Positions 1-64,000 of a stretch of 64,000 nt of DNA are shown here, in pieces. Under the pieces are notes generated by a model. The model had not been told where the DNA came from and made no database searches. It worked only from the letters and a program-made list of their open reading frames with translations. Made by a program: the position numbers and the translations under genes. Numbering within the stretch: the stretch's first letter is position 1; the number at the start of each line of letters is the position of its first letter. This DNA is from Geitlerinema sp. PCC 9228 (GTDB lineage: Bacteria > Cyanobacteriota > Cyanobacteriia > Cyanobacteriales > PCC-9228). The stretch spans positions 62,001 through 126,000 of the forward strand of contig NZ_LNDC01000094.1 of NCBI RefSeq assembly GCF_001870905.1, read 5' to 3'.

Positions 1-63
1 CGTCAGCCCTACAAACAGAGAAGCTAGCGGCGAGAAAACGAAAAAGAATTTGGTTAAGTTCAT
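1..63 (-). CDS. Partial exported or membrane protein, N-terminus only
   Basis: Reading the minus strand from an ATG at 63, the first 21 codons stay open to the window edge. They give a Met-Asn-Leu-Thr-Lys start followed by a hydrophobic run (FFFVFSPLASLFVGL), which looks like a signal peptide or first membrane segment. A GGAG motif sits about 11 bases upstream of the ATG. The rest of the gene lies outside the window, so no function can be given. It is divergent from the DUF72 gene at 423, and both would read out of the same AT-rich gap. Confidence 0.45.
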   Translation of the reverse strand, partial: MNLTKFFFVFSPLASLFVGLT

Positions 64-422
64 AAAACAAGTATCTCCGAAAAATAGAGCGCTGGAAATT
101 AGGTAAAAATTCTTAAATTTATAGTCAATCGCTCCAATTTGGTTTGACTCAATTGACCAATAGGTATAACGTATTGATTCTTGATTTATCCACAAACAAT
201 GAAGAATTGATAAGATTTTGATAAGCGCGAATATTTTTGCTGGAAAGCTGCATAAACGAACAATACTGACTCTAATATAATATTTTTAGAAAGTGAAACG
301 ATATATAACTAGAAAACTGTCAAGGGAAGGCTGGACCGAACGAGCGATCGTTTGTCCTGTAGCACATGGTAAAGTACAATTGCCATAAAAATGCTAAGTT
401 TTAGATAAATGGAAAAATATCT
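64..422. other. AT-rich intergenic region between divergent genes
   Basis: This 359-base gap is clearly more AT-rich than its surroundings. A TATAAT-like hexamer lies at 276-281 on the plus strand, but I see no good -35 box at the right distance. I find no RNA gene, repeat or convincing ORF. It probably carries the promoters of the two flanking divergent genes. Confidence 0.4.
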
Positions 423-1281
423 ATGAATTTTTTTCTTGGTTGTGCTGTTTGGGCCTATAAAGATTGGGTAGGCCATTTTTATCCAGCCAAAACACCTCAA
501 AGGGATTTTTTGCGCTTGTATGCAGAACGTTTGACGGCTGTGGAAGGAAATACCACTTTCTACGCCATCCCCGAGGAAAAAACAGTTGCTAAATGGGCAT
601 CGCAAACCCCACCGACATTTCAATTTTGTCTGAAGTTCCCCCGGGAAATTACGCACAACGGTTGGTTGCAACCGGCCGTTCCCCAAGCGTTGTCCTTTTT
701 GCAAATCATTAGCAATTTAGGCGATCGCTTGGGACCCACCTTTGCCCAATTCCCCCCCCAGTTACGGTCCAGAACAGATCGACGATTTGACGGAATTTCT
801 AACTGCCTTACCCCGGCAAAGCTTCCCCCTAGCTGTGGAATTCCGCCATCCCGACTGGTTTGTTGACCCCTACTGGCATCAAGCAAATGTCATGCTGCAA
901 CGCCTCGATGTGGCGAAAGTATTGCTCGATACCCGGCCGGTCTATAGCACTACCGACGACCCCCAGCGGAATGCCCCCACGCGCAAACCCAAGCTGCCAG
1001 CTATTCCAGAAACCACCAACCACTCTACCATCGTCCGCTTTATCGGCCATCCCCACCGCCGGGATATCAATCGCAGCTATTTGCAAGAATGGGCGGGATA
1101 TATTGAAACTTGGTTGCAAGAAGATCGGCAAATTTATTTTTTCGTCCACTGTCCGCAGGAAGTGCATTCGCCGGGAATGGCTTGGGAATTTCAGCAAATG
1201 TTAGAACAGCGGGGCCTTCCCGTTCCTTCCTTACCTTGGCAGCAATCCCCGCGATCGCCCCAGCAGCTTACCTTATTTTAA
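423..1281 (+). pseudogene. DUF72 (YecE-like) protein, frameshifted at a C8 run
   Basis: Two overlapping reading frames together make one complete DUF72 protein of about 285 residues. The first frame (from 423) carries the N-terminal half: GCAVWAYKDWVGHFYP, then the family hallmark EGNTTFYA and a KFPREITH strand. The second frame carries the C-terminal half: AVEFRHPDWF, a conserved core strand, then FVHCPQEVHSPGMAW. The shift falls at eight consecutive C residues, 752-759. With seven C the frame would read FAQFPPSYGPEQ and join the halves without loss. DUF72 proteins have a TIM-barrel-like fold and no settled biochemical role. The break may be a real mutation, a phase-variable tract or a homopolymer sequencing error. 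Both halves are otherwise free of damage, which favours a very recent event or an error. Confidence 0.85.
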
Positions 1282-3243
1282 CCCAGCCTTCGAAGGGGAA
1301 AAAGAACTCACTGGAGAACCATCACCCCAAATGAAAAGTTCGCCATTGCTAGCGGCAGCTAGGGAACTTCCCCGGGTTCCGGTTATCAAAAAGCGACTAT
1401 TTTCGCTCAAAGCCAGACTGCGGATGGGTTGCTGGGTGGTTTGCAGGGTTTGCAACACTTCTCCGGTTGCCAAGCGCCACATTTTGACGGTGGCATCCCG
1501 GCTGGCGCTAATCAGAGCTTTACCATCTAATGTAATTGCCAAAGCATTTACCGTGCTTTCATGGCCGGTAAAAGTAGCAATTAAAGCTCCCGTGGGCAAG
1601 TTCCAGAGTTTAATGGTATCGTCGGCACTACCGCTGATCAAAGTTTTTTCCTGGGTCGATACCGCCAAACTGTAAACACCAGCCTCGTGGTCGGTGAGGG
1701 TTTGTTGGAGTTGTCCCGAAGACAAATCCCACAATTTAATGGTTTTGTCTTGCGAAGCACTTGCAAGAGTTCCCTCAGAAGCGATCGCCAAATCGTACAC
1801 CGCACTCTGGTGACCGGTGAGGGTTTGTTGCAGACCTCCCGTTGCGGCATCCCAAACTTTGATGGTGGTATCGCTGCCACCACCAATCACCCGGCGACCG
1901 TTGGAGGAAATAGCTACCGCCGTAACCCAACCAGCGTGACCGGTGAGGGTTTGCTGCAAGGAGAGTTGGTTATTTTGGGGGGTCCAGAGTTTCACCGTAC
2001 CGTCTTGACTGGCGCTGGCCAGTAAATTGCTTTGACGGTGGTAAGCGATCGCGGTAATATCGTTATCGTGAGCCTCCTGCTGGCTGACCAGTTCCCCGGT
2101 TTCCAAGTTCCATAAGTACAAATTGCTATCCGTACCGCCAGTAACCGCCAGATTGCTATCCGGCAAAATGGCGATCGCATTGACCCCTGTGGTTGGAACC
2201 GACCTAGTGTGGAGGCGCTGAAAACTGGGAGGCGTGTAGGGGTCGGGGGGTCGGGGAGTTCCCGCAGCAGCCACTGGCAAGTCCATCGTCTTAAAACGTT
2301 CCCCGTATTCCAGCTTGTGAATATCTACAGAAACTTGCAGAATTTCTTTCAACACATCCAAGCGATCGCTGCTAGAAAACAAGCGGTCTCGTAACTTTTT
2401 CAACTCCTGCAAGCGCGCCACAGAAGGAACAATCCGAATCACGCGACCAAAATCTTGCTTGTATTTTCCACCTGCCAGCTGCGGCAAGGCCAAACTCGTC
2501 GCTAACGTGGCCGGATCGCCAACCACTTCCGCGCGGATGGTATTTTCGGCGTAGGCAGTCACAAAGGCTTCGTTTCCCGGAGAAGGCGCACCAAAAGTAA
2601 TGGTTCGTAGATTCTTGGTTGGGGAGAGATTGAGTTCTTCCTGCAAAATCGCAGAAAACACCATGGCGGCAGCGCCTCCCAAGCTGTGACCGGTCACCCA
2701 AACTTCGTAGGCTTCGTTGCGTTGCTGGCGGTTGCGAATTTCTTGAAAAAAGGACTTGGCGGTGGCGTTTGTAAATACGGCATTGGCATATTCTGAAAAG
2801 CCGCGATGGACCTTCCCCGAACCGTAGGGAAACGCCGCCAACCCAAAGCGAAAATTATTTACCCAATCCACCAGGGATTCGGTACCGCGGATGCTAACCA
2901 AATAGATGGTTTTGGTCTCGGTTTGCTGTTTGGCGAGGATAGCCTGTACATCAAGATTGACACCGGGAACTTCCTCGCGGTTGACAAAAGAAACTTGCGC
3001 GTCTTCCCAGCGAACCTCACCATCGTACCATTGCACTTCCTGCAGCAGGGAATTGGCCTGAACCACATTATTGGCTTCGTAGGTCGGTTCGATCAGTCCT
3101 GCCGTATTCACGATCGCAGCACAAGTTTGGTAGTGGCGACGGCAAAATTGTTCGTTAAACTGGTAGCTAGTAGCCGTAGCTGTGCTGGCATGGCCGAGCC
3201 ATGGTAGAAGGATAGCAGCTATAGCTGGGGTAAGCCGTTTCAT
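1273..3243 (-). CDS. Class 3 lipase-like domain fused to seven WD40 repeats
   Basis: This 656-residue protein starts with a basic-hydrophobic signal peptide (residues 1-24, about IAAILLPWLGHASTATA), so it is probably exported. Residues 30-315 match class 3 lipases: the oxyanion-region motif IRGTESLVDW near 118 and the nucleophile elbow GHSLGG with Ser187. Asp243 (VVGDPA) and His309 are candidates for the rest of the triad. A proline-rich linker (325-342) leads to seven WD40 units ending in LWN, LWT, VWD, LWD, LWN, MWR and IWG, enough to close a propeller. A GGAG Shine-Dalgarno lies about 10 bases before the ATG. SelO ends 33 bases upstream on the same strand, so the two may be co-transcribed. 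The substrate is unknown; the propeller may bind it or anchor the enzyme. Confidence 0.88.
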   Translation of the reverse strand: MKRLTPAIAAILLPWLGHASTATATSYQFNEQFCRRHYQTCAAIVNTAGLIEPTYEANNVVQANSLLQEVQWYDGEVRWEDAQVSFVNREEVPGVNLDVQAILAKQQTETKTIYLVSIRGTESLVDWVNNFRFGLAAFPYGSGKVHRGFSEYANAVFTNATAKSFFQEIRNRQQRNEAYEVWVTGHSLGGAAAMVFSAILQEELNLSPTKNLRTITFGAPSPGNEAFVTAYAENTIRAEVVGDPATLATSLALPQLAGGKYKQDFGRVIRIVPSVARLQELKKLRDRLFSSSDRLDVLKEILQVSVDIHKLEYGERFKTMDLPVAAAGTPRPPDPYTPPSFQRLHTRSVPTTGVNAIAILPDSNLAVTGGTDSNLYLWNLETGELVSQQEAHDNDITAIAYHRQSNLLASASQDGTVKLWTPQNNQLSLQQTLTGHAGWVTAVAISSNGRRVIGGGSDTTIKVWDAATGGLQQTLTGHQSAVYDLAIASEGTLASASQDKTIKLWDLSSGQLQQTLTDHEAGVYSLAVSTQEKTLISGSADDTIKLWNLPTGALIATFTGHESTVNALAITLDGKALISASRDATVKMWRLATGEVLQTLQTTQQPIRSLALSENSRFLITGTRGSSLAAASNGELFIWGDGSPVSSFSPSKAGLK

Positions 3244-3276
3244 GTGGAAACCACTCCGATGTTGATGTTTTAAGCA

Positions 3277-4782
3277 CTACTGAGGTAGTTGTTGCAACAA
3301 TTGGTAGAAAGGTTCCCAATTATCTTCATTGGCGATCGCTTCCCAAACTTCTTCAATGCGCGATCGCAGCAGGGGAACTTCCCGATTGTACGCCTTCAAC
3401 CGCTCGGCGATCGCCTCTAGCTCCTCGCCCGAAACAAATTGTAGCAAGTGATGGTACCGTTCGCACCAAGTTGACATGGTTTCTGCAGCATTGCCCCCGG
3501 CAAACATTGGTTCCAGACTGGTTTGGATTTGCTGGGGAGACGCCTCCCGCCACTTGGGAGAAAACTGATAGCGTAGCTGCCGGAAAAATTCCTGGTATCC
3601 CACTTGGGTTTCCCACAGCATATCCAACGTTACCTGCAACATCTCGTTAGCCAGATCGATGGGAAGTTGTTTTTGGTCAAATCCCAACCGCCGCAGCATC
3701 AGTCGCCGGTAAGCATCGTTGAACCCATCGTCAAACTGGGCCAATCCCGCTTCCATATCTGCTGTAGGGATGGCCATAGACAGAGGTCGCTGCAGCATAT
3801 CCAAATTAAAACGACAGGCGCGGGGTTGGTTGCCAAAACAGTAGCGACCCCCATAATCAAAATAGGCGGCAATGTAGCGCGGATTGTAGGTTTCGATAAA
3901 AGCGTAGGGGCCGTAGTCGAAACTTTCCCCGGTTATTGACATATTGTCCGTATTGAGAACCCCGTGGCAAAATCCTGCTGCCATCCACTGCGCCGCCAGT
4001 TTTGCGGTTCGCTGTACCAGTTCCGCATAAAATTGCTGGTAGCGGTCTTCGTACTGTTGCAGGTGGGGATAGTATTCGGCAATGACATGGTCGAGGAGTT
4101 TGGCCACCAAATCCCCCCGACCCATGTGATGCAACCGTTCAAAAGTACCGAAGCGAATGTGGGAGTGACTCATGCGAACCATAACGCAGGAACGGGTGGG
4201 GGAAGGTTCGTCGCTGCGCAGTAGCTGTTCGCCAGTTTCCACCAAACTGAGGCAGCGGGAAGTATTTACCCCCAGATGGTGCAACGCTTCCCCAGCCAAA
4301 ACCTCTCGAACCCCACCTTTGAGAGTTAAACGACCGTCGGCGTGGCGGGAATAGGGGGTAGTACCGCTGCCTTTGGTTCCCAAATCGTACAGGCGACCGT
4401 CGGTACCGCGAATTTGACCGTAGAGAAATCCCCGTCCGTCTCCCAAACGGGAATTGTAGGCCCCAAACTGATAGCCATGGTAGCGCAAAGCCAAAAACGG
4501 GCGATCGCCGATAAATTGACCAAAAGCCTCGATAAAATCGCGATCGCTCACTACTGATGGCGACAACCCCAACCATGGTAGCAGGTCGTCGTTGCGAAAG
4601 CGGAGAATGTGCACCGGGAAGGTCGCCGCCTCGACCCGGTCGTAGTAATCATCTCCGAGAGATTCCAATGCCTTTTCGTAGGGCAAAATCAGGAAAGGAT
4701 TGTTTTGGGTGGTGGGGGGTGCCGTCTCGGGTAAGGTCATGGGTTGCTTCGTTGCCAATTTGGCTATCTTTGCTGCTGGCAA
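3277..4782 (-). CDS. selO: SelO/YdiU family protein adenylyltransferase
   Basis: This protein belongs to the SelO (UPF0061, YdiU) pseudokinase family, whose studied members transfer AMP from ATP to hydroxyl side chains of target proteins, linked to redox stress. The diagnostic block [14 protein letters not shown] lies at about 133-146, followed by [19 protein letters not shown]. The metal and nucleotide site [10 protein letters not shown] is at 273-282, and DYGPYAF begins at Asp289. Length (501) is normal for the family. I do not see the C-terminal Cys/Sec redox motif found in some members; the protein ends in QLLQQLPQ. The first ATG is used here. A second Met at residue 15 (MTLPETAP) is an equally possible start, since the first 28 residues are low-complexity and unconserved. 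Confidence 0.93.
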
Positions 4783-5487
4783 TCTATTGTACTGCTTGCT
4801 TCTATCCCTGAAAACGGGTTGCTAGACAGGCGCTGGCAATTCCTTGCTAGAGTTGACTGCTCCCATCTCTAAAGAGTCCTCAGTTGCACCTTGAAATGGT
4901 CAATCCCAAACCATGCTTTCACCAATTTGCCCAACGGCACCCCTTTCTATAAAGATCGTCTTTCCCCTTGCATTTGCCAATCTTTCCCATCCAGGCTTTT
5001 GCTATTTTTTTCCGTAGCCATCCTTTCATCCTAACGCAAATCGCCAAAAAATATTGAATAAATTAAGAATTTTTCTTTCTGGGACCGTATTGATTGAAAA
5101 TTTGCCTTGATGCAAAAACATACTGGAAATTGGATTTCCCATCGCTTTCAAAATCGATGCTGGTTGGATGGAAAGGCTTCTCGACCGGCAAGCGATCGCA
5201 ATGGCTTCCATTGACATTTAAAAGAAAACCTCTATAATCTTCATGTATTTTATCCAAATATTTGTAATCGGTCGTACTTGCATGCCAGCTGTCGGGCGTC
5301 GCTACAATAGCCAGGGTTTTGTAGGGAGTTCCCGTCCAGTAAGATTATTTGCAGATTTGCCAGTCCGTGTAGGTAAAAATGCTACCATTTGGCTTTGGCT
5401 TTTCTCGTAAACTATTGAAAAATCCTCTTGCCATTGTTGCGGTAATGGCAAATTAGCAACAGCCAGGAAAATCATCCCTCCTCTGGC
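4783..5487. other. 705-base intergenic region upstream of mscS pair
   Basis: No convincing coding sequence is present on either strand. Its main feature is the strong plus-strand promoter at 5211-5238, which would give the mscS genes a leader of roughly 240 bases. I see only short imperfect hairpins in the leader, such as ACAA/TTGT around 5310-5325, and no recognised riboswitch. The left half separates the divergent selO and mscS genes. Confidence 0.5.
5211..5238 (+). promoter_or_regulatory. Sigma-70-type promoter for the mscS pair
   Basis: A consensus TTGACA at 5211-5216 is followed, after 16 bases, by a consensus TATAAT at 5233-5238. Both hexamers match perfectly. It points toward the mechanosensitive channel genes, whose first start codon is about 245 bases downstream. 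Confidence 0.75.
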
Positions 5488-6615
5488 GTGTTATGGAGTT
5501 TGTGTATGTGGTTTTCATTTCTCGACAGTCCCTTCAATACAGAAGCTAGCCTAGAAATTACCCCCACCGAAGTTAAAATTTTATCGGTTTTGGCCGTCAC
5601 CGCGATCGCGGTTTGGCTAGTGGGATTGACTTTGCCAGCCTTAGTGGGTTGGAGTTTAAGAACCTTTGTTTCCCAAGAATCGGGAGACTTCTATCAAAGC
5701 ATTCTAAAACCTTCCAAATGGTTACTTAGTGTTGTCCTATTTCTAGTCACCATCGATCTCATCGTCATCGTTCTCGACCTGCCCGAATTTGTTGAAATTA
5801 GCGTTAGCCTTATCCTATCCATCTTAGGCGCTTGGTTGGGAACCCGCCTGTTTAAAAAATTCATCGACGATTATCTAGTCAACATCGTTTTCCAACGGGG
5901 AGGCAAAGTCAACGAACTCATTATCGTTTCCCGCTTTGTGGTCAACACCACCATTATTTTAGCCGCCATTATCATCTTTTGCGAAACCCATCAAATCAAC
6001 ATCTTCGGCTTAATTGCCAGCTTGGGAATCGGTGGTTTGGCCATTGCTTTTGCCGCACAAAAAACCCTAGAACAAGTCCTCGGTGGCATCGTTCTTTACG
6101 TAGACCGACCCTTCTCCATTGAAGATTATATAAGTCTCAACGACGGCACCTTCGGCAAAGTAGAATCCATCGGTTTGCGTTCCACCCGAATTCGCACCAC
6201 CGGCAAGGGAACAGTAGTCATCGTTCCCAACAACGCCATCACCCAAATGACCGTAGAAAACTACACCGGTGCCAAAAAAGTCATGGCCATTTTGGTGTTA
6301 AATTTCTATCGCATTCTTCCCGAAAACGAACGCGCCTTAATCCGCCGCGTCATCGTCGAAAGTACCGGCGACATCTATGGTGTAGACGACCGCAACACCG
6401 ACGTTAGCTACCGGGATTTGCACACCGACGAATGGAAACGCACCCAAGCCCAAATTACCTTCTTTATTTTAGGTTCTGGTGAAAGTTCCATGGAACTGCG
6501 CCGCCAAATTCTCGATATCGCCAGCCGCAAACTTGCCAGTCGTTTGCAAACCTATGGAATCGAATTTGACGTAGAGGAACCAACAATTTATGTGGATTCA
6601 CCAATTACCATTTAA
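5488..6615 (+). CDS. MscS-family mechanosensitive ion channel (first of tandem pair)
   Basis: This 375-residue inner-membrane protein has four or five predicted N-terminal hydrophobic segments. They are followed by the MscS pore and beta-domain signature: GLIASLGIGGLAIAFAAQKT (pore helix, Gly/Ala packed), then GGIVLYVDRPFSIEDYI, and VVIVPNNAITQMTVENY in the beta domain. The family opens a pore under membrane tension to release osmolytes in hypo-osmotic shock. The longest frame begins with GTG at 5488; an in-frame ATG at 5506 (codon 7) is an alternative. The next gene overlaps its 3' end by 26 bases and is a paralogue, so the two are one transcription unit and may form mixed channels. A strong promoter lies about 250 bases upstream. 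Confidence 0.92.
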   Translation: MLWSLCMWFSFLDSPFNTEASLEITPTEVKILSVLAVTAIAVWLVGLTLPALVGWSLRTFVSQESGDFYQSILKPSKWLLSVVLFLVTIDLIVIVLDLPEFVEISVSLILSILGAWLGTRLFKKFIDDYLVNIVFQRGGKVNELIIVSRFVVNTTIILAAIIIFCETHQINIFGLIASLGIGGLAIAFAAQKTLEQVLGGIVLYVDRPFSIEDYISLNDGTFGKVESIGLRSTRIRTTGKGTVVIVPNNAITQMTVENYTGAKKVMAILVLNFYRILPENERALIRRVIVESTGDIYGVDDRNTDVSYRDLHTDEWKRTQAQITFFILGSGESSMELRRQILDIASRKLASRLQTYGIEFDVEEPTIYVDSPITI

Positions 6616-7729
6616 TGGCTATTTCTCTCAGGTTACCATTCCCAGTTTTTGGGAAATCCCAGCCATCGAAATTCCCCCTTTTCTCATTCAGCTGTTTTTA
6701 TTTGTTCTCTTTGCCATTCTCTCCATCATTATTGGGAAATATACCCCCGGCATTGTTACTTTTTTCGTCCATCGCCTTTCCCCCCAGCAAGTCAGTTCCA
6801 TTTACGACAATCTCATCAACCCCATACGGGGTCGTTTAAAAGTAGCCGGTACGTTAATTTTAATTTCCTGGTCGCTAACCTGGATTAGCCAGTACACCCT
6901 GTACGCACTCATCAAACCCTTCATGGATTTAGCCGTCATTGTGAGCATGGCGTGGCTGGCATCGGGGTTGTTTCGTCAGTTTGTCCGTTCCTACGCGCTG
7001 GAACTGTTGAAAAAATTGGGTCGGGAAGTGGACGAACTGCTACTAGTTTTTGAAACCGTTGCCAATATTTTAATTGGTTTTTTTGCCGCCTTGGTATTTG
7101 CACAAAGCCAAGATTTCAACTTAATTGGATTGATGGCCAGTTTGGGAATTGGTGGTTTGGCGGTGGCGCTGGCAGCGAGAACCATTTTAGAACAATTGCT
7201 CAGTACCATTGTGCTCTATCTCGACCGTCCTTTCGTTCCCGGAGATTACATTCGCCTTTCCAACGGCGAATTGGGAAGAATCGAGTCCATCGGCTTGCGT
7301 TCCACCAAAATTCGTACCTCGGGAAAAAGTACCATGTTCGTCGTTCCCAACTCCAATTTGGTGAACTCAGAAATTGAAAACATCACCAGAGCGAAGAAAA
7401 TCATGGTGATGCTGTATATGGACTTTAACAAACGATTGTCGGAACAGGATCGTGCTTTGGTACAGCAAGTGGTTTCCCAAAGTACCGATTCTGTGTTTGG
7501 TATCGACCCGGGAAGTACCAATATGGCCTTTAAAGACCGAGAAGACAGAAAAGCTTCCACCGCGCGGGTAAGTTTCTTTATTCTCGGTTCCAGCGAAAAC
7601 TCCATTCAACTGCGCAAGCGGCTGCTGGAGTTAGCCAATCAAAATATTTCCGAAAAACTGCAAAGTTTCGGTATCGAGTTTGTTATGAAAGACCCCACCA
7701 TTTACGTGGAATCCCAGGTCACTTTATAA
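6590..7729 (+). CDS. MscS-family mechanosensitive ion channel (second of tandem pair)
   Basis: This 379-residue paralogue of the gene before it has several hydrophobic segments in residues 20-200. The same core follows: GLMASLGIGGLAVALAARTI for the pore helix, TIVLYLDRPFVPGDYIRL, and FVVPNSNLVNSEIENI in the beta domain. Both proteins end in a near-identical TIYV(D/E)S tail, marking a local duplication. The ATG at 6590 lies inside the end of the upstream gene. It is the first ATG in frame, and no other in-frame ATG precedes the first membrane segment, so translational coupling is likely. It converges on the SDR gene with only five bases between stop codons, with no visible terminator. Confidence 0.9.
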   Translation: MWIHQLPFNGYFSQVTIPSFWEIPAIEIPPFLIQLFLFVLFAILSIIIGKYTPGIVTFFVHRLSPQQVSSIYDNLINPIRGRLKVAGTLILISWSLTWISQYTLYALIKPFMDLAVIVSMAWLASGLFRQFVRSYALELLKKLGREVDELLLVFETVANILIGFFAALVFAQSQDFNLIGLMASLGIGGLAVALAARTILEQLLSTIVLYLDRPFVPGDYIRLSNGELGRIESIGLRSTKIRTSGKSTMFVVPNSNLVNSEIENITRAKKIMVMLYMDFNKRLSEQDRALVQQVVSQSTDSVFGIDPGSTNMAFKDREDRKASTARVSFFILGSSENSIQLRKRLLELANQNISEKLQSFGIEFVMKDPTIYVESQVTL

Positions 7730-7734
7730 ACCAA

Positions 7735-8445
7735 CTAGACTTGGCCGTAAACGGGAAGAGTGGCACCGCTGGTTTCCGCTGCTGCCTCGCTGGCTAAAAA
7801 GCAAATGGCTTCGCCAACGGATTCCGGTCGTACCCATTGGGAGGCATTTTCGCTTCCCATGGCTTCCCGATTGGTTGGCGTGTCGATAACGCTGGGAAGA
7901 ACCGCATTGGCGGTGATGTTGGTGCCTTTGGTTTCGTCGGCAATGCTTTGGGTTAAGGCAACCACGGCGGCTTTGGAAGCACAGTAGGAACCCAACTGAC
8001 CGGCCGGTTGCACGGCACCTCTAGACCCTACGGTGACAATGCGACCGTAACCGCTTTCCAGCATTTTCCCCAGACAATACTTGCACATGAGAAAGGTGGT
8101 GTGCAGGTTGAGGTCAAAATCTTTTTTCCAGTCTTGGAAGCTGTACTCATGGATTTTCCCCATGGCAAAGCCTCCCACTAGGTGAATCAAAACATCCACA
8201 CCGGTGGCCTTGTCCACCAAGTTTTTCACTTCTTCTTCGCTGCTGAGGTCGGTTTGTACGAACTGAATGCGGCTAAAATCGCTGGGGGAAAGGATGCTTT
8301 TGAGACGTTCGACGTTTTTGGCACTGTTGTAGGGAATGGTGACGCTGGCGGGTTGTTGCGCCATGACTTTGGGGGTTACTCCCATGCCCAAGCCGCCGGT
8401 ACCGCCGGTTAAAATGACGTGTTTTCCTTGCACGATCGCCTCCAA
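7735..8445 (-). CDS. Short-chain dehydrogenase/reductase
   Basis: This is a classical 236-residue SDR with an NAD(P)-binding Rossmann fold. The glycine motif TGGTGGLG lies at 13-20, VLIHLVGG gives the NAG-like strand, and SYCASKAAV supplies the catalytic Tyr and Lys with an upstream Ser in VGSRGA. The specific substrate cannot be told from sequence. The protein has the compact length of the FabG-like group, but context gives no link to fatty acid synthesis. It stands alone between a convergent mscS gene and the helicase gene. Confidence 0.88.
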   Translation of the reverse strand: MEAIVQGKHVILTGGTGGLGMGVTPKVMAQQPASVTIPYNSAKNVERLKSILSPSDFSRIQFVQTDLSSEEEVKNLVDKATGVDVLIHLVGGFAMGKIHEYSFQDWKKDFDLNLHTTFLMCKYCLGKMLESGYGRIVTVGSRGAVQPAGQLGSYCASKAAVVALTQSIADETKGTNITANAVLPSVIDTPTNREAMGSENASQWVRPESVGEAICFLASEAAAETSGATLPVYGQV

Positions 8446-8535
8446 AGAAGAATGTTCTCGCTAATGTCGTTTAAGATAGCGCAAGATAAAAATTTTTTCA
8501 TAGAACGCCAAAGAATGCCAAACTTGTCCAGGTTT

Positions 8536-10848
8536 TTAAGAACAGATGCTTGCGGGAAACTGACGCCGCAATGCAATCAGTGCGTCGGAGGGGGGTTGTT
8601 CGCTAAGGTTTTCTGGTTGGTTCCAGCTAAACGGTGCTTGCTTGGCGGCGGACATCCATAGCAGGCGTTTGGCGCGGGTCATGGCTACGTACAGCAGTCG
8701 ATATTCTTCGGCTTGTTTGAGGCGTTCGGCTTGTTCCCATGCTTGTTTGGGCGTGAGGAAACAGGAGCGATCGCGCAAGTAAGTGCGAATTTGGGAGCGC
8801 GCCACGTCGGCTAGATTGTATTCCCCCAAAAATTTGCTTTGCTGGGGTTGCCACAGGCTGCCGGGGATGGTGCGATGGTGGAGAAAAGGCAAAAACACGT
8901 AATCCCAATCCAAGCCTTTGGCTTTGTGCATGGTGATGATGGTTAGCTGTCCGGCTTGGGTATACTGGGACTCATCGGTTTCCGTTTCCACCGGCTGAAA
9001 GCGTTCGGCGTTAACGATTTCTGTTAAGATATCGATGGTGGCGGCGAGGGATTGGTTGTTGCCGGTTTGTTGGGCAATGCGATCGCCAAGTTTGTCGGCA
9101 GTGGCCAGTTCGTCGGCATTGTACTGCAATTCCATAGCCAAAAACGGAATTAAGTTGGTTGTTGGCAAGGAAAAACGTGCCTCTAGCAAATGCTGGCACA
9201 ACTGACTGGCAGCCGCTACAGATTCGTTGGGGAAGCGATCGATGGTGGTGGGGAAGAGAAATTGTTCTGGTAAGCTAGCCAGGGGGTTTAAATCTTGGAC
9301 ATAAATGAGGTGGCGCTGTTGCAGGACTTCTAGGGCTGATTTGATATAGTCTGGAGAATGGGGACGGTAGAGAAAACGCAGCAAAGCAAGCATTTCTGTA
9401 GGGACGGCCGCTTGGCGATCGCGGCGGGCCACCTCATATATGGAAATATTTTTATCAAAAATATCGGGTTCCAGACCGTAGCTTTCTGGGTTTTGCAAGA
9501 CATTCGCCAGCCAGTTCCCTTGTTTGTTCTCCCGTACCAACACGGCAGCGCTGCGCTGAGAATTTTCCTGCAGCAGTTCTTTGACCCGCCGACCGATGAG
9601 TTCTACCGTTCGATCGATGCTGGGGGGTTCGTAAATTTCCAAGCCGCAACCGGTGGCTGGGGGATTGGCATCGGGTTGGGGGTCTTCCCCATCGACAGGA
9701 CGAATTTTTTGCTGGCGGAAGGGCAAGTAAAAAGCATCTTGCTGTTGCTGCCATGCCTGCTGGTTAGCCCATTCTAGCAGGGCATTAGCCGCATCCATGA
9801 CGATGTGGGTGCTGCGTCCGGCTTGGTCCATGGTCGCCAGTTGCCCTTTGGCGGCGCATTCCTGGCAAAATTGCCGAAAGTAGATGGGGTCGGCAGAGGT
9901 GAAGGTGGCGTTAATAGCTTGGTTGGGGTCGCCGATGCGGATAATTTTCGGTGGCGTATCTGGGGTTTCGCTATCCCTGGCGAGGATATCCAGCAGTTGA
10001 ACCTGTAGGGGATAGGAATCCTGGGATTCGTCTTCAAAAACGGCGAAAATTTGCGACTGCCACAGTTGGCGAATGTCGGGGGCCTGCAAAACCCGCAATG
10101 CTGCCAAGACCATGTCATCGTAATCGATGAAATCCCGCGATCGCAACAGTTCTTGATAGGTTTGATAGCAACTGGCGGCAATTTCTAAAATCCCGTATTC
10201 GTCGTGGCGATTGGCCTCGGCAACCGCCTGCAGGTCTTCTGGCAACATCCCCGAAGATTTGGCTTCGTGAATGCTATCGCGGACTAATTTAGGCAACACT
10301 TCCGTACGCAATACCGACTGCCGCCGCAGGCGTTCCGTTTCTTCGCCGTCAAACTCTTGTCCGAAGAGCAATTTTTGGTAGGCTAGCGGGTGGCTCTCGA
10401 TCCAGCGTTCTACACAATGGCGTACGAAGCGGTGGCTTTGCTGGGGGGAAACGGTGGTACTGTCGTTGAAGTTGACCCCCGACAGTTCTGGATGGCGCGA
10501 GGCAATGCGAAAGGCCAAACCGTGCAGAGTATTGACAAAATACCCATTTTGTGGTAAACCCAACTTTTGCAAGCGCTGGCGAATTTTGTAGCTGATGCTG
10601 GTGGCAGCCGATCGCGTATAGGTAACCACTGCCAGTTGGCGTCGGGGATGCAAACGATAACGCGCGATCGCCAAAGCTGCGGCCGCTGCCATACCGGTAG
10701 ATTTTCCCGATCCGGGAACGGCGGAAACCGCCAATGGGTCTCCTTGCCAAGCGGCCATAGTCTGCTGTCCGGGACGCAAACCACAATCTGGTAACCACGT
10801 CGTGCGATCGCTTGGATTAGGACGTTTGATTTCTATCCCCTTTGCCAT
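8536..10848 (-). CDS. UvrD/PcrA-like superfamily 1 helicase
   Basis: This 770-residue ATP-dependent DNA helicase-like protein carries superfamily 1 motifs in order. A Q-like PGQQTMAAW comes first, then Walker A AVPGSGKST (43-51), VVTYTRSAA (motif Ia) and the Walker B equivalent VFEDESQDSY in place of the usual DExQD. Next come IGDPNQAI (motif III), TMHKAKGLDWDYVFLP (motif V) and LLYVAMTRAKRLLW (motif VI). The order is that of UvrD/Rep/PcrA proteins, which unwind DNA in repair and replication restart. It lacks the AddA/RecB nuclease domain. A conserved unknown gene lies 71 bases upstream on the same strand and may be in the same unit. It is more divergent than canonical PcrA, so I leave the symbol blank. 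Confidence 0.88.
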   Translation of the reverse strand: MAKGIEIKRPNPSDRTTWLPDCGLRPGQQTMAAWQGDPLAVSAVPGSGKSTGMAAAAALAIARYRLHPRRQLAVVTYTRSAATSISYKIRQRLQKLGLPQNGYFVNTLHGLAFRIASRHPELSGVNFNDSTTVSPQQSHRFVRHCVERWIESHPLAYQKLLFGQEFDGEETERLRRQSVLRTEVLPKLVRDSIHEAKSSGMLPEDLQAVAEANRHDEYGILEIAASCYQTYQELLRSRDFIDYDDMVLAALRVLQAPDIRQLWQSQIFAVFEDESQDSYPLQVQLLDILARDSETPDTPPKIIRIGDPNQAINATFTSADPIYFRQFCQECAAKGQLATMDQAGRSTHIVMDAANALLEWANQQAWQQQQDAFYLPFRQQKIRPVDGEDPQPDANPPATGCGLEIYEPPSIDRTVELIGRRVKELLQENSQRSAAVLVRENKQGNWLANVLQNPESYGLEPDIFDKNISIYEVARRDRQAAVPTEMLALLRFLYRPHSPDYIKSALEVLQQRHLIYVQDLNPLASLPEQFLFPTTIDRFPNESVAAASQLCQHLLEARFSLPTTNLIPFLAMELQYNADELATADKLGDRIAQQTGNNQSLAATIDILTEIVNAERFQPVETETDESQYTQAGQLTIITMHKAKGLDWDYVFLPFLHHRTIPGSLWQPQQSKFLGEYNLADVARSQIRTYLRDRSCFLTPKQAWEQAERLKQAEEYRLLYVAMTRAKRLLWMSAAKQAPFSWNQPENLSEQPPSDALIALRRQFPASICS

Positions 10849-10919
10849 CTGGATCTTATTTATCAGTTTTCAATAGATATTTTGCCGGAGATATTGTCTA
10901 GAAAAAAGCAACGAACTGC

Positions 10920-11384
10920 TTACCAATCCAAAGGCTCGTCGCCATCTTGTTCCGCATCCAAGCGAGCCGAGAGTACCTCCGTCACCACAGCTTCCAACGC
11001 GGAAACATCCAAATCGCGGCTGGGATTGTCTTGCAGGGGGTTAGCCATGGGAATCAGACGAACGCATCGGTGTTCTTGTACCAAATCGAAATAGGGATTC
11101 CCTTCGCGATCGCCTTGTAGCTGCAAGCAATCAAAACTCGCCAAATTCAGATAGAGCGTTTTGTTAGCAATCAGCGTGGAACGACAGGGGTCGCAAAACA
11201 CCTCCACGATCAGACCCTCTCCCCCACCAACCGGTTCGCCGTCTTGAAAGTGAACGTAGCGAACCCGACTCAAATCTTCCAACAAACGCTGGATATCTCG
11301 TTTATTTACCACAATCCCCTCATCGATAATACAAGGGGCTGGCAATCCCATGTTGCTGCTATTACTGCCTTCGTAGTCGATCAT
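10920..11384 (-). CDS. Conserved cyanobacterial hypothetical protein
   Basis: This 154-residue soluble protein matches no family I can name. It has a Cys pair in FCDPCRSTL and alternating hydrophobic strands (IVEVFCD, TLYLNLASFDCLQL), then an acidic tail rich in Asp and Glu. There are no signal or membrane segments. The first ATG gives MIDYEGSN; a start at MGLPAPC twelve codons on is possible. It lies 71 bases upstream of the UvrD-like helicase on the same strand, which suggests co-transcription but does not establish a shared role. Base composition and HIP1 content match the neighbours, so it looks native. Confidence 0.6.
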   Translation of the reverse strand: MIDYEGSNSSNMGLPAPCIIDEGIVVNKRDIQRLLEDLSRVRYVHFQDGEPVGGGEGLIVEVFCDPCRSTLIANKTLYLNLASFDCLQLQGDREGNPYFDLVQEHRCVRLIPMANPLQDNPSRDLDVSALEAVVTEVLSARLDAEQDGDEPLDW

Positions 11385-11757
11385 AATCTTGCCTCTGGGC
11401 TTTTTTGGTGCAATTTTAAGGATGCATCAATGAAAAATCCAATACATCGGCCTCTTTTGTAGGAGATCTTAACTGGTTGCGATGGCAAGCCACAGCCTCG
11501 CGTTTGGATAGCACGATTTCTTTTCCACCAGATCGAGAGTGTGGATGTCCATCGACGGCGCATAGGTAATATCGTTACCAATTGTGGCACATCTAGACAA
11601 AACGATCGCCCAATAGTAAAGAAAATCATACCTTTTCATGAAAATAAAGTGATAAAGAAAAAACAAACAAGTTTCCCTAGATTTTTTGATTTCGGGGAAA
11701 GAAGTTTGTCTTGCTATGCTAAGGGATTAACTGGCAAATTGCGTAGGATAGCAGCGA
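11385..11757. other. Intergenic region before cobS
   Basis: This 373-base gap separates a minus-strand unknown gene from cobS on the plus strand. Short frames are present on both strands, but none has conserved-looking composition or a good ribosome site. I see no cobalamin riboswitch features and no RNA gene here. Confidence 0.4.
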
Positions 11758-12564
11758 ATGGATACCAAAAGAAGGTTCTGGCGGCTTAAGAAAATTTGGG
11801 GGATGTGGCAGCAGCAGATGTCTACGCTGGCTGCTGCCGTTGCTTTTTACACCTGTTTTCCCGTACCCACCACGTGGACCCTAGAATTTCGCGGTATGGC
11901 GCGCTTGGCACCGGTGGTAGGCATCCTGCTGGGGGGGTGGTTGGGGTTGCTCGATGGGTTACTCGCCGCTCTATCTGTTCCCATCCTAACTCGGAGTGCC
12001 TTAGTGGTTCTGGCGTGGTTGGCAGCAACGGGAGGACTGCATTTGGACGGGGCCATGGACACAGCCGATGGGTTGGCTACTCCCGACCCACAGCGTCGCC
12101 TGCAGGTAATGTCCGACAGCGTCACCGGTGCTTTTGGGGCCATGGCAGCGGTTGCCATTGTGGTGTTAAAAATTGTGGCTTTGGGGGATTTAGCGGACCA
12201 TCGCTGGGTTGCCATCATGGCGGCAGCGGGTTGGGGTCGTTGGGGGCAGTTGGTGGCGATCGCGCGCTATCGATACTTGAAACCCACCGGCAAAGGTGCC
12301 ATGCACAAGGACACCATCAACTCGCCGATGGCCCTGCTACCGGGGTTGGTGGTGTTGTTGGCTTTAGCAGGGATATTTGGCTGGTTGGCACCCGCCAATT
12401 GGCTGTTTGCTTTGGCAACGGTGTTCGGCGGCAGCGCGATCGCTATTCTCACGGGAGCGTGGCTCAACCAAAAGTTAGGCGGTCACACGGGGGATACCTA
12501 CGGTGCCATTGTGGAGTGGACGGAAGCGCTGTTGTTGTGTTTGCTAACCAGTTTAGCAGCTTAG
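11758..12564 (+). CDS. cobS: Adenosylcobinamide-GDP ribazoletransferase (cobalamin synthase)
   Basis: CobS joins alpha-ribazole to adenosylcobinamide-GDP in the last steps of cobalamin assembly, in the inner membrane. The protein has the family opening FYTCFPVP, the metal-binding signature GGLHLDGAMDTADGL at about 98-112, GRWGQLVAIARY, and GHTGDTYGAIVEWTEA near the C-terminus. Several hydrophobic helices fill the rest, and the length (268) is typical. Starts at Met16 or Met21 are possible because the family usually begins just before the first helix. No other cob gene is adjacent, but a Ni/Co-type ECF transporter lies 4 kb downstream. Its stop codon overlaps the stop of the next, convergent gene. 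Confidence 0.93.
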   Translation: MDTKRRFWRLKKIWGMWQQQMSTLAAAVAFYTCFPVPTTWTLEFRGMARLAPVVGILLGGWLGLLDGLLAALSVPILTRSALVVLAWLAATGGLHLDGAMDTADGLATPDPQRRLQVMSDSVTGAFGAMAAVAIVVLKIVALGDLADHRWVAIMAAAGWGRWGQLVAIARYRYLKPTGKGAMHKDTINSPMALLPGLVVLLALAGIFGWLAPANWLFALATVFGGSAIAILTGAWLNQKLGGHTGDTYGAIVEWTEALLLCLLTSLAA

Positions 12565-13802
12565 GAAGCAGCTTTGGGTTCGATCCAAACTTGCATTCCT
12601 TCCACCCGCAATCCTTTGCCTTTGGTACCGCAGTACTGGCCGTTGCTATGCACTTTGGTATCTCCCATGCGTTCCACGTGCGCCCGGTAAAAAACATCGT
12701 AGTTCGCTGCTTGGGGACCGTCCAGCTGGATGGCAAACCCTTCTAAACGCCGAGCCTTACCGCGGGTTCCCGCATACTCTCCCGTGTTAAATGCTTTGGT
12801 ATCGCCCATGCCAGCAATGTGAGCCATGTATTTTAACTGCAGGCCTGCCACCGGCGTCTGGAAATCAAGTTGGTAACCTTCCAACGCTCTGGCTTGCCCT
12901 CGGGTACCGGCGTATTCCCCATCGCGAAATTCGCGATCGCCCATACCTTGAATGTGAACCAACACCTTCAATCCCACTTTATCCGCCACGCTGGCGGTTG
13001 CTGGAGGCGCTGCCGTGGCCGTTGCCGTTTGGGGGTGCGGTGCCGCTGCCGGTTCGGCGACTGGTGCCGGTGTTTCTTCACCTCCAAAAATCACCACTTC
13101 TCGCTGTGGTTGTTCCTGACCGGAGAGGGTCACCACGCCGGATTGGGAATTGCTGCTTGCAGGCGCTGGCTGGGGCCGTTGTTCGTCTTCGGTGGCGGCG
13201 AGTTTCAATTTGCCCCGGGACAGGGCCACCGCCAACGGCTGTCCGAAAGCGGTCGCTACCGTATCTTGCAATTGCGCCCAGCGATCGTCATCTAGGCTAT
13301 CTCCTTTTTCCAACAATTCCAACATATGGGCGAAAGGATGCTCCCCTTTGGCGAGTTCTTCCGTTTCCTGGGGAATCTCCGTTTCTGCCGCTAAAATTTG
13401 ATTTTTGAGCTGCTGTGCTTTATCTTTGCAAGCCAAAAGTTGAGCTTGGTTGGGATTGTCGCGATGGGTGATTTGCAGCACCCGGTCGAGCATTTGTACG
13501 GCCGCTTCCCGGTTATCTGCTTGGTGCGGATCCACCTGCTCTAGCAAATGTTTTAAATCCGTTAGGGAATTGATTTGGCTTTCCACCGGGGAAATGGGAG
13601 AGCCAGCTGCCAGTTCCAAAACGCGCGATCGCAGGTTGGTAAAGTCCTGACGGTAGCGATCGAGCTGTTGGATTAAGTCTACCTCCAAAGGCGTTCCCTG
13701 TTCTTGCAAAATATGAGCTGCCTTTAGCAAGCGATCGCTTAAAGCAGTCAATTCAGAGGCTAAATTGTCGAGTTGGGTTTGCAACTGCTGGGGTTGGTCG
13801 TT
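12561..13802 (-). CDS. Protein with coiled N-terminus and three ChW-like repeats
   Basis: The first 125 residues are helical and rich in Gln and Leu heptads, probably a coiled coil. A linker rich in Ala and Pro follows, then three C-terminal repeats of about 45 residues. Each has the form HI-x-GMGD...GEYAGTRG-x-AR-x-LEG. This pattern (His, a turn, Gly, AGT-x-G, R-x-LE) matches the clostridial hydrophobic-W repeat, but the central GW is replaced by MGD in all three. No signal peptide is visible. I place the start at 13802 (MNDQPQQL) because an AGGAG sits 9 bases ahead; a tandem 9-base repeat at 13817-13834 duplicates that AGGAG. An ATG 14 codons upstream is less well supplied. Function is unknown; ChW repeats usually mediate protein or carbohydrate contact. 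Confidence 0.7.
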   Translation of the reverse strand, partial: NDQPQQLQTQLDNLASELTALSDRLLKAAHILQEQGTPLEVDLIQQLDRYRQDFTNLRSRVLELAAGSPISPVESQINSLTDLKHLLEQVDPHQADNREAAVQMLDRVLQITHRDNPNQAQLLACKDKAQQLKNQILAAETEIPQETEELAKGEHPFAHMLELLEKGDSLDDDRWAQLQDTVATAFGQPLAVALSRGKLKLAATEDEQRPQPAPASSNSQSGVVTLSGQEQPQREVVIFGGEETPAPVAEPAAAPHPQTATATAAPPATASVADKVGLKVLVHIQGMGDREFRDGEYAGTRGQARALEGYQLDFQTPVAGLQLKYMAHIAGMGDTKAFNTGEYAGTRGKARRLEGFAIQLDGPQAANYDVFYRAHVERMGDTKVHSNGQYCGTKGKGLRVEGMQVWIEPKAAS

Positions 13803-13964
13803 CATCAGCGTCCGTTCTCCTGAATCTCCTGAATATAAAATCATCGGGCAAGAAAGAAAAGAGGGAGAAGAGGGGAAAATGGGGAAGATAAAAAATGATT
13901 CTTTCTCCCAACCTTCCCACCTCCCACGCTCGGGTGCTCGGTTGCCCCCATATCCCCAAAAATC

Positions 13965-15404
13965 CTATCCCAAAATCATGCCACTGCGCGATGGAATTTC
14001 CACGGTCAATCGATTGTCGCTCCAAGTGGCTTGCCCCCTGCCGTACAAAACTTGTTGGGTGGCTGTATATAAGGGGAGATTATCTAACGAAATACAAGTG
14101 GGTACGGTGCCAGCGTTAACCGCTACCACCAGTTCGGCGCGTTCGTCAGTGCGGGCAAAAATATAGACCATCTCTTTGCTATAGAGCAGCCGATATTCTC
14201 CCGTACGTAAGGCAGAATATTGATGGCGCAAGGAAATTAGTTGTTTGTGTTTTGCCAAAATATCCTTGCGCCACCAATCTTGAGGTGGAAAGGCACGCCG
14301 GCAGTCCGGATCGTGCGCTCCCACCAATCCCACTTCATTGCCGTAGTAAATACAAGGGGCACCAGGAAAGGTAAGCATTAACAACGTGGCTAGTTCCACG
14401 CTAGCCCAATCTTCACCCACCAGGGAGTTCATCCGGGCCACATCGTGGCTGTCTAGCAAATTCAACTGGGTCAGTTGGATTTCCCAGGGATACAACTGTA
14501 GCAAGTTTTGGATACGTTCCCCGTAAGTTGCCGCATCGATGGCAGGATAGGGATGGTATTCGGCATCGGTGGCTAAGTCGCGATTGACGCGATCGCCAGC
14601 TACAAAGGCAACGGTGGCTTCGGCAAACAGGTAATTCATCACCCCGTCAAACTGGGTCCCATCCAACCACTGGCGCGCATCCCGCCAAATTTCTCCCACA
14701 ATGTAGGCATTGGGGTTGATGGTTTTCACGCGATCGCGAAATTCCTGCCAAAAGCCTGCCACCTCAATACAGTGGGGAACATCCAAACGCCAACCATCAA
14801 TACCTTGGCGCAACCAATACTCGGCCACCTGCATAATATATTCCCGTACGGCGGGATTTTCGTGGTTGAGTTCGGGCATGGCGCGAAATCCCCCCCAGCA
14901 TTCGTAGTTCGCTGGTTGATCCCCGACGTAGGGAGCAATCGGCCAGTCGTGAATGGTAAACCAATCCACCCAAGGGGAATAAGGACCGTTTTCCACCACA
15001 TCGTGAAAAAAGAAAAATCCCCGCCCCACGTGATTGAAAACCCCATCTAAAATTAGTTTCATATTGCGTTCGTGGACGGCTTTCAGCAATTCGCGAAATG
15101 CCTCGTTCCCCCCGAGCAAAGGATCGACCTGATAGTAATCGTGGGTATTGTAGCGATGGTTGCTGGCAGCTTGAAAAATGGGATTGAGATAAATGGCTGT
15201 GACCCCTAACTCTTGTAAATAATCCAAGCTGTCTGTGATTCCCCACAAATTGCCCCCTTTACAACCCTGTAAGGTGGGGGGTGCCTCCCAATCTTCCAAC
15301 ACTGGACCGTAGTTGGTGATTTTTCGCTGACTTCTCGCAAAGCGATCGGGAAAAATTTGGTAAAAAACGGCGTGTTTCACCCAATCTGGTGTTTGAATTT
15401 GCAT
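13965..15404 (-). CDS. GH13 alpha-amylase family glycosidase
   Basis: This is a 479-residue GH13 (beta/alpha)8-barrel enzyme acting on alpha-glucans. The conserved regions appear in order: LILDGVFNHVG (region I), GWRLDVPH (region II, nucleophile Asp), IVGEIW (region III, acid/base Glu), LLDSHDVAR (region IV, transition-state Asp). An upstream YQIFPDRFARS is typical of the neopullulanase and cyclomaltodextrinase group, which cut alpha-1,4 and some alpha-1,6 bonds in small maltodextrins. I use the ATG at 15404 (MQIQTPDWV), because the 42 codons before it are low in conservation and Arg/Ser-rich. No signal peptide is seen, so it is probably cytoplasmic and linked to glycogen or maltodextrin turnover. 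Confidence 0.9.
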   Translation of the reverse strand: MQIQTPDWVKHAVFYQIFPDRFARSQRKITNYGPVLEDWEAPPTLQGCKGGNLWGITDSLDYLQELGVTAIYLNPIFQAASNHRYNTHDYYQVDPLLGGNEAFRELLKAVHERNMKLILDGVFNHVGRGFFFFHDVVENGPYSPWVDWFTIHDWPIAPYVGDQPANYECWGGFRAMPELNHENPAVREYIMQVAEYWLRQGIDGWRLDVPHCIEVAGFWQEFRDRVKTINPNAYIVGEIWRDARQWLDGTQFDGVMNYLFAEATVAFVAGDRVNRDLATDAEYHPYPAIDAATYGERIQNLLQLYPWEIQLTQLNLLDSHDVARMNSLVGEDWASVELATLLMLTFPGAPCIYYGNEVGLVGAHDPDCRRAFPPQDWWRKDILAKHKQLISLRHQYSALRTGEYRLLYSKEMVYIFARTDERAELVVAVNAGTVPTCISLDNLPLYTATQQVLYGRGQATWSDNRLTVEIPSRSGMILG

Positions 15405-15769
15405 AGCAGTTTGACAGCGTCTTCTCCTTGAAAATACAGGCTTGCGGGATGTTGCGATCGCAGATAGTCCGGCAGTTCCTTCAAACCCATATCCCCTACT
15501 ATAGCAGTTTGCGATCGGCAACGAACTCAAAAACCAAGAAAGGCTGCGATCGCTTCTGGGTTAGCTAGTATCGAGGGGAATCGAATTGTACAAAAGAGAA
15601 GCCAGCCACAAACGGTTCCCCAGAGGTCCTTGTTTCCCTTCTCCATTTCACTGCAACTGTGAATTTTCAATACAAAGATACTCATTTAAATATTTTTCGT
15701 TTATAATCAAAGAGATACCGACTTGCGAAAACTTTTGTTCTGTTATCATTGCTTCATGCAATCATCAAG

Positions 15770-16546
15770 ATGTCATTACAATTTCTACAAGCTCTGCCCT
15801 GGGAATTTGAACCGTTACGATCTTGGTTGGAAAACCAAATAACTCCCTATATTTCCCTGCAACCGAGAAAAGTAGAACATTTGCGTGGCGACCCCAGCAG
15901 GGATCCTTTATCCTTTTGGCAAAGCAAAATTGGCGGCCATCCCTACTTTCCCAAAAACTATCCATATCCCCAAGACAAACGACTCGGAAAAGCCATGCCT
16001 TTACTGCTACAAATTCATTGTAGCGAGGTACCTCCCATGGAGGGATTTGATTTTCCCAACACCGGAATCTTGGAATTTTACCTGGGATTGCAACCAGCCA
16101 ATGGTCAATTTGCCGTTCTTTATTTTCCCGAAATTATCCGCGACCGAGAACATTTGTTCCAAGACTTTCATTTCATAGAAAACCGCGCCACCATTCGCGA
16201 AATTTACAATGAAATTTATAGCCTGCAATTTTCCGGAGAGCGCGACTTTTTTTCCGCTGCCGTTGCTGGCAATCAAAATATCAGAGTTCCCGAGCGCCTC
16301 ATCGAATTGTATCGAGACTTTGAAGACTGGTTATTTGACTATAGAGGATTTCCCATACGAGGAAGCAAAATTGCTGGCTTTCCCGACTTTCACGAAAATA
16401 TAGACAGCATCATCCAACAAGCACAAGGACGATTGCTTCTGGAATTCAAATATCCCAACCGCAACGAGTATTTTTACTTTTTTATCAAAGAAAAAGACCT
16501 CCAGAACCGCCATTTTGGTGCCGTGGAATTTTTCTTCAATCCTTAA
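15770..16546 (+). CDS. DUF1963 (YwqG-like) protein
   Basis: The 258-residue product resembles the YwqG/DUF1963 family. Features are KIGGHPYFPKNYPYP near the N-terminus, a PLLLQIHCSEVP strand, GILEFYLG, and the late KIAGFPDFHE and LLLEF blocks. The family has a repeated beta fold and no established activity. I start at the second Met (MSLQFLQALPW) because the seven codons before it are poorly conserved in character; an ATG at 15749 is the alternative. The gene is AT-richer than its neighbours and sits alone between the amylase and the metal transporter operon. Confidence 0.72.
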   Translation: MSLQFLQALPWEFEPLRSWLENQITPYISLQPRKVEHLRGDPSRDPLSFWQSKIGGHPYFPKNYPYPQDKRLGKAMPLLLQIHCSEVPPMEGFDFPNTGILEFYLGLQPANGQFAVLYFPEIIRDREHLFQDFHFIENRATIREIYNEIYSLQFSGERDFFSAAVAGNQNIRVPERLIELYRDFEDWLFDYRGFPIRGSKIAGFPDFHENIDSIIQQAQGRLLLEFKYPNRNEYFYFFIKEKDLQNRHFGAVEFFFNP

Positions 16547-16696
16547 AATTGCCGAGTACGGTACCTGCCTGCCACTAGCTGGCATTCTTAATATTTTATT
16601 TGCCTCAAAATCCCCTGGGAGGGCATTGTCGAATTGGGCAAAAAGGTGAAAACTGAGAAAATGTAAACAAATGTATCGAAATGCAAAGGGGATGCC

Positions 16697-17590
16697 ATGA
16701 AACAGAAAAAATGGTTATGGATGCCAGCATTTGCCATCGTTGCCGGCACCATCGTTGGATGCCAAGGACAAAACCAGACAACGCAGCAACCCACCGAGCA
16801 ACCGGCGTCGGAAGCAGCGTCGCAAACAGCTAGCGAAACCGATACAGCCAGTAGTGAAACCGGAACCCTACAAATCTACGCCAATGGAGAAGACTTCGTA
16901 CGCCAGGGATTCGTTTCCAAAGACGGCTGGCAAATTAACTTCGACAACGTATACGCCAACTTCGACCAGGTGAAAGCCTACCAAACCGACCCACCCTACG
17001 ACGCCGAAAGTGGCAAAACCATCAATGCCAAGCAGGAAGTCACCCTCGAAGGAAAAACCGTCGATTTGGCCGCCGGCGACGAAAATGCCGATCCGATTCT
17101 TTTGGGGGAAATTACAGCACCAGCAGGTCGCTACAATGCCTTGAGTTGGACCATGTCGCCAGCCATGGAAGGACCGGCTGCCGGGAGTTCTCTGGTTATG
17201 GTAGGAACGGCAACCAAAGGGTCGCAAACCATTGACTTCAACATCCAAATGGACAAACCATTCGCCTACCGCTGCGGACAATATGTAGGCGACGAACGTA
17301 AAGGTATCCTGCAAGCTGGCAATACCGCTGAGTTGGAAGCAACATTCCACTTCGACCATATTTTCGGAGACGCAGAAGCACCCGCCGACGATGCCATCAA
17401 TACCGGTGCGATTGGATTCGACCCCCTCGCTGCTCTTGCGGAGAACGGCCAGTTAAACGCCGACATGGCTACTTTGGAATCGCAACTTTCCTCGGAAGAC
17501 CTGCAGAAACTTACTCAAAAAATTCTCCCCAATCTCGGTCACGTTGGGGAAGGTCACTGCCACGATGCCACCATGAAGGAGGATGCATGA
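16697..17590 (+). CDS. Extracytoplasmic lipoprotein of Ni/Co ECF system (NikK-like)
   Basis: This 297-residue lipoprotein has a signal peptide ending in a lipobox-like IVGC with Cys22, then a Gln/Thr/Ser-rich linker. The mature domain is beta-rich (DGWQINFDNVYANFDQVKAY) and has a single paired-Cys arrangement (RCGQY and the C-terminal GHCHD). The tail motif GHVGEGHCHD is a plausible metal-binding site. It is the first gene of a five-gene unit and overlaps the next by four bases (ATGA). By position and topology it fits NikK, the extracytoplasmic component of NikKMLQO-type nickel transporters. I infer NikK from context; the sequence itself is weakly diagnostic. A purine-rich AAGGGG precedes the start. 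Confidence 0.65.
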   Translation: MKQKKWLWMPAFAIVAGTIVGCQGQNQTTQQPTEQPASEAASQTASETDTASSETGTLQIYANGEDFVRQGFVSKDGWQINFDNVYANFDQVKAYQTDPPYDAESGKTINAKQEVTLEGKTVDLAAGDENADPILLGEITAPAGRYNALSWTMSPAMEGPAAGSSLVMVGTATKGSQTIDFNIQMDKPFAYRCGQYVGDERKGILQAGNTAELEATFHFDHIFGDAEAPADDAINTGAIGFDPLAALAENGQLNADMATLESQLSSEDLQKLTQKILPNLGHVGEGHCHDATMKEDA

Positions 17591-18105
17591 ACTGGCGATG
17601 GATGCTCCCAGCTTTGTTGGCTTGGGGAATCGGCATTCCTGCTGCCTGGGGTCACGGTGTCAGTATTAACTATGAAGTGATGCAAGCCATTCGCGTGCAA
17701 GCCAAATACGACTCCGGCGACCCCATGGAAAACGCTCAAGTCACTGTATATGCCCCCAATAACCCCGCCGAAGCTTGGCGAACTGGAACTACAGACGAAC
17801 AAGGGTATTACGTTTTTATTCCCAATCGGGAGATAACTGGCAATTGGGAAGTCAAGGTTCGCAAAGCCGGTCACGGCAATATTACAACGATTCCGGTGGA
17901 AAAAACCACAGAAAAAAACACCGAACCAACAACCACCACCACAACATCGGAAACGACAGCGAGTGGCGATGGTTCCCCAGTGCAAATTGCCCAAATGCAA
18001 GGCGGTTCGACGGGATATACGCCTTTGCAGCGAACGGTGATGGGAATGGTTGTGGTTTGGGGATGTGTGGGAACGGCTTTGTTTTTTATGAGTCGAAGGA
18101 GGTAG
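17587..18105 (+). CDS. NikL-like component with periplasmic beta domain
   Basis: The 172-residue product has an N-terminal signal or anchor helix, then an extracytoplasmic domain with a carboxypeptidase-regulatory-like fold (AQVTVYAPNN, TTDEQGYYVFIP). A Thr-rich linker and a C-terminal membrane helix (MGMVVVWGCVGTALFFM) ending in RRR complete it. This two-helix topology with an outer loop is that described for NikL, an accessory subunit of nickel ECF transporters. Its start overlaps the nikK-like stop, and the cbiM/nikM start follows its stop by one base after an AGGAGG site. The His just after the signal (GHGVSINYE) could be a metal ligand once processed. Confidence 0.68.
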   Translation: MNWRWMLPALLAWGIGIPAAWGHGVSINYEVMQAIRVQAKYDSGDPMENAQVTVYAPNNPAEAWRTGTTDEQGYYVFIPNREITGNWEVKVRKAGHGNITTIPVEKTTEKNTEPTTTTTTSETTASGDGSPVQIAQMQGGSTGYTPLQRTVMGMVVVWGCVGTALFFMSRRR

Positions 18106-18106
18106 C

Positions 18107-18754
18107 ATGCACGTACCAGATGGATTGCTGCCAGCGAAAATTTACCTTGGTGGATATGCGATCGCTTCCCTGAGCACTTGGTATTCCCTACGACAAATTC
18201 ACCGCTACAGCCATCCCGAAGAAAATGTCCCCAAAGCTTCCCTGCTGACGGCTGCTTTTTTTCTGGCTACTTTAATTCACCTTCCTATCCCACCTGCCAG
18301 CGTTCATCTGGTTCTAAACGGTATGTTGGGCGCAGTTTTGGGATATTATGCTTTTCCAGCGATTTTAATCGGATTGTTTTTCCAAGCGGTGATGTTTGGT
18401 CATGGTGGCTTGACTACGTTAGGGGTTAATGCTTCTATGATGGGATTGCCGGCGTTGCTGGCTGGCTATATTTTCCACCAACGCCATGTTTTCCAAAAAA
18501 GTTTCGGCGAAAAAGTTGCAACGCCAGTATTTGCTTTCTTGGCTGGTGCCATTGGTTTGGGATTATCGGCTGCTGTTTTTTTCTCTTTGGTGATTACCAA
18601 CATTCCGGCGGATTTGGATGCCAATGCCGAAAAAGCGGCTATTTATGGGTTGATGGTGGCTCATATTCCCTTAATGGCCATTGAAGGCGTATTTACTGCC
18701 ATGCTGGTAGCATTTTTGCAACGGGTAAAACCGGAATTGCTGGAGACAATCTGA
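18107..18754 (+). CDS. ECF transporter substrate-binding subunit, CbiM/NikM family
   Basis: This 215-residue membrane protein is the S component that captures Ni2+ or Co2+. It begins MHVPDG, where the N-terminal amine and His2 are the metal ligands in this family. His67 (ASVHLVLNG) sits at the place of the known third ligand in NikM. Six or seven hydrophobic helices follow. A strong AGGAGG site lies just ahead of the start. The gene sits between the NikL-like gene and CbiQ in one tight operon. Ni versus Co cannot be settled from sequence, but the NikK/NikL-type partners in place of CbiN favour nickel. Confidence 0.92.
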   Translation: MHVPDGLLPAKIYLGGYAIASLSTWYSLRQIHRYSHPEENVPKASLLTAAFFLATLIHLPIPPASVHLVLNGMLGAVLGYYAFPAILIGLFFQAVMFGHGGLTTLGVNASMMGLPALLAGYIFHQRHVFQKSFGEKVATPVFAFLAGAIGLGLSAAVFFSLVITNIPADLDANAEKAAIYGLMVAHIPLMAIEGVFTAMLVAFLQRVKPELLETI

Positions 18755-18762
18755 GATCGTGC

Positions 18763-19575
18763 ATGAAATTAGGCCTTGATGACTACGCTTTTCTCAATTC
18801 TCCCGTACATCAATGGGAACCGCGATACAAACTCGTTGCTTTGCTGGCTTTGATTTTTGCGTTTGCCTTTGTGGAAGATATCCGTTTGGTGGTTCCCATG
18901 TTGCTGGTGACAGGGATTTTGGTGTTTTGCAGCCAACTTCCCCTGTCTTTTATTTGGCGGCGACTGCGCTATCCTGGCTTGGTGTTGGTGGGGATGGTGG
19001 CTTTGTTGCCTTGGGTGGCTGGCGATACGGTGCTTTGGCAGTGGGGATTTTTGAAATTTCGTTTGGAAGGCTGGCTGAGTTTGCTTTTGATTGCCAGTCG
19101 CTTTCTGGCGATTGTTATTACTTCTATTGTTTTGTTGGGGAGTATGCCTTTTTTGACGACGATTCAAACCCTGCGATCGCTTGGTCTACCAGCGATTTTA
19201 GCCGATATGATGCTTTTGTCCTATCGCTATTTGTCCGAACTGGGGGATACGTTGCATGCCATGAACCGTGCCATGCATTTGCGGGGGTTTGGCCACAATA
19301 GCGGTTCGTTTTTCTTTCTTCCCAATTTTAAAGAAATGCGGATGCTGGCTTCGCTGGCGGGAACGTTGCTGGTACGCAGCTACGAACAGGCGGAACAAGT
19401 GTACAAAGCCATGCGATTGCGCGGATACGGTTGCGGTGGTAGCGTTTCTCCCAGCCGGTTTGCCAAACAACATGGCAACCAGGGGAATTGGGGAAGTGCG
19501 ATCGCTTTGGCTATGACTTTGCTGGTGGCGTTGGGATTTGTGGTTGCACAAATACAGCTTTCTGGTGTTGAATGA
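18763..19575 (+). CDS. ECF transporter transmembrane coupling subunit CbiQ/NikQ
   Basis: The 270-residue T component of the energy-coupling-factor transporter has several N-terminal membrane helices. It then carries the two cytoplasmic coupling-helix motifs typical of CbiQ: MHLRGFGHN (about 171-179) and MRLRGYGCG (about 216-224), both of the A-R-G form that docks on the ATPase. It begins 8 bases after the CbiM/NikM stop. Together with the following ATPase it powers metal uptake by the S component. Confidence 0.93.
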   Translation: MKLGLDDYAFLNSPVHQWEPRYKLVALLALIFAFAFVEDIRLVVPMLLVTGILVFCSQLPLSFIWRRLRYPGLVLVGMVALLPWVAGDTVLWQWGFLKFRLEGWLSLLLIASRFLAIVITSIVLLGSMPFLTTIQTLRSLGLPAILADMMLLSYRYLSELGDTLHAMNRAMHLRGFGHNSGSFFFLPNFKEMRMLASLAGTLLVRSYEQAEQVYKAMRLRGYGCGGSVSPSRFAKQHGNQGNWGSAIALAMTLLVALGFVVAQIQLSGVE

Positions 19576-19622
19576 TTCCCGGTAGGGTCGATCTTTAGAA
19601 ATTGCTCGGGTCATATTTGCTC

Positions 19623-20369
19623 ATGCCACCAAAAACCGAACCAGCAATCGCGGTCCATAGGTTATCTTTTGCTTATCCAGATGGAACCAGTGTCTTGGAA
19701 CATGTCGATCTGCAAGTCAAACCAGGAGAACGCTTAGGAGCCATTGGTCCCAACGGTGCTGGGAAAACTACGTTCTTTTTATTGCTCTGCGGGGTTATGA
19801 AGCCAACGACAGGAGATATTTCCTTATTTGGCAAACCGGTTTCCGTGGGAGAGTTTCGACCGGATGTGGGATTGGTCTTTCAAAACCCCAACGACCAATT
19901 ATTTTCTGCTTCTGTATGGGATGATGTGGCGTTCGCACCGGAAAATATGGGACTATCCCCGCAAGAGGTGGAAAATCGGGTACGCCAAGCTTTGTCTCTA
20001 ACGGGGGTGGAATCCCTGATTCACCGACCTCCCCACCATTTATCAGGGGGTCAAAAACGCATGGTTGCCATTGCTTCGATTCTTTCCATGCAACCCCGCT
20101 TGATTGTTTACGACGAACCCTCTGCCAATTTGGATTTGCGTGCCAGGAGACGCTTGATTCGCTTTTTGCAGGCTTCCCAGGAAACCTTTATTGTATCTTC
20201 CCACGATTTGGAGTTGGTGTTGGAAGTATGCGATCGCACCATTTTATTGGATGAAGGTCGCGTTATCGCCGACGGAAAAACCAAAACCATTATGGGAAAT
20301 CGCGATTTAATGGAAAACCACGGTTTGGAGGTTCCCCACTCGCTGACCCACCATCACGAAAAGCCATAG
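19623..20369 (+). CDS. ECF transporter ATPase subunit CbiO/NikO
   Basis: This 248-residue ABC ATPase has Walker A GPNGAGKTT at 42-50, the Q-loop LVFQNPNDQLF, the signature HLSGGQKRMVA, Walker B LIVYDEPSANLD and the H-loop VSSHDLE. The short lineup and the FQNPNDQLF sequence are typical of cation ECF ATPases. I use the ATG at 19623; a TTG seven codons earlier extends the frame but has no better ribosome site. It is the last gene of the operon and reads toward a convergent methylase gene. Confidence 0.94.
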   Translation: MPPKTEPAIAVHRLSFAYPDGTSVLEHVDLQVKPGERLGAIGPNGAGKTTFFLLLCGVMKPTTGDISLFGKPVSVGEFRPDVGLVFQNPNDQLFSASVWDDVAFAPENMGLSPQEVENRVRQALSLTGVESLIHRPPHHLSGGQKRMVAIASILSMQPRLIVYDEPSANLDLRARRRLIRFLQASQETFIVSSHDLELVLEVCDRTILLDEGRVIADGKTKTIMGNRDLMENHGLEVPHSLTHHHEKP

Positions 20370-20396
20370 AAGTGTGGAAAGTTTTTCTAGAACGAT

Positions 20397-21338
20397 TTAT
20401 AGGTTTTGGGAAACTGGATAGTTTGCAATCAAAAGTTCGTTAATTTTGCCGCGTTTGTCTTTATTGCTGTTGATATGGCGGCTGGCTTGCAAGCGATAGA
20501 GGGAAAATCCCTGATAGGCGTTTTCAAAAAAATTATCTTCGGGATTTTCGTTTTTGGGATCGGAATTGCTGAGCATCAATTTGGCCCCTTTGGCATGCAA
20601 ACGCAAGCAAAAATCCCGCAACGCTAGCTGTTCGGCATCGCCAAACACAAATTGAGAATAAGAAGTAAATCTTGAAGTTTTGTTAATGGGACGGTAGGGA
20701 GGATCTAAATAGACAAAACTGTTCCCATCGATAAACGATTCGCTAATGGTATAATGTCCGCAACGGATATGGGTTTTCTGAAGAACTTTGGCAATATTAT
20801 AGAGATTGTCCGCGTAGCAAATTTTGGGATTTTTGTAGCGACCGTAGGGAACGTTAAACTCCCCTTTAGAATTAACGCGAAACAAACCATTAAAACAAGT
20901 ACGGTTGAGGAAAATAATTTGAGCAGTGCGTTCCACATTCGCTTGTAGTTTTTCCCGGAAATTTGGCTGGGAACGCTGTTGGTTGAAACGCGATCGCATT
21001 TGATAAAAATAGGCTTTTCTCGCCGCCTCATCTTTTTGCAAGTATTCCGTTTGAATTTCCGAAAGCCTTTCCACCAACGCCTCCACGTCTTGCTGAATGG
21101 TTTTGTAGGTCACCATCAAATCAAAATTCACATCAGAAATCCAAAACTCCCGCACCAGATATCCGTAATATTGAGCAATATAGAAAAAAACCGCACCGCT
21201 ACCAACAAAAGGTTCCACATACTTCGCAATCGAACCCTTTTCCAACTCCGTCGGAAAATACATTTGTAACTGCGGCAGCAACTGTCCTTTACCACCTGCC
21301 CATTTTAAAAACGGTTTGACGTTTCTGTGATTTGGCAT
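20397..21338 (-). CDS. D12-class (Dam/DpnM-like) DNA adenine methyltransferase
   Basis: This 313-residue N6-adenine methylase (alpha class) transfers methyl from AdoMet to DNA adenine. It shows the AdoMet site FLKWAGGKGQLLPQL at 10-24 and EPFVGSGAVF near 42-51, the NRTCFNGLFRVN block typical of the DpnM branch, and the catalytic DPPY at 212-215 followed by RPINKTSRFTSY. Members of this branch usually recognise GATC, which is the centre of the HIP1 octamer abundant here; the specificity is inferred. I start at the internal Met (MPNHRNVKPF), as the 30 codons before it are not methylase-like. No restriction endonuclease gene is adjacent, so it appears to be an orphan. Confidence 0.9.
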   Translation of the reverse strand: MPNHRNVKPFLKWAGGKGQLLPQLQMYFPTELEKGSIAKYVEPFVGSGAVFFYIAQYYGYLVREFWISDVNFDLMVTYKTIQQDVEALVERLSEIQTEYLQKDEAARKAYFYQMRSRFNQQRSQPNFREKLQANVERTAQIIFLNRTCFNGLFRVNSKGEFNVPYGRYKNPKICYADNLYNIAKVLQKTHIRCGHYTISESFIDGNSFVYLDPPYRPINKTSRFTSYSQFVFGDAEQLALRDFCLRLHAKGAKLMLSNSDPKNENPEDNFFENAYQGFSLYRLQASRHINSNKDKRGKINELLIANYPVSQNL

Positions 21339-21592
21339 GGAGAGCAAAGCAAAATTGTTAGCAGGAAAGCGAGCGTTCGTAACGGCGATATCCGATCGAA
21401 AAACAGCGCCATTTCCTTCCAACTTCAAAACAATAGCGCCTTATTATACCACAAGCAAGTAGGCAAAAAGCAGCTATTTTTTTGATTCCATATTCGGGGA
21501 ACACGAACTTCCCCCTCTGGTCAAACCAAAAAATGATTTAATGAACGTGGCATCCCAGCCATTCCAAAAGCAACAGAAATGCGATCGCGCCT

Positions 21593-23095
21593 ATGGTTAC
21601 CTTCACCGAACGCACCGGGAATTTTCACCCTCTCAACGCCATTGACGTTGGCACATTTAGCCATCCCAGCTTTGTCGATATTGACAGCGACGGCGACCTG
21701 GATGCCTTCATCGGTAGCGACACCACCGGCAGCAGTTCCCTGCAATTTTTTGAAAACACCGGCAACGCCAACTTCCCCAATTTTATCCGCCGCAGTTCCA
21801 CCAACAACCTATTCGGTGGTTTGAACCTCCCCAACCCCGCACCCAGCTTTGCCGACTTAGACGGCGACGGCGATCCAGATAGCTTCATCGGCGAGAGAAC
21901 CGGTCAGCTGCGTTTTTTCCAAAACATCGGCAATCCTAATTTTCCCAGCTTCGCCAACCTGGTGGGGGCCGCCGATCCCGGCGATCGCTACGAAAGCGGC
22001 AATCGTCAATATAGCACACCGGCCTTCGGAGATATCGACGGCGATGGTGATGTGGATGCTTTGGTGGGTAGCAGCAGCGGTCGCATTTATACCCTACGCA
22101 ACGAAGGCAACCCCAACGACGCCTTTTTTCTCGAACTTCCCCCGGAAAGCAATCCCCTCAGTTTTGTCAACCTCGGCGGCGAAAGCGAGGGATTCAGCAC
22201 CCCAGAATTCGGTGATTTGGATCGAGATGGGGATTTGGATGTCATTGCCGGCGACGCCAGCGGTGGCATGCACTTTTTTCAGAACGTGGGAACCCCCAAC
22301 CAACCGAATTTCGTGGAAGTTGTCGGTGGCAACAATCCCTTTAGCGGCTTCAATGCCGGTCCTCGCAGCGTTCCCGCCTTGGCAGATATCGACGCCGACA
22401 GCGACTTAGACCTATTTGTCGGCAACGCCAACGGTACGATTCGTTTCTTTGAAAATACCTCTCCCGGTGCTTTGCCACCACCCCCCACCTTTGGCGGCAA
22501 TGGCAACGATCGTTTGGCGGGTGCCACCGGTGAAGACGCCATAGTTGGTCTCGATGGCAACGATTTTATAAGCGGTGCTTTTGGCAGCGATCGCCTATTT
22601 GGTAATACCGGCAATGACAGCTTGTTTGGCAATGAAGGCAATGACTCCCTGGTAGGTGGCAGGGATGCCGATTTTCTCGATGGTGGCAGCGGCGACGACA
22701 CCCTCTATGGCAATTTGGGTCCAGATGCCATGGTTGGCGGTCCGGGAAACGACGTTCTCGACGGCGGCGAAGGTCGCGACGAACTCCTCGGGGGACTTGG
22801 CAACGACGTTCTGGCGGGGGGTGGGGGAATCGATACCCTCACCGGTGGTCCTGGCAATGACCTCTATATTTTGCAAGGCGGCGAGCTCGATATAATTAAT
22901 TTTGCTAATGGCGAAGATGCGATCGGTTTGCCGGGGAATATCTCGTTTTTGGAGTTGCGTTTTTTCCAAGGCCGCGACGAGTTTATTCGCGACAACCGAC
23001 CGGAGGTTCAAGTTTGGTTCGCCGGAGAATTACAAGCCATTCTCCCGGGAATACAGGTAGAACAACTCGACAGCAACGATTTTATTGCTGTATAG
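21593..23095 (+). CDS. Secreted FG-GAP/VCBS propeller protein with RTX repeats
   Basis: This 500-residue acidic protein has two parts. Residues about 20-290 hold five or six FG-GAP/VCBS-type blades, each with a calcium-loop core such as [39 protein letters not shown] and [13 protein letters not shown]. Residues about 300-430 carry RTX nonapeptides of the GG-x-G-N-D-x-L form ([22 protein letters not shown]), which fold on calcium outside the cell. There is no N-terminal signal peptide, as expected for type I secretion through a C-terminal signal. No type I exporter genes are adjacent. The role is unknown; such proteins are often surface or adhesion factors. Confidence 0.87.
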
Positions 23096-23117
23096 GCATC
23101 TGCTGCCGTGGCAACGC

Positions 23118-24347
23118 CTACAAATCCGCGATCGCTTCAATAGCCGCCTCCAACGCGATCGCTACGTGGGTCCAATGAGTGCCTCCCTGGCAAAAAACAA
23201 TATAGGGGTCTCGCAAAGGACCATCCGCCGATAACTCGGAAGTACTGCCATCCACAAACGTGCCTCCCGCCATGACCAACTCGCTTTCGTATCCCGGCAT
23301 GGCTGCAGGAACCGGGTCTACATACGACTCCACCGGCGAATATTTTTGCAAAGCACGGCAGAAGGCAGTTAATTTTTCCGGCGACCCCAACTTAATGGCT
23401 TGAATCGTATCCCGGCGGGGAACCCACGGTTCGGGATTGACCGTGTATCCCAAGCGATGGAACACCAAAGCAATTAAATGGCTACCTTTCAGCGACGCCG
23501 CCACCATCTGCGGGGCCAAAAACAATCCCTGAAACAGCAGGCGATTCTGGTCGAAAGTAGCACCGCCACTGCTGCCAATTCCCGGTGCCGTCAGCCGACA
23601 AGCCGCCGCTTCCACCAAATCCTGCCTTCCCGCTACATAACCGCCAGCAGTAGCAATGGTACCGCCAGGATTTTTAATGAAAGAACCAGCAATTAAATCC
23701 GCACCCACCGCCGGGGGTTCCATTGATTCCACAAATTCCCCGTAGCAATTATCCACAAAACAAATGGTTTGGGAATTTTGTTGTTTGACTGTATTGACAA
23801 TGCGCTCAATATCTGATATACACAAGCTTTGCCGCCAGGAATAGCCGCAGGAACGCTGCACAAAAACCAAACGTGTGTTAGAGTGGATGCTGGTTGATAA
23901 GGCTTGCCAATTGATTTCTCCGTTTTCCGTTAGATCGAGCTGTCGGTACCGAATGCCGAAATCCCGCAAAGATCCCCATCCCTCACCGCGCAGGCCAATG
24001 GTTTCTTCTAGGGTATCGTAGGGAGCGCCCGCCACTGCTAGCATTTCATCCCCCGGACGGAGAACGCCGTATAAAGCAGAAGCGATCGCGTGGGTTCCCG
24101 AGACAAACTGCACGCGCACGGCTGCCGCTTCGGCACCCATAATATCCGCAAACACTCGATCGAGGGTTTCCCGACCCAAATCGTCGTGACCGTAGCCGCT
24201 AACGCTGGCAAAGTGACGCACGCCTACCCGGTGGTGGCGAAACGTATCTAAGATTCGTTGCAAGTGGAATTTGACTTGTAAGTCCAAACTGGCAAATGTC
24301 GGTTGTAAGGCTTGTTGTGCCTGTTCGATTTCGTTTCGTACGTCCAT
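23118..24347 (-). CDS. PLP-dependent methionine gamma-lyase-like protein (PF06838 type)
   Basis: This 409-residue PLP enzyme matches the methionine gamma-lyase family often labelled aluminium resistance protein, a branch of fold type I Cys/Met metabolism enzymes. The probable PLP lysine is Lys225 in SFIKNPGGTIA, with Asp199 in FVDNCYGEF as the pyridine-nitrogen partner and FVSGTHAIASALYG forming the phosphate cup. The C-terminal MAGGTFVDGSTSELSADGP block is distinctive for the family. Substrate is uncertain. The gene stands alone, convergent with the RTX gene with 22 bases between stops. Confidence 0.9.
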   Translation of the reverse strand: MDVRNEIEQAQQALQPTFASLDLQVKFHLQRILDTFRHHRVGVRHFASVSGYGHDDLGRETLDRVFADIMGAEAAAVRVQFVSGTHAIASALYGVLRPGDEMLAVAGAPYDTLEETIGLRGEGWGSLRDFGIRYRQLDLTENGEINWQALSTSIHSNTRLVFVQRSCGYSWRQSLCISDIERIVNTVKQQNSQTICFVDNCYGEFVESMEPPAVGADLIAGSFIKNPGGTIATAGGYVAGRQDLVEAAACRLTAPGIGSSGGATFDQNRLLFQGLFLAPQMVAASLKGSHLIALVFHRLGYTVNPEPWVPRRDTIQAIKLGSPEKLTAFCRALQKYSPVESYVDPVPAAMPGYESELVMAGGTFVDGSTSELSADGPLRDPYIVFCQGGTHWTHVAIALEAAIEAIADL

Positions 24348-24581
24348 AAACCTACCTGCAAGAAATTATCTAAAAAAAATCTAAAGATCTTCCCAAACGG
24401 GAAACGGGAATTCTACAATCGGGCCGAATCAACCCCTCTGTTGTTCTCTGTGCCGCTGAAACCGGCAAAATCCAAAAAAAAGTTGAAAAAATTGCAGCAA
24501 AATACTTGTAGCAAGCTTTTGTCCCCATATTTTGATAAAATTTTGCGGGTTGTATCAAAACCTACGAGATAAGGATATTAC

Positions 24582-25406
24582 ATGACCGTTGCCAATTCTT
24601 CTCGAAATCTTTCCATTAACTGGTACGTTATTTTCTTCATGGGCTTTCTCCACTTAGGAGCCTTACTTGCTTTTTTCCCACAATTCTTTAGCTGGCAAGC
24701 CGTAGCCCTTGCCATTGTCTTGCACTGGGTCACTGGTGGATTGGGAATTACTTTGGGATACCACCGTTTGGTGAGCCACCGCAGTTTCCAAACCCCCAAA
24801 TGGTTGGAATACTTCTTTGTTTTCTGCGGTACCCTAGCCTGCGAAGGCAGTCCCATTGAATGGGTTGGCTTACACCGAATGCACCACCTCTACTCCGACC
24901 AAAAAAACGATCCCCACGATTCCCATCAAGGCTTCTGGTGGAGTCACATGGGATGGATGCTATACGAAATTCCCAACAAACAAGAAGTTCCCCGCTTTAC
25001 CAAAGACATCGCCAGCGATCGCTTTTATCAGTTCTGTCATAAATACTTTATCCCCATCCAATTCGCACTTGGGGGATTGTTGTACCTAATCGGCGGCTGG
25101 TCGTTTGTCATTTGGGGAGTTTTCGTGCGTTTGGTCGTGGTTTTCCACTGCACTTGGTTTGTCAACAGTGCCACCCACAAATTCGGCTACCAAACCTACG
25201 AATCTGGCGATGAATCCCGCAATTGCTGGTGGGTTGCTTTAGTTACCTACGGCGAAGGTTGGCACAACAACCACCACGCTTTTCAATATTCGGCCCGTCA
25301 CGGCATGCAGTGGTGGGAAATTGACCTTACTTGGATGACCATTCAGCTGCTCCAGTTTTTGGGATTGGCGAAAAACGTGAAGCTCATCTCCCAAAAACCC
25401 CAGTAA
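24582..25406 (+). CDS. desC: Delta-9 acyl-lipid desaturase, DesC type
   Basis: DesC-type enzymes put the first double bond at position 9 of fatty acids bound to membrane lipids, using ferredoxin electrons, in thylakoid and plasma membranes. The three iron-binding histidine boxes are intact: HRLVSH at 61-66, HRMHH at 98-102, HNNHH at 228-232. Hydrophobic segments flank box I and lie at 157-190. The length of 274 fits the cyanobacterial family. The gene has a separate 230-base upstream region with AT-rich stretches. Expression of such genes is often cold-responsive, though nothing in the sequence here proves it. Confidence 0.93.
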   Translation: MTVANSSRNLSINWYVIFFMGFLHLGALLAFFPQFFSWQAVALAIVLHWVTGGLGITLGYHRLVSHRSFQTPKWLEYFFVFCGTLACEGSPIEWVGLHRMHHLYSDQKNDPHDSHQGFWWSHMGWMLYEIPNKQEVPRFTKDIASDRFYQFCHKYFIPIQFALGGLLYLIGGWSFVIWGVFVRLVVVFHCTWFVNSATHKFGYQTYESGDESRNCWWVALVTYGEGWHNNHHAFQYSARHGMQWWEIDLTWMTIQLLQFLGLAKNVKLISQKPQ

Positions 25407-25634
25407 AGCCCAATTTTTTCGAGCCTAGAAGCCAACCAAAGGGCTGCGTTTCCACACGTTCAGCCTTTTGGTTGCCCGCACTGCACGTTGCCCCCTCACT
25501 AGGGAAATCGGGAAATGCCAAAAAATCATTGTGAAAGGACAAATATGATAACCTACAGCTTCTACACAAACATGGCCACGATGCAAAAACTGCCAGTGAT
25601 GGTAGTCTTGGTACTCATGACAAGAGCCAAATTG

Positions 25635-25714
25635 TTGAGTCCCCGGATGACGCGAAAGTATCAAGTCCGGTTTTGAAGACGAGTCGGGTGGGCGACTGCC
25701 CGGCTTAGTTTAAC
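25635..25714 (+). mobile_element. Possible group II intron fragment, no maturase left
   Basis: An 80-base stretch in an otherwise empty 352-base gap resembles the structured part just before the reverse-transcriptase ORF in bacterial group II introns. It contains a stem CCGGA/TCCGG enclosing TGACGC and GTATCA around a GAAA tetraloop (25643-25670). A second stem GTCGGG/CCCGGC follows at 25683-25704. No intron ends or RT gene are visible, so it would be a remnant. The match is by memory of the consensus and is only suggestive. I see nothing else of note between 25407 and 25758. Confidence 0.35.
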
Positions 25715-25758
25715 AATTCCGCTAAACAAAGAACAAAGCAACAGATGCTTCCTGGTTT

Positions 25759-27033
25759 TTATAGAAAACTAGGATTTTTTTTTACCCAAAACGGATTTAC
25801 ACCACTTTCTGCCAGCATATACCACGCCGTTGCCCCCACATGGAGGCGGCGAAAATACAGCCAAGGAGAACCGTCATCCAGAAAAAACCCCGTGGTAATT
25901 CCCCCTTCCCGATTGCTAGCAAACAAAGCACCGCTTTCATGTTGGCTGGCTTGTAAAAAAGCAAGCAATCGCTTTGTAGGTCTTTTTTTTCCCAAGCTGC
26001 GATAGGCAAGGGCCATATGGGCCGTTCCTTCGTACCAAATACCATCACCGTCTTGATTGAAATCGAAACCATCTTCGGTTTGGTGGTGGGTTTCCACATA
26101 ATCCAAAATTTGCTGGGTGTTGGGCAAGTCCTTTTCCGAAAAGGCCAACAGCGCCCAGCTGTGAATGTCTAGGGGAATCACAGTGCGATTGATGGTCACC
26201 CCATCTGGGGTGGTTCCGGTCCAAAATTTCCCCGCTTGCTGGTCCCACATAGACATGACAAACTGTTTGGCAGCCAAAGCTCCCTCCCGCCACATATCCC
26301 GGCGCGTATGTTGGTACAATCGGGAAAAAGCTACGTACAAATCGATGTTGTGTTCGGTGGATTTGTATCTGAGGGGAGTCGGTTCCGGTTCCCAACCACG
26401 AAACCCAGCCGTATAGCCACCCCTGCCACGGGTATCCCGACAGTTGGCTTCGATCCATTTTCCCAGGCGCGTAGCCGCTTGCAAGTAGGTCCGGTTGCCG
26501 TAGATTTCGTAGTAGCTCAGCCAAGCTAGGATCGCCCAAGCCATGTTTCCCGTTTCGCTGCCCACTTGATAGGCATCTTCCACCCACTGAGCGCGATCGC
26601 GGTCCCACCATCCTGGCAGTGGCATGGGATCGGCGGTAGCATCCAGTTTGCCCCCTTGATAGGCATTGCGCAAGCGTCCGTCTTCATAGAAGCGATCGTG
26701 GTTTTGCGCGTATACTAGCGAATCTACCAGTTGTTTGGCGCGCAAGCGATCGCCGGTGGCAATAAAGGCAATGGCCGCCACCGCATTATCGTAGGTAAAG
26801 GCAACATCTCGTAAGGCGCGATCGAAGTTATTTTCCGGCGGATTTTTGGTTTGATAGCTGACCAAGAATCCCACCGACTTTTTGTGCAGCTTGGTTTTCG
26901 CAGCATCAGCTAAGTTGGCTAAATACTTGCTACCATTGACAGTTTCCTGCGCTTGCAACCAGAGTTGGCGAACACTAGAAAGCACTAAGATCGCCAAAAT
27001 AACGATCGAACCAAATAGCACCCAACGTTTCAT
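25759..27033 (-). CDS. Alpha/alpha-barrel glycosidase-like membrane-anchored protein
   Basis: The 424-residue protein has an N-terminal membrane anchor or signal (residues 3-22, VLFGSIVILAILVLSSV). The remainder is a long helical repeat with Trp and Tyr clusters (FTYDNAVAAIAFIATGD, NMAWAILAWLSYYEIYGN, HNIDLYVAFSRLY, HMALAYRSLGK) of the kind seen in alpha/alpha toroid glycoside hydrolases and lyases. I cannot assign a GH family or catalytic pair with certainty. It follows the GT2/PilZ synthase by 181 bases on the same strand. By analogy with endoglucanases found with cellulose synthases, it may trim or release the polymer. That role is inferred from position and fold. Confidence 0.65.
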   Translation of the reverse strand: MKRWVLFGSIVILAILVLSSVRQLWLQAQETVNGSKYLANLADAAKTKLHKKSVGFLVSYQTKNPPENNFDRALRDVAFTYDNAVAAIAFIATGDRLRAKQLVDSLVYAQNHDRFYEDGRLRNAYQGGKLDATADPMPLPGWWDRDRAQWVEDAYQVGSETGNMAWAILAWLSYYEIYGNRTYLQAATRLGKWIEANCRDTRGRGGYTAGFRGWEPEPTPLRYKSTEHNIDLYVAFSRLYQHTRRDMWREGALAAKQFVMSMWDQQAGKFWTGTTPDGVTINRTVIPLDIHSWALLAFSEKDLPNTQQILDYVETHHQTEDGFDFNQDGDGIWYEGTAHMALAYRSLGKKRPTKRLLAFLQASQHESGALFASNREGGITTGFFLDDGSPWLYFRRLHVGATAWYMLAESGVNPFWVKKNPSFL

Positions 27034-27214
27034 AAAGCTAACAATAGACGACGAATCGAGAAAGCGTACGGAAGAAAATCATAGAAAATAGCAAAAATTC
27101 CCACAAAAATAACCAAAATCCTCTTATGCAGGCAAATGGTTATTGGTTTCCTACCTAGTAGCACCTACCTTCCCTCCTATCTTAGCGGTTTGGGCACCAA
27201 TTTCAAGCTTTCTA

Positions 27215-29506
27215 TTATTTTCGTCGTTGCAGTGGATAGATAATAAACAAGCTTTTCACCAAGGCTTTTAAGGAACGAATTTCATCCGCTACTTTCGGTT
27301 GCGGCCAGTGTTCCCGACGGCAATAAACAAACTCCATAATTTGTAACTCTTGCTGCAACTCCATTGGCAAAAACTGACAGCCAATACTCGTTCCTATACG
27401 TTTGACTTCTGCTTCTACTTCAATAAAGTCACCGATAAACTCTATTTTGACAACATCGCCTTTTTGGAAATGAATGCCTTTGTTATTGCGAAACGATGCC
27501 CCCGATTCGGAAACATCGAAAATCCGCGAGATAAATTGAAAGTTATCTTGATGGGGAATGGTGATTTTACATAAAGGCGAACAACTAACCCGCGGCGTTT
27601 TGCGTTCGTCAACTCCATCAATCGCTGCCATCAGACTAATCCATAAAATAATGGCATTAAACTCCGTCCACAACAAGTTAATCGTATAGGCAGTACTAAA
27701 ATCTTCAATCCGGAATAAATTAAATAAAAGAGCCATCCAGTTCAGGATAATTAATATAATAATTGGTTTTGTTAAATTAACATCAATATAAGATTCTCGA
27801 CGCAATACACCCTTAGGCGTTACGTCAAAGTAAATAGGAACTTTGGGCATAAATAAAACCTGTACCAGTACTTTAACTACGGCAAAGGTTTGCAAAGCAT
27901 TGTAGACAAAAGATACAAAAATCGTACGAGCACCAATCACCCAAGAAATCCCAACAGTGGCAAACACATAATTAGGAACCCAATATAAAATAATATCGGG
28001 AATATTGGTATCTAAAGGTCGCATGCCAAATAGAAGAAAACATAACGGGGCAATATAAGCAATACTTAAAATTCCTTGTTCGATCCAAAATAAAATTCCG
28101 GAAAAATGGTTAATCTTTTGTAAAAGGTTCAAGCCTGGAATCAAGAGAGGATTGTAGCGGCTAAACAATACCTTGAGGGTTCCTTCAGCCCAGCGAATGC
28201 GCTGTACCAAATAGGCACTGAGACTTTCCGGGGCCGAACCAATACTAAGCAGTTCGTTGAGGTAGACAGTTTTGTAACCGCGACTTTGCAACAGCATGCC
28301 AGCAATCCAATCTTCAACAATGGTTCCTGTAGGAAATCCCCCAATTTCTTCTAGAGAACTTCGCCGCATGAGGATAGAAGTTCCCGTACAAACAATGCTG
28401 TTGGTGCGATCGCGCCCCGGTTGAATAATATTATAAAAAACCGCCTGTTCGTGGGGAAGAATGCGCCCTCCCAAATTAATCTCTGGCGGGTCGGGATTGT
28501 AAAAGTTTTGTGGCGTGACCACCAACGCCACCTCCGGGTCTTCAAAAAAACCTAGAGTTCGTTCTAAAAAATGGTTGAGCGGGATAAAATCCGCATCTAA
28601 AATAACAATAATTTCCCCTTCCGTAGCTTGGAGACCAAAATTTAAATTGCCCGCTTTATAGTGCCGCCTCTCCTCTCGACTCAAATAGTTGCAACGCAAC
28701 TCCCGAGCCAATTTTTTTACCTCCGGACGTTTGCCATCATCGAGTACCCAAATTTGCTTGTGGGGATAGTTAATGGTCATGCATCCCACCAACGTTCGTT
28801 TAAGAATAGAAATAGATTCGTTTAAAGTAGGAATAAGAATATCTACATTGGGGGCGTAATATCCCTGTTGGATACGTTCTGCACCTCGATCGGCTTCCGG
28901 AGTGCGATTGGTAGGATAAACCGTTTGATAAGCAACCAACGTCATATTGACGATGGCTACTAGTTCCATGCAAAACACTCCGATACTTAAGGGACCGTTG
29001 TATAAATCCAAAATTAATGTTTCGGTAGCGCGCCACCAGAAATATCGTATATTTAAGTAGGATCCTCCTAATAATAAAAGCAAACGAATCCAAAAGGGCG
29101 GTACATTCTGGAAAGTAGAACGCAAAACCAGTGTTGCCCCCATAACCATAGCTGTCGGAACAAAAATATACTGTTTGTCAAGAATGCCGTTTAAGCTTTC
29201 CGAAAAGAAAATCCAATTACAAATATTGAGGCTGGTAAATAAAGCAATGACAAAGAAATTCCACGCCCGAAAACTAAATTCTGGATAGAAACGCTGGCTA
29301 GATTGATGGCTTACATTCCTAGAACTAGCCACTGTTTTTTTATTTTTTTGGCATTTTTTTAGGAATTTCAAGGTCGTTATTTGCAGCAGCATGGCATTTT
29401 TAAAAACAGGCAGAAATGCTGTAGATAGCGACCCTGAAGAGGTTCTTTCCGAATAGAGAAAAGAGGAAATAAAAAAGTGGCATCGACGATGGAACGATGG
29501 AATCAA
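27215..29506 (-). CDS. GT2 polysaccharide synthase (cellulose synthase-like) with PilZ domain
   Basis: This 763-residue inner-membrane processive glycosyltransferase resembles BcsA/CesA. After N-terminal membrane helices, the GT2 domain holds VLDDGKRPEV (first Asp), ILDADFIP (D-x-D), TIVEDWIAG (the catalytic Asp of the TED motif, here VED) and QRIRWAEG (Q-x-x-R-W, acceptor site). Further helices follow, then a C-terminal PilZ domain with R-x-x-x-R (ERKTPRV) and D-x-S-x-x-G (DVSESGASF). Those are the c-di-GMP contacts, so activity is likely c-di-GMP dependent. Product is probably cellulose or a related beta-glucan. The first 38 codons are weakly conserved; Met39 may be the true start. The lectin and HlyD-like genes lie upstream and the alpha/alpha-barrel gene downstream. 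Confidence 0.9.
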   Translation of the reverse strand: MIPSFHRRCHFFISSFLYSERTSSGSLSTAFLPVFKNAMLLQITTLKFLKKCQKNKKTVASSRNVSHQSSQRFYPEFSFRAWNFFVIALFTSLNICNWIFFSESLNGILDKQYIFVPTAMVMGATLVLRSTFQNVPPFWIRLLLLLGGSYLNIRYFWWRATETLILDLYNGPLSIGVFCMELVAIVNMTLVAYQTVYPTNRTPEADRGAERIQQGYYAPNVDILIPTLNESISILKRTLVGCMTINYPHKQIWVLDDGKRPEVKKLARELRCNYLSREERRHYKAGNLNFGLQATEGEIIVILDADFIPLNHFLERTLGFFEDPEVALVVTPQNFYNPDPPEINLGGRILPHEQAVFYNIIQPGRDRTNSIVCTGTSILMRRSSLEEIGGFPTGTIVEDWIAGMLLQSRGYKTVYLNELLSIGSAPESLSAYLVQRIRWAEGTLKVLFSRYNPLLIPGLNLLQKINHFSGILFWIEQGILSIAYIAPLCFLLFGMRPLDTNIPDIILYWVPNYVFATVGISWVIGARTIFVSFVYNALQTFAVVKVLVQVLFMPKVPIYFDVTPKGVLRRESYIDVNLTKPIIILIILNWMALLFNLFRIEDFSTAYTINLLWTEFNAIILWISLMAAIDGVDERKTPRVSCSPLCKITIPHQDNFQFISRIFDVSESGASFRNNKGIHFQKGDVVKIEFIGDFIEVEAEVKRIGTSIGCQFLPMELQQELQIMEFVYCRREHWPQPKVADEIRSLKALVKSLFIIYPLQRRK

Positions 29507-29584
29507 AAAAGAAGGGGTTCAATGGTTACAGCCAACCATCTTCAACCCTCTTTTAACAACCAATATTTCTACAATCGTTTTACT

Positions 29585-30718
29585 TTACGAACGACGACGC
29601 CACAACCAACCACCAATTCCTATGCTGGCAATTCCTAGGATTGCCAACCAAGAATCCGATTCTGGTACCTCTTTGGGGACCTTGTTGTCTTCCAGCGTCT
29701 CAAACGACCATTCTAGAATATCTTGATTTTGCCAGGAGCCTCCTGTGGAGCCGGTAAAACCAACCCAGGCATTTTTTCCAGACAAAATATCCGTTAAGTT
29801 GAAATTCTCCACGGATAAAGAATAAGTATCGGAAGTCCCAGAAAGATCGGAAGTATCGGTTAAAAATACTTCTAAATTGCTGGATTCGTAGCGGATGGTT
29901 ACTTCAAAAATATTTCCGCTGGATAAATTCGGAAGATCGTTACCTCCTTGAAAGGCAAGAGAATTGCGGGGGAATTCCCCGAAAATTTCTGCGCCGGGTG
30001 CCTCGGAAATGCCTTGTATGCTGATATGGTTGCTGGTTTCCCGATTCAGGGGATCGATGGTACTATCACCAAACTGCTCGAAATCATTCGTATTGTCCCA
30101 AGTATCGAATTCGATAGCGAGGGTATTATTGAGGCTACCGTAGCCTAGGTCGCCACCACCGATATCGGAAATGGCGTCGCTACCTATTGTTTGCAACACA
30201 AAGGCAAATCCATCGCCGCCAAAATTGCCGCTACTATCAGCAGGAACGCCGCCGTTGATGGTAGGGTCGGTTTGTTGTTCGTCTCGCAAATCGGAAATTT
30301 GAAACTGGAATGTGGTTTCAAAACCGTTTGCGATCGCTCGGGGGTTGGTTTGCCAAGCGGAAGTTTTTTGCCATTGTCTGCCGCTACCCGTCAAGCGCAG
30401 TACGCCATCTTGCTCTGGCACCACTTGCACGCCATTGTTGGGGTCTGGAATGACATTATCTGCGTTGGGTTGGGCATTGGGAGGCAGTCCGTCACTGGTG
30501 AAAAAACTGCTAACATTCAAATCGGTAGGTACGGTCTCGAACTTGTAGTCAAACGAGGCGGCTCGTACGGGATTTCCCCAGGAAGCCATGGCAGTTAGCG
30601 ATAAAACACTGCCAATCGGGACAATCCCCAAAGCCGACAAGACCTTGCGAGTTTTCCCGCCGTTGCTACGGAAAATCCTGATGAGCGAACAGCGATCGCT
30701 GTTGGTTTTTACAAACAT
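29585..30718 (-). CDS. PEP-CTERM-anchored L-type lectin-like protein
   Basis: The 377-residue exported protein carries a legume-type (L-type) lectin domain: ETTFQFQISD, GGDGFAFVLQ and LAIEFDTWDN, the last two being metal- and sugar-site strands. It ends with a PEP-CTERM-like sorting tag: the short motif VPES, a hydrophobic helix (WLAILGIASIGIGGWLW) and RRRS. Such proteins are processed by exosortase; none is visible in this window. I start at 30718, where AAGGAGG lies about 9 bases ahead, rather than 15 codons upstream. A signal helix follows at about residues 27-45. A minus-strand TTGACA (30816-30821) may serve as its -35 box. It is 78 bases upstream of the GT2 gene, suggesting a polysaccharide-binding partner. 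Confidence 0.82.
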   Translation of the reverse strand: MFVKTNSDRCSLIRIFRSNGGKTRKVLSALGIVPIGSVLSLTAMASWGNPVRAASFDYKFETVPTDLNVSSFFTSDGLPPNAQPNADNVIPDPNNGVQVVPEQDGVLRLTGSGRQWQKTSAWQTNPRAIANGFETTFQFQISDLRDEQQTDPTINGGVPADSSGNFGGDGFAFVLQTIGSDAISDIGGGDLGYGSLNNTLAIEFDTWDNTNDFEQFGDSTIDPLNRETSNHISIQGISEAPGAEIFGEFPRNSLAFQGGNDLPNLSSGNIFEVTIRYESSNLEVFLTDTSDLSGTSDTYSLSVENFNLTDILSGKNAWVGFTGSTGGSWQNQDILEWSFETLEDNKVPKEVPESDSWLAILGIASIGIGGWLWRRRS

Positions 30719-31090
30719 GGTTGGTACACCCTCCTTAGAAGTAGATGCACAATCTACTTTCACCCACTTTCATTATCCGCAATTTTACGGTTAGATCCAT
30801 CGGCCAAATGGCGTATGTCAACCGCAAAAAAACGTAAATGTACACGGTCATACTGGCAATATACGCTAGTATATCGAGAATCTATTTAAAGATCCTGTGA
30901 AAATAGACGCGCAAAAAACAATGAATCAACATAAGTAGTTTTACTGGGAAGGCAAGACCCATTATGCCTCCAGCAGTTGCAAACTGTGCTCGGTTCGACT
31001 AGAGGAATAAAAAAAACCTCACTATAACAAATAGAAACCAAAATTGCTCCCTATGCAACCTCTCCCCCGCCCAAACAATTTTATGATTCC
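30719..31090. other. Intergenic region between lectin and HlyD genes
   Basis: This 372-base gap contains the likely lectin promoter region on the minus strand, with TTGACA at 30816-30821 reading toward the lectin. The -10 box is unclear. A small palindromic AT-rich patch lies near 30861-30880. I see no RNA gene or ORF. Confidence 0.35.
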
Positions 31091-32443
31091 TTAAAAAAGA
31101 GAAAACCAGGGAGACTGTCTCCGATTCCACTGACGGGTCGGAGTAATTTCCACTTGAACCAACTGCCCGACATTACAAAATTTAGGACGAATTGGGGTAT
31201 TTGTCTCCGTATATTCCAGGTCTTCGTCAAAAAAACGGGCTTCCTCGTCCAACTCAATGCGAACTTGAACAAGTTGCTTGCGCCTGAAGTCAGGGGGTTG
31301 CACGGCAACATCCTTGCCCAAATCCGAGTTCCCGCCCAAATAAGAGCGAATGGTTTTCACTTCTCCTTCCAGGGTATCCTCACGATAGTGCAATTTGATG
31401 TCGGCACTAGCGCCAATGCCAAAACGCTTCAAATCATCTATCGTAACAAACGCCTCCACCCACAGAGAAGAACAATCCAATAGTTCTATCAAGGGTTGGT
31501 TGGCAATGACACGCTCCCCTTCTTGCACCAAAACCTCCCAAATCACTGTTGTTCTGGGTGCCCTCACCAGGTCGGCACTACGGTTGCGAGCCACCTGTCT
31601 TGCCAGCTCGATTTCCTGGCGCAGGGTGCTAATGCGGGCCATAATCTCTTGCCTTTCCAGGGTAAGATCTTGTCGGCGACGCCGGCGCTCCTGTTCTATT
31701 TCCGAGGGCAATTCTTGGCTGGATCGTAACAAGGAAATCCGGCTTTCGGCGATCGCTTCTGCCCGCTGTTTTAGCTGTTGCTTGGCTGCCAGCTCCGATT
31801 TGGCCTTCTCCAGAGCCTTTTTGGCTTGCTGCACCTGCAAAGAACTTACCTGCTCCTCGTTTTTCGCTTCCTCCAGCGACAGGCGGGCGATCGCACCTGC
31901 ATCCGCCAAGGTTTGAAACTTTTCCAATTTCGAGCGTGCCAGCGCCGCCTCTGCCCGGGCAATCTCCAAATCCAGCTTTGCCTGTTCCACCTGATTGTTA
32001 GCCAGCGTTACATCCAAACCCAACTGAGCTTGTTGTAGCTGCGTTCTCAGAGCCAAATCGCTAATATTCAAAAGCAACTCGGCCGTACGCGGGTCGTAAA
32101 CAGGAATTTCCTGTCTCAACCTCTGGTTTAACGTTTCTAGCCTCGTTTGTGCCAGTTCTAATTCAGATAAACGCTGTTGCAGGTCTTGAGAGTTGGCCAG
32201 GGGATCTACCACATTCAGCAACGCTTCCTCAGCAGCCACTGAAGTGCCCGTTTGTAACGAGTGCAGTTGCTTGATAACACCATCGATGGGGGCACGAATC
32301 GTGGTAATCCGACCGTTAACAAAAGCTTCAGTCGTGGTTACCGCTGCCATCCGCCCCCATAATAAGGTAATCCCCCAAATCAGCAATCCCAAGCCAGTGC
32401 CAAACAGAACAATTCGGTTTAGCAAAGCGGCAATATTACGCAT
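31091..32443 (-). CDS. HlyD-family membrane fusion (adaptor) protein
   Basis: The 450-residue periplasmic adaptor has an N-terminal membrane helix (residues 10-30), a lipoyl-like half-motif (APIDGVIKQL), and a very long alpha-helical hairpin from about 80 to 285. Beta-barrel segments follow (RAPRTTVIWEVLVQEGERV, LWVEAFVTIDDL). Such proteins bridge inner-membrane machines to outer-membrane TolC-like pores. No ABC ATPase or TolC gene is present here. Its neighbours on the same strand are a lectin and a cellulose-synthase-like GT2. That pairing recalls the proposed cyanobacterial Xcs cellulose export system of GT, HlyD-like protein and TolC. The family assignment is firm; the partner assignment is inference. 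Confidence 0.88.
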   Translation of the reverse strand: MRNIAALLNRIVLFGTGLGLLIWGITLLWGRMAAVTTTEAFVNGRITTIRAPIDGVIKQLHSLQTGTSVAAEEALLNVVDPLANSQDLQQRLSELELAQTRLETLNQRLRQEIPVYDPRTAELLLNISDLALRTQLQQAQLGLDVTLANNQVEQAKLDLEIARAEAALARSKLEKFQTLADAGAIARLSLEEAKNEEQVSSLQVQQAKKALEKAKSELAAKQQLKQRAEAIAESRISLLRSSQELPSEIEQERRRRRQDLTLERQEIMARISTLRQEIELARQVARNRSADLVRAPRTTVIWEVLVQEGERVIANQPLIELLDCSSLWVEAFVTIDDLKRFGIGASADIKLHYREDTLEGEVKTIRSYLGGNSDLGKDVAVQPPDFRRKQLVQVRIELDEEARFFDEDLEYTETNTPIRPKFCNVGQLVQVEITPTRQWNRRQSPWFSLF

Positions 32444-32912
32444 AGTTGGGGATCCTGTCCTTCAAAATTATGAATACATAACTACGACCGCTACATGATT
32501 CCGCTACGTACTTGTATCCTAACTTTTTCCCTATGCGACCGCGACCCGATCGGAGGCTCTCAGCAGCCAATACCTCCGCAATACCGCGTAGACCAGCACC
32601 CACCCATAGGACCCTCTCCAACCACCCACAGCTGCGAACTCGGGGAAAAATTCCCGATCTAGTGTACCCGTCTTGGTTGTACCTGATGCGATCGCCGACA
32701 GATAATTTTTTCACCAGCCTCGGTCACATCATTATCGTTCACCATACACCCGATTTGGCGATCGCGATCGCGACTCGATGTTTGTTCGATCGCACCTGTC
32801 TAGCGATTGGTTATCTATCCTGATACTAGAGGTTCTCTAGTGTAGCTGCAAGATAAAGACGCACGTACCAGATCTCCATACATCCGCCAACATTCCCCTA
32901 AGGAGTTTCACC
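32444..32912. other. Intergenic region with clustered HIP1 sites
   Basis: This 469-base gap lies between the divergent HlyD gene and a small membrane protein gene. Overlapping HIP1-like sites occur at 32758-32776. Short open frames exist on both strands without ribosome sites or conserved-looking composition. I see no RNA gene. Confidence 0.35.
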
Positions 32913-33140
32913 ATGTTTCCCCTATTTTTGATTCCCGTTTTTATTGCGGCCGTCGCTGTCTGTTTGTACGCCTGTATCGCAGAAGAAATTTATCGCATCC
33001 TGGCTTTGTGCATTTGTTTGCTTTGCACGGCAATTGGCTTAATTTTGGCACCCTGGCAAATTCAAGGAACCGTTCTGGTTCTTGCCCTTTGGCTCACGCG
33101 GCAATTTTCCCTACCCAAGCACAACAACTATCGAGTATAA
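32913..33140 (+). CDS. Small membrane protein, unknown
   Basis: This 75-residue protein is almost entirely hydrophobic for its first 63 residues. Two or three membrane helices are likely (4-22, 28-47, 50-64), with a short acidic turn AEEIYR between the first two, then a basic polar tail. AAGGAG sits 9 bases ahead of the ATG, which supports real translation. I do not recognise a family. It is followed 115 bases later by another tiny membrane protein on the same strand. Confidence 0.6.
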   Translation: MFPLFLIPVFIAAVAVCLYACIAEEIYRILALCICLLCTAIGLILAPWQIQGTVLVLALWLTRQFSLPKHNNYRV

Positions 33141-33254
33141 AGTTACAAATGTTTTCACAAGTTTATGAAGTTTTTGTGACATTCTCCCCGTTTGTGTAAA
33201 AAGTATGGAAAAATAAAAGTGGGGATCGAGATGTGGTGACCCTTGGGGGGAATT

Positions 33255-33443
33255 ATGGTAGAACTTCTTTTTATTTTCATAACCGCGATCGCAGTCATTT
33301 TTACGGCCTATGTGGCTGCTTTGTTGGGAACAGCTGTTGGTGGACTGCTATCCTTTTTACAATTGCTGCCGGAATGGAGTTGGACCGTCGTCCTCACCGC
33401 TTCCATTGTTTTAACGCTGCAAAGATTGCGCTACTCTCCCTAA
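33255..33443 (+). CDS. Small membrane protein, unknown
   Basis: The 62-residue product has two predicted membrane helices (about 3-27 and 38-53) separated by a short loop LQLLPEWSW, and ends in a basic RLRYSP tail. GGGGGG lies a few bases before the ATG and may act as the ribosome site. A TTG four codons upstream extends the frame but is less likely. No family is recognised. The upstream gap contains the inverted pair TCACAA/TTGTGA, whose role is unclear. Confidence 0.5.
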   Translation: MVELLFIFITAIAVIFTAYVAALLGTAVGGLLSFLQLLPEWSWTVVLTASIVLTLQRLRYSP

Positions 33444-33653
33444 ATCAAAGCGAATCGAAATCTGGGGAAATGGTTGCGTTCAAAGCCATTTCCCATAACT
33501 GTTGTATTCCCTAAATATCACACCGATCGATCTAAAACCAATATAAAAATTTTTTAGCAAATGCCAAAGATATCTGCAAACTACACCGGCGATCGCCACT
33601 TGAATTTTGCCGGAAAATTCTCTATTCTATAGGTATTGCACTTCACTCGCGCC

Positions 33654-34649
33654 ATGCCATTCATTCACATCCGGCCGCCTTGGCAACTCTCCGAGCGCGC
33701 AATCACCCCCGAAGCCATTTACATCAACCGCCGTCGCTTTTTAAAAAGTGCCTTGCAAGCTGGCATTGGCGGTACCATTTTAGCCGCTACCGGATGCAGC
33801 CCGGGGGGAAACCACCAAAACAGCGCCAAAAAACCCAACTACAGCTACGATGTTGGTGCCTATCCCCGCCACCCAGATATTCCCGTTCCCAAGCGAGAAA
33901 TCACCAACCCCAATATCGCCGCCACCTACAACAACTTCTACGAATTTGGCGGTGGCAAATCAGTGTGGAAAAAAGCACAAGCACTACCCACCGAACCCTG
34001 GCAAGTGGAAGTCACGGGATTGGTGAAAAATCCACGTACCTACGACATCGACGACATCAAAAAACGATTTCCCTTAGAAGAACGCATCTACCGCTTTCGT
34101 TGCGTAGAAGCTTGGTCCATGGTACTGCCTTGGGTGGGATTTCCCATGTACAAACTGCTACAAGACGTAGAACCTACCTCCGCAGCTAAATACGTCAGCT
34201 TTCAATCTTTCTACGACCCCAAAATTACCAAAGGACCGGGTTTGTCGATGCTGGGGGTAGACCTGCCCTGGCCTTACGTGGAAGGGATGCGTATTGAAGA
34301 AATGGCCAACGAATTGGCCTTTTTTGCGACGGGAATCTACGGTCATGACTTGCCCAAACAACACGGTGCCCCCATTCGCATGGTGATTCCCTGGAAATAC
34401 GGGTTCAAGGGCGCTAAATCCATTGTGAAAATCGAGTTTCTCGCCGAAAAACCGGCAACATTTTGGAATACGTTGCAACCCAACGAGTATGGTTTTGAAG
34501 CCAACGTCAATCCCAACGTTCCCCATCCCCGCTGGTCGCAAGCCCAAGAACGGTTTATTGGCAATGTCGAGTCGTTTTCCTACGAAACCCGACCGACACT
34601 TTTGTATAACGGATACGGCGAGTTTGTGGCCAATTTGTATAAAAGCTAG
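33654..34649 (+). CDS. msrP: Protein-methionine-sulfoxide reductase catalytic subunit MsrP (YedY)
   Basis: MsrP is a periplasmic molybdoenzyme that repairs oxidised methionines in exported proteins. The protein has a Tat signal with RRRFLK at 26-31 and a following hydrophobic stretch. The mature domain carries the molybdenum-ligating Cys150 in YRFRCVEAWSMV and the MPT-binding HGAPIRMVIPWKYGFKGAKSI block. The length (331) is typical. I use the ATG at 33654 (MPFIHIRPPW); a TTG six codons earlier is less likely. The usual haem partner MsrQ is not adjacent, so electrons may come from elsewhere. Confidence 0.92.
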   Translation: MPFIHIRPPWQLSERAITPEAIYINRRRFLKSALQAGIGGTILAATGCSPGGNHQNSAKKPNYSYDVGAYPRHPDIPVPKREITNPNIAATYNNFYEFGGGKSVWKKAQALPTEPWQVEVTGLVKNPRTYDIDDIKKRFPLEERIYRFRCVEAWSMVLPWVGFPMYKLLQDVEPTSAAKYVSFQSFYDPKITKGPGLSMLGVDLPWPYVEGMRIEEMANELAFFATGIYGHDLPKQHGAPIRMVIPWKYGFKGAKSIVKIEFLAEKPATFWNTLQPNEYGFEANVNPNVPHPRWSQAQERFIGNVESFSYETRPTLLYNGYGEFVANLYKS

Positions 34650-34745
34650 TGCGAGACTCACTTTTCCCAATCGAGGTGCGGAACGTAGTTTTCAAGAGAT
34701 GAAAAATTGTAGGCGATCGCTGGTGGTTAGAAAGTATCAGAAACA

Positions 34746-36032
34746 TCAACTAAGATAATAATCCCGCGTTCCTTTTGCCACAATCGCTTCTCCCAAACGT
34801 TGCAAACCGCGTACGTAAGCCGCCGTACGACAGTCAATATCTTTTTCCTGTGCCAAAGACCAAACGCATTCAGTTTCGTGGACCATTCTCTCTTGCAAAC
34901 GTTGGGAAACTTCCTCACCACGCCAGTACAAACCGCTGCGGTTTTGCAACCATTCAAAATAACTAACGGTTACGCCGCCAGCATTGACCAAAATATCGGG
35001 AACCACTTGTACGCCGCGACTGGCTAAAATGCGATCGCCGTGTGGGGTAATTGGACCGTTGGCAACTTCAAAAATCCACTTAGCACGGATTTTGTGGGCA
35101 TTTTCCCCAGTAATTTGATTGCCCAAAGCAGCAGGAATCAAAATATCTACATCTAGCTGCAGCAACTCTTCATTGCTAATCACCTCGTGTTCTACCACAT
35201 TGCAAACACTGCCTTGACAGTAAACCGCCTTCATGCTGCGATTGGCTTCTTTGTATTGACGCAAGCTGGGAATATTTAAACCTTGCTTGGCGTAAATCCC
35301 CCCTTGCGAATCGCTAACAGCAACCACTTTGTAACCAGCTTGGGCAAGTTCGGTGGCTAAAACCGCCCCAGCATTGCCGAATCCTTGGATGGCAACGGTG
35401 GTTTGGTTGGGTTTTTGGGAAAATTTGCCCATAATGGTAGCGATCGCTAAATAAGCTCCCATAGCGGTGGCAGTATCCCGACGCTGGCTGCCTCCCAAAG
35501 TAAGGGGTTTGCCGGTCACCACAGCCGGCGCATGCTGGCGGCGGATCGTACTGTAGCGGTCCATCATCCACCCCATAATGGTTGCATTGGTGTACATATC
35601 AGGGGCGAGAATATCCACATCCGGTCCAATAAAATCCGCGATCGCATCAATGTAGCCGCGGCTTAGCCGTTCTAGCTCTAATTTAGAAAGTTCTTTCGGA
35701 TCGAGGGCAATGCCCCCTTTGGCCCCGCCAAAGGGCAAATCCATCACCGCACATTTAAACGTCATCCAAAAGGCCAGCGACTGGACTTCTTCTAGGGTAA
35801 CCCGGGGATGGTAGCGAACGCCGCCCTTGGTAGGACCTCTGGTATCGTCGTAGCGAACGCGATAGCCTTGAAACATCCGCAGAGAACCATCATCCATGCG
35901 TACGGGAATGGATACTGTCAGGCTGGCTTTGGGATAGCGCAACTGTTCGATGGCATCTTCGGAAATGGAAACATGTTGTAAAGCTTGGCTCAAGCGATCG
36001 CCGATATCATTTTGTAAAGACGTAGGCATCAT
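34746..36032 (-). CDS. gdhA: Glutamate dehydrogenase (Glu/Leu/Phe/Val family)
   Basis: This enzyme of about 428 residues interconverts glutamate and 2-oxoglutarate plus ammonium. Key elements are GPTKGGVRYHP with Lys near 69, WMTFKCAVMDLPFGGAKGG with the catalytic Lys near 93 and the second Lys near 105, and ILAPDMYTN with the active Asp. The Rossmann motif IQGFGNAGAV and the ILVNAGGVTVSYFEW region follow. Two consecutive ATG codons (36032 and 36029) follow a TTG, and no strong Shine-Dalgarno picks among them. Cofactor choice is not clear from sequence. In cyanobacteria GDH is secondary to GS-GOGAT for ammonium assimilation. Confidence 0.92.
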   Translation of the reverse strand: MMPTSLQNDIGDRLSQALQHVSISEDAIEQLRYPKASLTVSIPVRMDDGSLRMFQGYRVRYDDTRGPTKGGVRYHPRVTLEEVQSLAFWMTFKCAVMDLPFGGAKGGIALDPKELSKLELERLSRGYIDAIADFIGPDVDILAPDMYTNATIMGWMMDRYSTIRRQHAPAVVTGKPLTLGGSQRRDTATAMGAYLAIATIMGKFSQKPNQTTVAIQGFGNAGAVLATELAQAGYKVVAVSDSQGGIYAKQGLNIPSLRQYKEANRSMKAVYCQGSVCNVVEHEVISNEELLQLDVDILIPAALGNQITGENAHKIRAKWIFEVANGPITPHGDRILASRGVQVVPDILVNAGGVTVSYFEWLQNRSGLYWRGEEVSQRLQERMVHETECVWSLAQEKDIDCRTAAYVRGLQRLGEAIVAKGTRDYYLS

Positions 36033-36243
36033 CAATAATTTCAGTATAATTTTCTGGTTTCGCCGATGGTTGGTTTTCAGAACAGTTTTATACGCTCCAC
36101 CTGCCGCTTAATATAGTACACTCTACCATGTTCCTGAAAACTTCTTCCCTCTCTTCCCACGCCCAACTCACCACCATCTACACCAGCATTCAGGAATTTC
36201 TCAGAAAAGCCCGGTACCATAGGGGTGAAGACATCTTTGGTGG

Positions 36244-37722
36244 ATGTGGAGACCATCCATGTTTTGGACTCACCTACTACGTCAGTGGCAACAACCAAAC
36301 CATCACAATTCCCTGCGATCGCGCCTGACCCTAGGAATGGTGCTGGTTTCCGTCTTGAGTTTGGGCAGCGTTACCCTGTGGACGGGGCGGAAAATGCAAG
36401 CCATTTTAGTAGATACTTATAAAAAAAATATAGAATATGTTTCCGAACGATTTCCCAGCGTTGTAGAACACTACGCCAAGGGGGAAACAGCCAGAAGTGG
36501 ATTGCAGCCTGCCATTGAGAGCATGAGCGCTGACAATATTTTGTTGTGGGTAACCGAAAGTGGGCAAGTTTTGGAAGCATCCGCTGTTTTGCAAGGACAT
36601 ACGGATAACCTGCGGCAGAAATTAACGCAATCGGTAGAACAACCGGGATTGGCTCAAGTTTTTCAAGTGGGAGAACGATACTACGTGGCTTGTCAGGAAC
36701 CGTTGCAAGTAAAGGGACTGGATATGGGGAGTTTGTACGTAGCCCAAGACATTACCCCTCACCAGACTATGTTAATTGCCATGACCCGGAGTTTGAATTT
36801 TGCTAGTTTTTTGGCTTTGGTGGCGATGAGCATTGCCATTGCCATTTACGTACGGCGATCGCTACAACCTTTGCAACGCCTTAGTAATATTACCCACAAA
36901 ATTTCTCCAGAGGCGCTCAAAGAAGCACAAATGGATTTGGAAAAAGCCCCAACGGAGGTCCGCGATATTGCCCAAACCTGCGAAAAAATGCTGCTGCATT
37001 TGGCAAACTCCTGGGAAAACCAGCGCCAGTTTGTCAGCAATGTTTCCCACGAGTTGCGTACGCCACTGACGATTATTCGCGGTTACCTGCAATCTACTTT
37101 GAGACGGGGACAGAATTTAAGCGAACCGCAGCGGGAAGCGTTGGAAATTGCTTCTACAGAAGCGGAACGTACCATTAGCATGTTGCAGGATTTGCTGGAT
37201 TTGGCCCGCGCCGACAGCGGTTACTTGCATTTTTATGTAGAAACCATTTCCCTCAACGACCTGCTCAAGGAACTAGCAAGTATGGCCAAACAGTACAGCC
37301 AGCGGGAGATTTGGTGTTCTCCGGCAGCTACCGATATTGTAGCCACCGGCGATCGCAATCGCCTCAAACAAGTATTGTTGAATTTAATCAATAACGCGAT
37401 CGCTTATTCTGACCCAGACCAACCCATTACCTTGCAATTGGAAAGTAACCAAAACAGCGCTCTGATTCACGTATGCGATCGCGGCGTGGGCATTCCCCTA
37501 GACCAACAAGCTCGCATTTTCGATCGTTTTTATCGCGGCGACGAAGCCAGGTCTCGTTCTACAGGCGGGACGGGATTAGGACTCTCGATCGTCAAAACCC
37601 TCGTAGAAGGTATGGGGGGGACAGTCAGCGTTCGTTCTACTCCTGGAAAAGGCAGTACGTTTAGCATTTCTTTACCTACCGTAACTGCACCAGAACAGCA
37701 AAAAGCGATCGAGGTAAGTTAG
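36244..37722 (+). CDS. Two-component sensor histidine kinase with HAMP domain
   Basis: This 492-residue membrane kinase has a first membrane helix at about 28-47 and an extracytoplasmic sensor region at about 48-180. A second helix (about 184-203) and a HAMP linker (RRSLQPLQRLSNITHKI) follow. The HisKA box is VSHELRTPLTIIRGYL with the phosphorylated His269. The HATPase domain shows NLINNAIAYS (N box), DRGVGIP (G1), FDRFYRGDEARSR (F) and GTGLGLSIVK (G2). All catalytic residues are present. No response regulator gene is adjacent, so it is an orphan here and its signal is unknown. A start at Met6 is an alternative. Confidence 0.9.
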   Translation: MWRPSMFWTHLLRQWQQPNHHNSLRSRLTLGMVLVSVLSLGSVTLWTGRKMQAILVDTYKKNIEYVSERFPSVVEHYAKGETARSGLQPAIESMSADNILLWVTESGQVLEASAVLQGHTDNLRQKLTQSVEQPGLAQVFQVGERYYVACQEPLQVKGLDMGSLYVAQDITPHQTMLIAMTRSLNFASFLALVAMSIAIAIYVRRSLQPLQRLSNITHKISPEALKEAQMDLEKAPTEVRDIAQTCEKMLLHLANSWENQRQFVSNVSHELRTPLTIIRGYLQSTLRRGQNLSEPQREALEIASTEAERTISMLQDLLDLARADSGYLHFYVETISLNDLLKELASMAKQYSQREIWCSPAATDIVATGDRNRLKQVLLNLINNAIAYSDPDQPITLQLESNQNSALIHVCDRGVGIPLDQQARIFDRFYRGDEARSRSTGGTGLGLSIVKTLVEGMGGTVSVRSTPGKGSTFSISLPTVTAPEQQKAIEVS

Positions 37723-37803
37723 CAGACAACTTTTAGAAAAATTTTTAAAAACAGAAGCGGAAAACCATTCCGGAGATCGCTGCCCAGAGTGAGAGAAATC
37801 ACA

Positions 37804-37831
37804 TTGTTCCGTTGGCCTCATGTGTTATAAT
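37804..37831 (+). promoter_or_regulatory. Sigma-70-type promoter with long leader to caxA
   Basis: TTGTTC at 37804-37809 and a perfect TATAAT at 37826-37831 are separated by 16 bases. Transcription would run through a leader of about 345 bases before the antiporter start at 38183. The leader is C-rich in its first part and holds no ORF of note or riboswitch that I recognise, so a small RNA or regulated leader is possible. Confidence 0.55.
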
Positions 37832-38182
37832 CTAGCATTGAATTTGTACGAGTCCACGAGCGCCCGATCGCCTTCTGTCCTCCCAACGGAAAAGACCAAA
37901 TCCCCACCACCAAAAATACCAATTCCATCCATTTTTTCCCTTTTCAAGGGCACTCCCGCAAAAAATTGAGGAATTCTCTCGATTGTTCGTTTCGGGAATT
38001 TGGTACAACCACAGTGGGAAGAAATATTCAGCTTCCCATTAAGTTAGTTGAGAAAGGGGAGAAACCCCACACCAAATGGCATTAGTGGTGGCAAAAACCA
38101 TGGCAAAATTCAGTCAAAATCAGTATTAGTGGCAGATAAATGTTCAAAAAATGCGAATAAAGATGATTGAGGACCCCTTACC

Positions 38183-39286
38183 ATGTCAGCGAAAAATCCT
38201 TTTTTCCTAATTTTATTGGTCTTTATCCCGATTTCCATTACCGCCCATTTCCTAGAATGGGGACCGTTGGTCACTTTTCTTAGCGCTTCTCTAGCAATTG
38301 TGCCCCTAGCCGCTTGGATGGGTAGTGCCACCGAAGAAATCGCCGTCGTAGCTGGACCCACTTTGGGCGGATTGCTCAATGCTACTTTTGGCAACGCCAC
38401 CGAATTAATTATTGCCTTAATTGCCCTCAATGCTGGTTTGGTGGAAGTAGTAAAAGCCAGTATTACCGGTTCAATTATCGGCAACCTGCTGCTGGTTTTG
38501 GGATTGTCCATGCTATTGGGAGGCATCCGGTACAAAGAACAAACCTTCCCTTCAGTTTTTGCCCGTCTCAACGCTTCGGCGATGAATTTAGCCGTGGTCG
38601 CCGTTTTGTTACCAACCGCAGTGAATTATACATCCGATGGAATTGAAGAAATTGTCATGCAGCGTCTCTCAGTGGCTGTAGCTGTCATTTTAATGATTGT
38701 ATATGGCTTGACCCTGTTGTTTTCCATGAAAACCCACTCCTACTTGTGCGATGTGGGAGAAGCGGAATTTGCCCAAGAAGAGGGAAAACCTCCGGAACCA
38801 CCCAATCTTTGGTTGTGGACAGGAGTGCTATTAGGCAGTACCTTATTGGTGGCTGTAGAATCGGAGTTGCTAGTGGGTTCCCTAGAAGCAGCCACCGAAA
38901 GTTTGGGCTTAACCGCTTTGTTTACTGGGGTGATTTTGGTACCCATTATTGGCAACGCCGCCGAACACGCTACCGCCATTACCGTCGCTATGAAGAATAA
39001 AATGGACTTGTCGCTAACGGTGGCAGTGGGATCGAGCCTGCAAATTGCGCTTTTTGTGGCACCCGTTCTGGTCCTGTTTGGGTGGCTAACAGGGCAACCC
39101 ATGGATTTGGATTTTAACCCCTTTGAATTGGTGGCTGTTGCTGTTGCCGTTTTGGTCGCTAACTCGGTGAGTTCCGACGGACGGTCCGATTGGCTGGAAG
39201 GAGTTTTGCTGTTGGCTACCTATGCGGTTTTGGGATTTGCCTTCTATTTTCATCCAGCCATTGAAGGCATTGAAAGCACTTTATAG
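38183..39286 (+). CDS. cax: Calcium/proton antiporter, CaxA/ChaA type
   Basis: The 367-residue inner-membrane exchanger of the CaCA superfamily has eleven or so hydrophobic helices. The two inverted cation-binding alpha repeats are GNATELIIALIALNAG (with Glu) near 74-89 and GNAAEHATAITVAM near 256-269, each with the acidic residue that binds Ca2+. An acidic loop (EAEFAQEEGKPPEPP) joins the two halves. It exports Ca2+ in exchange for protons, with roles in salt and pH tolerance. Its 5' leader is about 345 bases from a good promoter. It is followed by the solo HEARO-like element. Confidence 0.92.
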   Translation: MSAKNPFFLILLVFIPISITAHFLEWGPLVTFLSASLAIVPLAAWMGSATEEIAVVAGPTLGGLLNATFGNATELIIALIALNAGLVEVVKASITGSIIGNLLLVLGLSMLLGGIRYKEQTFPSVFARLNASAMNLAVVAVLLPTAVNYTSDGIEEIVMQRLSVAVAVILMIVYGLTLLFSMKTHSYLCDVGEAEFAQEEGKPPEPPNLWLWTGVLLGSTLLVAVESELLVGSLEAATESLGLTALFTGVILVPIIGNAAEHATAITVAMKNKMDLSLTVAVGSSLQIALFVAPVLVLFGWLTGQPMDLDFNPFELVAVAVAVLVANSVSSDGRSDWLEGVLLLATYAVLGFAFYFHPAIEGIESTL

Positions 39287-39650
39287 AAAAATTGTGTTTC
39301 GGTTTGCTTTCTCGAGGGCTAAAATTCCTGAATATGGCTGGCAAACAAGCAAATAATAGGAAAATTGGTTTTTGAGAAAAGAAGCAGAAAAACCGTTTAT
39401 CTACGGTCTTGCAAGCTATATTGGAGTAAAATCGATCGATTCCTTGGTCCAAAATCTCCCTGAATTTGATGGTCCCAAGGATTGGGTGCCACAAGCACCA
39501 TCGGTGTCTAACCTAGAAGGGAACCGCCAACCTCGCCGTACTTACCGTCAGCACCCCCGCCTGAAGCACGGGGCTTCATGCCTCCAGCTTCAGGTAGCTG
39601 ACCAGCCCTTCGCCCTTTGGGGCTAGGTTTTTAGAGTCATGGCACCGACA

Positions 39651-39814
39651 AATGCTTTCAGTGTTGGTCGCCCTGCCGTTAACGGTTAAACCGCCCTACA
39701 ATGGGGAAGGCAGTGCCGTTAGCTCGACCAGCCCGAAAAACATGGGCGAGGAAAATATGACCCTGTGCAGAGTAGGCGATTCCGGCTAGAACACTGAAAG
39801 AGCGGAAACTGCAC
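39651..39814 (+). ncRNA. HEARO / OMEGA-RNA-like structured RNA
   Basis: The region is closed by an 11-bp perfect helix, CTTTCAGTGTT (39655-39665) with AACACTGAAAG (39790-39800). Inside lie GGTCG/CGACC (39666-39670 with 39725-39729), CTGCC/GGCAG (39673-39677 with 39709-39713), a CGGT/ACCG hairpin and GCCC/GGGC (39731-39734 with 39744-39747). GTGCAG (39765-39770), inside the closing helix, pairs perfectly with CTGCAC (39809-39814) outside it, forming a pseudoknot. Chance is an unlikely source of this nested and crossing set. HEARO RNAs guide IscB or IsrB nucleases; the family call rests on remembered consensus features. Confidence 0.6.
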
Positions 39815-39823
39815 CTCTTTTCG

Positions 39824-39913
39824 CTCCCCCCCTGGTGGGGAAGGCGACTTTCGTCGCCGTTCGTTTTTCCTCCCTGCGCTAAAGCGACAGGACTTCCAAA
39901 CGTATCGAAGATT
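39824..39913 (+). repeat. Right-end repeat, copy 1
   Basis: About 90 bases shared with 48741-48831, roughly nine in ten positions identical by eye. Both copies keep a CCCC/GGGG hairpin, a GGCGAC/GTCGCC hairpin whose loop differs (TTTC versus TAAA), and a GCGCT/AGCGAC-type stem. Both end in TTCCAAACGTATCGA followed by a purine and GATTT. GTGA follows within three bases in each case. Confidence 0.85.
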
Positions 39914-39917
39914 TCCC

Positions 39918-41993
39918 GTGAGTTACTGTCTTAATCCCAATTGTCAATTCCCCCACGACCCGGCAAATGCCAACCAGCATACTTGCCGTCACTGCGGTTC
40001 GGAGCTTTTGCTGCAGGGTAGGTATCGCGTCGTTCGTCCCATGGGTGGCGGTGGATTTGGCAAAACTTTTGAGATTACCGATCGCGGGACACGCAAGGTC
40101 CTGAAAGTACTGCTAGAAAGTCAACCGAAAGCCGTTTCTCTGTTCAAGCAAGAAGCCAATGCCCTCAGCCAGCTCAACTCGCCCGGTATTCCCCATGTAG
40201 ATCCGGATGGGTATTTTACTTTCCAACCCAAGGGATGCGATCGCAGCTTGCATTGCTTGGTCATGGAGAAAATTAACGGCCCCACCCTCAAAGATTGGAT
40301 TAAAAAACGGGGATACAAACCCATTTCTGAGGAACGCGCGGTTACCTGGTTGAAGCAGCTGACAGAGATTTTGGAGTTGGTACATCGCCAGCATTACTTT
40401 CACCGGGATATTAAACCGGACAATATTATGCTGCGTCCCAACGGTCAGTTGGTCCTCATTGACTTTGGTACAGCGCGGGAAGTCACCGAAACTTACTTAG
40501 CCAAAGTGGGTCAGGGACAAAATGTTACTGGAATTGTCTCCCCTGGCTATACCCCTCCCGAACAAGTGAACGGCAAAGCCGTACCCCAATCCGATTTTTT
40601 TGCCCTTGGACGTACGTTTGTCTTTTTGCTGACTGGCAAACCACCTACGTTTTTCTCGGAAAATCCCCGTTCGGGCAAGTTGATTTGGCGGGATAAAGCA
40701 ACGCATATTTCTGCCCAACTGGCGGATGTCATCGATTATATGATGGCCCCTTTTCCCGGGCAGCGGCCGCAAAAACCCAGCGCCATCTTACAGTGTTTGG
40801 CGGAAGTAGAAGAGCAAGCGGATTGGTCCTCTTCTACTATGGCGGGATTGGGCAACAGCGATCGCAATGCAAAAGAGGCAGGCGAGAAAAATCGCTACGA
40901 TTATGGCAGCAGCAACACGGGCATGACCAAAACCGTAACCGCGGAAGCGGACCAGGGGAAAAACCAGCTGCTGAACCTGCTTTCCCAGGCAACAGGCAAA
41001 CTTTTCTCCGCAGCTGTGGTTGTGGGGATGGTGGTGGGCGGTATCCAAGTATACGGATACTTTCAAAACAAACCCCTGCCATACAACCCCTTATCCCAGT
41101 TATTGTTGTGGGGAAGCAGTTACGACTTTACGGTTACCGAAAGCATGGCTAGCCGCGGCAATGCAGAAGCAGTGGCCATCGACCCCAGCGGTCAATGGTT
41201 GGCCGGTAGCGAACCCGGCAATATCCGCGTTTGGCGGTTGGGGGAGTCGCAACCCGCACACAACATAGCCACCAGCAGGGTGGTGGTGACCAGTTTGGCC
41301 ATCGACCCCGACGGTGAATTCCTGGCTAGAGGCGGCAGCGATACCAACATCCGCCTGTGGAAATTAAAAGGAGGGCAGCGGTATCTCACCATTACCCAAC
41401 CTACCAGTCGGGTGAATGCCATTGCCTTTAGTTCCGTAGGGTCAATTTTGATCGGCGGTAGCGAAAACGGCACTATCCAAACTTGGGAAGTCCAATCCGG
41501 ACAACTGCTGGAGACCCTCAACCATCAAGCGCCGGTCAACGATATAGCGATCGCGCCCAACGGCAGCATCATCGCCAGTGGTGGTGCCGACGGAACCATC
41601 AAATTGTGGAATTTGCGAAAAGAGACCCCCATACGCACCATCAAGGGTCACCAAGGTGCCATCAATGCCGTGGCAATTAGCAACGACGGTAAGTTAATTG
41701 CCAGCGGTAGCGAGGACGGTACGGTTCGGATTTGGCGTCGAGAAACCGGACAGCAGCTCCATGCCTTTCCCAGCGGCGAAGGAGCGGTGAACGACGTGCT
41801 GTTTACTCCCGATAACAAACACGTGGTTTTCGCCAGCCAAAGCATTCAAATCTGGCGTTTTCAAACCTCCGAGCGCATCGCCTACCTGACCGAACACCGG
41901 CAAACCGTCAACGATATCGCCCTCAACAGCAATGGAAGGGTTTTGTTTAGCGGTAGCCGCGACCAAAGCTTTAAACTCTGGCAATCCCCATAA
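39918..41993 (+). CDS. Ser/Thr protein kinase with N-terminal zinc ribbon and WD40 propeller
   Basis: This is a 691-residue membrane-anchored kinase of a common cyanobacterial type. A four-Cys ribbon (Cys4, 9, 23, 26) precedes the kinase domain. That domain has the Gly loop MGGGGFGKT (42-50), Lys63 (VLKVLL), HRDIKPDN (162-169, catalytic Asp164), IDFGTA (Asp182) and SPGYTPPEQ. A membrane helix follows near 360-380. Seven WD40 blades (VWR, LWK, TWE, LWN, IWR, IWR, LWQ) fill the rest, outside if the kinase is inside. The start is GTG; no clear Shine-Dalgarno precedes it, because the bases just upstream belong to the HEARO-like element's right end. Targets are unknown. Confidence 0.9.
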   Translation: MSYCLNPNCQFPHDPANANQHTCRHCGSELLLQGRYRVVRPMGGGGFGKTFEITDRGTRKVLKVLLESQPKAVSLFKQEANALSQLNSPGIPHVDPDGYFTFQPKGCDRSLHCLVMEKINGPTLKDWIKKRGYKPISEERAVTWLKQLTEILELVHRQHYFHRDIKPDNIMLRPNGQLVLIDFGTAREVTETYLAKVGQGQNVTGIVSPGYTPPEQVNGKAVPQSDFFALGRTFVFLLTGKPPTFFSENPRSGKLIWRDKATHISAQLADVIDYMMAPFPGQRPQKPSAILQCLAEVEEQADWSSSTMAGLGNSDRNAKEAGEKNRYDYGSSNTGMTKTVTAEADQGKNQLLNLLSQATGKLFSAAVVVGMVVGGIQVYGYFQNKPLPYNPLSQLLLWGSSYDFTVTESMASRGNAEAVAIDPSGQWLAGSEPGNIRVWRLGESQPAHNIATSRVVVTSLAIDPDGEFLARGGSDTNIRLWKLKGGQRYLTITQPTSRVNAIAFSSVGSILIGGSENGTIQTWEVQSGQLLETLNHQAPVNDIAIAPNGSIIASGGADGTIKLWNLRKETPIRTIKGHQGAINAVAISNDGKLIASGSEDGTVRIWRRETGQQLHAFPSGEGAVNDVLFTPDNKHVVFASQSIQIWRFQTSERIAYLTEHRQTVNDIALNSNGRVLFSGSRDQSFKLWQSP

Positions 41994-42091
41994 GGGGAAG
42001 TATCTTGGGTAAATCCACAGACAAACGTTTCCGCAACCGGGCAAAACTTAATACAATAAAAGTAAACTAAGACGCAGCATATCGTTTTATC

Positions 42092-42697
42092 ATGATTCCT
42101 ACCGTAATCGAACAATCCGGTCGTGGCGAACGCGCATTTGACATTTACTCTCGCCTGTTGCGGGAACGTATAGTCTTTCTCGGGCAGGCAGTTGATTCCG
42201 ATCTAGCCAACCTAATCGTGGCGCAATTTCTGTATTTAGAAGCAGAAGATCCGGAAAAAGATATCTACCTGTACATCAATTCTCCAGGGGGTTCGGTCAA
42301 CGCTGGCATGGGCATTTTCGATACCATGAACCACGTACGCCCCGATGTCAGCACCATTTGTGTGGGTTTGGCAGCGAGTATGGGCGCTTTCCTGTTGGGG
42401 GCAGGGGCACCTGGCAAACGCCTCAGTCTCCCCCACTCGCGCATTATGATCCACCAACCCCTCGGTGGCGCTCAAGGTCAGGCTTCCGATATTGAAATTC
42501 AAGCGCGGGAAATTCTTTACCACAAGAACCGTCTCAACCAAATTCTCTCCGAACGCACCGGGCAACCCCTTTCTCGGATTGAAGAAGACACCGAGCGCGA
42601 TTTCTTTATGTCGGCTCACCAAGCGCAGGAATACGGTCTGATTGACCGGGTCATCGAACGTCGTTCCCTGAAAGCACCAGCCGCCGCCGGCGTCTAA
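42092..42697 (+). CDS. clpP: ATP-dependent Clp protease proteolytic subunit
   Basis: ClpP is the barrel peptidase that degrades proteins fed by Clp ATPases. The catalytic triad is Ser96 (GLAASMGAF), His121 (MIHQPLGG) and Asp170 ([11 protein letters not shown]), all present. The protein (201 residues) starts [21 protein letters not shown], typical of the full active form rather than ClpR. Cyanobacteria carry several paralogues, and I cannot tell which clpP number this is. No clpX or tig gene is adjacent. A strong bidirectional-looking terminator follows the stop. Confidence 0.95.
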
Positions 42698-42709
42698 AAG
42701 GTGCCCCTA

Positions 42710-42755
42710 GAAAAGTAGGGAGGAAACAGCAGCAACGCTTGTTTCCCTACTTTTC
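42710..42755. terminator. Bidirectional terminator between clpP and a convergent gene
   Basis: The arm GAAAAGTAGGG plus AAACA (42710-42728, with AGG bulged out) pairs with TGTTTCCCTACTTTTC at 42740-42755, leaving an 11-base loop. Runs of A and T at the two ends give a U-tract in either direction. It lies between the clpP stop at 42697 and the end of the convergent gene at 42747. Confidence 0.75.
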
Positions 42756-43367
42756 CGGCGTGGGTAGCGATCGCAAATATTCCAAAAACGAATGCAGTTC
42801 CGCTTCGGTTAGCTGCTGGCGCGATCGCTTGTTGTAAGTAGCTTCTAAATAGCGACGTCCTTCTTCTTTGCCCCAACCCAACCGCTTCATTTCAATATCG
42901 GTTTGCACGATAATATCCGACAAATCCACCGGTGATTCCCCAACTGCTTTCGCCGGTGGGGCGGGTTGCGTATCGTCATCCTCCAACTGGGTATTGCTGG
43001 AGAAATCGGAGGTGGTATGTTCCCCAGAAGCTGGGGAGGCAGCTGGCATGGGGAAAGCTTCGGTACGGAAGTTGGTTGGGGAAGGCATCGGTGTGGCAGG
43101 CATCTCTTTCTCAGGAAAGGCAACCGGCGTTGGAGAAGGCGGTGGGTCTTCGGTAGCAGCAGAGGGGTTGATGTCGCAGGCAATCAAAACGCGATCGCGG
43201 GCTCGGTCTTCAGCCGCTTCCACCGTGTCTGCAGCTGCCAGTGCCGTAGCCAGCGTCTTGCCGTCTATTTGTGCCAGTACCTTCACCACGTACTTGCCTT
43301 CGTGGATAGTCAGCAGCTCCGAAATCAGGGAACCGCCTGGGTATTTTGCTTGAAATCGAGCCAACAT
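42747..43367 (-). CDS. Conserved cyanobacterial hypothetical protein
   Basis: The 206-residue protein has a small folded N-terminus (MLARFQAKYPGGSLISELL, then TIHEGKYVVKVLAQ and a helix of Ala-rich residues). A disordered middle rich in Pro, Ser and Thr follows (about 75-145). The C-terminal domain resembles short helical bundles (IEMKRLGWGKEEGRRYLEATYN, then LTEAELHSFLEYLRSL). I do not know its function. I place the start at 43367, where AAGGGA lies about 6 bases before the ATG; the frame extends 17 codons further but without that support. Two-domain layout with a linker suggests an adaptor or regulator. Confidence 0.6.
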   Translation of the reverse strand: MLARFQAKYPGGSLISELLTIHEGKYVVKVLAQIDGKTLATALAAADTVEAAEDRARDRVLIACDINPSAATEDPPPSPTPVAFPEKEMPATPMPSPTNFRTEAFPMPAASPASGEHTTSDFSSNTQLEDDDTQPAPPAKAVGESPVDLSDIIVQTDIEMKRLGWGKEEGRRYLEATYNKRSRQQLTEAELHSFLEYLRSLPTPEK

Positions 43368-44344
43368 GGTTTTCCCTTTTCCAAGGCTTGCAGTGGCAAC
43401 TATCGATAGCGAAAGCAACCCACAACAGGGGGTCTCGTTCTTTAAGGTAGCATTCGCCTTTTGCTAGATGCTGGCTTGGTCAATGGTGGCAGCCTGCCCC
43501 GTTTTCCCTCACTCAGTTGGTAGCGGCGGTCTACAGTTTACCTCAGAAGTTGCCAGCCAACCCAAACGCGATCGCGCGATCGACCCATTGGCTGGGTCCA
43601 TCTTTTGCTAAAATAGCAACCAGATCCTCAGCCTACGCAGTGCCAAATCTCCTATCTTTGTTGCCAGCGTTTGTATTGACTCCCTACTCAACCAACAAGT
43701 TGCTCAGTAGCAAATCAGCTTTCCATTAGCTCCAAAGCAACAGTTGGGAGGAACCAGCCAGCACCTGCATGGCACAGCGTTCGGTGTCGTTTCTGGCAGC
43801 AAGTTCAACCCCAGCAGCCCAATGGCGGAAAAGCAGCAGCGGCAACCACCAAAGCTGTTTTCCCGAACGACGCCCCCACCACGCGGGTGCCTTCTCCCAC
43901 CAATCGCCAACCATCGATGGGAACCTTTCCATTCGATTGAGACTGTAGCCAATGGATTGGGTTGCCTTGTGTAGAGCGATATCTTGCCAACGCAACGAGC
44001 GCACCAAAACCCACCGGAGTTGCTTTGCTGTCAAACAGTTTCCTAGCCAGGGGAGGAGGCTACCCCCTTCGGTCCCATTCACAAACACCCGAGCGACTGC
44101 TGGGACCGCTCGCCTCAAGACCAAAGCAAAGGGTTGCTCGCAAAACCGGCTGCCCTTGGATCGAACGCTACCGACTTTGGCTGCCTTGGTCCCCCCTGGT
44201 TCGATACGCTGGGAACACCTGGCTGCAGCCAGCTCGGTCCCAACCAACGAGAAGGAACCATTCAAACAAGCTACTGTACGGGAGAAAGGACTGCGTAGCG
44301 TTTTCGCTTAGTTTCATCCGAGCAAAGAAAGGAAGCATTGCTGC
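43368..44344. other. 977-base region upstream of the RNB gene, doubtful ORF
   Basis: No recognisable gene lies here. The longest candidate is a minus-strand frame at 43726-44265 (179 residues). It is rich in Trp and Arg, with no domain I recognise, and several overlapping plus-strand frames of similar length compete with it. HIP1 sites are present at about 43569-43583. I see no tRNA, no IS ends and no clear promoter. Confidence 0.35.
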
Positions 44345-46672
44345 ATGGAATTTTCAATTCTTACACTACTCGCCAACTTACCCAACGAAAAGCTCGTCGC
44401 TCCTAGGGCCTTGGAGAAAAAGCTCGGCTGTCAGGACGAAGCCAGCCTACGGAAATTTTATATTACCCTCGAAGCCCTAGAAAAAATCGGCCTGTTGGTC
44501 AAAGAACGGGGTCGTTACCGCCGCGTCCAAGAAGATAACGTGGTGGAAGCCAAGCTGCGTTGTTCGAGCAAGGGCTTTTGCTTTGCCATTCAAGATGCGG
44601 AAGATGCCGAAGATATCTACATTCGAGAATGCCATCTGAGTACCGCTTGGAACGGCGATCGCGTCTTGGTCAAAATCCTCAAAGAAGGCAGTCGCCGCCG
44701 CCGTCCTGAAGGAGAAGTACGGTTAATTGTGGAACGGGCCAACCCCTCGGTTCTGGCGCGGGTAAAAGAAAACGAATCCGGAGAATACACTGCCGTTCCC
44801 CTTGACGATCGCTTGCTGTTTGAAATCGAACTGCAACCCAACGGCATTGACCTCCAGGCAGCCGTGGACCACATTGTAGACGTTCAAGTGCAGCGCTATC
44901 CGCTGGGGTCCCATCCTCCGGTGGGCAAACTCGCCCAAATCCTTGGTCGTGATGCGGAAGCTGCCTCCGATATTGACATTGTCTCCTGCAAGCACGATTT
45001 GCCCAAAGCCTTTTCCGAGTCCTTGTTAGAGGCAGCGAGCAATATCCAAGGCAGCGTCCGGCAGTCAGAGATTAAAAAACGTTTGGACCTGCGCAACCTG
45101 CTCACCTTTAGCTTCAGCCACGAAGATCTGAAAACCAAAGGCGGCACCCACCTGCCCATCGAACATGCCTTTACCCTGGACAAAATCGACGAAGAACGCT
45201 GGCGTTTGGGCATCCACGTCACCGATGTGGCCCACTACATCGAAGCGGGGTCCGATTTAGATAAAGAAGCCAAGCGCCGGGGAATTTCCGTACATTTGGG
45301 CAATACCGTCATTCCCATGTTGCCCGATGCGCTGACCCCCATCTGTACCCTCACGCCAGGGGGCGATCGCTTGGCATATAGTCTGCTGTTGATTATGGAT
45401 TCGGACGCCGAAATCCTGGAATACGAAATCCAACCCAGTGCCATTCAAGTGGACCGGACCCTCACCTTTACCCAAACCCAGCAGGTATTTGACGGCAACT
45501 ACGACGAAGAAGACCTGCCCCCCAACGTCCGGGAAAACCTCAATCAGTTTTTGGAACTCAGCCAAACCCTCAAATCCCAGCGCTGGCAGCGGGGTGCTTT
45601 TGAACTGCAGCTAGAAGAAGGGTTCAACCACTACAACGACGAAGGGCCCCTGGGGGTCACCAACATCACCAGCGACGCCCAATCCATGGTCTGCGAATTT
45701 GTGCTGCTGGCCAACCAAGCGATCGCCGAACACCTGCAACAGTTGGGCGTTCCCGGGATCTACCGCGTCCAGCATCCCCCGGATTTGGAAGAAGTTCAAG
45801 AACTCATTCAACTGGGCAGCCAACAGAACATCGACCTGTACCTCGAAGACGAAGAAAACGTCCATCCCCAGGACTACCAGCGTTTTCTCATTCAATTCCG
45901 CTCCTCGCCCGGCGAACGCATTCTCACCTACCAGCTGGAATCTTCCCTCAAACCAGCCGTATACACCACCCATTCCGGACTGCACTTTGGCACTGCCTCC
46001 GAAGCAGGATACACCCATTTCACCTCCCCCTGCCAGCGATACTGCGACTTGCTAGTGCAGCGAATCCTCGATACTGTCTTCCGGTTGGGGCGCAACCGCC
46101 GTTCCACCCGTTCCAAAGAACAGGTCAACCTGCATCACTCCTCCTGCCACGGTCAAATCAACTGGAACGTTCTCCCCCCCGATATTCATAACCAGTTTGA
46201 AACCGAACTGACTTCCGTGGTGGCCAACCTCAGCGAACGGGAACAGCTAGCTCAAGAAGCCGAACGGGATTTAATCGGCTTACAAAAAACCGCCGTGGTC
46301 AAAGAGAAAATCGGAGAAACCTTCCAAGGTTTGATTACCGGCGTACAATCCTACGGCTTTTTCGTAGAAATTACCCTCGACGAAACCAACGGCGACGTTC
46401 CCCTACGTTTGGAAGGCTTGGTCCACGTTAACTCCCTTAAAGACGATTGGTACGAATACCGTTCCCGCCAGCAAACCCTGGTGGGCAGGAAAAACCGACG
46501 CCAGTTCCGCCTGGGAGACAACGTGGTCGTACAAGTGAAAAGCGTGGATTACTACCGCCAGCAAATCGACCTAGTGGTGGTTGGCGGCGGCAGCGAAGCC
46601 ACCAACGGTTATGACGATTACGGCTACGATGAGGACGATAGCTATGGCAATTACAGGGGAGAGGAGGAATAG
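44345..46672 (+). CDS. RNB-family exoribonuclease (RNase R/II-like) with altered active-site motif
   Basis: This 775-residue protein has the RNase R/II layout: an N-terminal winged-helix region, cold-shock-like RNA-binding domains, the RNB domain (about 255-600) and a C-terminal S1 domain (VGETFQGLITGVQSYGFFVE region). RNB landmarks are WRLGIHVTDVAHYI, ICTLTPGGDRLAYSL, FVLLANQAIAEHL and HFTSPCQRYCDLL. The acidic catalytic loop differs from RNase II. Where D-x5-D-x-D-D is expected, I read IEHAFTLDKIDEE. This keeps two Asp but has Glu for the first and Ile for the third, which is the critical one in E. coli. Activity may be weakened or changed. An acidic, Gly/Tyr-rich tail ends the protein. It may be the normal form in this lineage. 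Confidence 0.85.
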   Translation: MEFSILTLLANLPNEKLVAPRALEKKLGCQDEASLRKFYITLEALEKIGLLVKERGRYRRVQEDNVVEAKLRCSSKGFCFAIQDAEDAEDIYIRECHLSTAWNGDRVLVKILKEGSRRRRPEGEVRLIVERANPSVLARVKENESGEYTAVPLDDRLLFEIELQPNGIDLQAAVDHIVDVQVQRYPLGSHPPVGKLAQILGRDAEAASDIDIVSCKHDLPKAFSESLLEAASNIQGSVRQSEIKKRLDLRNLLTFSFSHEDLKTKGGTHLPIEHAFTLDKIDEERWRLGIHVTDVAHYIEAGSDLDKEAKRRGISVHLGNTVIPMLPDALTPICTLTPGGDRLAYSLLLIMDSDAEILEYEIQPSAIQVDRTLTFTQTQQVFDGNYDEEDLPPNVRENLNQFLELSQTLKSQRWQRGAFELQLEEGFNHYNDEGPLGVTNITSDAQSMVCEFVLLANQAIAEHLQQLGVPGIYRVQHPPDLEEVQELIQLGSQQNIDLYLEDEENVHPQDYQRFLIQFRSSPGERILTYQLESSLKPAVYTTHSGLHFGTASEAGYTHFTSPCQRYCDLLVQRILDTVFRLGRNRRSTRSKEQVNLHHSSCHGQINWNVLPPDIHNQFETELTSVVANLSEREQLAQEAERDLIGLQKTAVVKEKIGETFQGLITGVQSYGFFVEITLDETNGDVPLRLEGLVHVNSLKDDWYEYRSRQQTLVGRKNRRQFRLGDNVVVQVKSVDYYRQQIDLVVVGGGSEATNGYDDYGYDEDDSYGNYRGEEE

Positions 46673-46751
46673 TCCCTGCCACTTTCCTATTTTTGCTAAT
46701 TTTGGTTGGATTTCCCCAAATTGGGAATAATTTTAAGGTTGAAGAAACCAG

Positions 46752-46773
46752 GGGTAGCCTGCAGGGGCTACCC
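46752..46773. terminator. Hairpin after the RNB gene
   Basis: GGGTAGCC at 46752-46759 and GGCTACCC at 46766-46773 form a perfect 8-bp stem with a six-base loop. There is no T-run after it, so it may be a terminator, an mRNA-stabilising stem or a small dispersed repeat. Confidence 0.4.
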
Positions 46774-46833
46774 TCTGCTATTGACTGGATATCGATCGAA
46801 CTTTCCTTCAGGTTTCTATTTTTCTAAGTTTCC

Positions 46834-47481
46834 ATGACTTCAAGTGCCAACTGCGATCGCGTCCGCCACCGACGCCCTCTCATTATTGGCGTTTCCGGTG
46901 CCTCGGGATTGATTTACGCCGTGCGAACCGTAAAATACCTTTTGCAAGCAGATTACGCCGTGGAACTGGTAGCTTCCCAATCCGCCTATCAGGTATGGCA
47001 GGAAGAATACGACACGCAAATGCCAGGGGATAGCCACCGACAAACCCAATTTTGGCGGCAAGCCTGCGGCGAAAGCGAACGGGGAAAACTGGTTTGCCAT
47101 CGGTGGCAGGATGTGGGTGCCAACATTGCCAGCGGCTCTTTTCGCACCCTAGGCATGGCAATCGTACCTTGCAGCATGAGTACCGTTGCCAAAATTTCTG
47201 CCGGTCTCAGTTCCGATTTGCTTTTGCGAGCCGCCGACGTACAGTTAAAAGAAGGGCGTCCTTTGGTGGTAGTGCCCCGGGAAACCCCTTTTAATTTGAT
47301 TCACCTGCGCAACTTAACCCAGCTAGCAGAAGCTGGGGTTCGGGTTGTTCCCGCCATTCCCGCTTGGTACCACCACCCGCAAACCATCGAGGATTTAGTG
47401 GATTTTGTGGTGATGCGGATGTTAGACCAGTTGGATATTGACTGTACGCCGGTTGCCCGTTGGAAGGAAAGCGAACCTTGA
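46834..47481 (+). CDS. ubiX: UbiX-type flavin prenyltransferase
   Basis: UbiX attaches a dimethylallyl group to FMN to make the prenylated flavin used by UbiD decarboxylases. The protein shows IIGVSGASGLIYAVRTVKYLL (FMN and phosphate-binding loop), SGSFRTLGMAIVPCSMSTVAKIS (Ser and Cys-rich active region), RPLVVVPRETPFNLIHLRNL and PAIPAWYHHPQTIEDLVDFVVMRMLDQL. Length (215) is slightly above the usual 190-200. No ubiD is adjacent. In cyanobacteria this pathway serves plastoquinone biosynthesis. The ATG at 46834 fits the family start after a short polar extension. Confidence 0.92.
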   Translation: MTSSANCDRVRHRRPLIIGVSGASGLIYAVRTVKYLLQADYAVELVASQSAYQVWQEEYDTQMPGDSHRQTQFWRQACGESERGKLVCHRWQDVGANIASGSFRTLGMAIVPCSMSTVAKISAGLSSDLLLRAADVQLKEGRPLVVVPRETPFNLIHLRNLTQLAEAGVRVVPAIPAWYHHPQTIEDLVDFVVMRMLDQLDIDCTPVARWKESEP

Positions 47482-47578
47482 AAGGGACGGGGAATTCAGT
47501 AGCGTAGTTCAGGAAACTGGTTATAATGTAAAGAAACGTAAATGTAAAATTTTGTAACGTTCTTTGAGGACATTAGAT

Positions 47579-48250
47579 ATGCCAGTACGCGATTTAGAGC
47601 AAATTTCTACCCAACTAGAGAGTACTAATTCCAAGGACCGCATGTTGGCACTGGCTTCTTTGCGGGAAGTAGACGCCGAACAAGCAGTACCGCTGATCAA
47701 AAAAGTTTTAGCCGATGAAAACTTGCAAGTGCGCTCCATGGCTGTATTTGCTTTGGGTATCAAGCAAACCCCCGAGTGCTATCCGATCCTGATTAAACTG
47801 TTACAAGAAGACGAAGACTACAGTATCCGTGCTGATGCGGCTGGTGCTTTGGGATATCTGGAAGACGAACGGGCTTTTTCTATTTTGGTACGGAGCTTCT
47901 ACGAAGATACCAGTTGGCTGGTCCGTTTTAGCGCTGCGGTGTCCTTGGGCAATTTAAAAGATTCCCGTGCTTATGAGGTGTTGGTAGAAGCCCTCGACAG
48001 CGAAGAAACAGTTTTGCAACAAGCAGCGATCGCGGCTCTAGGGGAAATCGAAGCGGTAGAAGCGGTCGATCGCATTTTGCACTTTTCCCAATCGGACGAT
48101 TGGTTGGTCCGCCAACGGGTTATGGAAGCCTTGGGCAACCTTCCCTGTCAAAAGAGCCTTGCTGCCTTGGAATATTTCAGCGAAGACCCCACCCCACAGG
48201 TAGCCCAAGCAGCTACGTTAGGTTTGCAGCGACTGCGCGAATGCATATAA
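47579..48250 (+). CDS. HEAT-repeat protein (CpcE/IaiH-like)
   Basis: This 223-residue all-helical protein is built of six or seven HEAT repeats of about 31 residues. The recurring form is DxxxxVRxxAxxALGxxxxxxxxPxLxxxL (for example VRSMAVFALG, IRADAAGALGYLEDERAF, VRFSAAVSLGNLKDSRAYEVL). These E-Z-type HEAT repeats occur in bilin lyases (CpcE/F) and in related cyanobacterial proteins such as IaiH, which handles Fe-S assembly factors. I cannot decide between these from sequence. I start at 47579; a TTG five codons earlier is possible. TATAAT at 47522-47527 may be its -10 box. A decayed transposase gene abuts its 3' end. Confidence 0.78.
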   Translation: MPVRDLEQISTQLESTNSKDRMLALASLREVDAEQAVPLIKKVLADENLQVRSMAVFALGIKQTPECYPILIKLLQEDEDYSIRADAAGALGYLEDERAFSILVRSFYEDTSWLVRFSAAVSLGNLKDSRAYEVLVEALDSEETVLQQAAIAALGEIEAVEAVDRILHFSQSDDWLVRQRVMEALGNLPCQKSLAALEYFSEDPTPQVAQAATLGLQRLRECI

Positions 48251-48735
48251 ATTGACACTCCGCGCTCGTCGCAGATGCAGATTCTTCCTTCAACGATCCG
48301 TCTTGCGGCAACAGGCTTTCACCAGCTACCGTAGCGGACCAATCTCCGGAAGCGTTTCCTGCCTCACCGACAGAAGTTTCGGTGTGCCCCACCGTACTTA
48401 AAGCAAGTTCCAAAATATTAGGTGCCACATTTTCATCTCTATCCAACCAATATCCACAAGACGCAAAAATGGGTCCGTGTGGAAGGGAAGCAACGCGTTG
48501 CGCCCCTACTTGCGAACCATGGCACCGCAGCCGGAACAGTTTTGGGTGGTACCAGCGAGATGAACAGCAACAGTTATCCCCTGCTACTTGCTAGCAAACT
48601 GTTCTAGCCAGATGCGGAACTTGTCCCAAGCAGCATCGTCGATCGATTTTGCCCTTACAAGAGTTTTTCACGTCTGTTGCGAATCCTCAAATTTTCATAG
48701 GCGACCAAATCGTTAGATTGGATAACACTGTACCT
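48240..48735 (-). pseudogene. Decayed TnpB (IS200/IS605 family), C-terminal part
   Basis: Reading the minus strand from about 48735, fragments of a TnpB RuvC domain appear in order. They are VIQSNDLVAYENLRIRN (with the RuvC-II Glu), then LAKSIDDAAWDKFRIWLEQFA. TQNCSGCGAMVRK follows, the first half of the zinc finger. Last come LDRDENVAPNILELALSTVGH (RuvC-III Asp) and a C-terminal tail. Two in-frame stops and at least two frame changes interrupt it, and the second zinc-finger half is reduced to one CG. The N-terminal half and both IS ends are missing. Its 3' end overlaps the last codons of the HEAT-repeat gene. Confidence 0.85.
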
Positions 48736-48740
48736 GTTTT

Positions 48741-48831
48741 CCTCCCCCTTGGTGGGGAAGGCGACTAAAGTCGCCGTTCGTTGTTCCTCCCGGCGCTCAA
48801 GCGACAGGGCTTCCAAACGTATCGAGGATTT
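48741..48831 (+). repeat. Right-end repeat, copy 2
   Basis: Second copy of the element end described at 39824-39913, in the same orientation. It abuts the 5' side of the broken TnpB gene, which lies on the other strand, so it does not seem to be that gene's own end. GTGA begins two bases after the repeat. The structured RNA core present beside copy 1 is absent here. The rest of the gap, 48832-49014, shows only a GGCCG/CGGCC hairpin near 48871-48892. Confidence 0.8.
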
Positions 48832-49014
48832 AGGTGAAGCCGGATAAGCATGCCCGGAAAATGGGATAGAGGCCGTTGTCCTGCGGCCAGTTAGGGATAT
48901 CTAACAGGATACATGTCCACATTTTCCAAACTATTTTTATCTCGATCGCCTTTTAGAATCGGGAAAAAAGATGGAAAATAGATAGTCTGTAGCATTCCCG
49001 ATAAAAAGAGATTG

Positions 49015-49539
49015 ATGGATATTCAGGAGTTTTTGCAGTTGTGCGTTGGCAAATGGTTTGTCCAGCGCACCAGCCACCAACTACCTCCCCAAAAGCTAGC
49101 TTCCAGTCGTGGCGATTTCTGGATTGAGTGGCTCTCTCCAGAAGACGATCGCGTCAGTCAAATGTGCCAAAAGATGCAGTGCGATCCAACTGCGGCCTTG
49201 GGCGGTTTAAAAACATCTTGGGAGACGATCGTTCCTGGGGAAGTGGACAAGCAAAAAGGCTCTAGTGCGGTAGTTTTGCTCCCCGATAGCAGCAATTCCG
49301 CACAGGGAAACTTTATCCAACAGCTAGGAAAACCCGGTGCGTCGCCAGTGCAAGGTTCCTACTGCTTGCAAGGTACCAATGCCCTAACTTTAGAAACGGT
49401 TGCCGATGGGGGCTGGCGTAGCGAAGAACGCATTTGGTTTGCCAGCGACAATTTGCGCTTGCGTACTTCCACTGTCGATCGCGGCAATGGTGAAAAGGTG
49501 ATGTCTTTCTACTCGGAAATTCGCATGGGCGGCGTTTGA
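49015..49539 (+). CDS. cpcS: CpcS/CpeS-family phycobiliprotein lyase
   Basis: CpcS-type lyases attach phycocyanobilin or related bilins to Cys84-type sites of phycobiliproteins. The protein is a lipocalin-like beta barrel of 174 residues beginning MDIQEFLQLCVGKWFVQRTSH, with GDFWIEWL. The family's conserved late block SEERIWFASDNLRLRTSTV (about 135-154) is followed by SFYSEIRM. Start at 49015 is used; the frame opens with a TTG one codon earlier. AAAAAGAG precedes it. It stands alone, with no phycobiliprotein genes near. The subfamily (CpcS, CpcU or CpeS) cannot be settled from sequence alone. Confidence 0.9.
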   Translation: MDIQEFLQLCVGKWFVQRTSHQLPPQKLASSRGDFWIEWLSPEDDRVSQMCQKMQCDPTAALGGLKTSWETIVPGEVDKQKGSSAVVLLPDSSNSAQGNFIQQLGKPGASPVQGSYCLQGTNALTLETVADGGWRSEERIWFASDNLRLRTSTVDRGNGEKVMSFYSEIRMGGV

Positions 49540-49595
49540 ACATGGCAGCGGATTGGCTTGCTAAGGCAAAAGTGTGCCTATCTGGCTGTAGGTTT

Positions 49596-50123
49596 TTAGC
49601 GATTTCGACCGTCTTGGTGGTTTTCCTCGCTTTCGGTTAAATGGCGCAAGCGATCGCAAAAAGAAGGATCGAGTTCCACTGGCTGAAACCTCTGGATGGG
49701 AGGTGCTGGTTTGGTGCGTTTCTCTGGGGCATTTTGGGGCTGGGCAGCCCCTTGGGGGGATGCGTCGAACGTGGGAGCTTGGGAAGCCGGCGCGGTTTTG
49801 GATTTGGGAAGGGAAGACTTGCTCGCTTGCCTACCCCATTGCCTGGGTAAAGACTGGACAATCAAGCGTTCAAAATCTGCCGTAAAATGCGATCGCGCCT
49901 GGGATAACCGCTGCCAAATCGCCAAAATTTGACTGACAGAAATCCCTTTATAACGACCTTGATACAACGCTTCAATTACCGCCAAACGCAGCCAATTGGA
50001 TGGATAGGTTTGACGCCATTGTTCCACCAGTTCTTCAGCGGTATAGCCTTCCAAATCGAAGCTATAGTGGACCAGTAACGCCACCGCTTCGGCGATTTCC
50101 GAATCTTTTGCCGGTTGAGTCAT
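49596..50123 (-). CDS. Conserved cyanobacterial hypothetical protein
   Basis: The 175-residue protein has a helical N-terminal domain (EIAEAVALLVHYSFDLEGY, TAEELVEQWRQTYPSNWLRLAVIEAL, GISVSQILAIWQRL, FTADFERLIVQSL) and a disordered tail rich in Pro, Ala and Lys. The pattern is one I associate with cyanobacteria only, but I cannot name a function. I start at 50123 (MTQPAKDSE); a longer frame begins at 50330, but its first 69 codons look non-coding (Pro/Ala/Gly-rich, two loose Cys). It lies downstream of the TTG-start SDR on the same strand, with a 259-base gap. Confidence 0.6.
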   Translation of the reverse strand: MTQPAKDSEIAEAVALLVHYSFDLEGYTAEELVEQWRQTYPSNWLRLAVIEALYQGRYKGISVSQILAIWQRLSQARSHFTADFERLIVQSLPRQWGRQASKSSLPKSKTAPASQAPTFDASPQGAAQPQNAPEKRTKPAPPIQRFQPVELDPSFCDRLRHLTESEENHQDGRNR

Positions 50124-50382
50124 TGGTAGCGAGCAAACATCGTACGCCTCAAATCCAAAAAACGGCGCGGGTGCCAAACACACCGCTTCTTCCGACCGTC
50201 GAGCATTGGTAGATGCTCCACATCCCCCCAATGGAAACCCAGCTGGAATCTCCTCTTTCTGATGCTTTGCTGCTGGCGATGGTGCCAGAGGCACCGTAGC
50301 TCTAGAACCATCGCCGGTAACGCCGTACACAACTACAGCGCTGCCAAGGTAGTGCCATTAAGAAGATAAAAAGCGTACGTGG

Positions 50383-51042
50383 CTACCACGGCAAAACTTC
50401 TCCATTGGCGTGCCAAAACGTACCTGTATTGCTCATATCAAGCTGGTCGATGCGTTCGATTAACCCTTTGGCTGCTTGCTCTGGAGGAATGCCGGTATAA
50501 TCGGTCATTTTGGTACTGACCAAACCGGGGTGCAAAATCCCCACCGGAATTTGCCGAGATTTCAAATCTTCTGCTAAAGACTTGCCAGCCATACTGACAG
50601 CTGCCTTAGACATGCGATAGCCGTAGTATCCTCCGGAGGTATTATCGCCGATGGAGCCCATGCGACTGGTAATAATAACAATTTTAGAACCAGCATGCAG
50701 GCGATCGAGCAATGCTTTGGTGACCCGCAAGGTGCCCAGGGTATTGACTTCGTATTGCCGTCGCAGGCTGTCAAAATCTAAATTATCGAGGGAATTGATT
50801 TCCATCACGCCCGCATTATTAATCAAAATATCAATGGAAGTCCCTTCAAGGCGTTGCATCAGGGTTGCCACCGCATCGTCTTGGGTAATATCAATTCCCT
50901 TTTCAACGCGAACCCCGAGGCGATCCAAAGCATTGGACGAGTGGCGACAAACAGCAATGACATTTTCCCCTCGATTTTGTAATTGCTGGCACAACTGCGT
51001 CCCGATGCCACCGTTGGCTCCCGTGATTAGGTAGGTACTCAA
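50383..51042 (-). CDS. Short-chain dehydrogenase/reductase, TTG start
   Basis: This 219-residue SDR has the NAD(P) motif ITGANGGIG at about 6-14, ILINNAGVME (NAG motif), IITSRMG (catalytic Ser) and YGYRMSKAAVSM (catalytic Tyr and Lys). The start is decided by a GGAGG exactly 8 bases before a TTG at 51042, giving LSTYLITGANG, just where SDRs begin. The frame continues upstream to an ATG at 51126, but those codons do not resemble the family. It is related to small carbonyl reductase-like SDRs; the substrate is unknown. It is divergent from the alpha/beta hydrolase gene. Confidence 0.85.
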   Translation of the reverse strand: MSTYLITGANGGIGTQLCQQLQNRGENVIAVCRHSSNALDRLGVRVEKGIDITQDDAVATLMQRLEGTSIDILINNAGVMEINSLDNLDFDSLRRQYEVNTLGTLRVTKALLDRLHAGSKIVIITSRMGSIGDNTSGGYYGYRMSKAAVSMAGKSLAEDLKSRQIPVGILHPGLVSTKMTDYTGIPPEQAAKGLIERIDQLDMSNTGTFWHANGEVLPW

Positions 51043-51404
51043 GATTGTATCCTCCAATGTCACCTGCAACCTACAAATAGCATTTTGGCACTTTGTGGGG
51101 CATGGAGAGATACCGAGTGTGCACAAGGAAAGCCGTACCCCAGCCGCATCGCCTGTCCCTTCTTGGCCGAATTAAAAACAAAAATTTGCATTAAAATTCC
51201 CAAATTATTGAAAAAAAATCTCAACAAATGGCCAAATTTTTGGTATTCTGTAGCCACTTCGCTCGATCGATAGGGCGATGGTGCTAGCAACTCTCAGCTA
51301 GCCACCTCCCCGGTTTGGTTCTTGCCGAACCTGCAACCACGCGCGATGGGCGCAACTTGCTTAGCAAACCTGTATATCAACGAAAACCAGAAAAGGAAAT
51401 CTGT

Positions 51405-52139
51405 ATGCACGTACAACCAGACCTACTTTGGCTCAATGTCAGCCCCAGCTTGCAGTCTTTGCATCAACCCTTATTGCGAAAACTAGCCCGTTATTGCACA
51501 GTGGCGCAGTGGAAATACCAGCAAAATCCCGACGAACCCAGTTGTTTGGATATTCCGGTGACGCTGCTGCACGATTATTTAAAAACCAGCCACCGTCCGG
51601 TTCATTTGGCAGGACATGGTTTGGCAGGTTTGGTAGGATGGCTGTATGCCAAGCGACATCCGGAACGAGTGCGATCGCTGACCTTGCTAGCTGTGGGTGC
51701 GAATCTAGCGGTAGATTGGCAAGCACACTACTACGCCCAACGGCAACTTTTGCGCTGCAGCCGATCGCTTTTGCTGGCGCAGATGGCATATCATTTGTTT
51801 GGTTCGGAAAACCGGCGGCAAAATAAAGGTCTGTCGCAGATGTTGGAATGGGATCTGGATAACTCCCCTTCGCCACATTCGCTGCTGGGGCATTTTTCCC
51901 TATCTGCCGAAGCCATTCGGGTACCCTTGTTGGTTTGCGGCAGCGAAGACGACGTGGCGATCGATCCCTCTCACCTGCGACAGTGGCAGCAATTTATGAA
52001 ACCCAGCGATCGCTTGTGGGTCAGTGCGGCAGGAAGGCACTTTTTCCACTATTTCTATCCCACTGATGTCACCCATCAGATGCTTGACTTTTGGCAAATG
52101 GCATCCCAGGTTGCCTTCGATCGCGCCGAAGCCTGCTAG
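51405..52139 (+). CDS. Alpha/beta hydrolase-fold protein lacking the nucleophile Ser
   Basis: The 244-residue protein has an alpha/beta hydrolase lineup: VHLAGHGLAGLVGWLYAKRHPERVRSLTLLA matches the nucleophile elbow, helix and next strand. The nucleophile position of G-x-S-x-G is Gly72 (GHGLAG), so the catalytic Ser is missing. The acid (VCGSEDDVAIDPS) and the late His (GRHFFHYFYP) are kept. It may be a non-catalytic relative with a binding role. The start at 51405 has AAGGAA about 8 bases ahead; the frame extends 30 codons upstream into less conserved sequence. It converges on the DUF2237 gene with overlapping stops. Confidence 0.8.
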   Translation: MHVQPDLLWLNVSPSLQSLHQPLLRKLARYCTVAQWKYQQNPDEPSCLDIPVTLLHDYLKTSHRPVHLAGHGLAGLVGWLYAKRHPERVRSLTLLAVGANLAVDWQAHYYAQRQLLRCSRSLLLAQMAYHLFGSENRRQNKGLSQMLEWDLDNSPSPHSLLGHFSLSAEAIRVPLLVCGSEDDVAIDPSHLRQWQQFMKPSDRLWVSAAGRHFFHYFYPTDVTHQMLDFWQMASQVAFDRAEAC

Positions 52140-52513
52140 CTACTTGGGAGTGCGTATCTTTTCAAATCCTCTAGGGCAACATATTCCATAGCACTGGCAT
52201 GGGTAGCTTCCAAAACCACTGGTGGGGCTACCCCAGCCTCCAGAGCTTCCTGCCAACGAGAAGCACACAAACACCAGCGATCGCCGGGTTTCAAACCGGG
52301 AAAATCAAACATGGGGACCGGCGTACTCAGGTCGTTTCCCTGCTGTTTGGTATATTCCAAAAACGCCTCTGTTACTTGAGCGCAAACCACGTGAGCCCCA
52401 AAATCGCCAGCCCCCGTGTCGCAGCATCCATTGCGATAGAAACCGGTTGTGGGAGAGTTCGAGCAAACTTGCAGTTCTTCTCCTAGAACGTTACGCGCTT
52501 TGGTTGCGGTCAT
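52136..52513 (-). CDS. DUF2237 family protein
   Basis: This 125-residue protein matches DUF2237, a small family present across bacteria. Signature stretches are NVLGEELQVCS, TGFYRNGCCDTGAGDFGAHVVCAQVT, FLEYTKQQGNDLSTP and GLKPGDRWCLCASRWQEAL. Six Cys residues, including a CC pair and C-x-C, suggest metal or redox chemistry, but none is proven. It is followed by the family's VVLEATHASAMEYVALEDLKRYA end. The length is typical. Confidence 0.85.
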   Translation of the reverse strand: MTATKARNVLGEELQVCSNSPTTGFYRNGCCDTGAGDFGAHVVCAQVTEAFLEYTKQQGNDLSTPVPMFDFPGLKPGDRWCLCASRWQEALEAGVAPPVVLEATHASAMEYVALEDLKRYALPSS

Positions 52514-52675
52514 AATTTGATGAATTCCTGAATAGGTTTGCCAATAAAATTCTGTATGTCTATTAACTCTAACGAGCTACCTGTTTTCCGGCAAGGCAGT
52601 GGGTAGCCCCACCGAACGAAAACCTTTATTGTAGAGTTGACTGCTAGTGTGGGAACGAAGACAAAAGCTGGTGGA

Positions 52676-53728
52676 ATGCCAAAACCAAGACAAGAAAAAC
52701 CTTTGCTAGATTCAGATCGACAACTACTTTTGGGCAGCGCGATCGCTTCCGTGCTGTTCCATGGTATCGTGTTCGCCGTGGTAGCTGGGATGGAAATGCC
52801 CGCGCCGCCAAATCGAGAAAAAACTGAAAAATCCTTGCCTGCGATCGCTGTCAAAATCATAGAACCAACCCCCACTTCTACTGCCACAGAATCGCAACAA
52901 AATGCTTCCACCCAGCCAACCCAACCCACCAATTCTCCTTCTCCTTCCCCCGCTACCAACTCCCAGCCACAGGCATCGCCGCCACCAACAACCCAGCCTG
53001 CCAAGCAACCCACTCCTTTACCAACACCCACACCAACACCATCCCCGCGCGCCAAAGCCAACCCACAATCACCCACTTCCCCAACTAGAAATTCTGCTCA
53101 AGAATCCCCCCAACCTTCTCCAACCAATTCACCAAGCCAACCCCAACCAGAAACATCTCCCAAACCACCAAAAACAACCCCTTCTCCCACCATCCCCAGC
53201 AGCGAACAAAGACGGCAAGAGAAAGTAGAAAGATTGCTGCAAGATATTCGCAATTCCCAACAGGAGAACGCCCAAAAACCAAGCGACAATGGCAGCGAAG
53301 GTGAAAACCGGGAAAATTCTGCTTCCCCATCCCCAGCTACTGGGGAATCTACTGAAGAAACCACCACCGCTCAACGCAACGATATCCGCGAAACCAACCA
53401 ATCTGCTCCAGCATCGCCGCCGACGCCAAAACCATCCCCATCCCCATCACCGCAACCGCAACCGCGCCAAAGCCAAGTAAACTGCGTTCGCTGCCCGCAA
53501 CCTGCTTATCCCAAAGCAGCCGTGGAAGAACAAATTGAAGGCAGTACGCGCTTGCTGCTGGATATTGACCCCAACGGAAACGTCACCAACGTACGGGTAA
53601 GCCGTTCCAGCGGTAGTTCTTTACTTGACCACGCCGCCATGGAGGCGGCGTGGGGATATCAATTTAGCGCCTCGGAATATGGCTACCGCGGTCGTGGCGT
53701 CACCATTCATTTTCAGCTACGCCGATAA
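52676..53728 (+). CDS. TonB-family energy transducer
   Basis: The 350-residue protein has an N-terminal membrane helix (about 20-40, LLLGSAIASVLFHGIVFAVVAGM), a very long Pro/Ser/Thr/Gln-rich spacer crossing the periplasm (55-260), and a C-terminal TonB domain (about 270-350). The domain shows YPKAAVEEQIEGSTRLLLDIDPNG, NVRVSRSSGSSLLDHAAMEAA and GVTIHFQL. It couples the inner-membrane proton force to outer-membrane transporters. No ExbB, ExbD or TonB-dependent receptor gene is near. I start at the ATG at 52676 (MPKPRQEK). The 3' end overlaps the convergent RqcH gene by 12 bases. Confidence 0.9.
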   Translation: MPKPRQEKPLLDSDRQLLLGSAIASVLFHGIVFAVVAGMEMPAPPNREKTEKSLPAIAVKIIEPTPTSTATESQQNASTQPTQPTNSPSPSPATNSQPQASPPPTTQPAKQPTPLPTPTPTPSPRAKANPQSPTSPTRNSAQESPQPSPTNSPSQPQPETSPKPPKTTPSPTIPSSEQRRQEKVERLLQDIRNSQQENAQKPSDNGSEGENRENSASPSPATGESTEETTTAQRNDIRETNQSAPASPPTPKPSPSPSPQPQPRQSQVNCVRCPQPAYPKAAVEEQIEGSTRLLLDIDPNGNVTNVRVSRSSGSSLLDHAAMEAAWGYQFSASEYGYRGRGVTIHFQLRR

Positions 53729-55441
53729 ACGCCCGGGGCTGCCCCAAATGACCGTTTCGTTTTTGTAAATTACCATACCAGGTTGGGCACCTTTGGGTTT
53801 GTACACGTATTTGGGTTTGGTATAGACAACAGGAACGCGATCGCTGGTTTTCCCGCGACTAAAACGAGCAGCAACATCTGCAGCAAACTGCAAATCTGCT
53901 TCCGTGGCTACCGACCCCGGTGGCAAACGCAACAAAACGTGGCTGCCAGCAATTTCTTGGGCGTGAAACCACAAATCGTATTCGGTGGCCGTACGGAAAC
54001 TGAGAATATCGTTTTGCCGGTTGTTGCGCCCTACCAAAACCTCAAACCCTCCCGGAGAACGAAACCGATCGAAACTTTCCGATTCCCCATCGCTCTTGCG
54101 TTGCGGTCGGTATTCCGGCGCTTGCATGTAGCCTTGCTGTACCAGTTCGTCGCGAATTTCCGCTAGGGTTTGCAAATCCTCTGGCTGTCGGTATTCCGGT
54201 AGCTGTGCCAAAGCATTTTCCACCTGTTCCAAATAACGCTTTTCTTGCTCGACTTGCGCCAGCAAAGGTGCCACCGCTTGCCGGGCACGTTTGAGTTTTT
54301 GATGTTTCTTGTATTTGGCTTGGGCGTTGCTGACACCATTTTTTTCTGGGTCTAGAGAAATGGTGACTGGGTTGCCGGTTTCAAAATCGGCAAGGGTAAT
54401 TTGTTCCATCCCTGGTTCCATTTGGTAGAGATTGGCCATCAACAAATCCCCTTGCTGCTTGTAATTTTGAGCCTCTTCAGCTTGTTGCAAGCGTTCTTGA
54501 AAATTGTCGTATTTTTTCTGCTGTTTTTTCAGCAAGTTGTTGAGTTTTTGCTGCAGTTGGTGGCGCAGTTGCTTGAATTCGTGTTGGTTTTCTTCGTAGC
54601 TGTAGTAGCGATCGAGCAGTTCCTGAGTAGAAGCAGCGGCTTCCCCTTCTTCCCAGGGCATCACAGAATAGCCAGAAGGGATCCATTGCGGGAAAAAATC
54701 CCCTTTTTGCAATCTCTGCAACCATTCCTGCCACTTGGCAAATAATGCCTGCAATCCAGCCGCCGAAACTTCTGTGGTGTTTTGCTTGGGGTCAAGTTCG
54801 GCAGCACGAATCATGGTGTGGGCTAAACTGGGACTTAAGCCGCGGTAGCTTTTTAAAAGTTGCTTGCTCAGCTGACCGGGAATGAGACTTACCCGTTCCT
54901 GCCAGCGTTCAAAGGATTCTTGCAGGCTGGGGGTGGGATGGTTCATTGGTGGTGGGGGTTCGTAGGGTTCTCCAGTTTCCACCGGTCTGACAGAGGATTC
55001 GGCTTCGCTTACCTGATGGGCGGCGGTGACAATAATATTTTCCTGGTTGACTAAAATGGCGTTGCTGCGTTTGCCCATGACTTCGGCGTAAAGATGCCAA
55101 AGGATCTCTTCGCCGGGGCGGGTGGTAAATTGTAGGTCTAAAACCCGTTCCCAGGGGGCGATGGGGTGGATAGAAACCAAAGCCAGGCGGTGGAGTTGGT
55201 GGCGTAGCTGGTCGGAGAAGGTGAAGGTATCGGCGTTGCGCGGTGGGGGATTGCCAATGCAAACCCGAGCGGCTTGTGGATGCCAGGAGAGACACAACCA
55301 TCCGACGCCGTTGATGGTACGCAGGCGCAAGAAAATCGTGTGGCGATCGCGTTGGTGTACTTGTTCGAGCCTGGCAGGAAGCCACTGTTGCTGGAGTTCT
55401 TGGCAAACGGCGATGAGGGTGGTGTAGTCAACTGGTTGCAT
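53717..55441 (-). CDS. rqcH: RqcH/NFACT-family ribosome quality-control protein
   Basis: This 574-residue protein has the NFACT layout: an N-terminal NFACT-N domain (MQPVDYTTLIAVCQELQQQWLPARLEQVHQ start), helix-hairpin-helix region, a coiled coil of KQQKKYDNFQERLQQAEEAQ type (about 290-350), and a C-terminal NFACT-R domain (GFEVLVGRNNRQND, YDLWFHAQEIAGSHVLLRL, YVYKPKGAQPGMV). In Bacillus, RqcH binds stalled 50S subunits and adds poly-Ala tails to mark incomplete proteins for degradation. Older annotations call it a fibronectin-binding protein. It is the only gene in its unit, divergent from remA. Confidence 0.92.
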   Translation of the reverse strand: MQPVDYTTLIAVCQELQQQWLPARLEQVHQRDRHTIFLRLRTINGVGWLCLSWHPQAARVCIGNPPPRNADTFTFSDQLRHQLHRLALVSIHPIAPWERVLDLQFTTRPGEEILWHLYAEVMGKRSNAILVNQENIIVTAAHQVSEAESSVRPVETGEPYEPPPPMNHPTPSLQESFERWQERVSLIPGQLSKQLLKSYRGLSPSLAHTMIRAAELDPKQNTTEVSAAGLQALFAKWQEWLQRLQKGDFFPQWIPSGYSVMPWEEGEAAASTQELLDRYYSYEENQHEFKQLRHQLQQKLNNLLKKQQKKYDNFQERLQQAEEAQNYKQQGDLLMANLYQMEPGMEQITLADFETGNPVTISLDPEKNGVSNAQAKYKKHQKLKRARQAVAPLLAQVEQEKRYLEQVENALAQLPEYRQPEDLQTLAEIRDELVQQGYMQAPEYRPQRKSDGESESFDRFRSPGGFEVLVGRNNRQNDILSFRTATEYDLWFHAQEIAGSHVLLRLPPGSVATEADLQFAADVAARFSRGKTSDRVPVVYTKPKYVYKPKGAQPGMVIYKNETVIWGSPGRLSA

Positions 55442-55666
55442 GGCACTTGGGCGGGCAAACGAAAGAACAAAACAAATGGACGCTCTGCGATCGCAGCCGG
55501 GGGGCTGACGAACTTCGCTAGAAAAGTTAGCAAATGCTGAAAAAGTCTGAAAAAACCCTGAAATCTAGTATTCTACAAATTTTTCCCTTGTAAGCTCAAT
55601 TTTTTCTATCTACCATTGAAATTAGATTTCCGATCGCTCCTCAGCTCTTTAGATTAGCGTTGCTTT

Positions 55667-55933
55667 ATGGATATTCAGCTGATTAATATTGGGTTTGGCA
55701 ACATTGTCTGTGCCAACCGCGTCGTTTCGATAGTATCTCCAGAATCTGCTCCGATTAAGCGTATCGTCAGCGATGCCAAGGAGCAGGGAAAACTGGTGGA
55801 TGCTACTTACGGCAGGCGTACGCGGGCTGTGATTATTACCGATTCTGGCCATGTCATTCTATCGGCTATACAGCCAGAAACAGTTGCCCATCGCTTTGTG
55901 TTGGATAAAAACCACCATGCCAGCAAACACTAG
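55667..55933 (+). CDS. RemA-family (DUF370) regulatory protein
   Basis: The 88-residue protein is the RemA/DUF370 type: [34 protein letters not shown] start, then the second half [33 protein letters not shown]. RemA in Bacillus is a DNA-binding ring that activates matrix and osmoprotection genes. The neighbour gmk (99 bases downstream) is the same as in Firmicutes, a conserved linkage. In cyanobacteria its targets are not known to me. Confidence 0.92.
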
Positions 55934-56031
55934 CTTGCCTGGTGGGCATGCTTCCTCTCGGTGACAATTGCTTGTAACTCCCAATCGTAGGATGATGGAA
56001 GTGGAAAAAGCAAGAGAGGATTGCTAACAGC

Positions 56032-56607
56032 ATGCCAACTGGAAAACTAATCGTACTCACCGGACCGAGTGGGGTGGGAAAGGGAACGCTGCTGCGATCG
56101 CTACTCCAACGCCATCGGGATTTGCGGGTTTCTACTTCTGTCACCACTCGGTCTCCCCGCCCGGGAGAAGTCGATGGACGCGATTATTATTTCGCTGACC
56201 GACAACAGTTTACTCGCATGGTTGCCGAAAATCAATTTCTGGAGTGGGCAGAATTTGCCGGCAATTGCTACGGAACACCCCGCCAGCCGGTGGAGGAAAT
56301 GCTGCAATCTGGAAATTCGGTGATTTTGGAGATTGAACTGGAAGGAGCGCGGCAAATCCAGCAAAATTTCCCCGATGCGGTGCGTATTTTTATTTTGCCA
56401 CCTTCTTGGGAAGCGTTGGAACAGCGTTTGCGCGGGCGCGGCCAGGATGACGACCGGGCGATTTCCCAGCGACTGGCACGGGCGAAGGAGGAAATTGCTG
56501 CCGCCCAGGAGTTTTCCTATCAAGTCACCAACGACAATTTGGAGCGTGCTGTCGCAGAAATTGAATCGATTTTAACAATGGCGAATTCAAATACAGCCCG
56601 TTCTTAA
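56032..56607 (+). CDS. gmk: Guanylate kinase
   Basis: Gmk phosphorylates GMP to GDP with ATP in purine nucleotide synthesis. The P-loop GPSGVGKGT is at 10-18, followed by SVTTRSPRPGEVDGRDYYF (GMP site with Arg and Tyr) and VILEIELEGARQIQQNFPDAVRIFILPPS. The lid RLRGRGQDDDRAISQRL is the usual form. 191 residues is normal. It lies 99 bases after the RemA-family gene on the same strand, and a HIP1-based terminator follows its stop directly. Confidence 0.95.
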   Translation: MPTGKLIVLTGPSGVGKGTLLRSLLQRHRDLRVSTSVTTRSPRPGEVDGRDYYFADRQQFTRMVAENQFLEWAEFAGNCYGTPRQPVEEMLQSGNSVILEIELEGARQIQQNFPDAVRIFILPPSWEALEQRLRGRGQDDDRAISQRLARAKEEIAAAQEFSYQVTNDNLERAVAEIESILTMANSNTARS

Positions 56608-56656
56608 AATAGCGATCGCTTGCTGCTTTCCCCAGAAGCGATCGCTATTATTTTTT
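56608..56656 (+). terminator. Rho-independent terminator built from two HIP1 sites
   Basis: AATAGCGATCGCTT (56608-56621) pairs perfectly over 14 bases with AAGCGATCGCTATT (56636-56649), closing a 14-base loop. A run of six T follows at 56651-56656. The stem is made of two HIP1 octamers in inverted order. It begins right after the gmk stop codon. The region from 56657 to 56943 is AT-rich and likely holds the cydA promoter; TTGACG at 56790-56795 with TTACAT 17 bases later is one candidate. Confidence 0.85.
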
Positions 56657-56943
56657 GGTTTTTTAATTCAAAGTTAACAAGTTCGTCTCTAGGGTCTCCC
56701 CAGATTTGAAGCAGCCGAAATCGGGGAATGAACTTTATTTTTCACGATCGGGTTTTATATCAGCAAATGCATAGCATAAATTCCAAGAATTGACGAATCT
56801 TTTGGCAAAATTTTACATTCAAACCTAGTTTGAGCCAGTTTATCCTAAGAACCTTAAATTTTTATCAAAAAAAATTACAGAATCGAAGATCCCATTTTAT
56901 ATTGGCACCTGTGTCAGTCTGAATTTTGTACCGGAGGCACACC

Positions 56944-58383
56944 ATGGAATTTTTGTCCGATTCTGTCGTGCTGTCGCGCATTCTGTTTGCGCTGACCAGC
57001 ATGTTCCACATGCTATGGCCGTTGCTGACCATCGGCATGTCCATTTATCTAATCGTCGTAGAAGCGATTTGGCTGCGCACGCGCGATAGCAAATACTACT
57101 ACCACGCTCGTTTCTGGGCCAAACTCTACGTCCTCAACTTTGGGATTGGCGTTGCCAGCGGCGTTCCCATGGAATTTGAATTCGGCACCAACTGGGCACC
57201 TTTCTCCCGGGCTGTGGGCGACTTTTTTGGCAGCATCCTGGGATTTGAAGGTGCCATGGCCTTCATGTTGGAAGCTGGCTTTTTGGGAATCATGATTTTC
57301 GGCTGGAACCGGGTCAATCCCATCATTCACTTTTTCTCCACCATCATGGTTGCTTTTGGTGCCAACCTATCCACCTTTTGGATTATCAGTGCCAATTCGT
57401 GGATGCAAACCCCCGTGGGTGGAGAAATGTCCGATGGTAAATTCTTGGTCAACGATTACTTCCAAGCCATTTTTAACCCCTCCATGCTAGCCAGCGTCAC
57501 TCACATGTCCTTAGGTGCTGTGGAAACCGCCTTGTTTGTCATTGGCGGCATTAGCGCCTGGTACATCATCAACCAACGCCACCAAGAATTCTTTGCGCGA
57601 TCGCTTAAAATTGTCCTAGCCACCATTATCATCATCGCACCCCTGCAAATTTACGTAGGGCACGTCAGCGGCGAACAAGTACAGCACCACCAACCCTCCA
57701 AACTCGCCGCCATCGAATCCCTCTGGGAAACCATTCCCGCCGGCGAATCCGCAGACTGGAACCTGGTTGCCTGGCCAAATACAGCCGCCGAAACCAACGA
57801 CTGGGAAGTCAAAGTTCCCAACGGCTTGGGATACATCCTAGAACTGCAACCCACCGTTTCCGAACCCATTCAAGGATTGCGCGAATGGAAACCAGAAGAC
57901 AGACCCGGTATGGTGGCCTTGGTTTTCTACTCCTTCCGCATCATGGTCGGCATTGGCTTTATCTTCCTGGGATTGATGCTGTGGAGCCTATTGCAATGGA
58001 TTCGCGGTCAGCTCGCTGATAGCAAAATCTCCCAGCAAAAATGGCTCATGCGCGCTTGGATATTTTCAGCACCGCTAGGTTACATCGCTGTCGAATCGGG
58101 TTGGATCGTACGTGAAGTCGGCAGACAGCCGTGGACCGTTTATGGCGAAATCCGTACCTCAGAAGCGGCCTCCAACCTACCTCCAACAGATGTACTGGCT
58201 TCTTTGGTTGGCTTTAGTACCGTTTATCTAGTTTTATTTGTATCAGCATTGTATTTTGGCAGCCGAATTTTACGCGAAGGTCCAAACTTCAACTTACCCA
58301 TTCCCGGTGAAGAAAACCAAGAAACCATCAGCACCTCGCAAGCACAACATCGCCCCGATAGCCGTCCAGCTGAAAGCCGCTAG
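56944..58383 (+). CDS. cydA: Cytochrome bd-type quinol oxidase subunit I
   Basis: CydA carries the three haems of the bd oxidase, which reduces O2 with quinol electrons in the plasma or thylakoid membrane. The protein has 479 residues, nine hydrophobic segments, His22 (likely haem b595 ligand), His187 (haem b558) and the Glu pair E102/E110 of the proton path. The Q-loop is short, as in the CIO subgroup. I start at 56944 (MEFLSDSVVL), because GGAGG lies 6 bases ahead. cydB follows by 13 bases. No cydDC is seen here. Such oxidases often work as a high-light or low-oxygen safety valve in cyanobacteria. Confidence 0.94.
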   Translation: MEFLSDSVVLSRILFALTSMFHMLWPLLTIGMSIYLIVVEAIWLRTRDSKYYYHARFWAKLYVLNFGIGVASGVPMEFEFGTNWAPFSRAVGDFFGSILGFEGAMAFMLEAGFLGIMIFGWNRVNPIIHFFSTIMVAFGANLSTFWIISANSWMQTPVGGEMSDGKFLVNDYFQAIFNPSMLASVTHMSLGAVETALFVIGGISAWYIINQRHQEFFARSLKIVLATIIIIAPLQIYVGHVSGEQVQHHQPSKLAAIESLWETIPAGESADWNLVAWPNTAAETNDWEVKVPNGLGYILELQPTVSEPIQGLREWKPEDRPGMVALVFYSFRIMVGIGFIFLGLMLWSLLQWIRGQLADSKISQQKWLMRAWIFSAPLGYIAVESGWIVREVGRQPWTVYGEIRTSEAASNLPPTDVLASLVGFSTVYLVLFVSALYFGSRILREGPNFNLPIPGEENQETISTSQAQHRPDSRPAESR

Positions 58384-58396
58384 TTAGGAGGAAATC

Positions 58397-59416
58397 ATGG
58401 AAACTGTAGAAACCTTCTTACCCCAAGTTTGGTTTGTGATTCTGGGTTTGTTTCTATTTATTTATATCGTTCTCGATGGGTTTGACCTAGGCGTTGGTAT
58501 TCTCTCTTTAACCAGTTCCAGCGAACAGCGTCGCGGCATTCTTATGACCAGCTTGAGCAACGTTTGGGATGCCAACGAAACCTGGTTGGTGTTAATGGGA
58601 GGTGCCTTATTTGGCGCGTTTCCCCTTGCTTACGGAACGTTGCTCCATGCTTTGTACATTCCTATCATGCTCATGGTTTTCGGTTTAATTTTTCGCGCCG
58701 TTGCCTTTGAGTTTCGGGAACATTCCGACAACAAAGTTTTGTGGAATTTGGCATTTGCAGGTGGTAGTTTTTTAGCAGCTTTGGCGCAAGGATTTGCCCT
58801 CGGCGGTGTGGTTTCGGGAATCGCTGTAGATGCTGACGGCGACTTTATTGGCGGTTCTTGGGATTGGCTGAACTGGTATTCAGCATTGGTAGCCCTCACC
58901 GTCATTCAAGGGTATGTTTTAATTGGTTCTACCTATTTGGTTTTAAAAACTGAAGGTTCCCTACAGGAAAACCACTTCAAAACCGCCAAGCTGGCAGCTT
59001 GGACAACGGTCATTCCTGCGGTTATTGTTACGATAGTTACGCCGCTTTCCTACGAACATATTCTCCACCGTTGGTTCGACCAACCTTGGGTGTATGTTTC
59101 CATGCCAGTGCCGGTATTGGCTTTGATTGCTTTTTGGCAGTTGATGCGGAGTTTGAACCAACGCCGCGATGTGGCTCCTTTTGTGTGGACGATCGTAATT
59201 TTCTTGATTTCTTTCTTTGGGGTAACAATTAGTGTATTTCCCTACATTATTCCGCCGGAAATCACTATTTACGAAGCAGCGGCCTCTACCAGTGCGTTGG
59301 TATTTATGCTCATTTTCATTGGTTTTTTAATTCCGATTATGCTGTTTTACAATGTTTATCAATACGTGGTATTTCGGGGGAAAATCACCAGCAGCCAATA
59401 CAGTGAAAATGCTTGA
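58397..59416 (+). CDS. cydB: Cytochrome bd-type quinol oxidase subunit II
   Basis: The 339-residue partner of CydA has eight or nine hydrophobic helices. It opens with the CydB signature WFVILGLFLFIYIVLDGFDLGVG, followed by SLSNVWDANETWLVLMGGALFGAFP, typical of the family. An AGGAGG lies a few bases before the ATG, and the gene is 13 bases from cydA, so the two are co-translated. The imperfect hairpin at 59438-59458 could end the transcript. Confidence 0.94.
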   Translation: METVETFLPQVWFVILGLFLFIYIVLDGFDLGVGILSLTSSSEQRRGILMTSLSNVWDANETWLVLMGGALFGAFPLAYGTLLHALYIPIMLMVFGLIFRAVAFEFREHSDNKVLWNLAFAGGSFLAALAQGFALGGVVSGIAVDADGDFIGGSWDWLNWYSALVALTVIQGYVLIGSTYLVLKTEGSLQENHFKTAKLAAWTTVIPAVIVTIVTPLSYEHILHRWFDQPWVYVSMPVPVLALIAFWQLMRSLNQRRDVAPFVWTIVIFLISFFGVTISVFPYIIPPEITIYEAAASTSALVFMLIFIGFLIPIMLFYNVYQYVVFRGKITSSQYSENA

Positions 59417-59437
59417 ATTTCGATGAAGTCTATAAAT

Positions 59438-59458
59438 GTCTCCCTTATTATGGGGGAC
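59438..59458 (+). terminator. Weak hairpin after cydB
   Basis: GTCTCCC (59438-59444) faces GGGGGAC (59452-59458), giving six pairs of seven with one mismatch. No T-run follows, so terminator function is uncertain. The remaining gap up to 59630 is AT-rich and shows nothing else. Confidence 0.35.
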
Positions 59459-59630
59459 TTCCGGGGATTCTGTTTGCAGAAAATTTTGTTAGGTATAAAA
59501 TCAGAATCCCTCTTTTTTAGCTTCTCTTGAACCTACTGAAAGGGATTGGGTATGAAACGCGATCGCTTTCTTTTAATAGGAAGAAAGGATTTACAAAAAA
59601 TACAATAGAAATTTCCTTTGAGTATATTGC

Positions 59631-60542
59631 TTATCTACCCAAGAATTTTCTCACAGGAAGCTGAACCAGCAAAACCCCAACTGTCACCACTACCAAACCC
59701 AAGATATCCGCAGGTTGGGGAATATCACCAAAAGCCATCCATGCCATGACCATTGTTACAGGCGGTCCTAAATAAAACAAACTTGCCACGCGGGTAGCGT
59801 CGAGGCGGGAAAGCAGCAGCCACATAAAGGCGTAGGATGCCAGGGAAACCCCAAGAATTAACCAGCTTAATGTAGCCACCAGGGGAAGGTTCCACTGAAT
59901 GGCTAAATTTTCCACGGTGATGGCAGGAATTGCCAAAACCACGGTGGTGGCGAAGCTTTGGAAAAAGAGGGTTTCGGCGAGGCTGGGGGAAGGATGGTGT
60001 TGGGAGGAAGTTTCCCGCCGCCGCTGCAGCAAACTGGCGATGGTGATGGCAACCACAGAACCAAAGGGGATGAAGTAGGCAAATGCAGAAGCTTCGCTGT
60101 TGAGTTGGATGCGGGTTCCCACTGCGATCGCTACACCCAAAAATCCTACAATTAATCCTAGCCACTGGGATACGCTGGTCTTTTCTCCGACAACCAAACC
60201 CGACAAAGCACCAGTGACCAAAGGTTGCAATGCCACTACCAACGCAACAATGCCAGCGGGAACATCTCGTTCCAGGGCCAGCAAGGCACAGCTCAACCAG
60301 ACTCCGTGTGCTAAAATTCCCACTAAGGAAGTATGAGCGAGGGTGTTGGTATCGTACCAAACCCACTTTCGACCTATGGTGAGATAGGTAAAGAGCAACA
60401 AGCTGAGAACGGTATACCGCCAAAACAGCAAGGTGAAGGTTCCAGTGTAGGGTAAGCCATATTCGGCACCGATAAAACCGGAGTTCCAAAGCAGAACGAA
60501 TGCGATCGCGTAGCTAATGGTGGAATGTGCTATTGTTCTCAT
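59631..60542 (-). CDS. EamA (DMT) family transporter
   Basis: The 303-residue membrane protein has ten hydrophobic helices in two EamA repeats. Repeat one includes LLWNSGFIGAEYGLPYTGTFTLLFWRY and ALLALERDVPAGIVALVVALQPLVTGALSGLVVGEKTS. Repeat two includes LILGVSLASYAFMWLLLSRLDATRVASLFYLGPPVTMVMAWMAFGD. This family mostly exports amino acids or other metabolites; the substrate is not given by sequence. It is a single gene with its own AT-rich upstream region shared with nothing obvious. Confidence 0.9.
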   Translation of the reverse strand: MRTIAHSTISYAIAFVLLWNSGFIGAEYGLPYTGTFTLLFWRYTVLSLLLFTYLTIGRKWVWYDTNTLAHTSLVGILAHGVWLSCALLALERDVPAGIVALVVALQPLVTGALSGLVVGEKTSVSQWLGLIVGFLGVAIAVGTRIQLNSEASAFAYFIPFGSVVAITIASLLQRRRETSSQHHPSPSLAETLFFQSFATTVVLAIPAITVENLAIQWNLPLVATLSWLILGVSLASYAFMWLLLSRLDATRVASLFYLGPPVTMVMAWMAFGDIPQPADILGLVVVTVGVLLVQLPVRKFLGR

Positions 60543-60840
60543 AGATTATATTTGGATGGCAGCGATCGCGGTTGGAAATTATCTCTGGTTTTTGGCAGGA
60601 TGGGAGAATAGCGATCGCGTTTTTAGCAAAAACAGCCAAACTATCATAGCAGACTCTGGATTGGGTTCGGAGTTTTATAGAACATATTTTCTAAAATTTT
60701 CCAATATTGAGGGATTTACCTGGCGATGCTGTCAAGTTTTCTTGATTTGTAATGTTGGAAGTGTTGGAAACCGTTCATAACTTACGTAAATTTACAAATG
60801 CTTTTTAGTATTCTGAAAAAAAAAAATACGGTTTTGAGCG

Positions 60841-60966
60841 TTATACCATTTCCTTGATAATCTGCAAGAGATAATAGAGGCATTTTTGTAGGGGCGCTTC
60901 GCGAAGCGCCCCTACCAGGGCAATTAGGAAATTCCAGACAATCATTGTTTTTCAGAAATGGTATTA
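60841..60966. repeat. MITE-like repeat with terminal inverted repeats
   Basis: The left end TTATACCATTTC (60841-60852) matches the reverse complement of GAAATGGTATTA (60955-60966) at 11 of 12 positions. In the middle is a perfect 28-base palindrome (60888-60915), with arms starting GTAGGGGCGC. No ORF is present. This is the form of a miniature inverted-repeat transposable element. The surrounding gap (60543-61162) shows nothing else that I can identify. Confidence 0.65.
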
Positions 60967-61162
60967 CTAAATGTTATTTTTAAAACAAAATCCGCCAAGT
61001 ATATTTGAAAGCGATCGTGTAGACCAAGCCCAATCTACTACAATAGTACTTTGTTTCTTGGTTTCTATTCTTGAAATTTTCTTAATGTCAGTAGAATGTT
61101 TTTCTTAAATCGTGTTAGTTTAACGGTATTGACATCCATCGAACTTCAAAGGCTACGGAAAA

Positions 61163-64000
61163 ATGGACCAAAGCCGGAAGCAAGCATATACTCAGCTAAT
61201 TCAGAAACTGCTAGCGTGTTCTGAAAACGAATTATCCGAACTTTTGGAAGGCAACCAAGAATTACTAGATGATGGTTTCGTGCAGGCAATGCAGCGAGAA
61301 AAATCGCAGTTATCAGAGGCGGGAGAGGAAGACGCAGCAAATTTTTTGCAGCAGCTAGCTGAAGCCATGGCAGCGCAGTTAGGTATTTTAGCAACGTCAG
61401 CCAATTACCAAGACTATCGAGAATTGCTTCAAGCTTTGTTTGAGGCAGAAGATGAAGATAATTCGCAACGGGTGAACGAACTGCTGGCAAAGAATCAATC
61501 TTTATTAAACCAACAGTTTGCAAAAATTATGATAGAAGTAGCTGATGAGTTAATCGAAAATAATCCACCGGAAGCGAAAAATACGATTATTTCTTTGGTG
61601 GAATATTTAAGCATTTCTATTCACCAGTTTTCTCAAGGGAAGATTTATAACAATCAAGAAATTGCTCTTGCTGGTTATAACTGGCTTTTGTTACATCAAA
61701 TTGAGAATTCTGAACGATGGGCACGAACTCAAAATAATTTAGGTGCAATTTATTCAGAACGTATTATTGGCGAACGCGCATACAATTTAGAAAAAGCAAT
61801 TTTTTGCTACCAAAGTGCTATTAACAGTTATTCGGACAATGAAGTTTCTCAAAGTTGGGCTATAGCTCAATACAATTTAGGTCTAACCTATCAAAAACGT
61901 ATTCAAGGGAATCGCAAAACCAATTCAGAAACAGCAATCGTTTGTTACAAAAACGCTCTAAAGTTTTACAATCAAGATAATTTTCCTCAGAACTGGGCGA
62001 TTGTTCAAAACAATCTAGGTCTTATTTATAAAGAACGCATCGAAGGAAATCGTGTTGAAAATCTAGAAAAGGCAATTGCTTGCTATCAAAATGCTCTAAA
62101 AGTTTGTACAAAAAATAATTTTCCTCAAGATTGGGCAGATACTCAATCCAATTTAGGCGATGCTTATAAAGAACGTATCGAAGGAAATTGCGCTAAAAAT
62201 CTAGAGAAGGCATTTTCCTGCTACCAAAACGCTCTGACAATTTACTCCGAGCAAAAATATCCTTATAAGTGGGTACAACTCCAAAATAAATTAGGAGTTT
62301 TCTATTGGAATCAAGCTTCTAGTCAATATCCCGAAAATTTAGAAAAAGCAATTATTTGCCATGGAAACGCTTTAAAGATATGCGAACAGCACAATTTCTC
62401 AATAGAATGGGCGAAAAACTATCTTAATTTAGGCAATGCATATTTATATCGTTGGCAGGGAAATCGTTCTGAAAATTTAGAAAAATCGATTGATTCTTAT
62501 AACAATGCTCTAATAGTTTATAAAAAAGCTACTTTTGCTGAGGATTGGGCAATGGTCCAAAACAATTTAGGAAATGCCTATCGATTACGTATCTGTGGAG
62601 ATCGTTCTGAAAATTTAGAGAAGGCAATTTTTGTCTACAATCGCTCTCTCCAAGTACGCACAAAAAAAGATTATCCTCAATATTGGGCAGGTACGAATAA
62701 TAATTTAGGAAATGTTTATCAGGAACGTATCGAAGGCGATCGCAAAGATAATTTAGAAAAAGCTATTGAATACTATAAAAATGCCTTAACTATATATACT
62801 AAAGAGAATTTCCCGCAAGAATGGGCAAGCGTACAAAATAATTTAGGAAGTGCTTATCAAGAACGTATTTGTGGTAAGCGTTCTGAAAATTTAGAAAAAG
62901 CAATTGTAGCTTATCGAAAATCTTTAGAAGTTCGTACTAAGGAAAAATACCCTCAAGATTGGGTAGTTACATTAAACAATCTAGGAATCGTTTATCAAGA
63001 ACGTATTAAAGGCGATCGCGAAAATAATCTGGAAACGGCTATTCAAGTTTATACTAATGCATTACAAGTATGCAATGAAGAAACTTTTCCAGAAGAATGG
63101 GCAACTATACAAAATAATTTAGGTTCTGTTTATCATCGCGGTATCCAAGGTCAAAGAGCAGAAAATTTAGAAAAAGCAATTGAAATTTATCAAAAGGCAT
63201 TAAAAGTTCGACAAAAAGAAAGTTTGCCTCAATATTGGGCAACCACGCAAAATAATTTAGGTTTTATTTTTCAGGAGCGTATTTACGGAAACAAAGACAG
63301 AAATATTAATAAAGCTATAGAGTATTACAACAACAGTCTTCAAATTTATACTTCAACAGCTTTTCCGTTAGAATGTCTAAAAACTTCTAATAATTTAGGA
63401 AGTCTTGCTTTTAAAAATAAAGATTGGCAATTAGCTATTGACAGTTATACCCGTGCCATCAGTGTAGTTCAATTAACTCGTAGCTGGGCACTAACAGACG
63501 AACGCCGCCAGCAAATTTTAGAAGAATCTATTGGAATTTATCATAACTTAGTACAAGCCTACCTCAATACTAACCAGTTACAGAAAGCTTGGGAAACCGT
63601 GGAAAGCAGCAAAACTCGAAATTTGGTGGAAAGCTTCGCCAACCGCGATTTGCAGCCCAAAGGCAAAGTTCCTTCTCCACTTTTGGAAAGACTGGGTAAA
63701 TTGCGACGGCGTTTACCTTCTTTGCAACGAGAATTGCAACTTGCCAGTAGCCAAGAATCTCGTTACAGCCAACTGCCATTGGAACAGCGACAGCAATGGC
63801 AACAAGACATACAACAGCAAATCCAACAGACGCAACAAGAATTTGAAGAGGTTTTAGACCAAATCCAACCCTACGATGCAAGCTTCCGTCTAACCCAGGA
63901 AGTGCCATCGATGGCTTTTAAAAAAATTCAACAAGTTATTAACCAGCATACAGCACTAATTGAATGGTATATAACAGAACAACGTATTATTGCTTTTGTC
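61163..64000 (+). CDS. TPR-repeat protein, likely CHAT protease type; truncated by window end
   Basis: The frame opens with ATG at 61163 and stays open for 946 codons to the window edge. Residues 1-180 hold two related helical units (LIQKLLACSE...LLEGNQELLDDGFVQAM and LLQALFEAED...LLAKNQSLLNQQFAKIM). From about 190 come 12 to 13 TPR units of the NNLG-x-x-Y...NLEKAIxxYxxAL form, with the first four intervals exactly 138 bases (46 residues). After about residue 815 there is a coiled coil and then sequence (TALIEWYITEQRIIAFV) like the start of a CHAT domain. The gene is AT-richer than most of the window. TPR-CHAT proteins are linked to caspase-like proteolysis; the catalytic His and Cys would lie beyond the window. 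Confidence 0.82.
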   Translation, partial: MDQSRKQAYTQLIQKLLACSENELSELLEGNQELLDDGFVQAMQREKSQLSEAGEEDAANFLQQLAEAMAAQLGILATSANYQDYRELLQALFEAEDEDNSQRVNELLAKNQSLLNQQFAKIMIEVADELIENNPPEAKNTIISLVEYLSISIHQFSQGKIYNNQEIALAGYNWLLLHQIENSERWARTQNNLGAIYSERIIGERAYNLEKAIFCYQSAINSYSDNEVSQSWAIAQYNLGLTYQKRIQGNRKTNSETAIVCYKNALKFYNQDNFPQNWAIVQNNLGLIYKERIEGNRVENLEKAIACYQNALKVCTKNNFPQDWADTQSNLGDAYKERIEGNCAKNLEKAFSCYQNALTIYSEQKYPYKWVQLQNKLGVFYWNQASSQYPENLEKAIICHGNALKICEQHNFSIEWAKNYLNLGNAYLYRWQGNRSENLEKSIDSYNNALIVYKKATFAEDWAMVQNNLGNAYRLRICGDRSENLEKAIFVYNRSLQVRTKKDYPQYWAGTNNNLGNVYQERIEGDRKDNLEKAIEYYKNALTIYTKENFPQEWASVQNNLGSAYQERICGKRSENLEKAIVAYRKSLEVRTKEKYPQDWVVTLNNLGIVYQERIKGDRENNLETAIQVYTNALQVCNEETFPEEWATIQNNLGSVYHRGIQGQRAENLEKAIEIYQKALKVRQKESLPQYWATTQNNLGFIFQERIYGNKDRNINKAIEYYNNSLQIYTSTAFPLECLKTSNNLGSLAFKNKDWQLAIDSYTRAISVVQLTRSWALTDERRQQILEESIGIYHNLVQAYLNTNQLQKAWETVESSKTRNLVESFANRDLQPKGKVPSPLLERLGKLRRRLPSLQRELQLASSQESRYSQLPLEQRQQWQQDIQQQIQQTQQEFEEVLDQIQPYDASFRLTQEVPSMAFKKIQQVINQHTALIEWYITEQRIIAFV

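What the first reader, a model, noticed from the sequence alone, without database searches (positions are those of the whole stretch)
39547..39915. Solo HEARO/OMEGA-RNA element without its nuclease gene
A closed structured RNA with an 11-bp outer helix, four or more inner helices and a crossing 6-bp pseudoknot sits between a hairpin and a right-end repeat, with no ORF inside. This is what an IscB/IsrB-type element looks like after losing its protein. Solo guide-RNA elements could be mobilised in trans, or could act as free regulatory RNAs. The helices are read directly; the family name is from memory of HEARO features.
Basis: partly seen in the sequence, partly recalled or inferred. Interest (0 to 1): 0.75.

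Follow-up and report, generated by a model that had tools for sequence, protein, structure and literature searches.

The report
Nuclease-free guide-RNA transposon at gene start
A 371-base cyanobacterial mobile element carries the guide RNA of an RNA-guided DNA cutter but not the cutter gene; it belongs to an old, widespread lineage with its own extra RNA knot, and many relatives sit exactly in front of the start codons of ordinary genes.

Summary
Window 39547-39761 matches Rfam HEARO (RF02033, 111.9 bits, E 3e-22), and the element runs 39547-39917. It has no ORF. It is followed by GTGA, which is host sequence: element-free relatives read GTGAGTTATTG at the same point, the GTG start codon of a kinase gene. 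The genome holds 43 HEARO matches; only six have a visible IscB start next to them, and one of those is an intact IscB element. That element shares both ends with this one (86% and 89%), so mobilisation and IscB supply in trans are plausible but untested. "Lost its protein" is only partly right. Where the IscB element has its ORF, this copy has a covarying pseudoknot domain (39764-39832) found in 36 of 342 genomes of the order. It often lies directly after HEARO and is absent from the 17 IscB-linked loci tested. Outside this genome such elements abut RTGA start codons far above chance (14/20 against 9.6%). In one genus a relic is fixed before a padR gene. Standalone omega RNAs are already known (PMC9581776); I found no report of the solo-specific domain or the start-codon habit, in a limited library.

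The parts
39531..39546 (+). Putative guide: 16 nt of host DNA (CCTCGCCGTACTTACC) directly 5' of the scaffold
   Evidence: Position by analogy with IscB/IsrB omega RNAs (PMC9640706, PMC9581776). Left flanks differ from copy to copy. Guide+GTGA occurs nowhere intact in the genome with up to 3 mismatches, except this flank running into the element. Inferred, not shown.
39547..39917 (+). Solo HEARO (OMEGA) element, 371 bp, no nuclease ORF
   Evidence: Both ends set by about 20 paralogous copies and by element-free relatives
39547..39761 (+). HEARO / omega-RNA scaffold; outer helix 39547-39552 with 39597-39602; pseudoknot 39605-39609 with 39743-39747
   Evidence: RF02033 111.9 bits; structure mapped; covariation
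39764..39832 (+). Solo-specific 3' pseudoknot domain: stem A 39765-39770 with 39809-39814; stem B 39800-39807 with 39819-39826, crossing stem A
   Evidence: Covariation; model R1 found in 36/342 genomes; not in IscB-linked loci; no Rfam match
39843..39868 (+). Right-end hairpin GGCGACTTTCGTCGCC followed by GTTCGTTTTT: terminator-like, or a subterminal hairpin for a transposase
   Evidence: pairs kept across copies (helix 13)
39869..39917 (+). Right-end segment shared with the IscB-bearing element; purine-rich GAAG 39907-39910, 7 nt before the GTG, could serve as Shine-Dalgarno
   Evidence: 89% over 73 nt to the IscB element's end; 31 copies of the end motif in the genome
39918..39921 (+). GTGA: target-site / TAM-like tetranucleotide; host sequence, start codon of the next gene
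   Evidence: Element-free relatives have GTGAGTTATTG at the same point; RTGA follows most right ends; IsrB TAM NTGA (PMC9581776)
39918..41993 (+). Downstream gene: Ser/Thr kinase-WD40 protein, 691 aa, GTG start touching the element
48727..48833 (+). Second, truncated right end of the same element family in the window (no HEARO)

Best explanation
It is a non-autonomous member of an IscB-type (HEARO/OMEGA) transposon family, belonging to a lineage that carries a guide-RNA scaffold plus its own 3' pseudoknot instead of a nuclease. Shown: anatomy, ends, host GTGA target, many copies, shared ends with an intact IscB element, covariation. Inferred: it is excised and inserted in trans by a transposase acting on the shared ends. 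Its transcript starts in host DNA to the left, so each copy reads its own flank as guide. IscB made elsewhere in the genome loads the RNA and cuts the resealed donor site (flank + GTGA), so that repair from a sister chromosome restores the copy. RTGA target choice lets copies land on ATGA/GTGA start codons, where the purine-rich right end can replace the Shine-Dalgarno sequence.
For: HEARO match. 43 HEARO matches, few IscB. Intact 430-aa IscB (NCBIfam guided_IscB 431 bits against cutoff 175) in an element sharing 86% of the scaffold and 89% of the right end. RTGA after most right ends; GTGA is host. Published: standalone omega RNAs can function with IscB, and IsrB uses an NTGA TAM (PMC9581776). 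Structure kept by compensatory change.
Against: No transposase gene (Y1_Tnp) lies next to these ends in the genome. No sigma-70 promoter-like site upstream, so transcription is unproven. IscB with this scaffold, TAM and guide use were not tested. The 3' domain has no known protein partner. No empty site from the same species was available.
Confidence: 0.62

Rival explanations
1. Exapted 5' leader: the element (or its pseudoknot domain) now works in cis as untranslated leader/regulator of the downstream gene, with the right end supplying the ribosome-binding site.
For: 14 of 20 domain loci taken from a list without regard to neighbours abut an RTGA that opens an ORF of 100 aa or more (null 9.6%, P about 1e-10). 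In G002 11 of 13 domain/solo copies do. Genes behind them include gyrB, amt, btpA, yceD, an NmrA-like gene and padR. A relic is fixed before padR across the 10 species read in one genus.
Against: In the window's own genome placement is at chance (7/30; null 15-21%), and GTGA-type ends in G170 mostly miss gene starts, so this copy may have landed there by chance. No expression data. Some listed loci are orthologous, which inflates the count.
Confidence: 0.25
2. Dead remnant: a decayed IscB transposon copy with no present activity.
For: Some copies are truncated or frayed; internal deletions C131 and C171 show how remnants arise.
Against: Complete ends, intact scaffold, many copies 84-93% identical, structure kept by compensatory change, and a domain conserved across genera.
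Confidence: 0.15
3. The solo RNAs serve IsrB (HNH-less nickase), not IscB; an IsrB-like gene lies about 100 nt downstream of one solo copy (C169).
For: The C169 protein matches solved IsrB over most of its length (E 1.5e-33) and has no HNH match; IsrB TAM NTGA fits (PMC9581776).
Against: The gene lies outside that element's right end. Four IsrB-like loci in G023 have a different upstream sequence without the domain. The element ends match the IscB element.
Confidence: 0.1

Closest known systems
HEARO RNA (Rfam RF02033) / IscB omega RNA
   Same: Full-length model match, outer helix, pseudoknot, position at the left end of an element, guide-side flank
   Different: No nuclease ORF; a 69-nt pseudoknot domain follows HEARO, where IscB-bearing relatives start the ORF within about 20-45 nt
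Standalone omega RNAs used in trans by IscB (reported in the reference cited by PMC9581776, which I take to be Altae-Tran 2021)
   Same: Omega-RNA scaffold without an adjacent nuclease gene, IscB elsewhere in the genome
   Different: Here the solo form is a lineage with its own covarying 3' domain, present across at least 17 genera; I could not read the original paper to compare
MITEs / non-autonomous IS200/IS605 elements
   Same: Short, ORF-less, shared ends with a longer gene-bearing element, multi-copy
   Different: Carries a whole guide-RNA scaffold; targets RTGA and, in other genomes, often start codons
IsrB omega RNA (D. thermocuniculi, PDB 8dmb)
   Same: Guide at 5' end, NTGA TAM
   Different: IsrB-like loci examined here lack the solo 3' domain

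Membership tests
HEARO RNA (RF02033) | Covariance-model score above the gathering cut-off | tested here: met
   111.9 bits against 83
HEARO RNA (RF02033) | Consensus helices supported by covariation among copies | tested here: met
   22 pairs with two-sided change; slid controls 9 or fewer
OMEGA (IscB) system | Nuclease gene next to the RNA | tested here: not met
   No IscB ORF in or next to 39547-39917; intact IscB on contig C98
OMEGA (IscB) system | Guide 5' of scaffold and TAM at the other element end | tested here: inconclusive
   Anatomy fits (unique left flanks, RTGA at right end); guiding not tested
Standalone omega RNA | Functions in trans with an IscB | not testable with these tools
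   Needs reconstitution; compatible ends and scaffold only
Non-autonomous IS200/IS605-type element (MITE) | Ends shared with a gene-bearing copy and multiple dispersed copies | tested here: met
   89% right end, 86% left part; 31 right ends. The IscB-bearing copy itself has no TnpA
Non-autonomous IS200/IS605-type element (MITE) | Mobilising TnpA identified | tested here: not met
   8 Y1_Tnp matches, none adjacent to these ends

The most novel reading that the evidence does not exclude
A lineage of guide-RNA transposons that gave up the nuclease, gained its own pseudoknot, and spreads by landing on start codons (RTGA doubles as TAM and ATG/GTG start) while supplying a ribosome-binding site, so insertions do little harm. 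In some genera single copies have been domesticated as 5' leader RNAs.
Probability: 0.35. Interest if true: 0.82.

Novelty: new variant of a known kind. Interest (0 to 1): 0.6.

Why it matters
IscB is the likely ancestor of Cas9. A solo lineage whose RNA is conserved without its nuclease makes it testable whether omega RNAs act in trans for non-autonomous transposons, much as tracr/crRNAs became separated from Cas9. The start-codon placement with an element-supplied ribosome-binding site would be a low-damage insertion strategy and a route by which a guide RNA becomes a gene's leader. The 3' domain is a compact, strongly covarying pseudoknot with no Rfam match.

Tried and rejected
Close relatives with an empty site: the genome's family has no other held member, so only order-level relatives of the kinase gene could be used. 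Antiporter scan of genome contigs: 80 relatives, not followed further for synteny. RNAalifold on the whole-element alignment missed most HEARO pairs because two subfamilies differ by indels; replaced by the Rfam structure. The idea that the 3' domain is part of IsrB omega RNA was tested on IsrB-like loci and rejected. The idea that G000 copies prefer gene starts: not supported. A first script for domain extraction returned nothing; redone. A first regex for the G002 right ends missed half of them; redone by mismatch count. Phage records: no match; plasmids: only partial HEARO matches in cyanobacteria. Key papers (Weinberg 2009, Altae-Tran 2021, Meers 2023) are not in the library, so novelty is judged from citing papers only. 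Paper searches that returned nothing for my combinations of terms.

Full report
What was checked. Rfam's HEARO model matches 39547-39761 (+) end to end with 111.9 bits (gathering 83, E 3e-22), and no other family reaches its gathering score in the window. The element is more than a chance fold: 371 nt at -145.5 kcal/mol, below all 100 shuffles (z -3.8).

Ends. The genome (4.80 Mb, 223 contigs) holds 43 HEARO matches at E 0.001 or better. Aligning about 20 full copies shows common ends: left |GTCAGC..., right ...TATCGAAGATTTTCC|. The window copy is 39547-39917. The next four bases, GTGA, are host: in element-free relatives the same kind of kinase gene reads GTGAGTTATTG (L079, L080, L081). So the element sits directly before the GTG start codon of a 691-aa kinase-WD40 gene. 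RTGA follows about 28 of 33 right ends in the genome, mostly GTGA, with single-base variants in most of the rest (my tally). This agrees with the published NTGA target motif of IsrB (PMC9581776).

Where the nuclease is. RRXRR (PF14239) finds ten matches in the genome. Six HEARO matches have a recognisable IscB start within about 40 nt (C89, C98, C104, C122, C91, C22; from the coordinates); the others are solo, truncated or undetermined at contig ends. One element, on C98, is whole: HEARO, a 430-aa IscB (guided_IscB 431 bits, cutoff 175; RRXRR and HNH; related to solved IscB chains), and the same right end. The window element matches it at 86% over 1-217 and at 89% over 296-368; the stretch between, 218-295, has no counterpart there. 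Several contigs break exactly at this right end, so more IscB copies are probably collapsed in the assembly.

A domain that is not in IscB elements. The stretch in place of the ORF contains a 69-nt domain (39764-39832): stem A GTGCAG/CTGCAC and stem B GAGCGGAA/TTTCGCTC, whose loop holds the 3' arm of stem A, so that the two cross. On 21 copies from three genomes the fixed structure pairs in 91% of cells (slid controls 55% or less; 29 cells with two-sided change). A model built with stem B only (R1) was run over 342 genomes of the order: 36 genomes in 17 genera match. On 28 loci fetched for the best hits of other genomes (one, G041, had been in the training set), all 8 pairs of stem B have two-sided changes, 95% paired, and stem A, which the model did not contain as pairs, is paired in 94%. 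On 30 loci, partly overlapping these, stem A pairs in 163 of 174 cells, with other sequence versions such as GTACAG/CTGTAC and GGAGTAG/CTACTCC. In 10 of 20 loci examined with Rfam the domain starts 2-3 nt after a HEARO match. R1 finds nothing in the 17 IscB-linked loci tested nor in ORF-less HEAROs of two other genomes, nor next to four IsrB-like genes of G023. Rfam has no match to it. So this element belongs to a nuclease-free lineage, not to a fresh loss; fresh losses also exist (C131 and C171 keep the IscB start).

Start codons. In G002, 11 of 13 copies that have the solo left end or the domain lie exactly at an ATGA that opens an ORF of 100 aa or more, with GGAG-type sequence of the element a few nucleotides upstream (my count from that table). 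The genes there include sufB-, sqdB- and NDH-2-like ones, judged by eye from their N-termini. Random RTGA sites in the window do so in 15-21%; binomial P about 2e-6. As a second test, 20 domain loci were taken from the list without regard to their neighbours: 14 of 20 have such an ORF at an RTGA 75-203 nt downstream, against 9.6% for random positions (P about 1e-10). At least one pair (L308, L311) is the same locus in two species, so the P value is somewhat too small. Elements with ATGA ends carry the effect; GTGA-type ends, including this genome's, do not (7/30 in G000). Downstream genes in other genomes include gyrB, an ammonium transporter, btpA, yceD, a zinc-protease gene, an NmrA-like gene and padR. 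In one genus (g2) all ten loci read have the domain with only the end of HEARO left, fixed before the same 130-aa PadR gene; Rfam no longer sees HEARO there. That looks like exaptation, but no expression data exist.

Mechanism. Best supported: a non-autonomous OMEGA element. Shown are anatomy, ends, copy number, host GTGA, shared ends with an intact IscB element and structural conservation. Inferred are trans mobilisation, use of the left flank (39531-39546) as guide, and cutting of the resealed donor site by IscB in trans. The guide plus GTGA exists nowhere intact in the genome, as expected if the only site is the occupied one. That standalone omega RNAs can function with IscB has been reported (PMC9581776 citing its reference 4). 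Weak points: no transposase with these ends, no promoter-like site found, no test of IscB with this RNA.

Novelty. The kind (standalone HEARO/omega RNA) is known. I found no report of the solo-specific pseudoknot or of the start-codon habit, in a library that lacks the key original papers. I therefore file it as a new variant of a known kind.

Noticed in passing
window 48727-48833: A second right end of the same element family, without HEARO, followed by GTGA (48834-48837).
   Followed up: partly
L050:704-1948 (-), genome contig C169: An IsrB-like protein (414 aa, no HNH, E 1.5e-33 to solved IsrB) starts about 100 nt downstream of a solo element with the 3' domain; chance or partner is open.
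   Followed up: partly
L172, L173, L174, L176, L178 (contigs C33, C71, C78, C111, C170): Contigs that break exactly at the IscB element's right end with different flanks: probably several near-identical IscB copies collapsed in the assembly.
   Followed up: no
L275, L277-L285: Relic of the solo element (HEARO end, pseudoknot, right-end part) fixed before the same padR gene in ten species of one genus.
   Followed up: partly
L261, L263, L264, L270, L273: In genus g38 a HEARO plus domain appears at what looks like one conserved locus, with a different tail and no gene start behind it.
   Followed up: no
L286-L289: IsrB-like genes of G023 share a similar upstream stretch that HEARO scores at 25 bits or less: perhaps an IsrB omega-RNA type that Rfam covers poorly.
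   Followed up: no
L217, L221, L225, L229; L210, L214, L218, L222: Other ORF-less HEAROs in G005 and G027 without the 3' domain; those of G027 seem to keep IscB-like remnants, which suggests independent losses of the nuclease.
   Followed up: partly
L177 (contig C137): An IscB-element 3' remnant whose right end abuts ATGA, the start codon of a truB-like gene.
   Followed up: no
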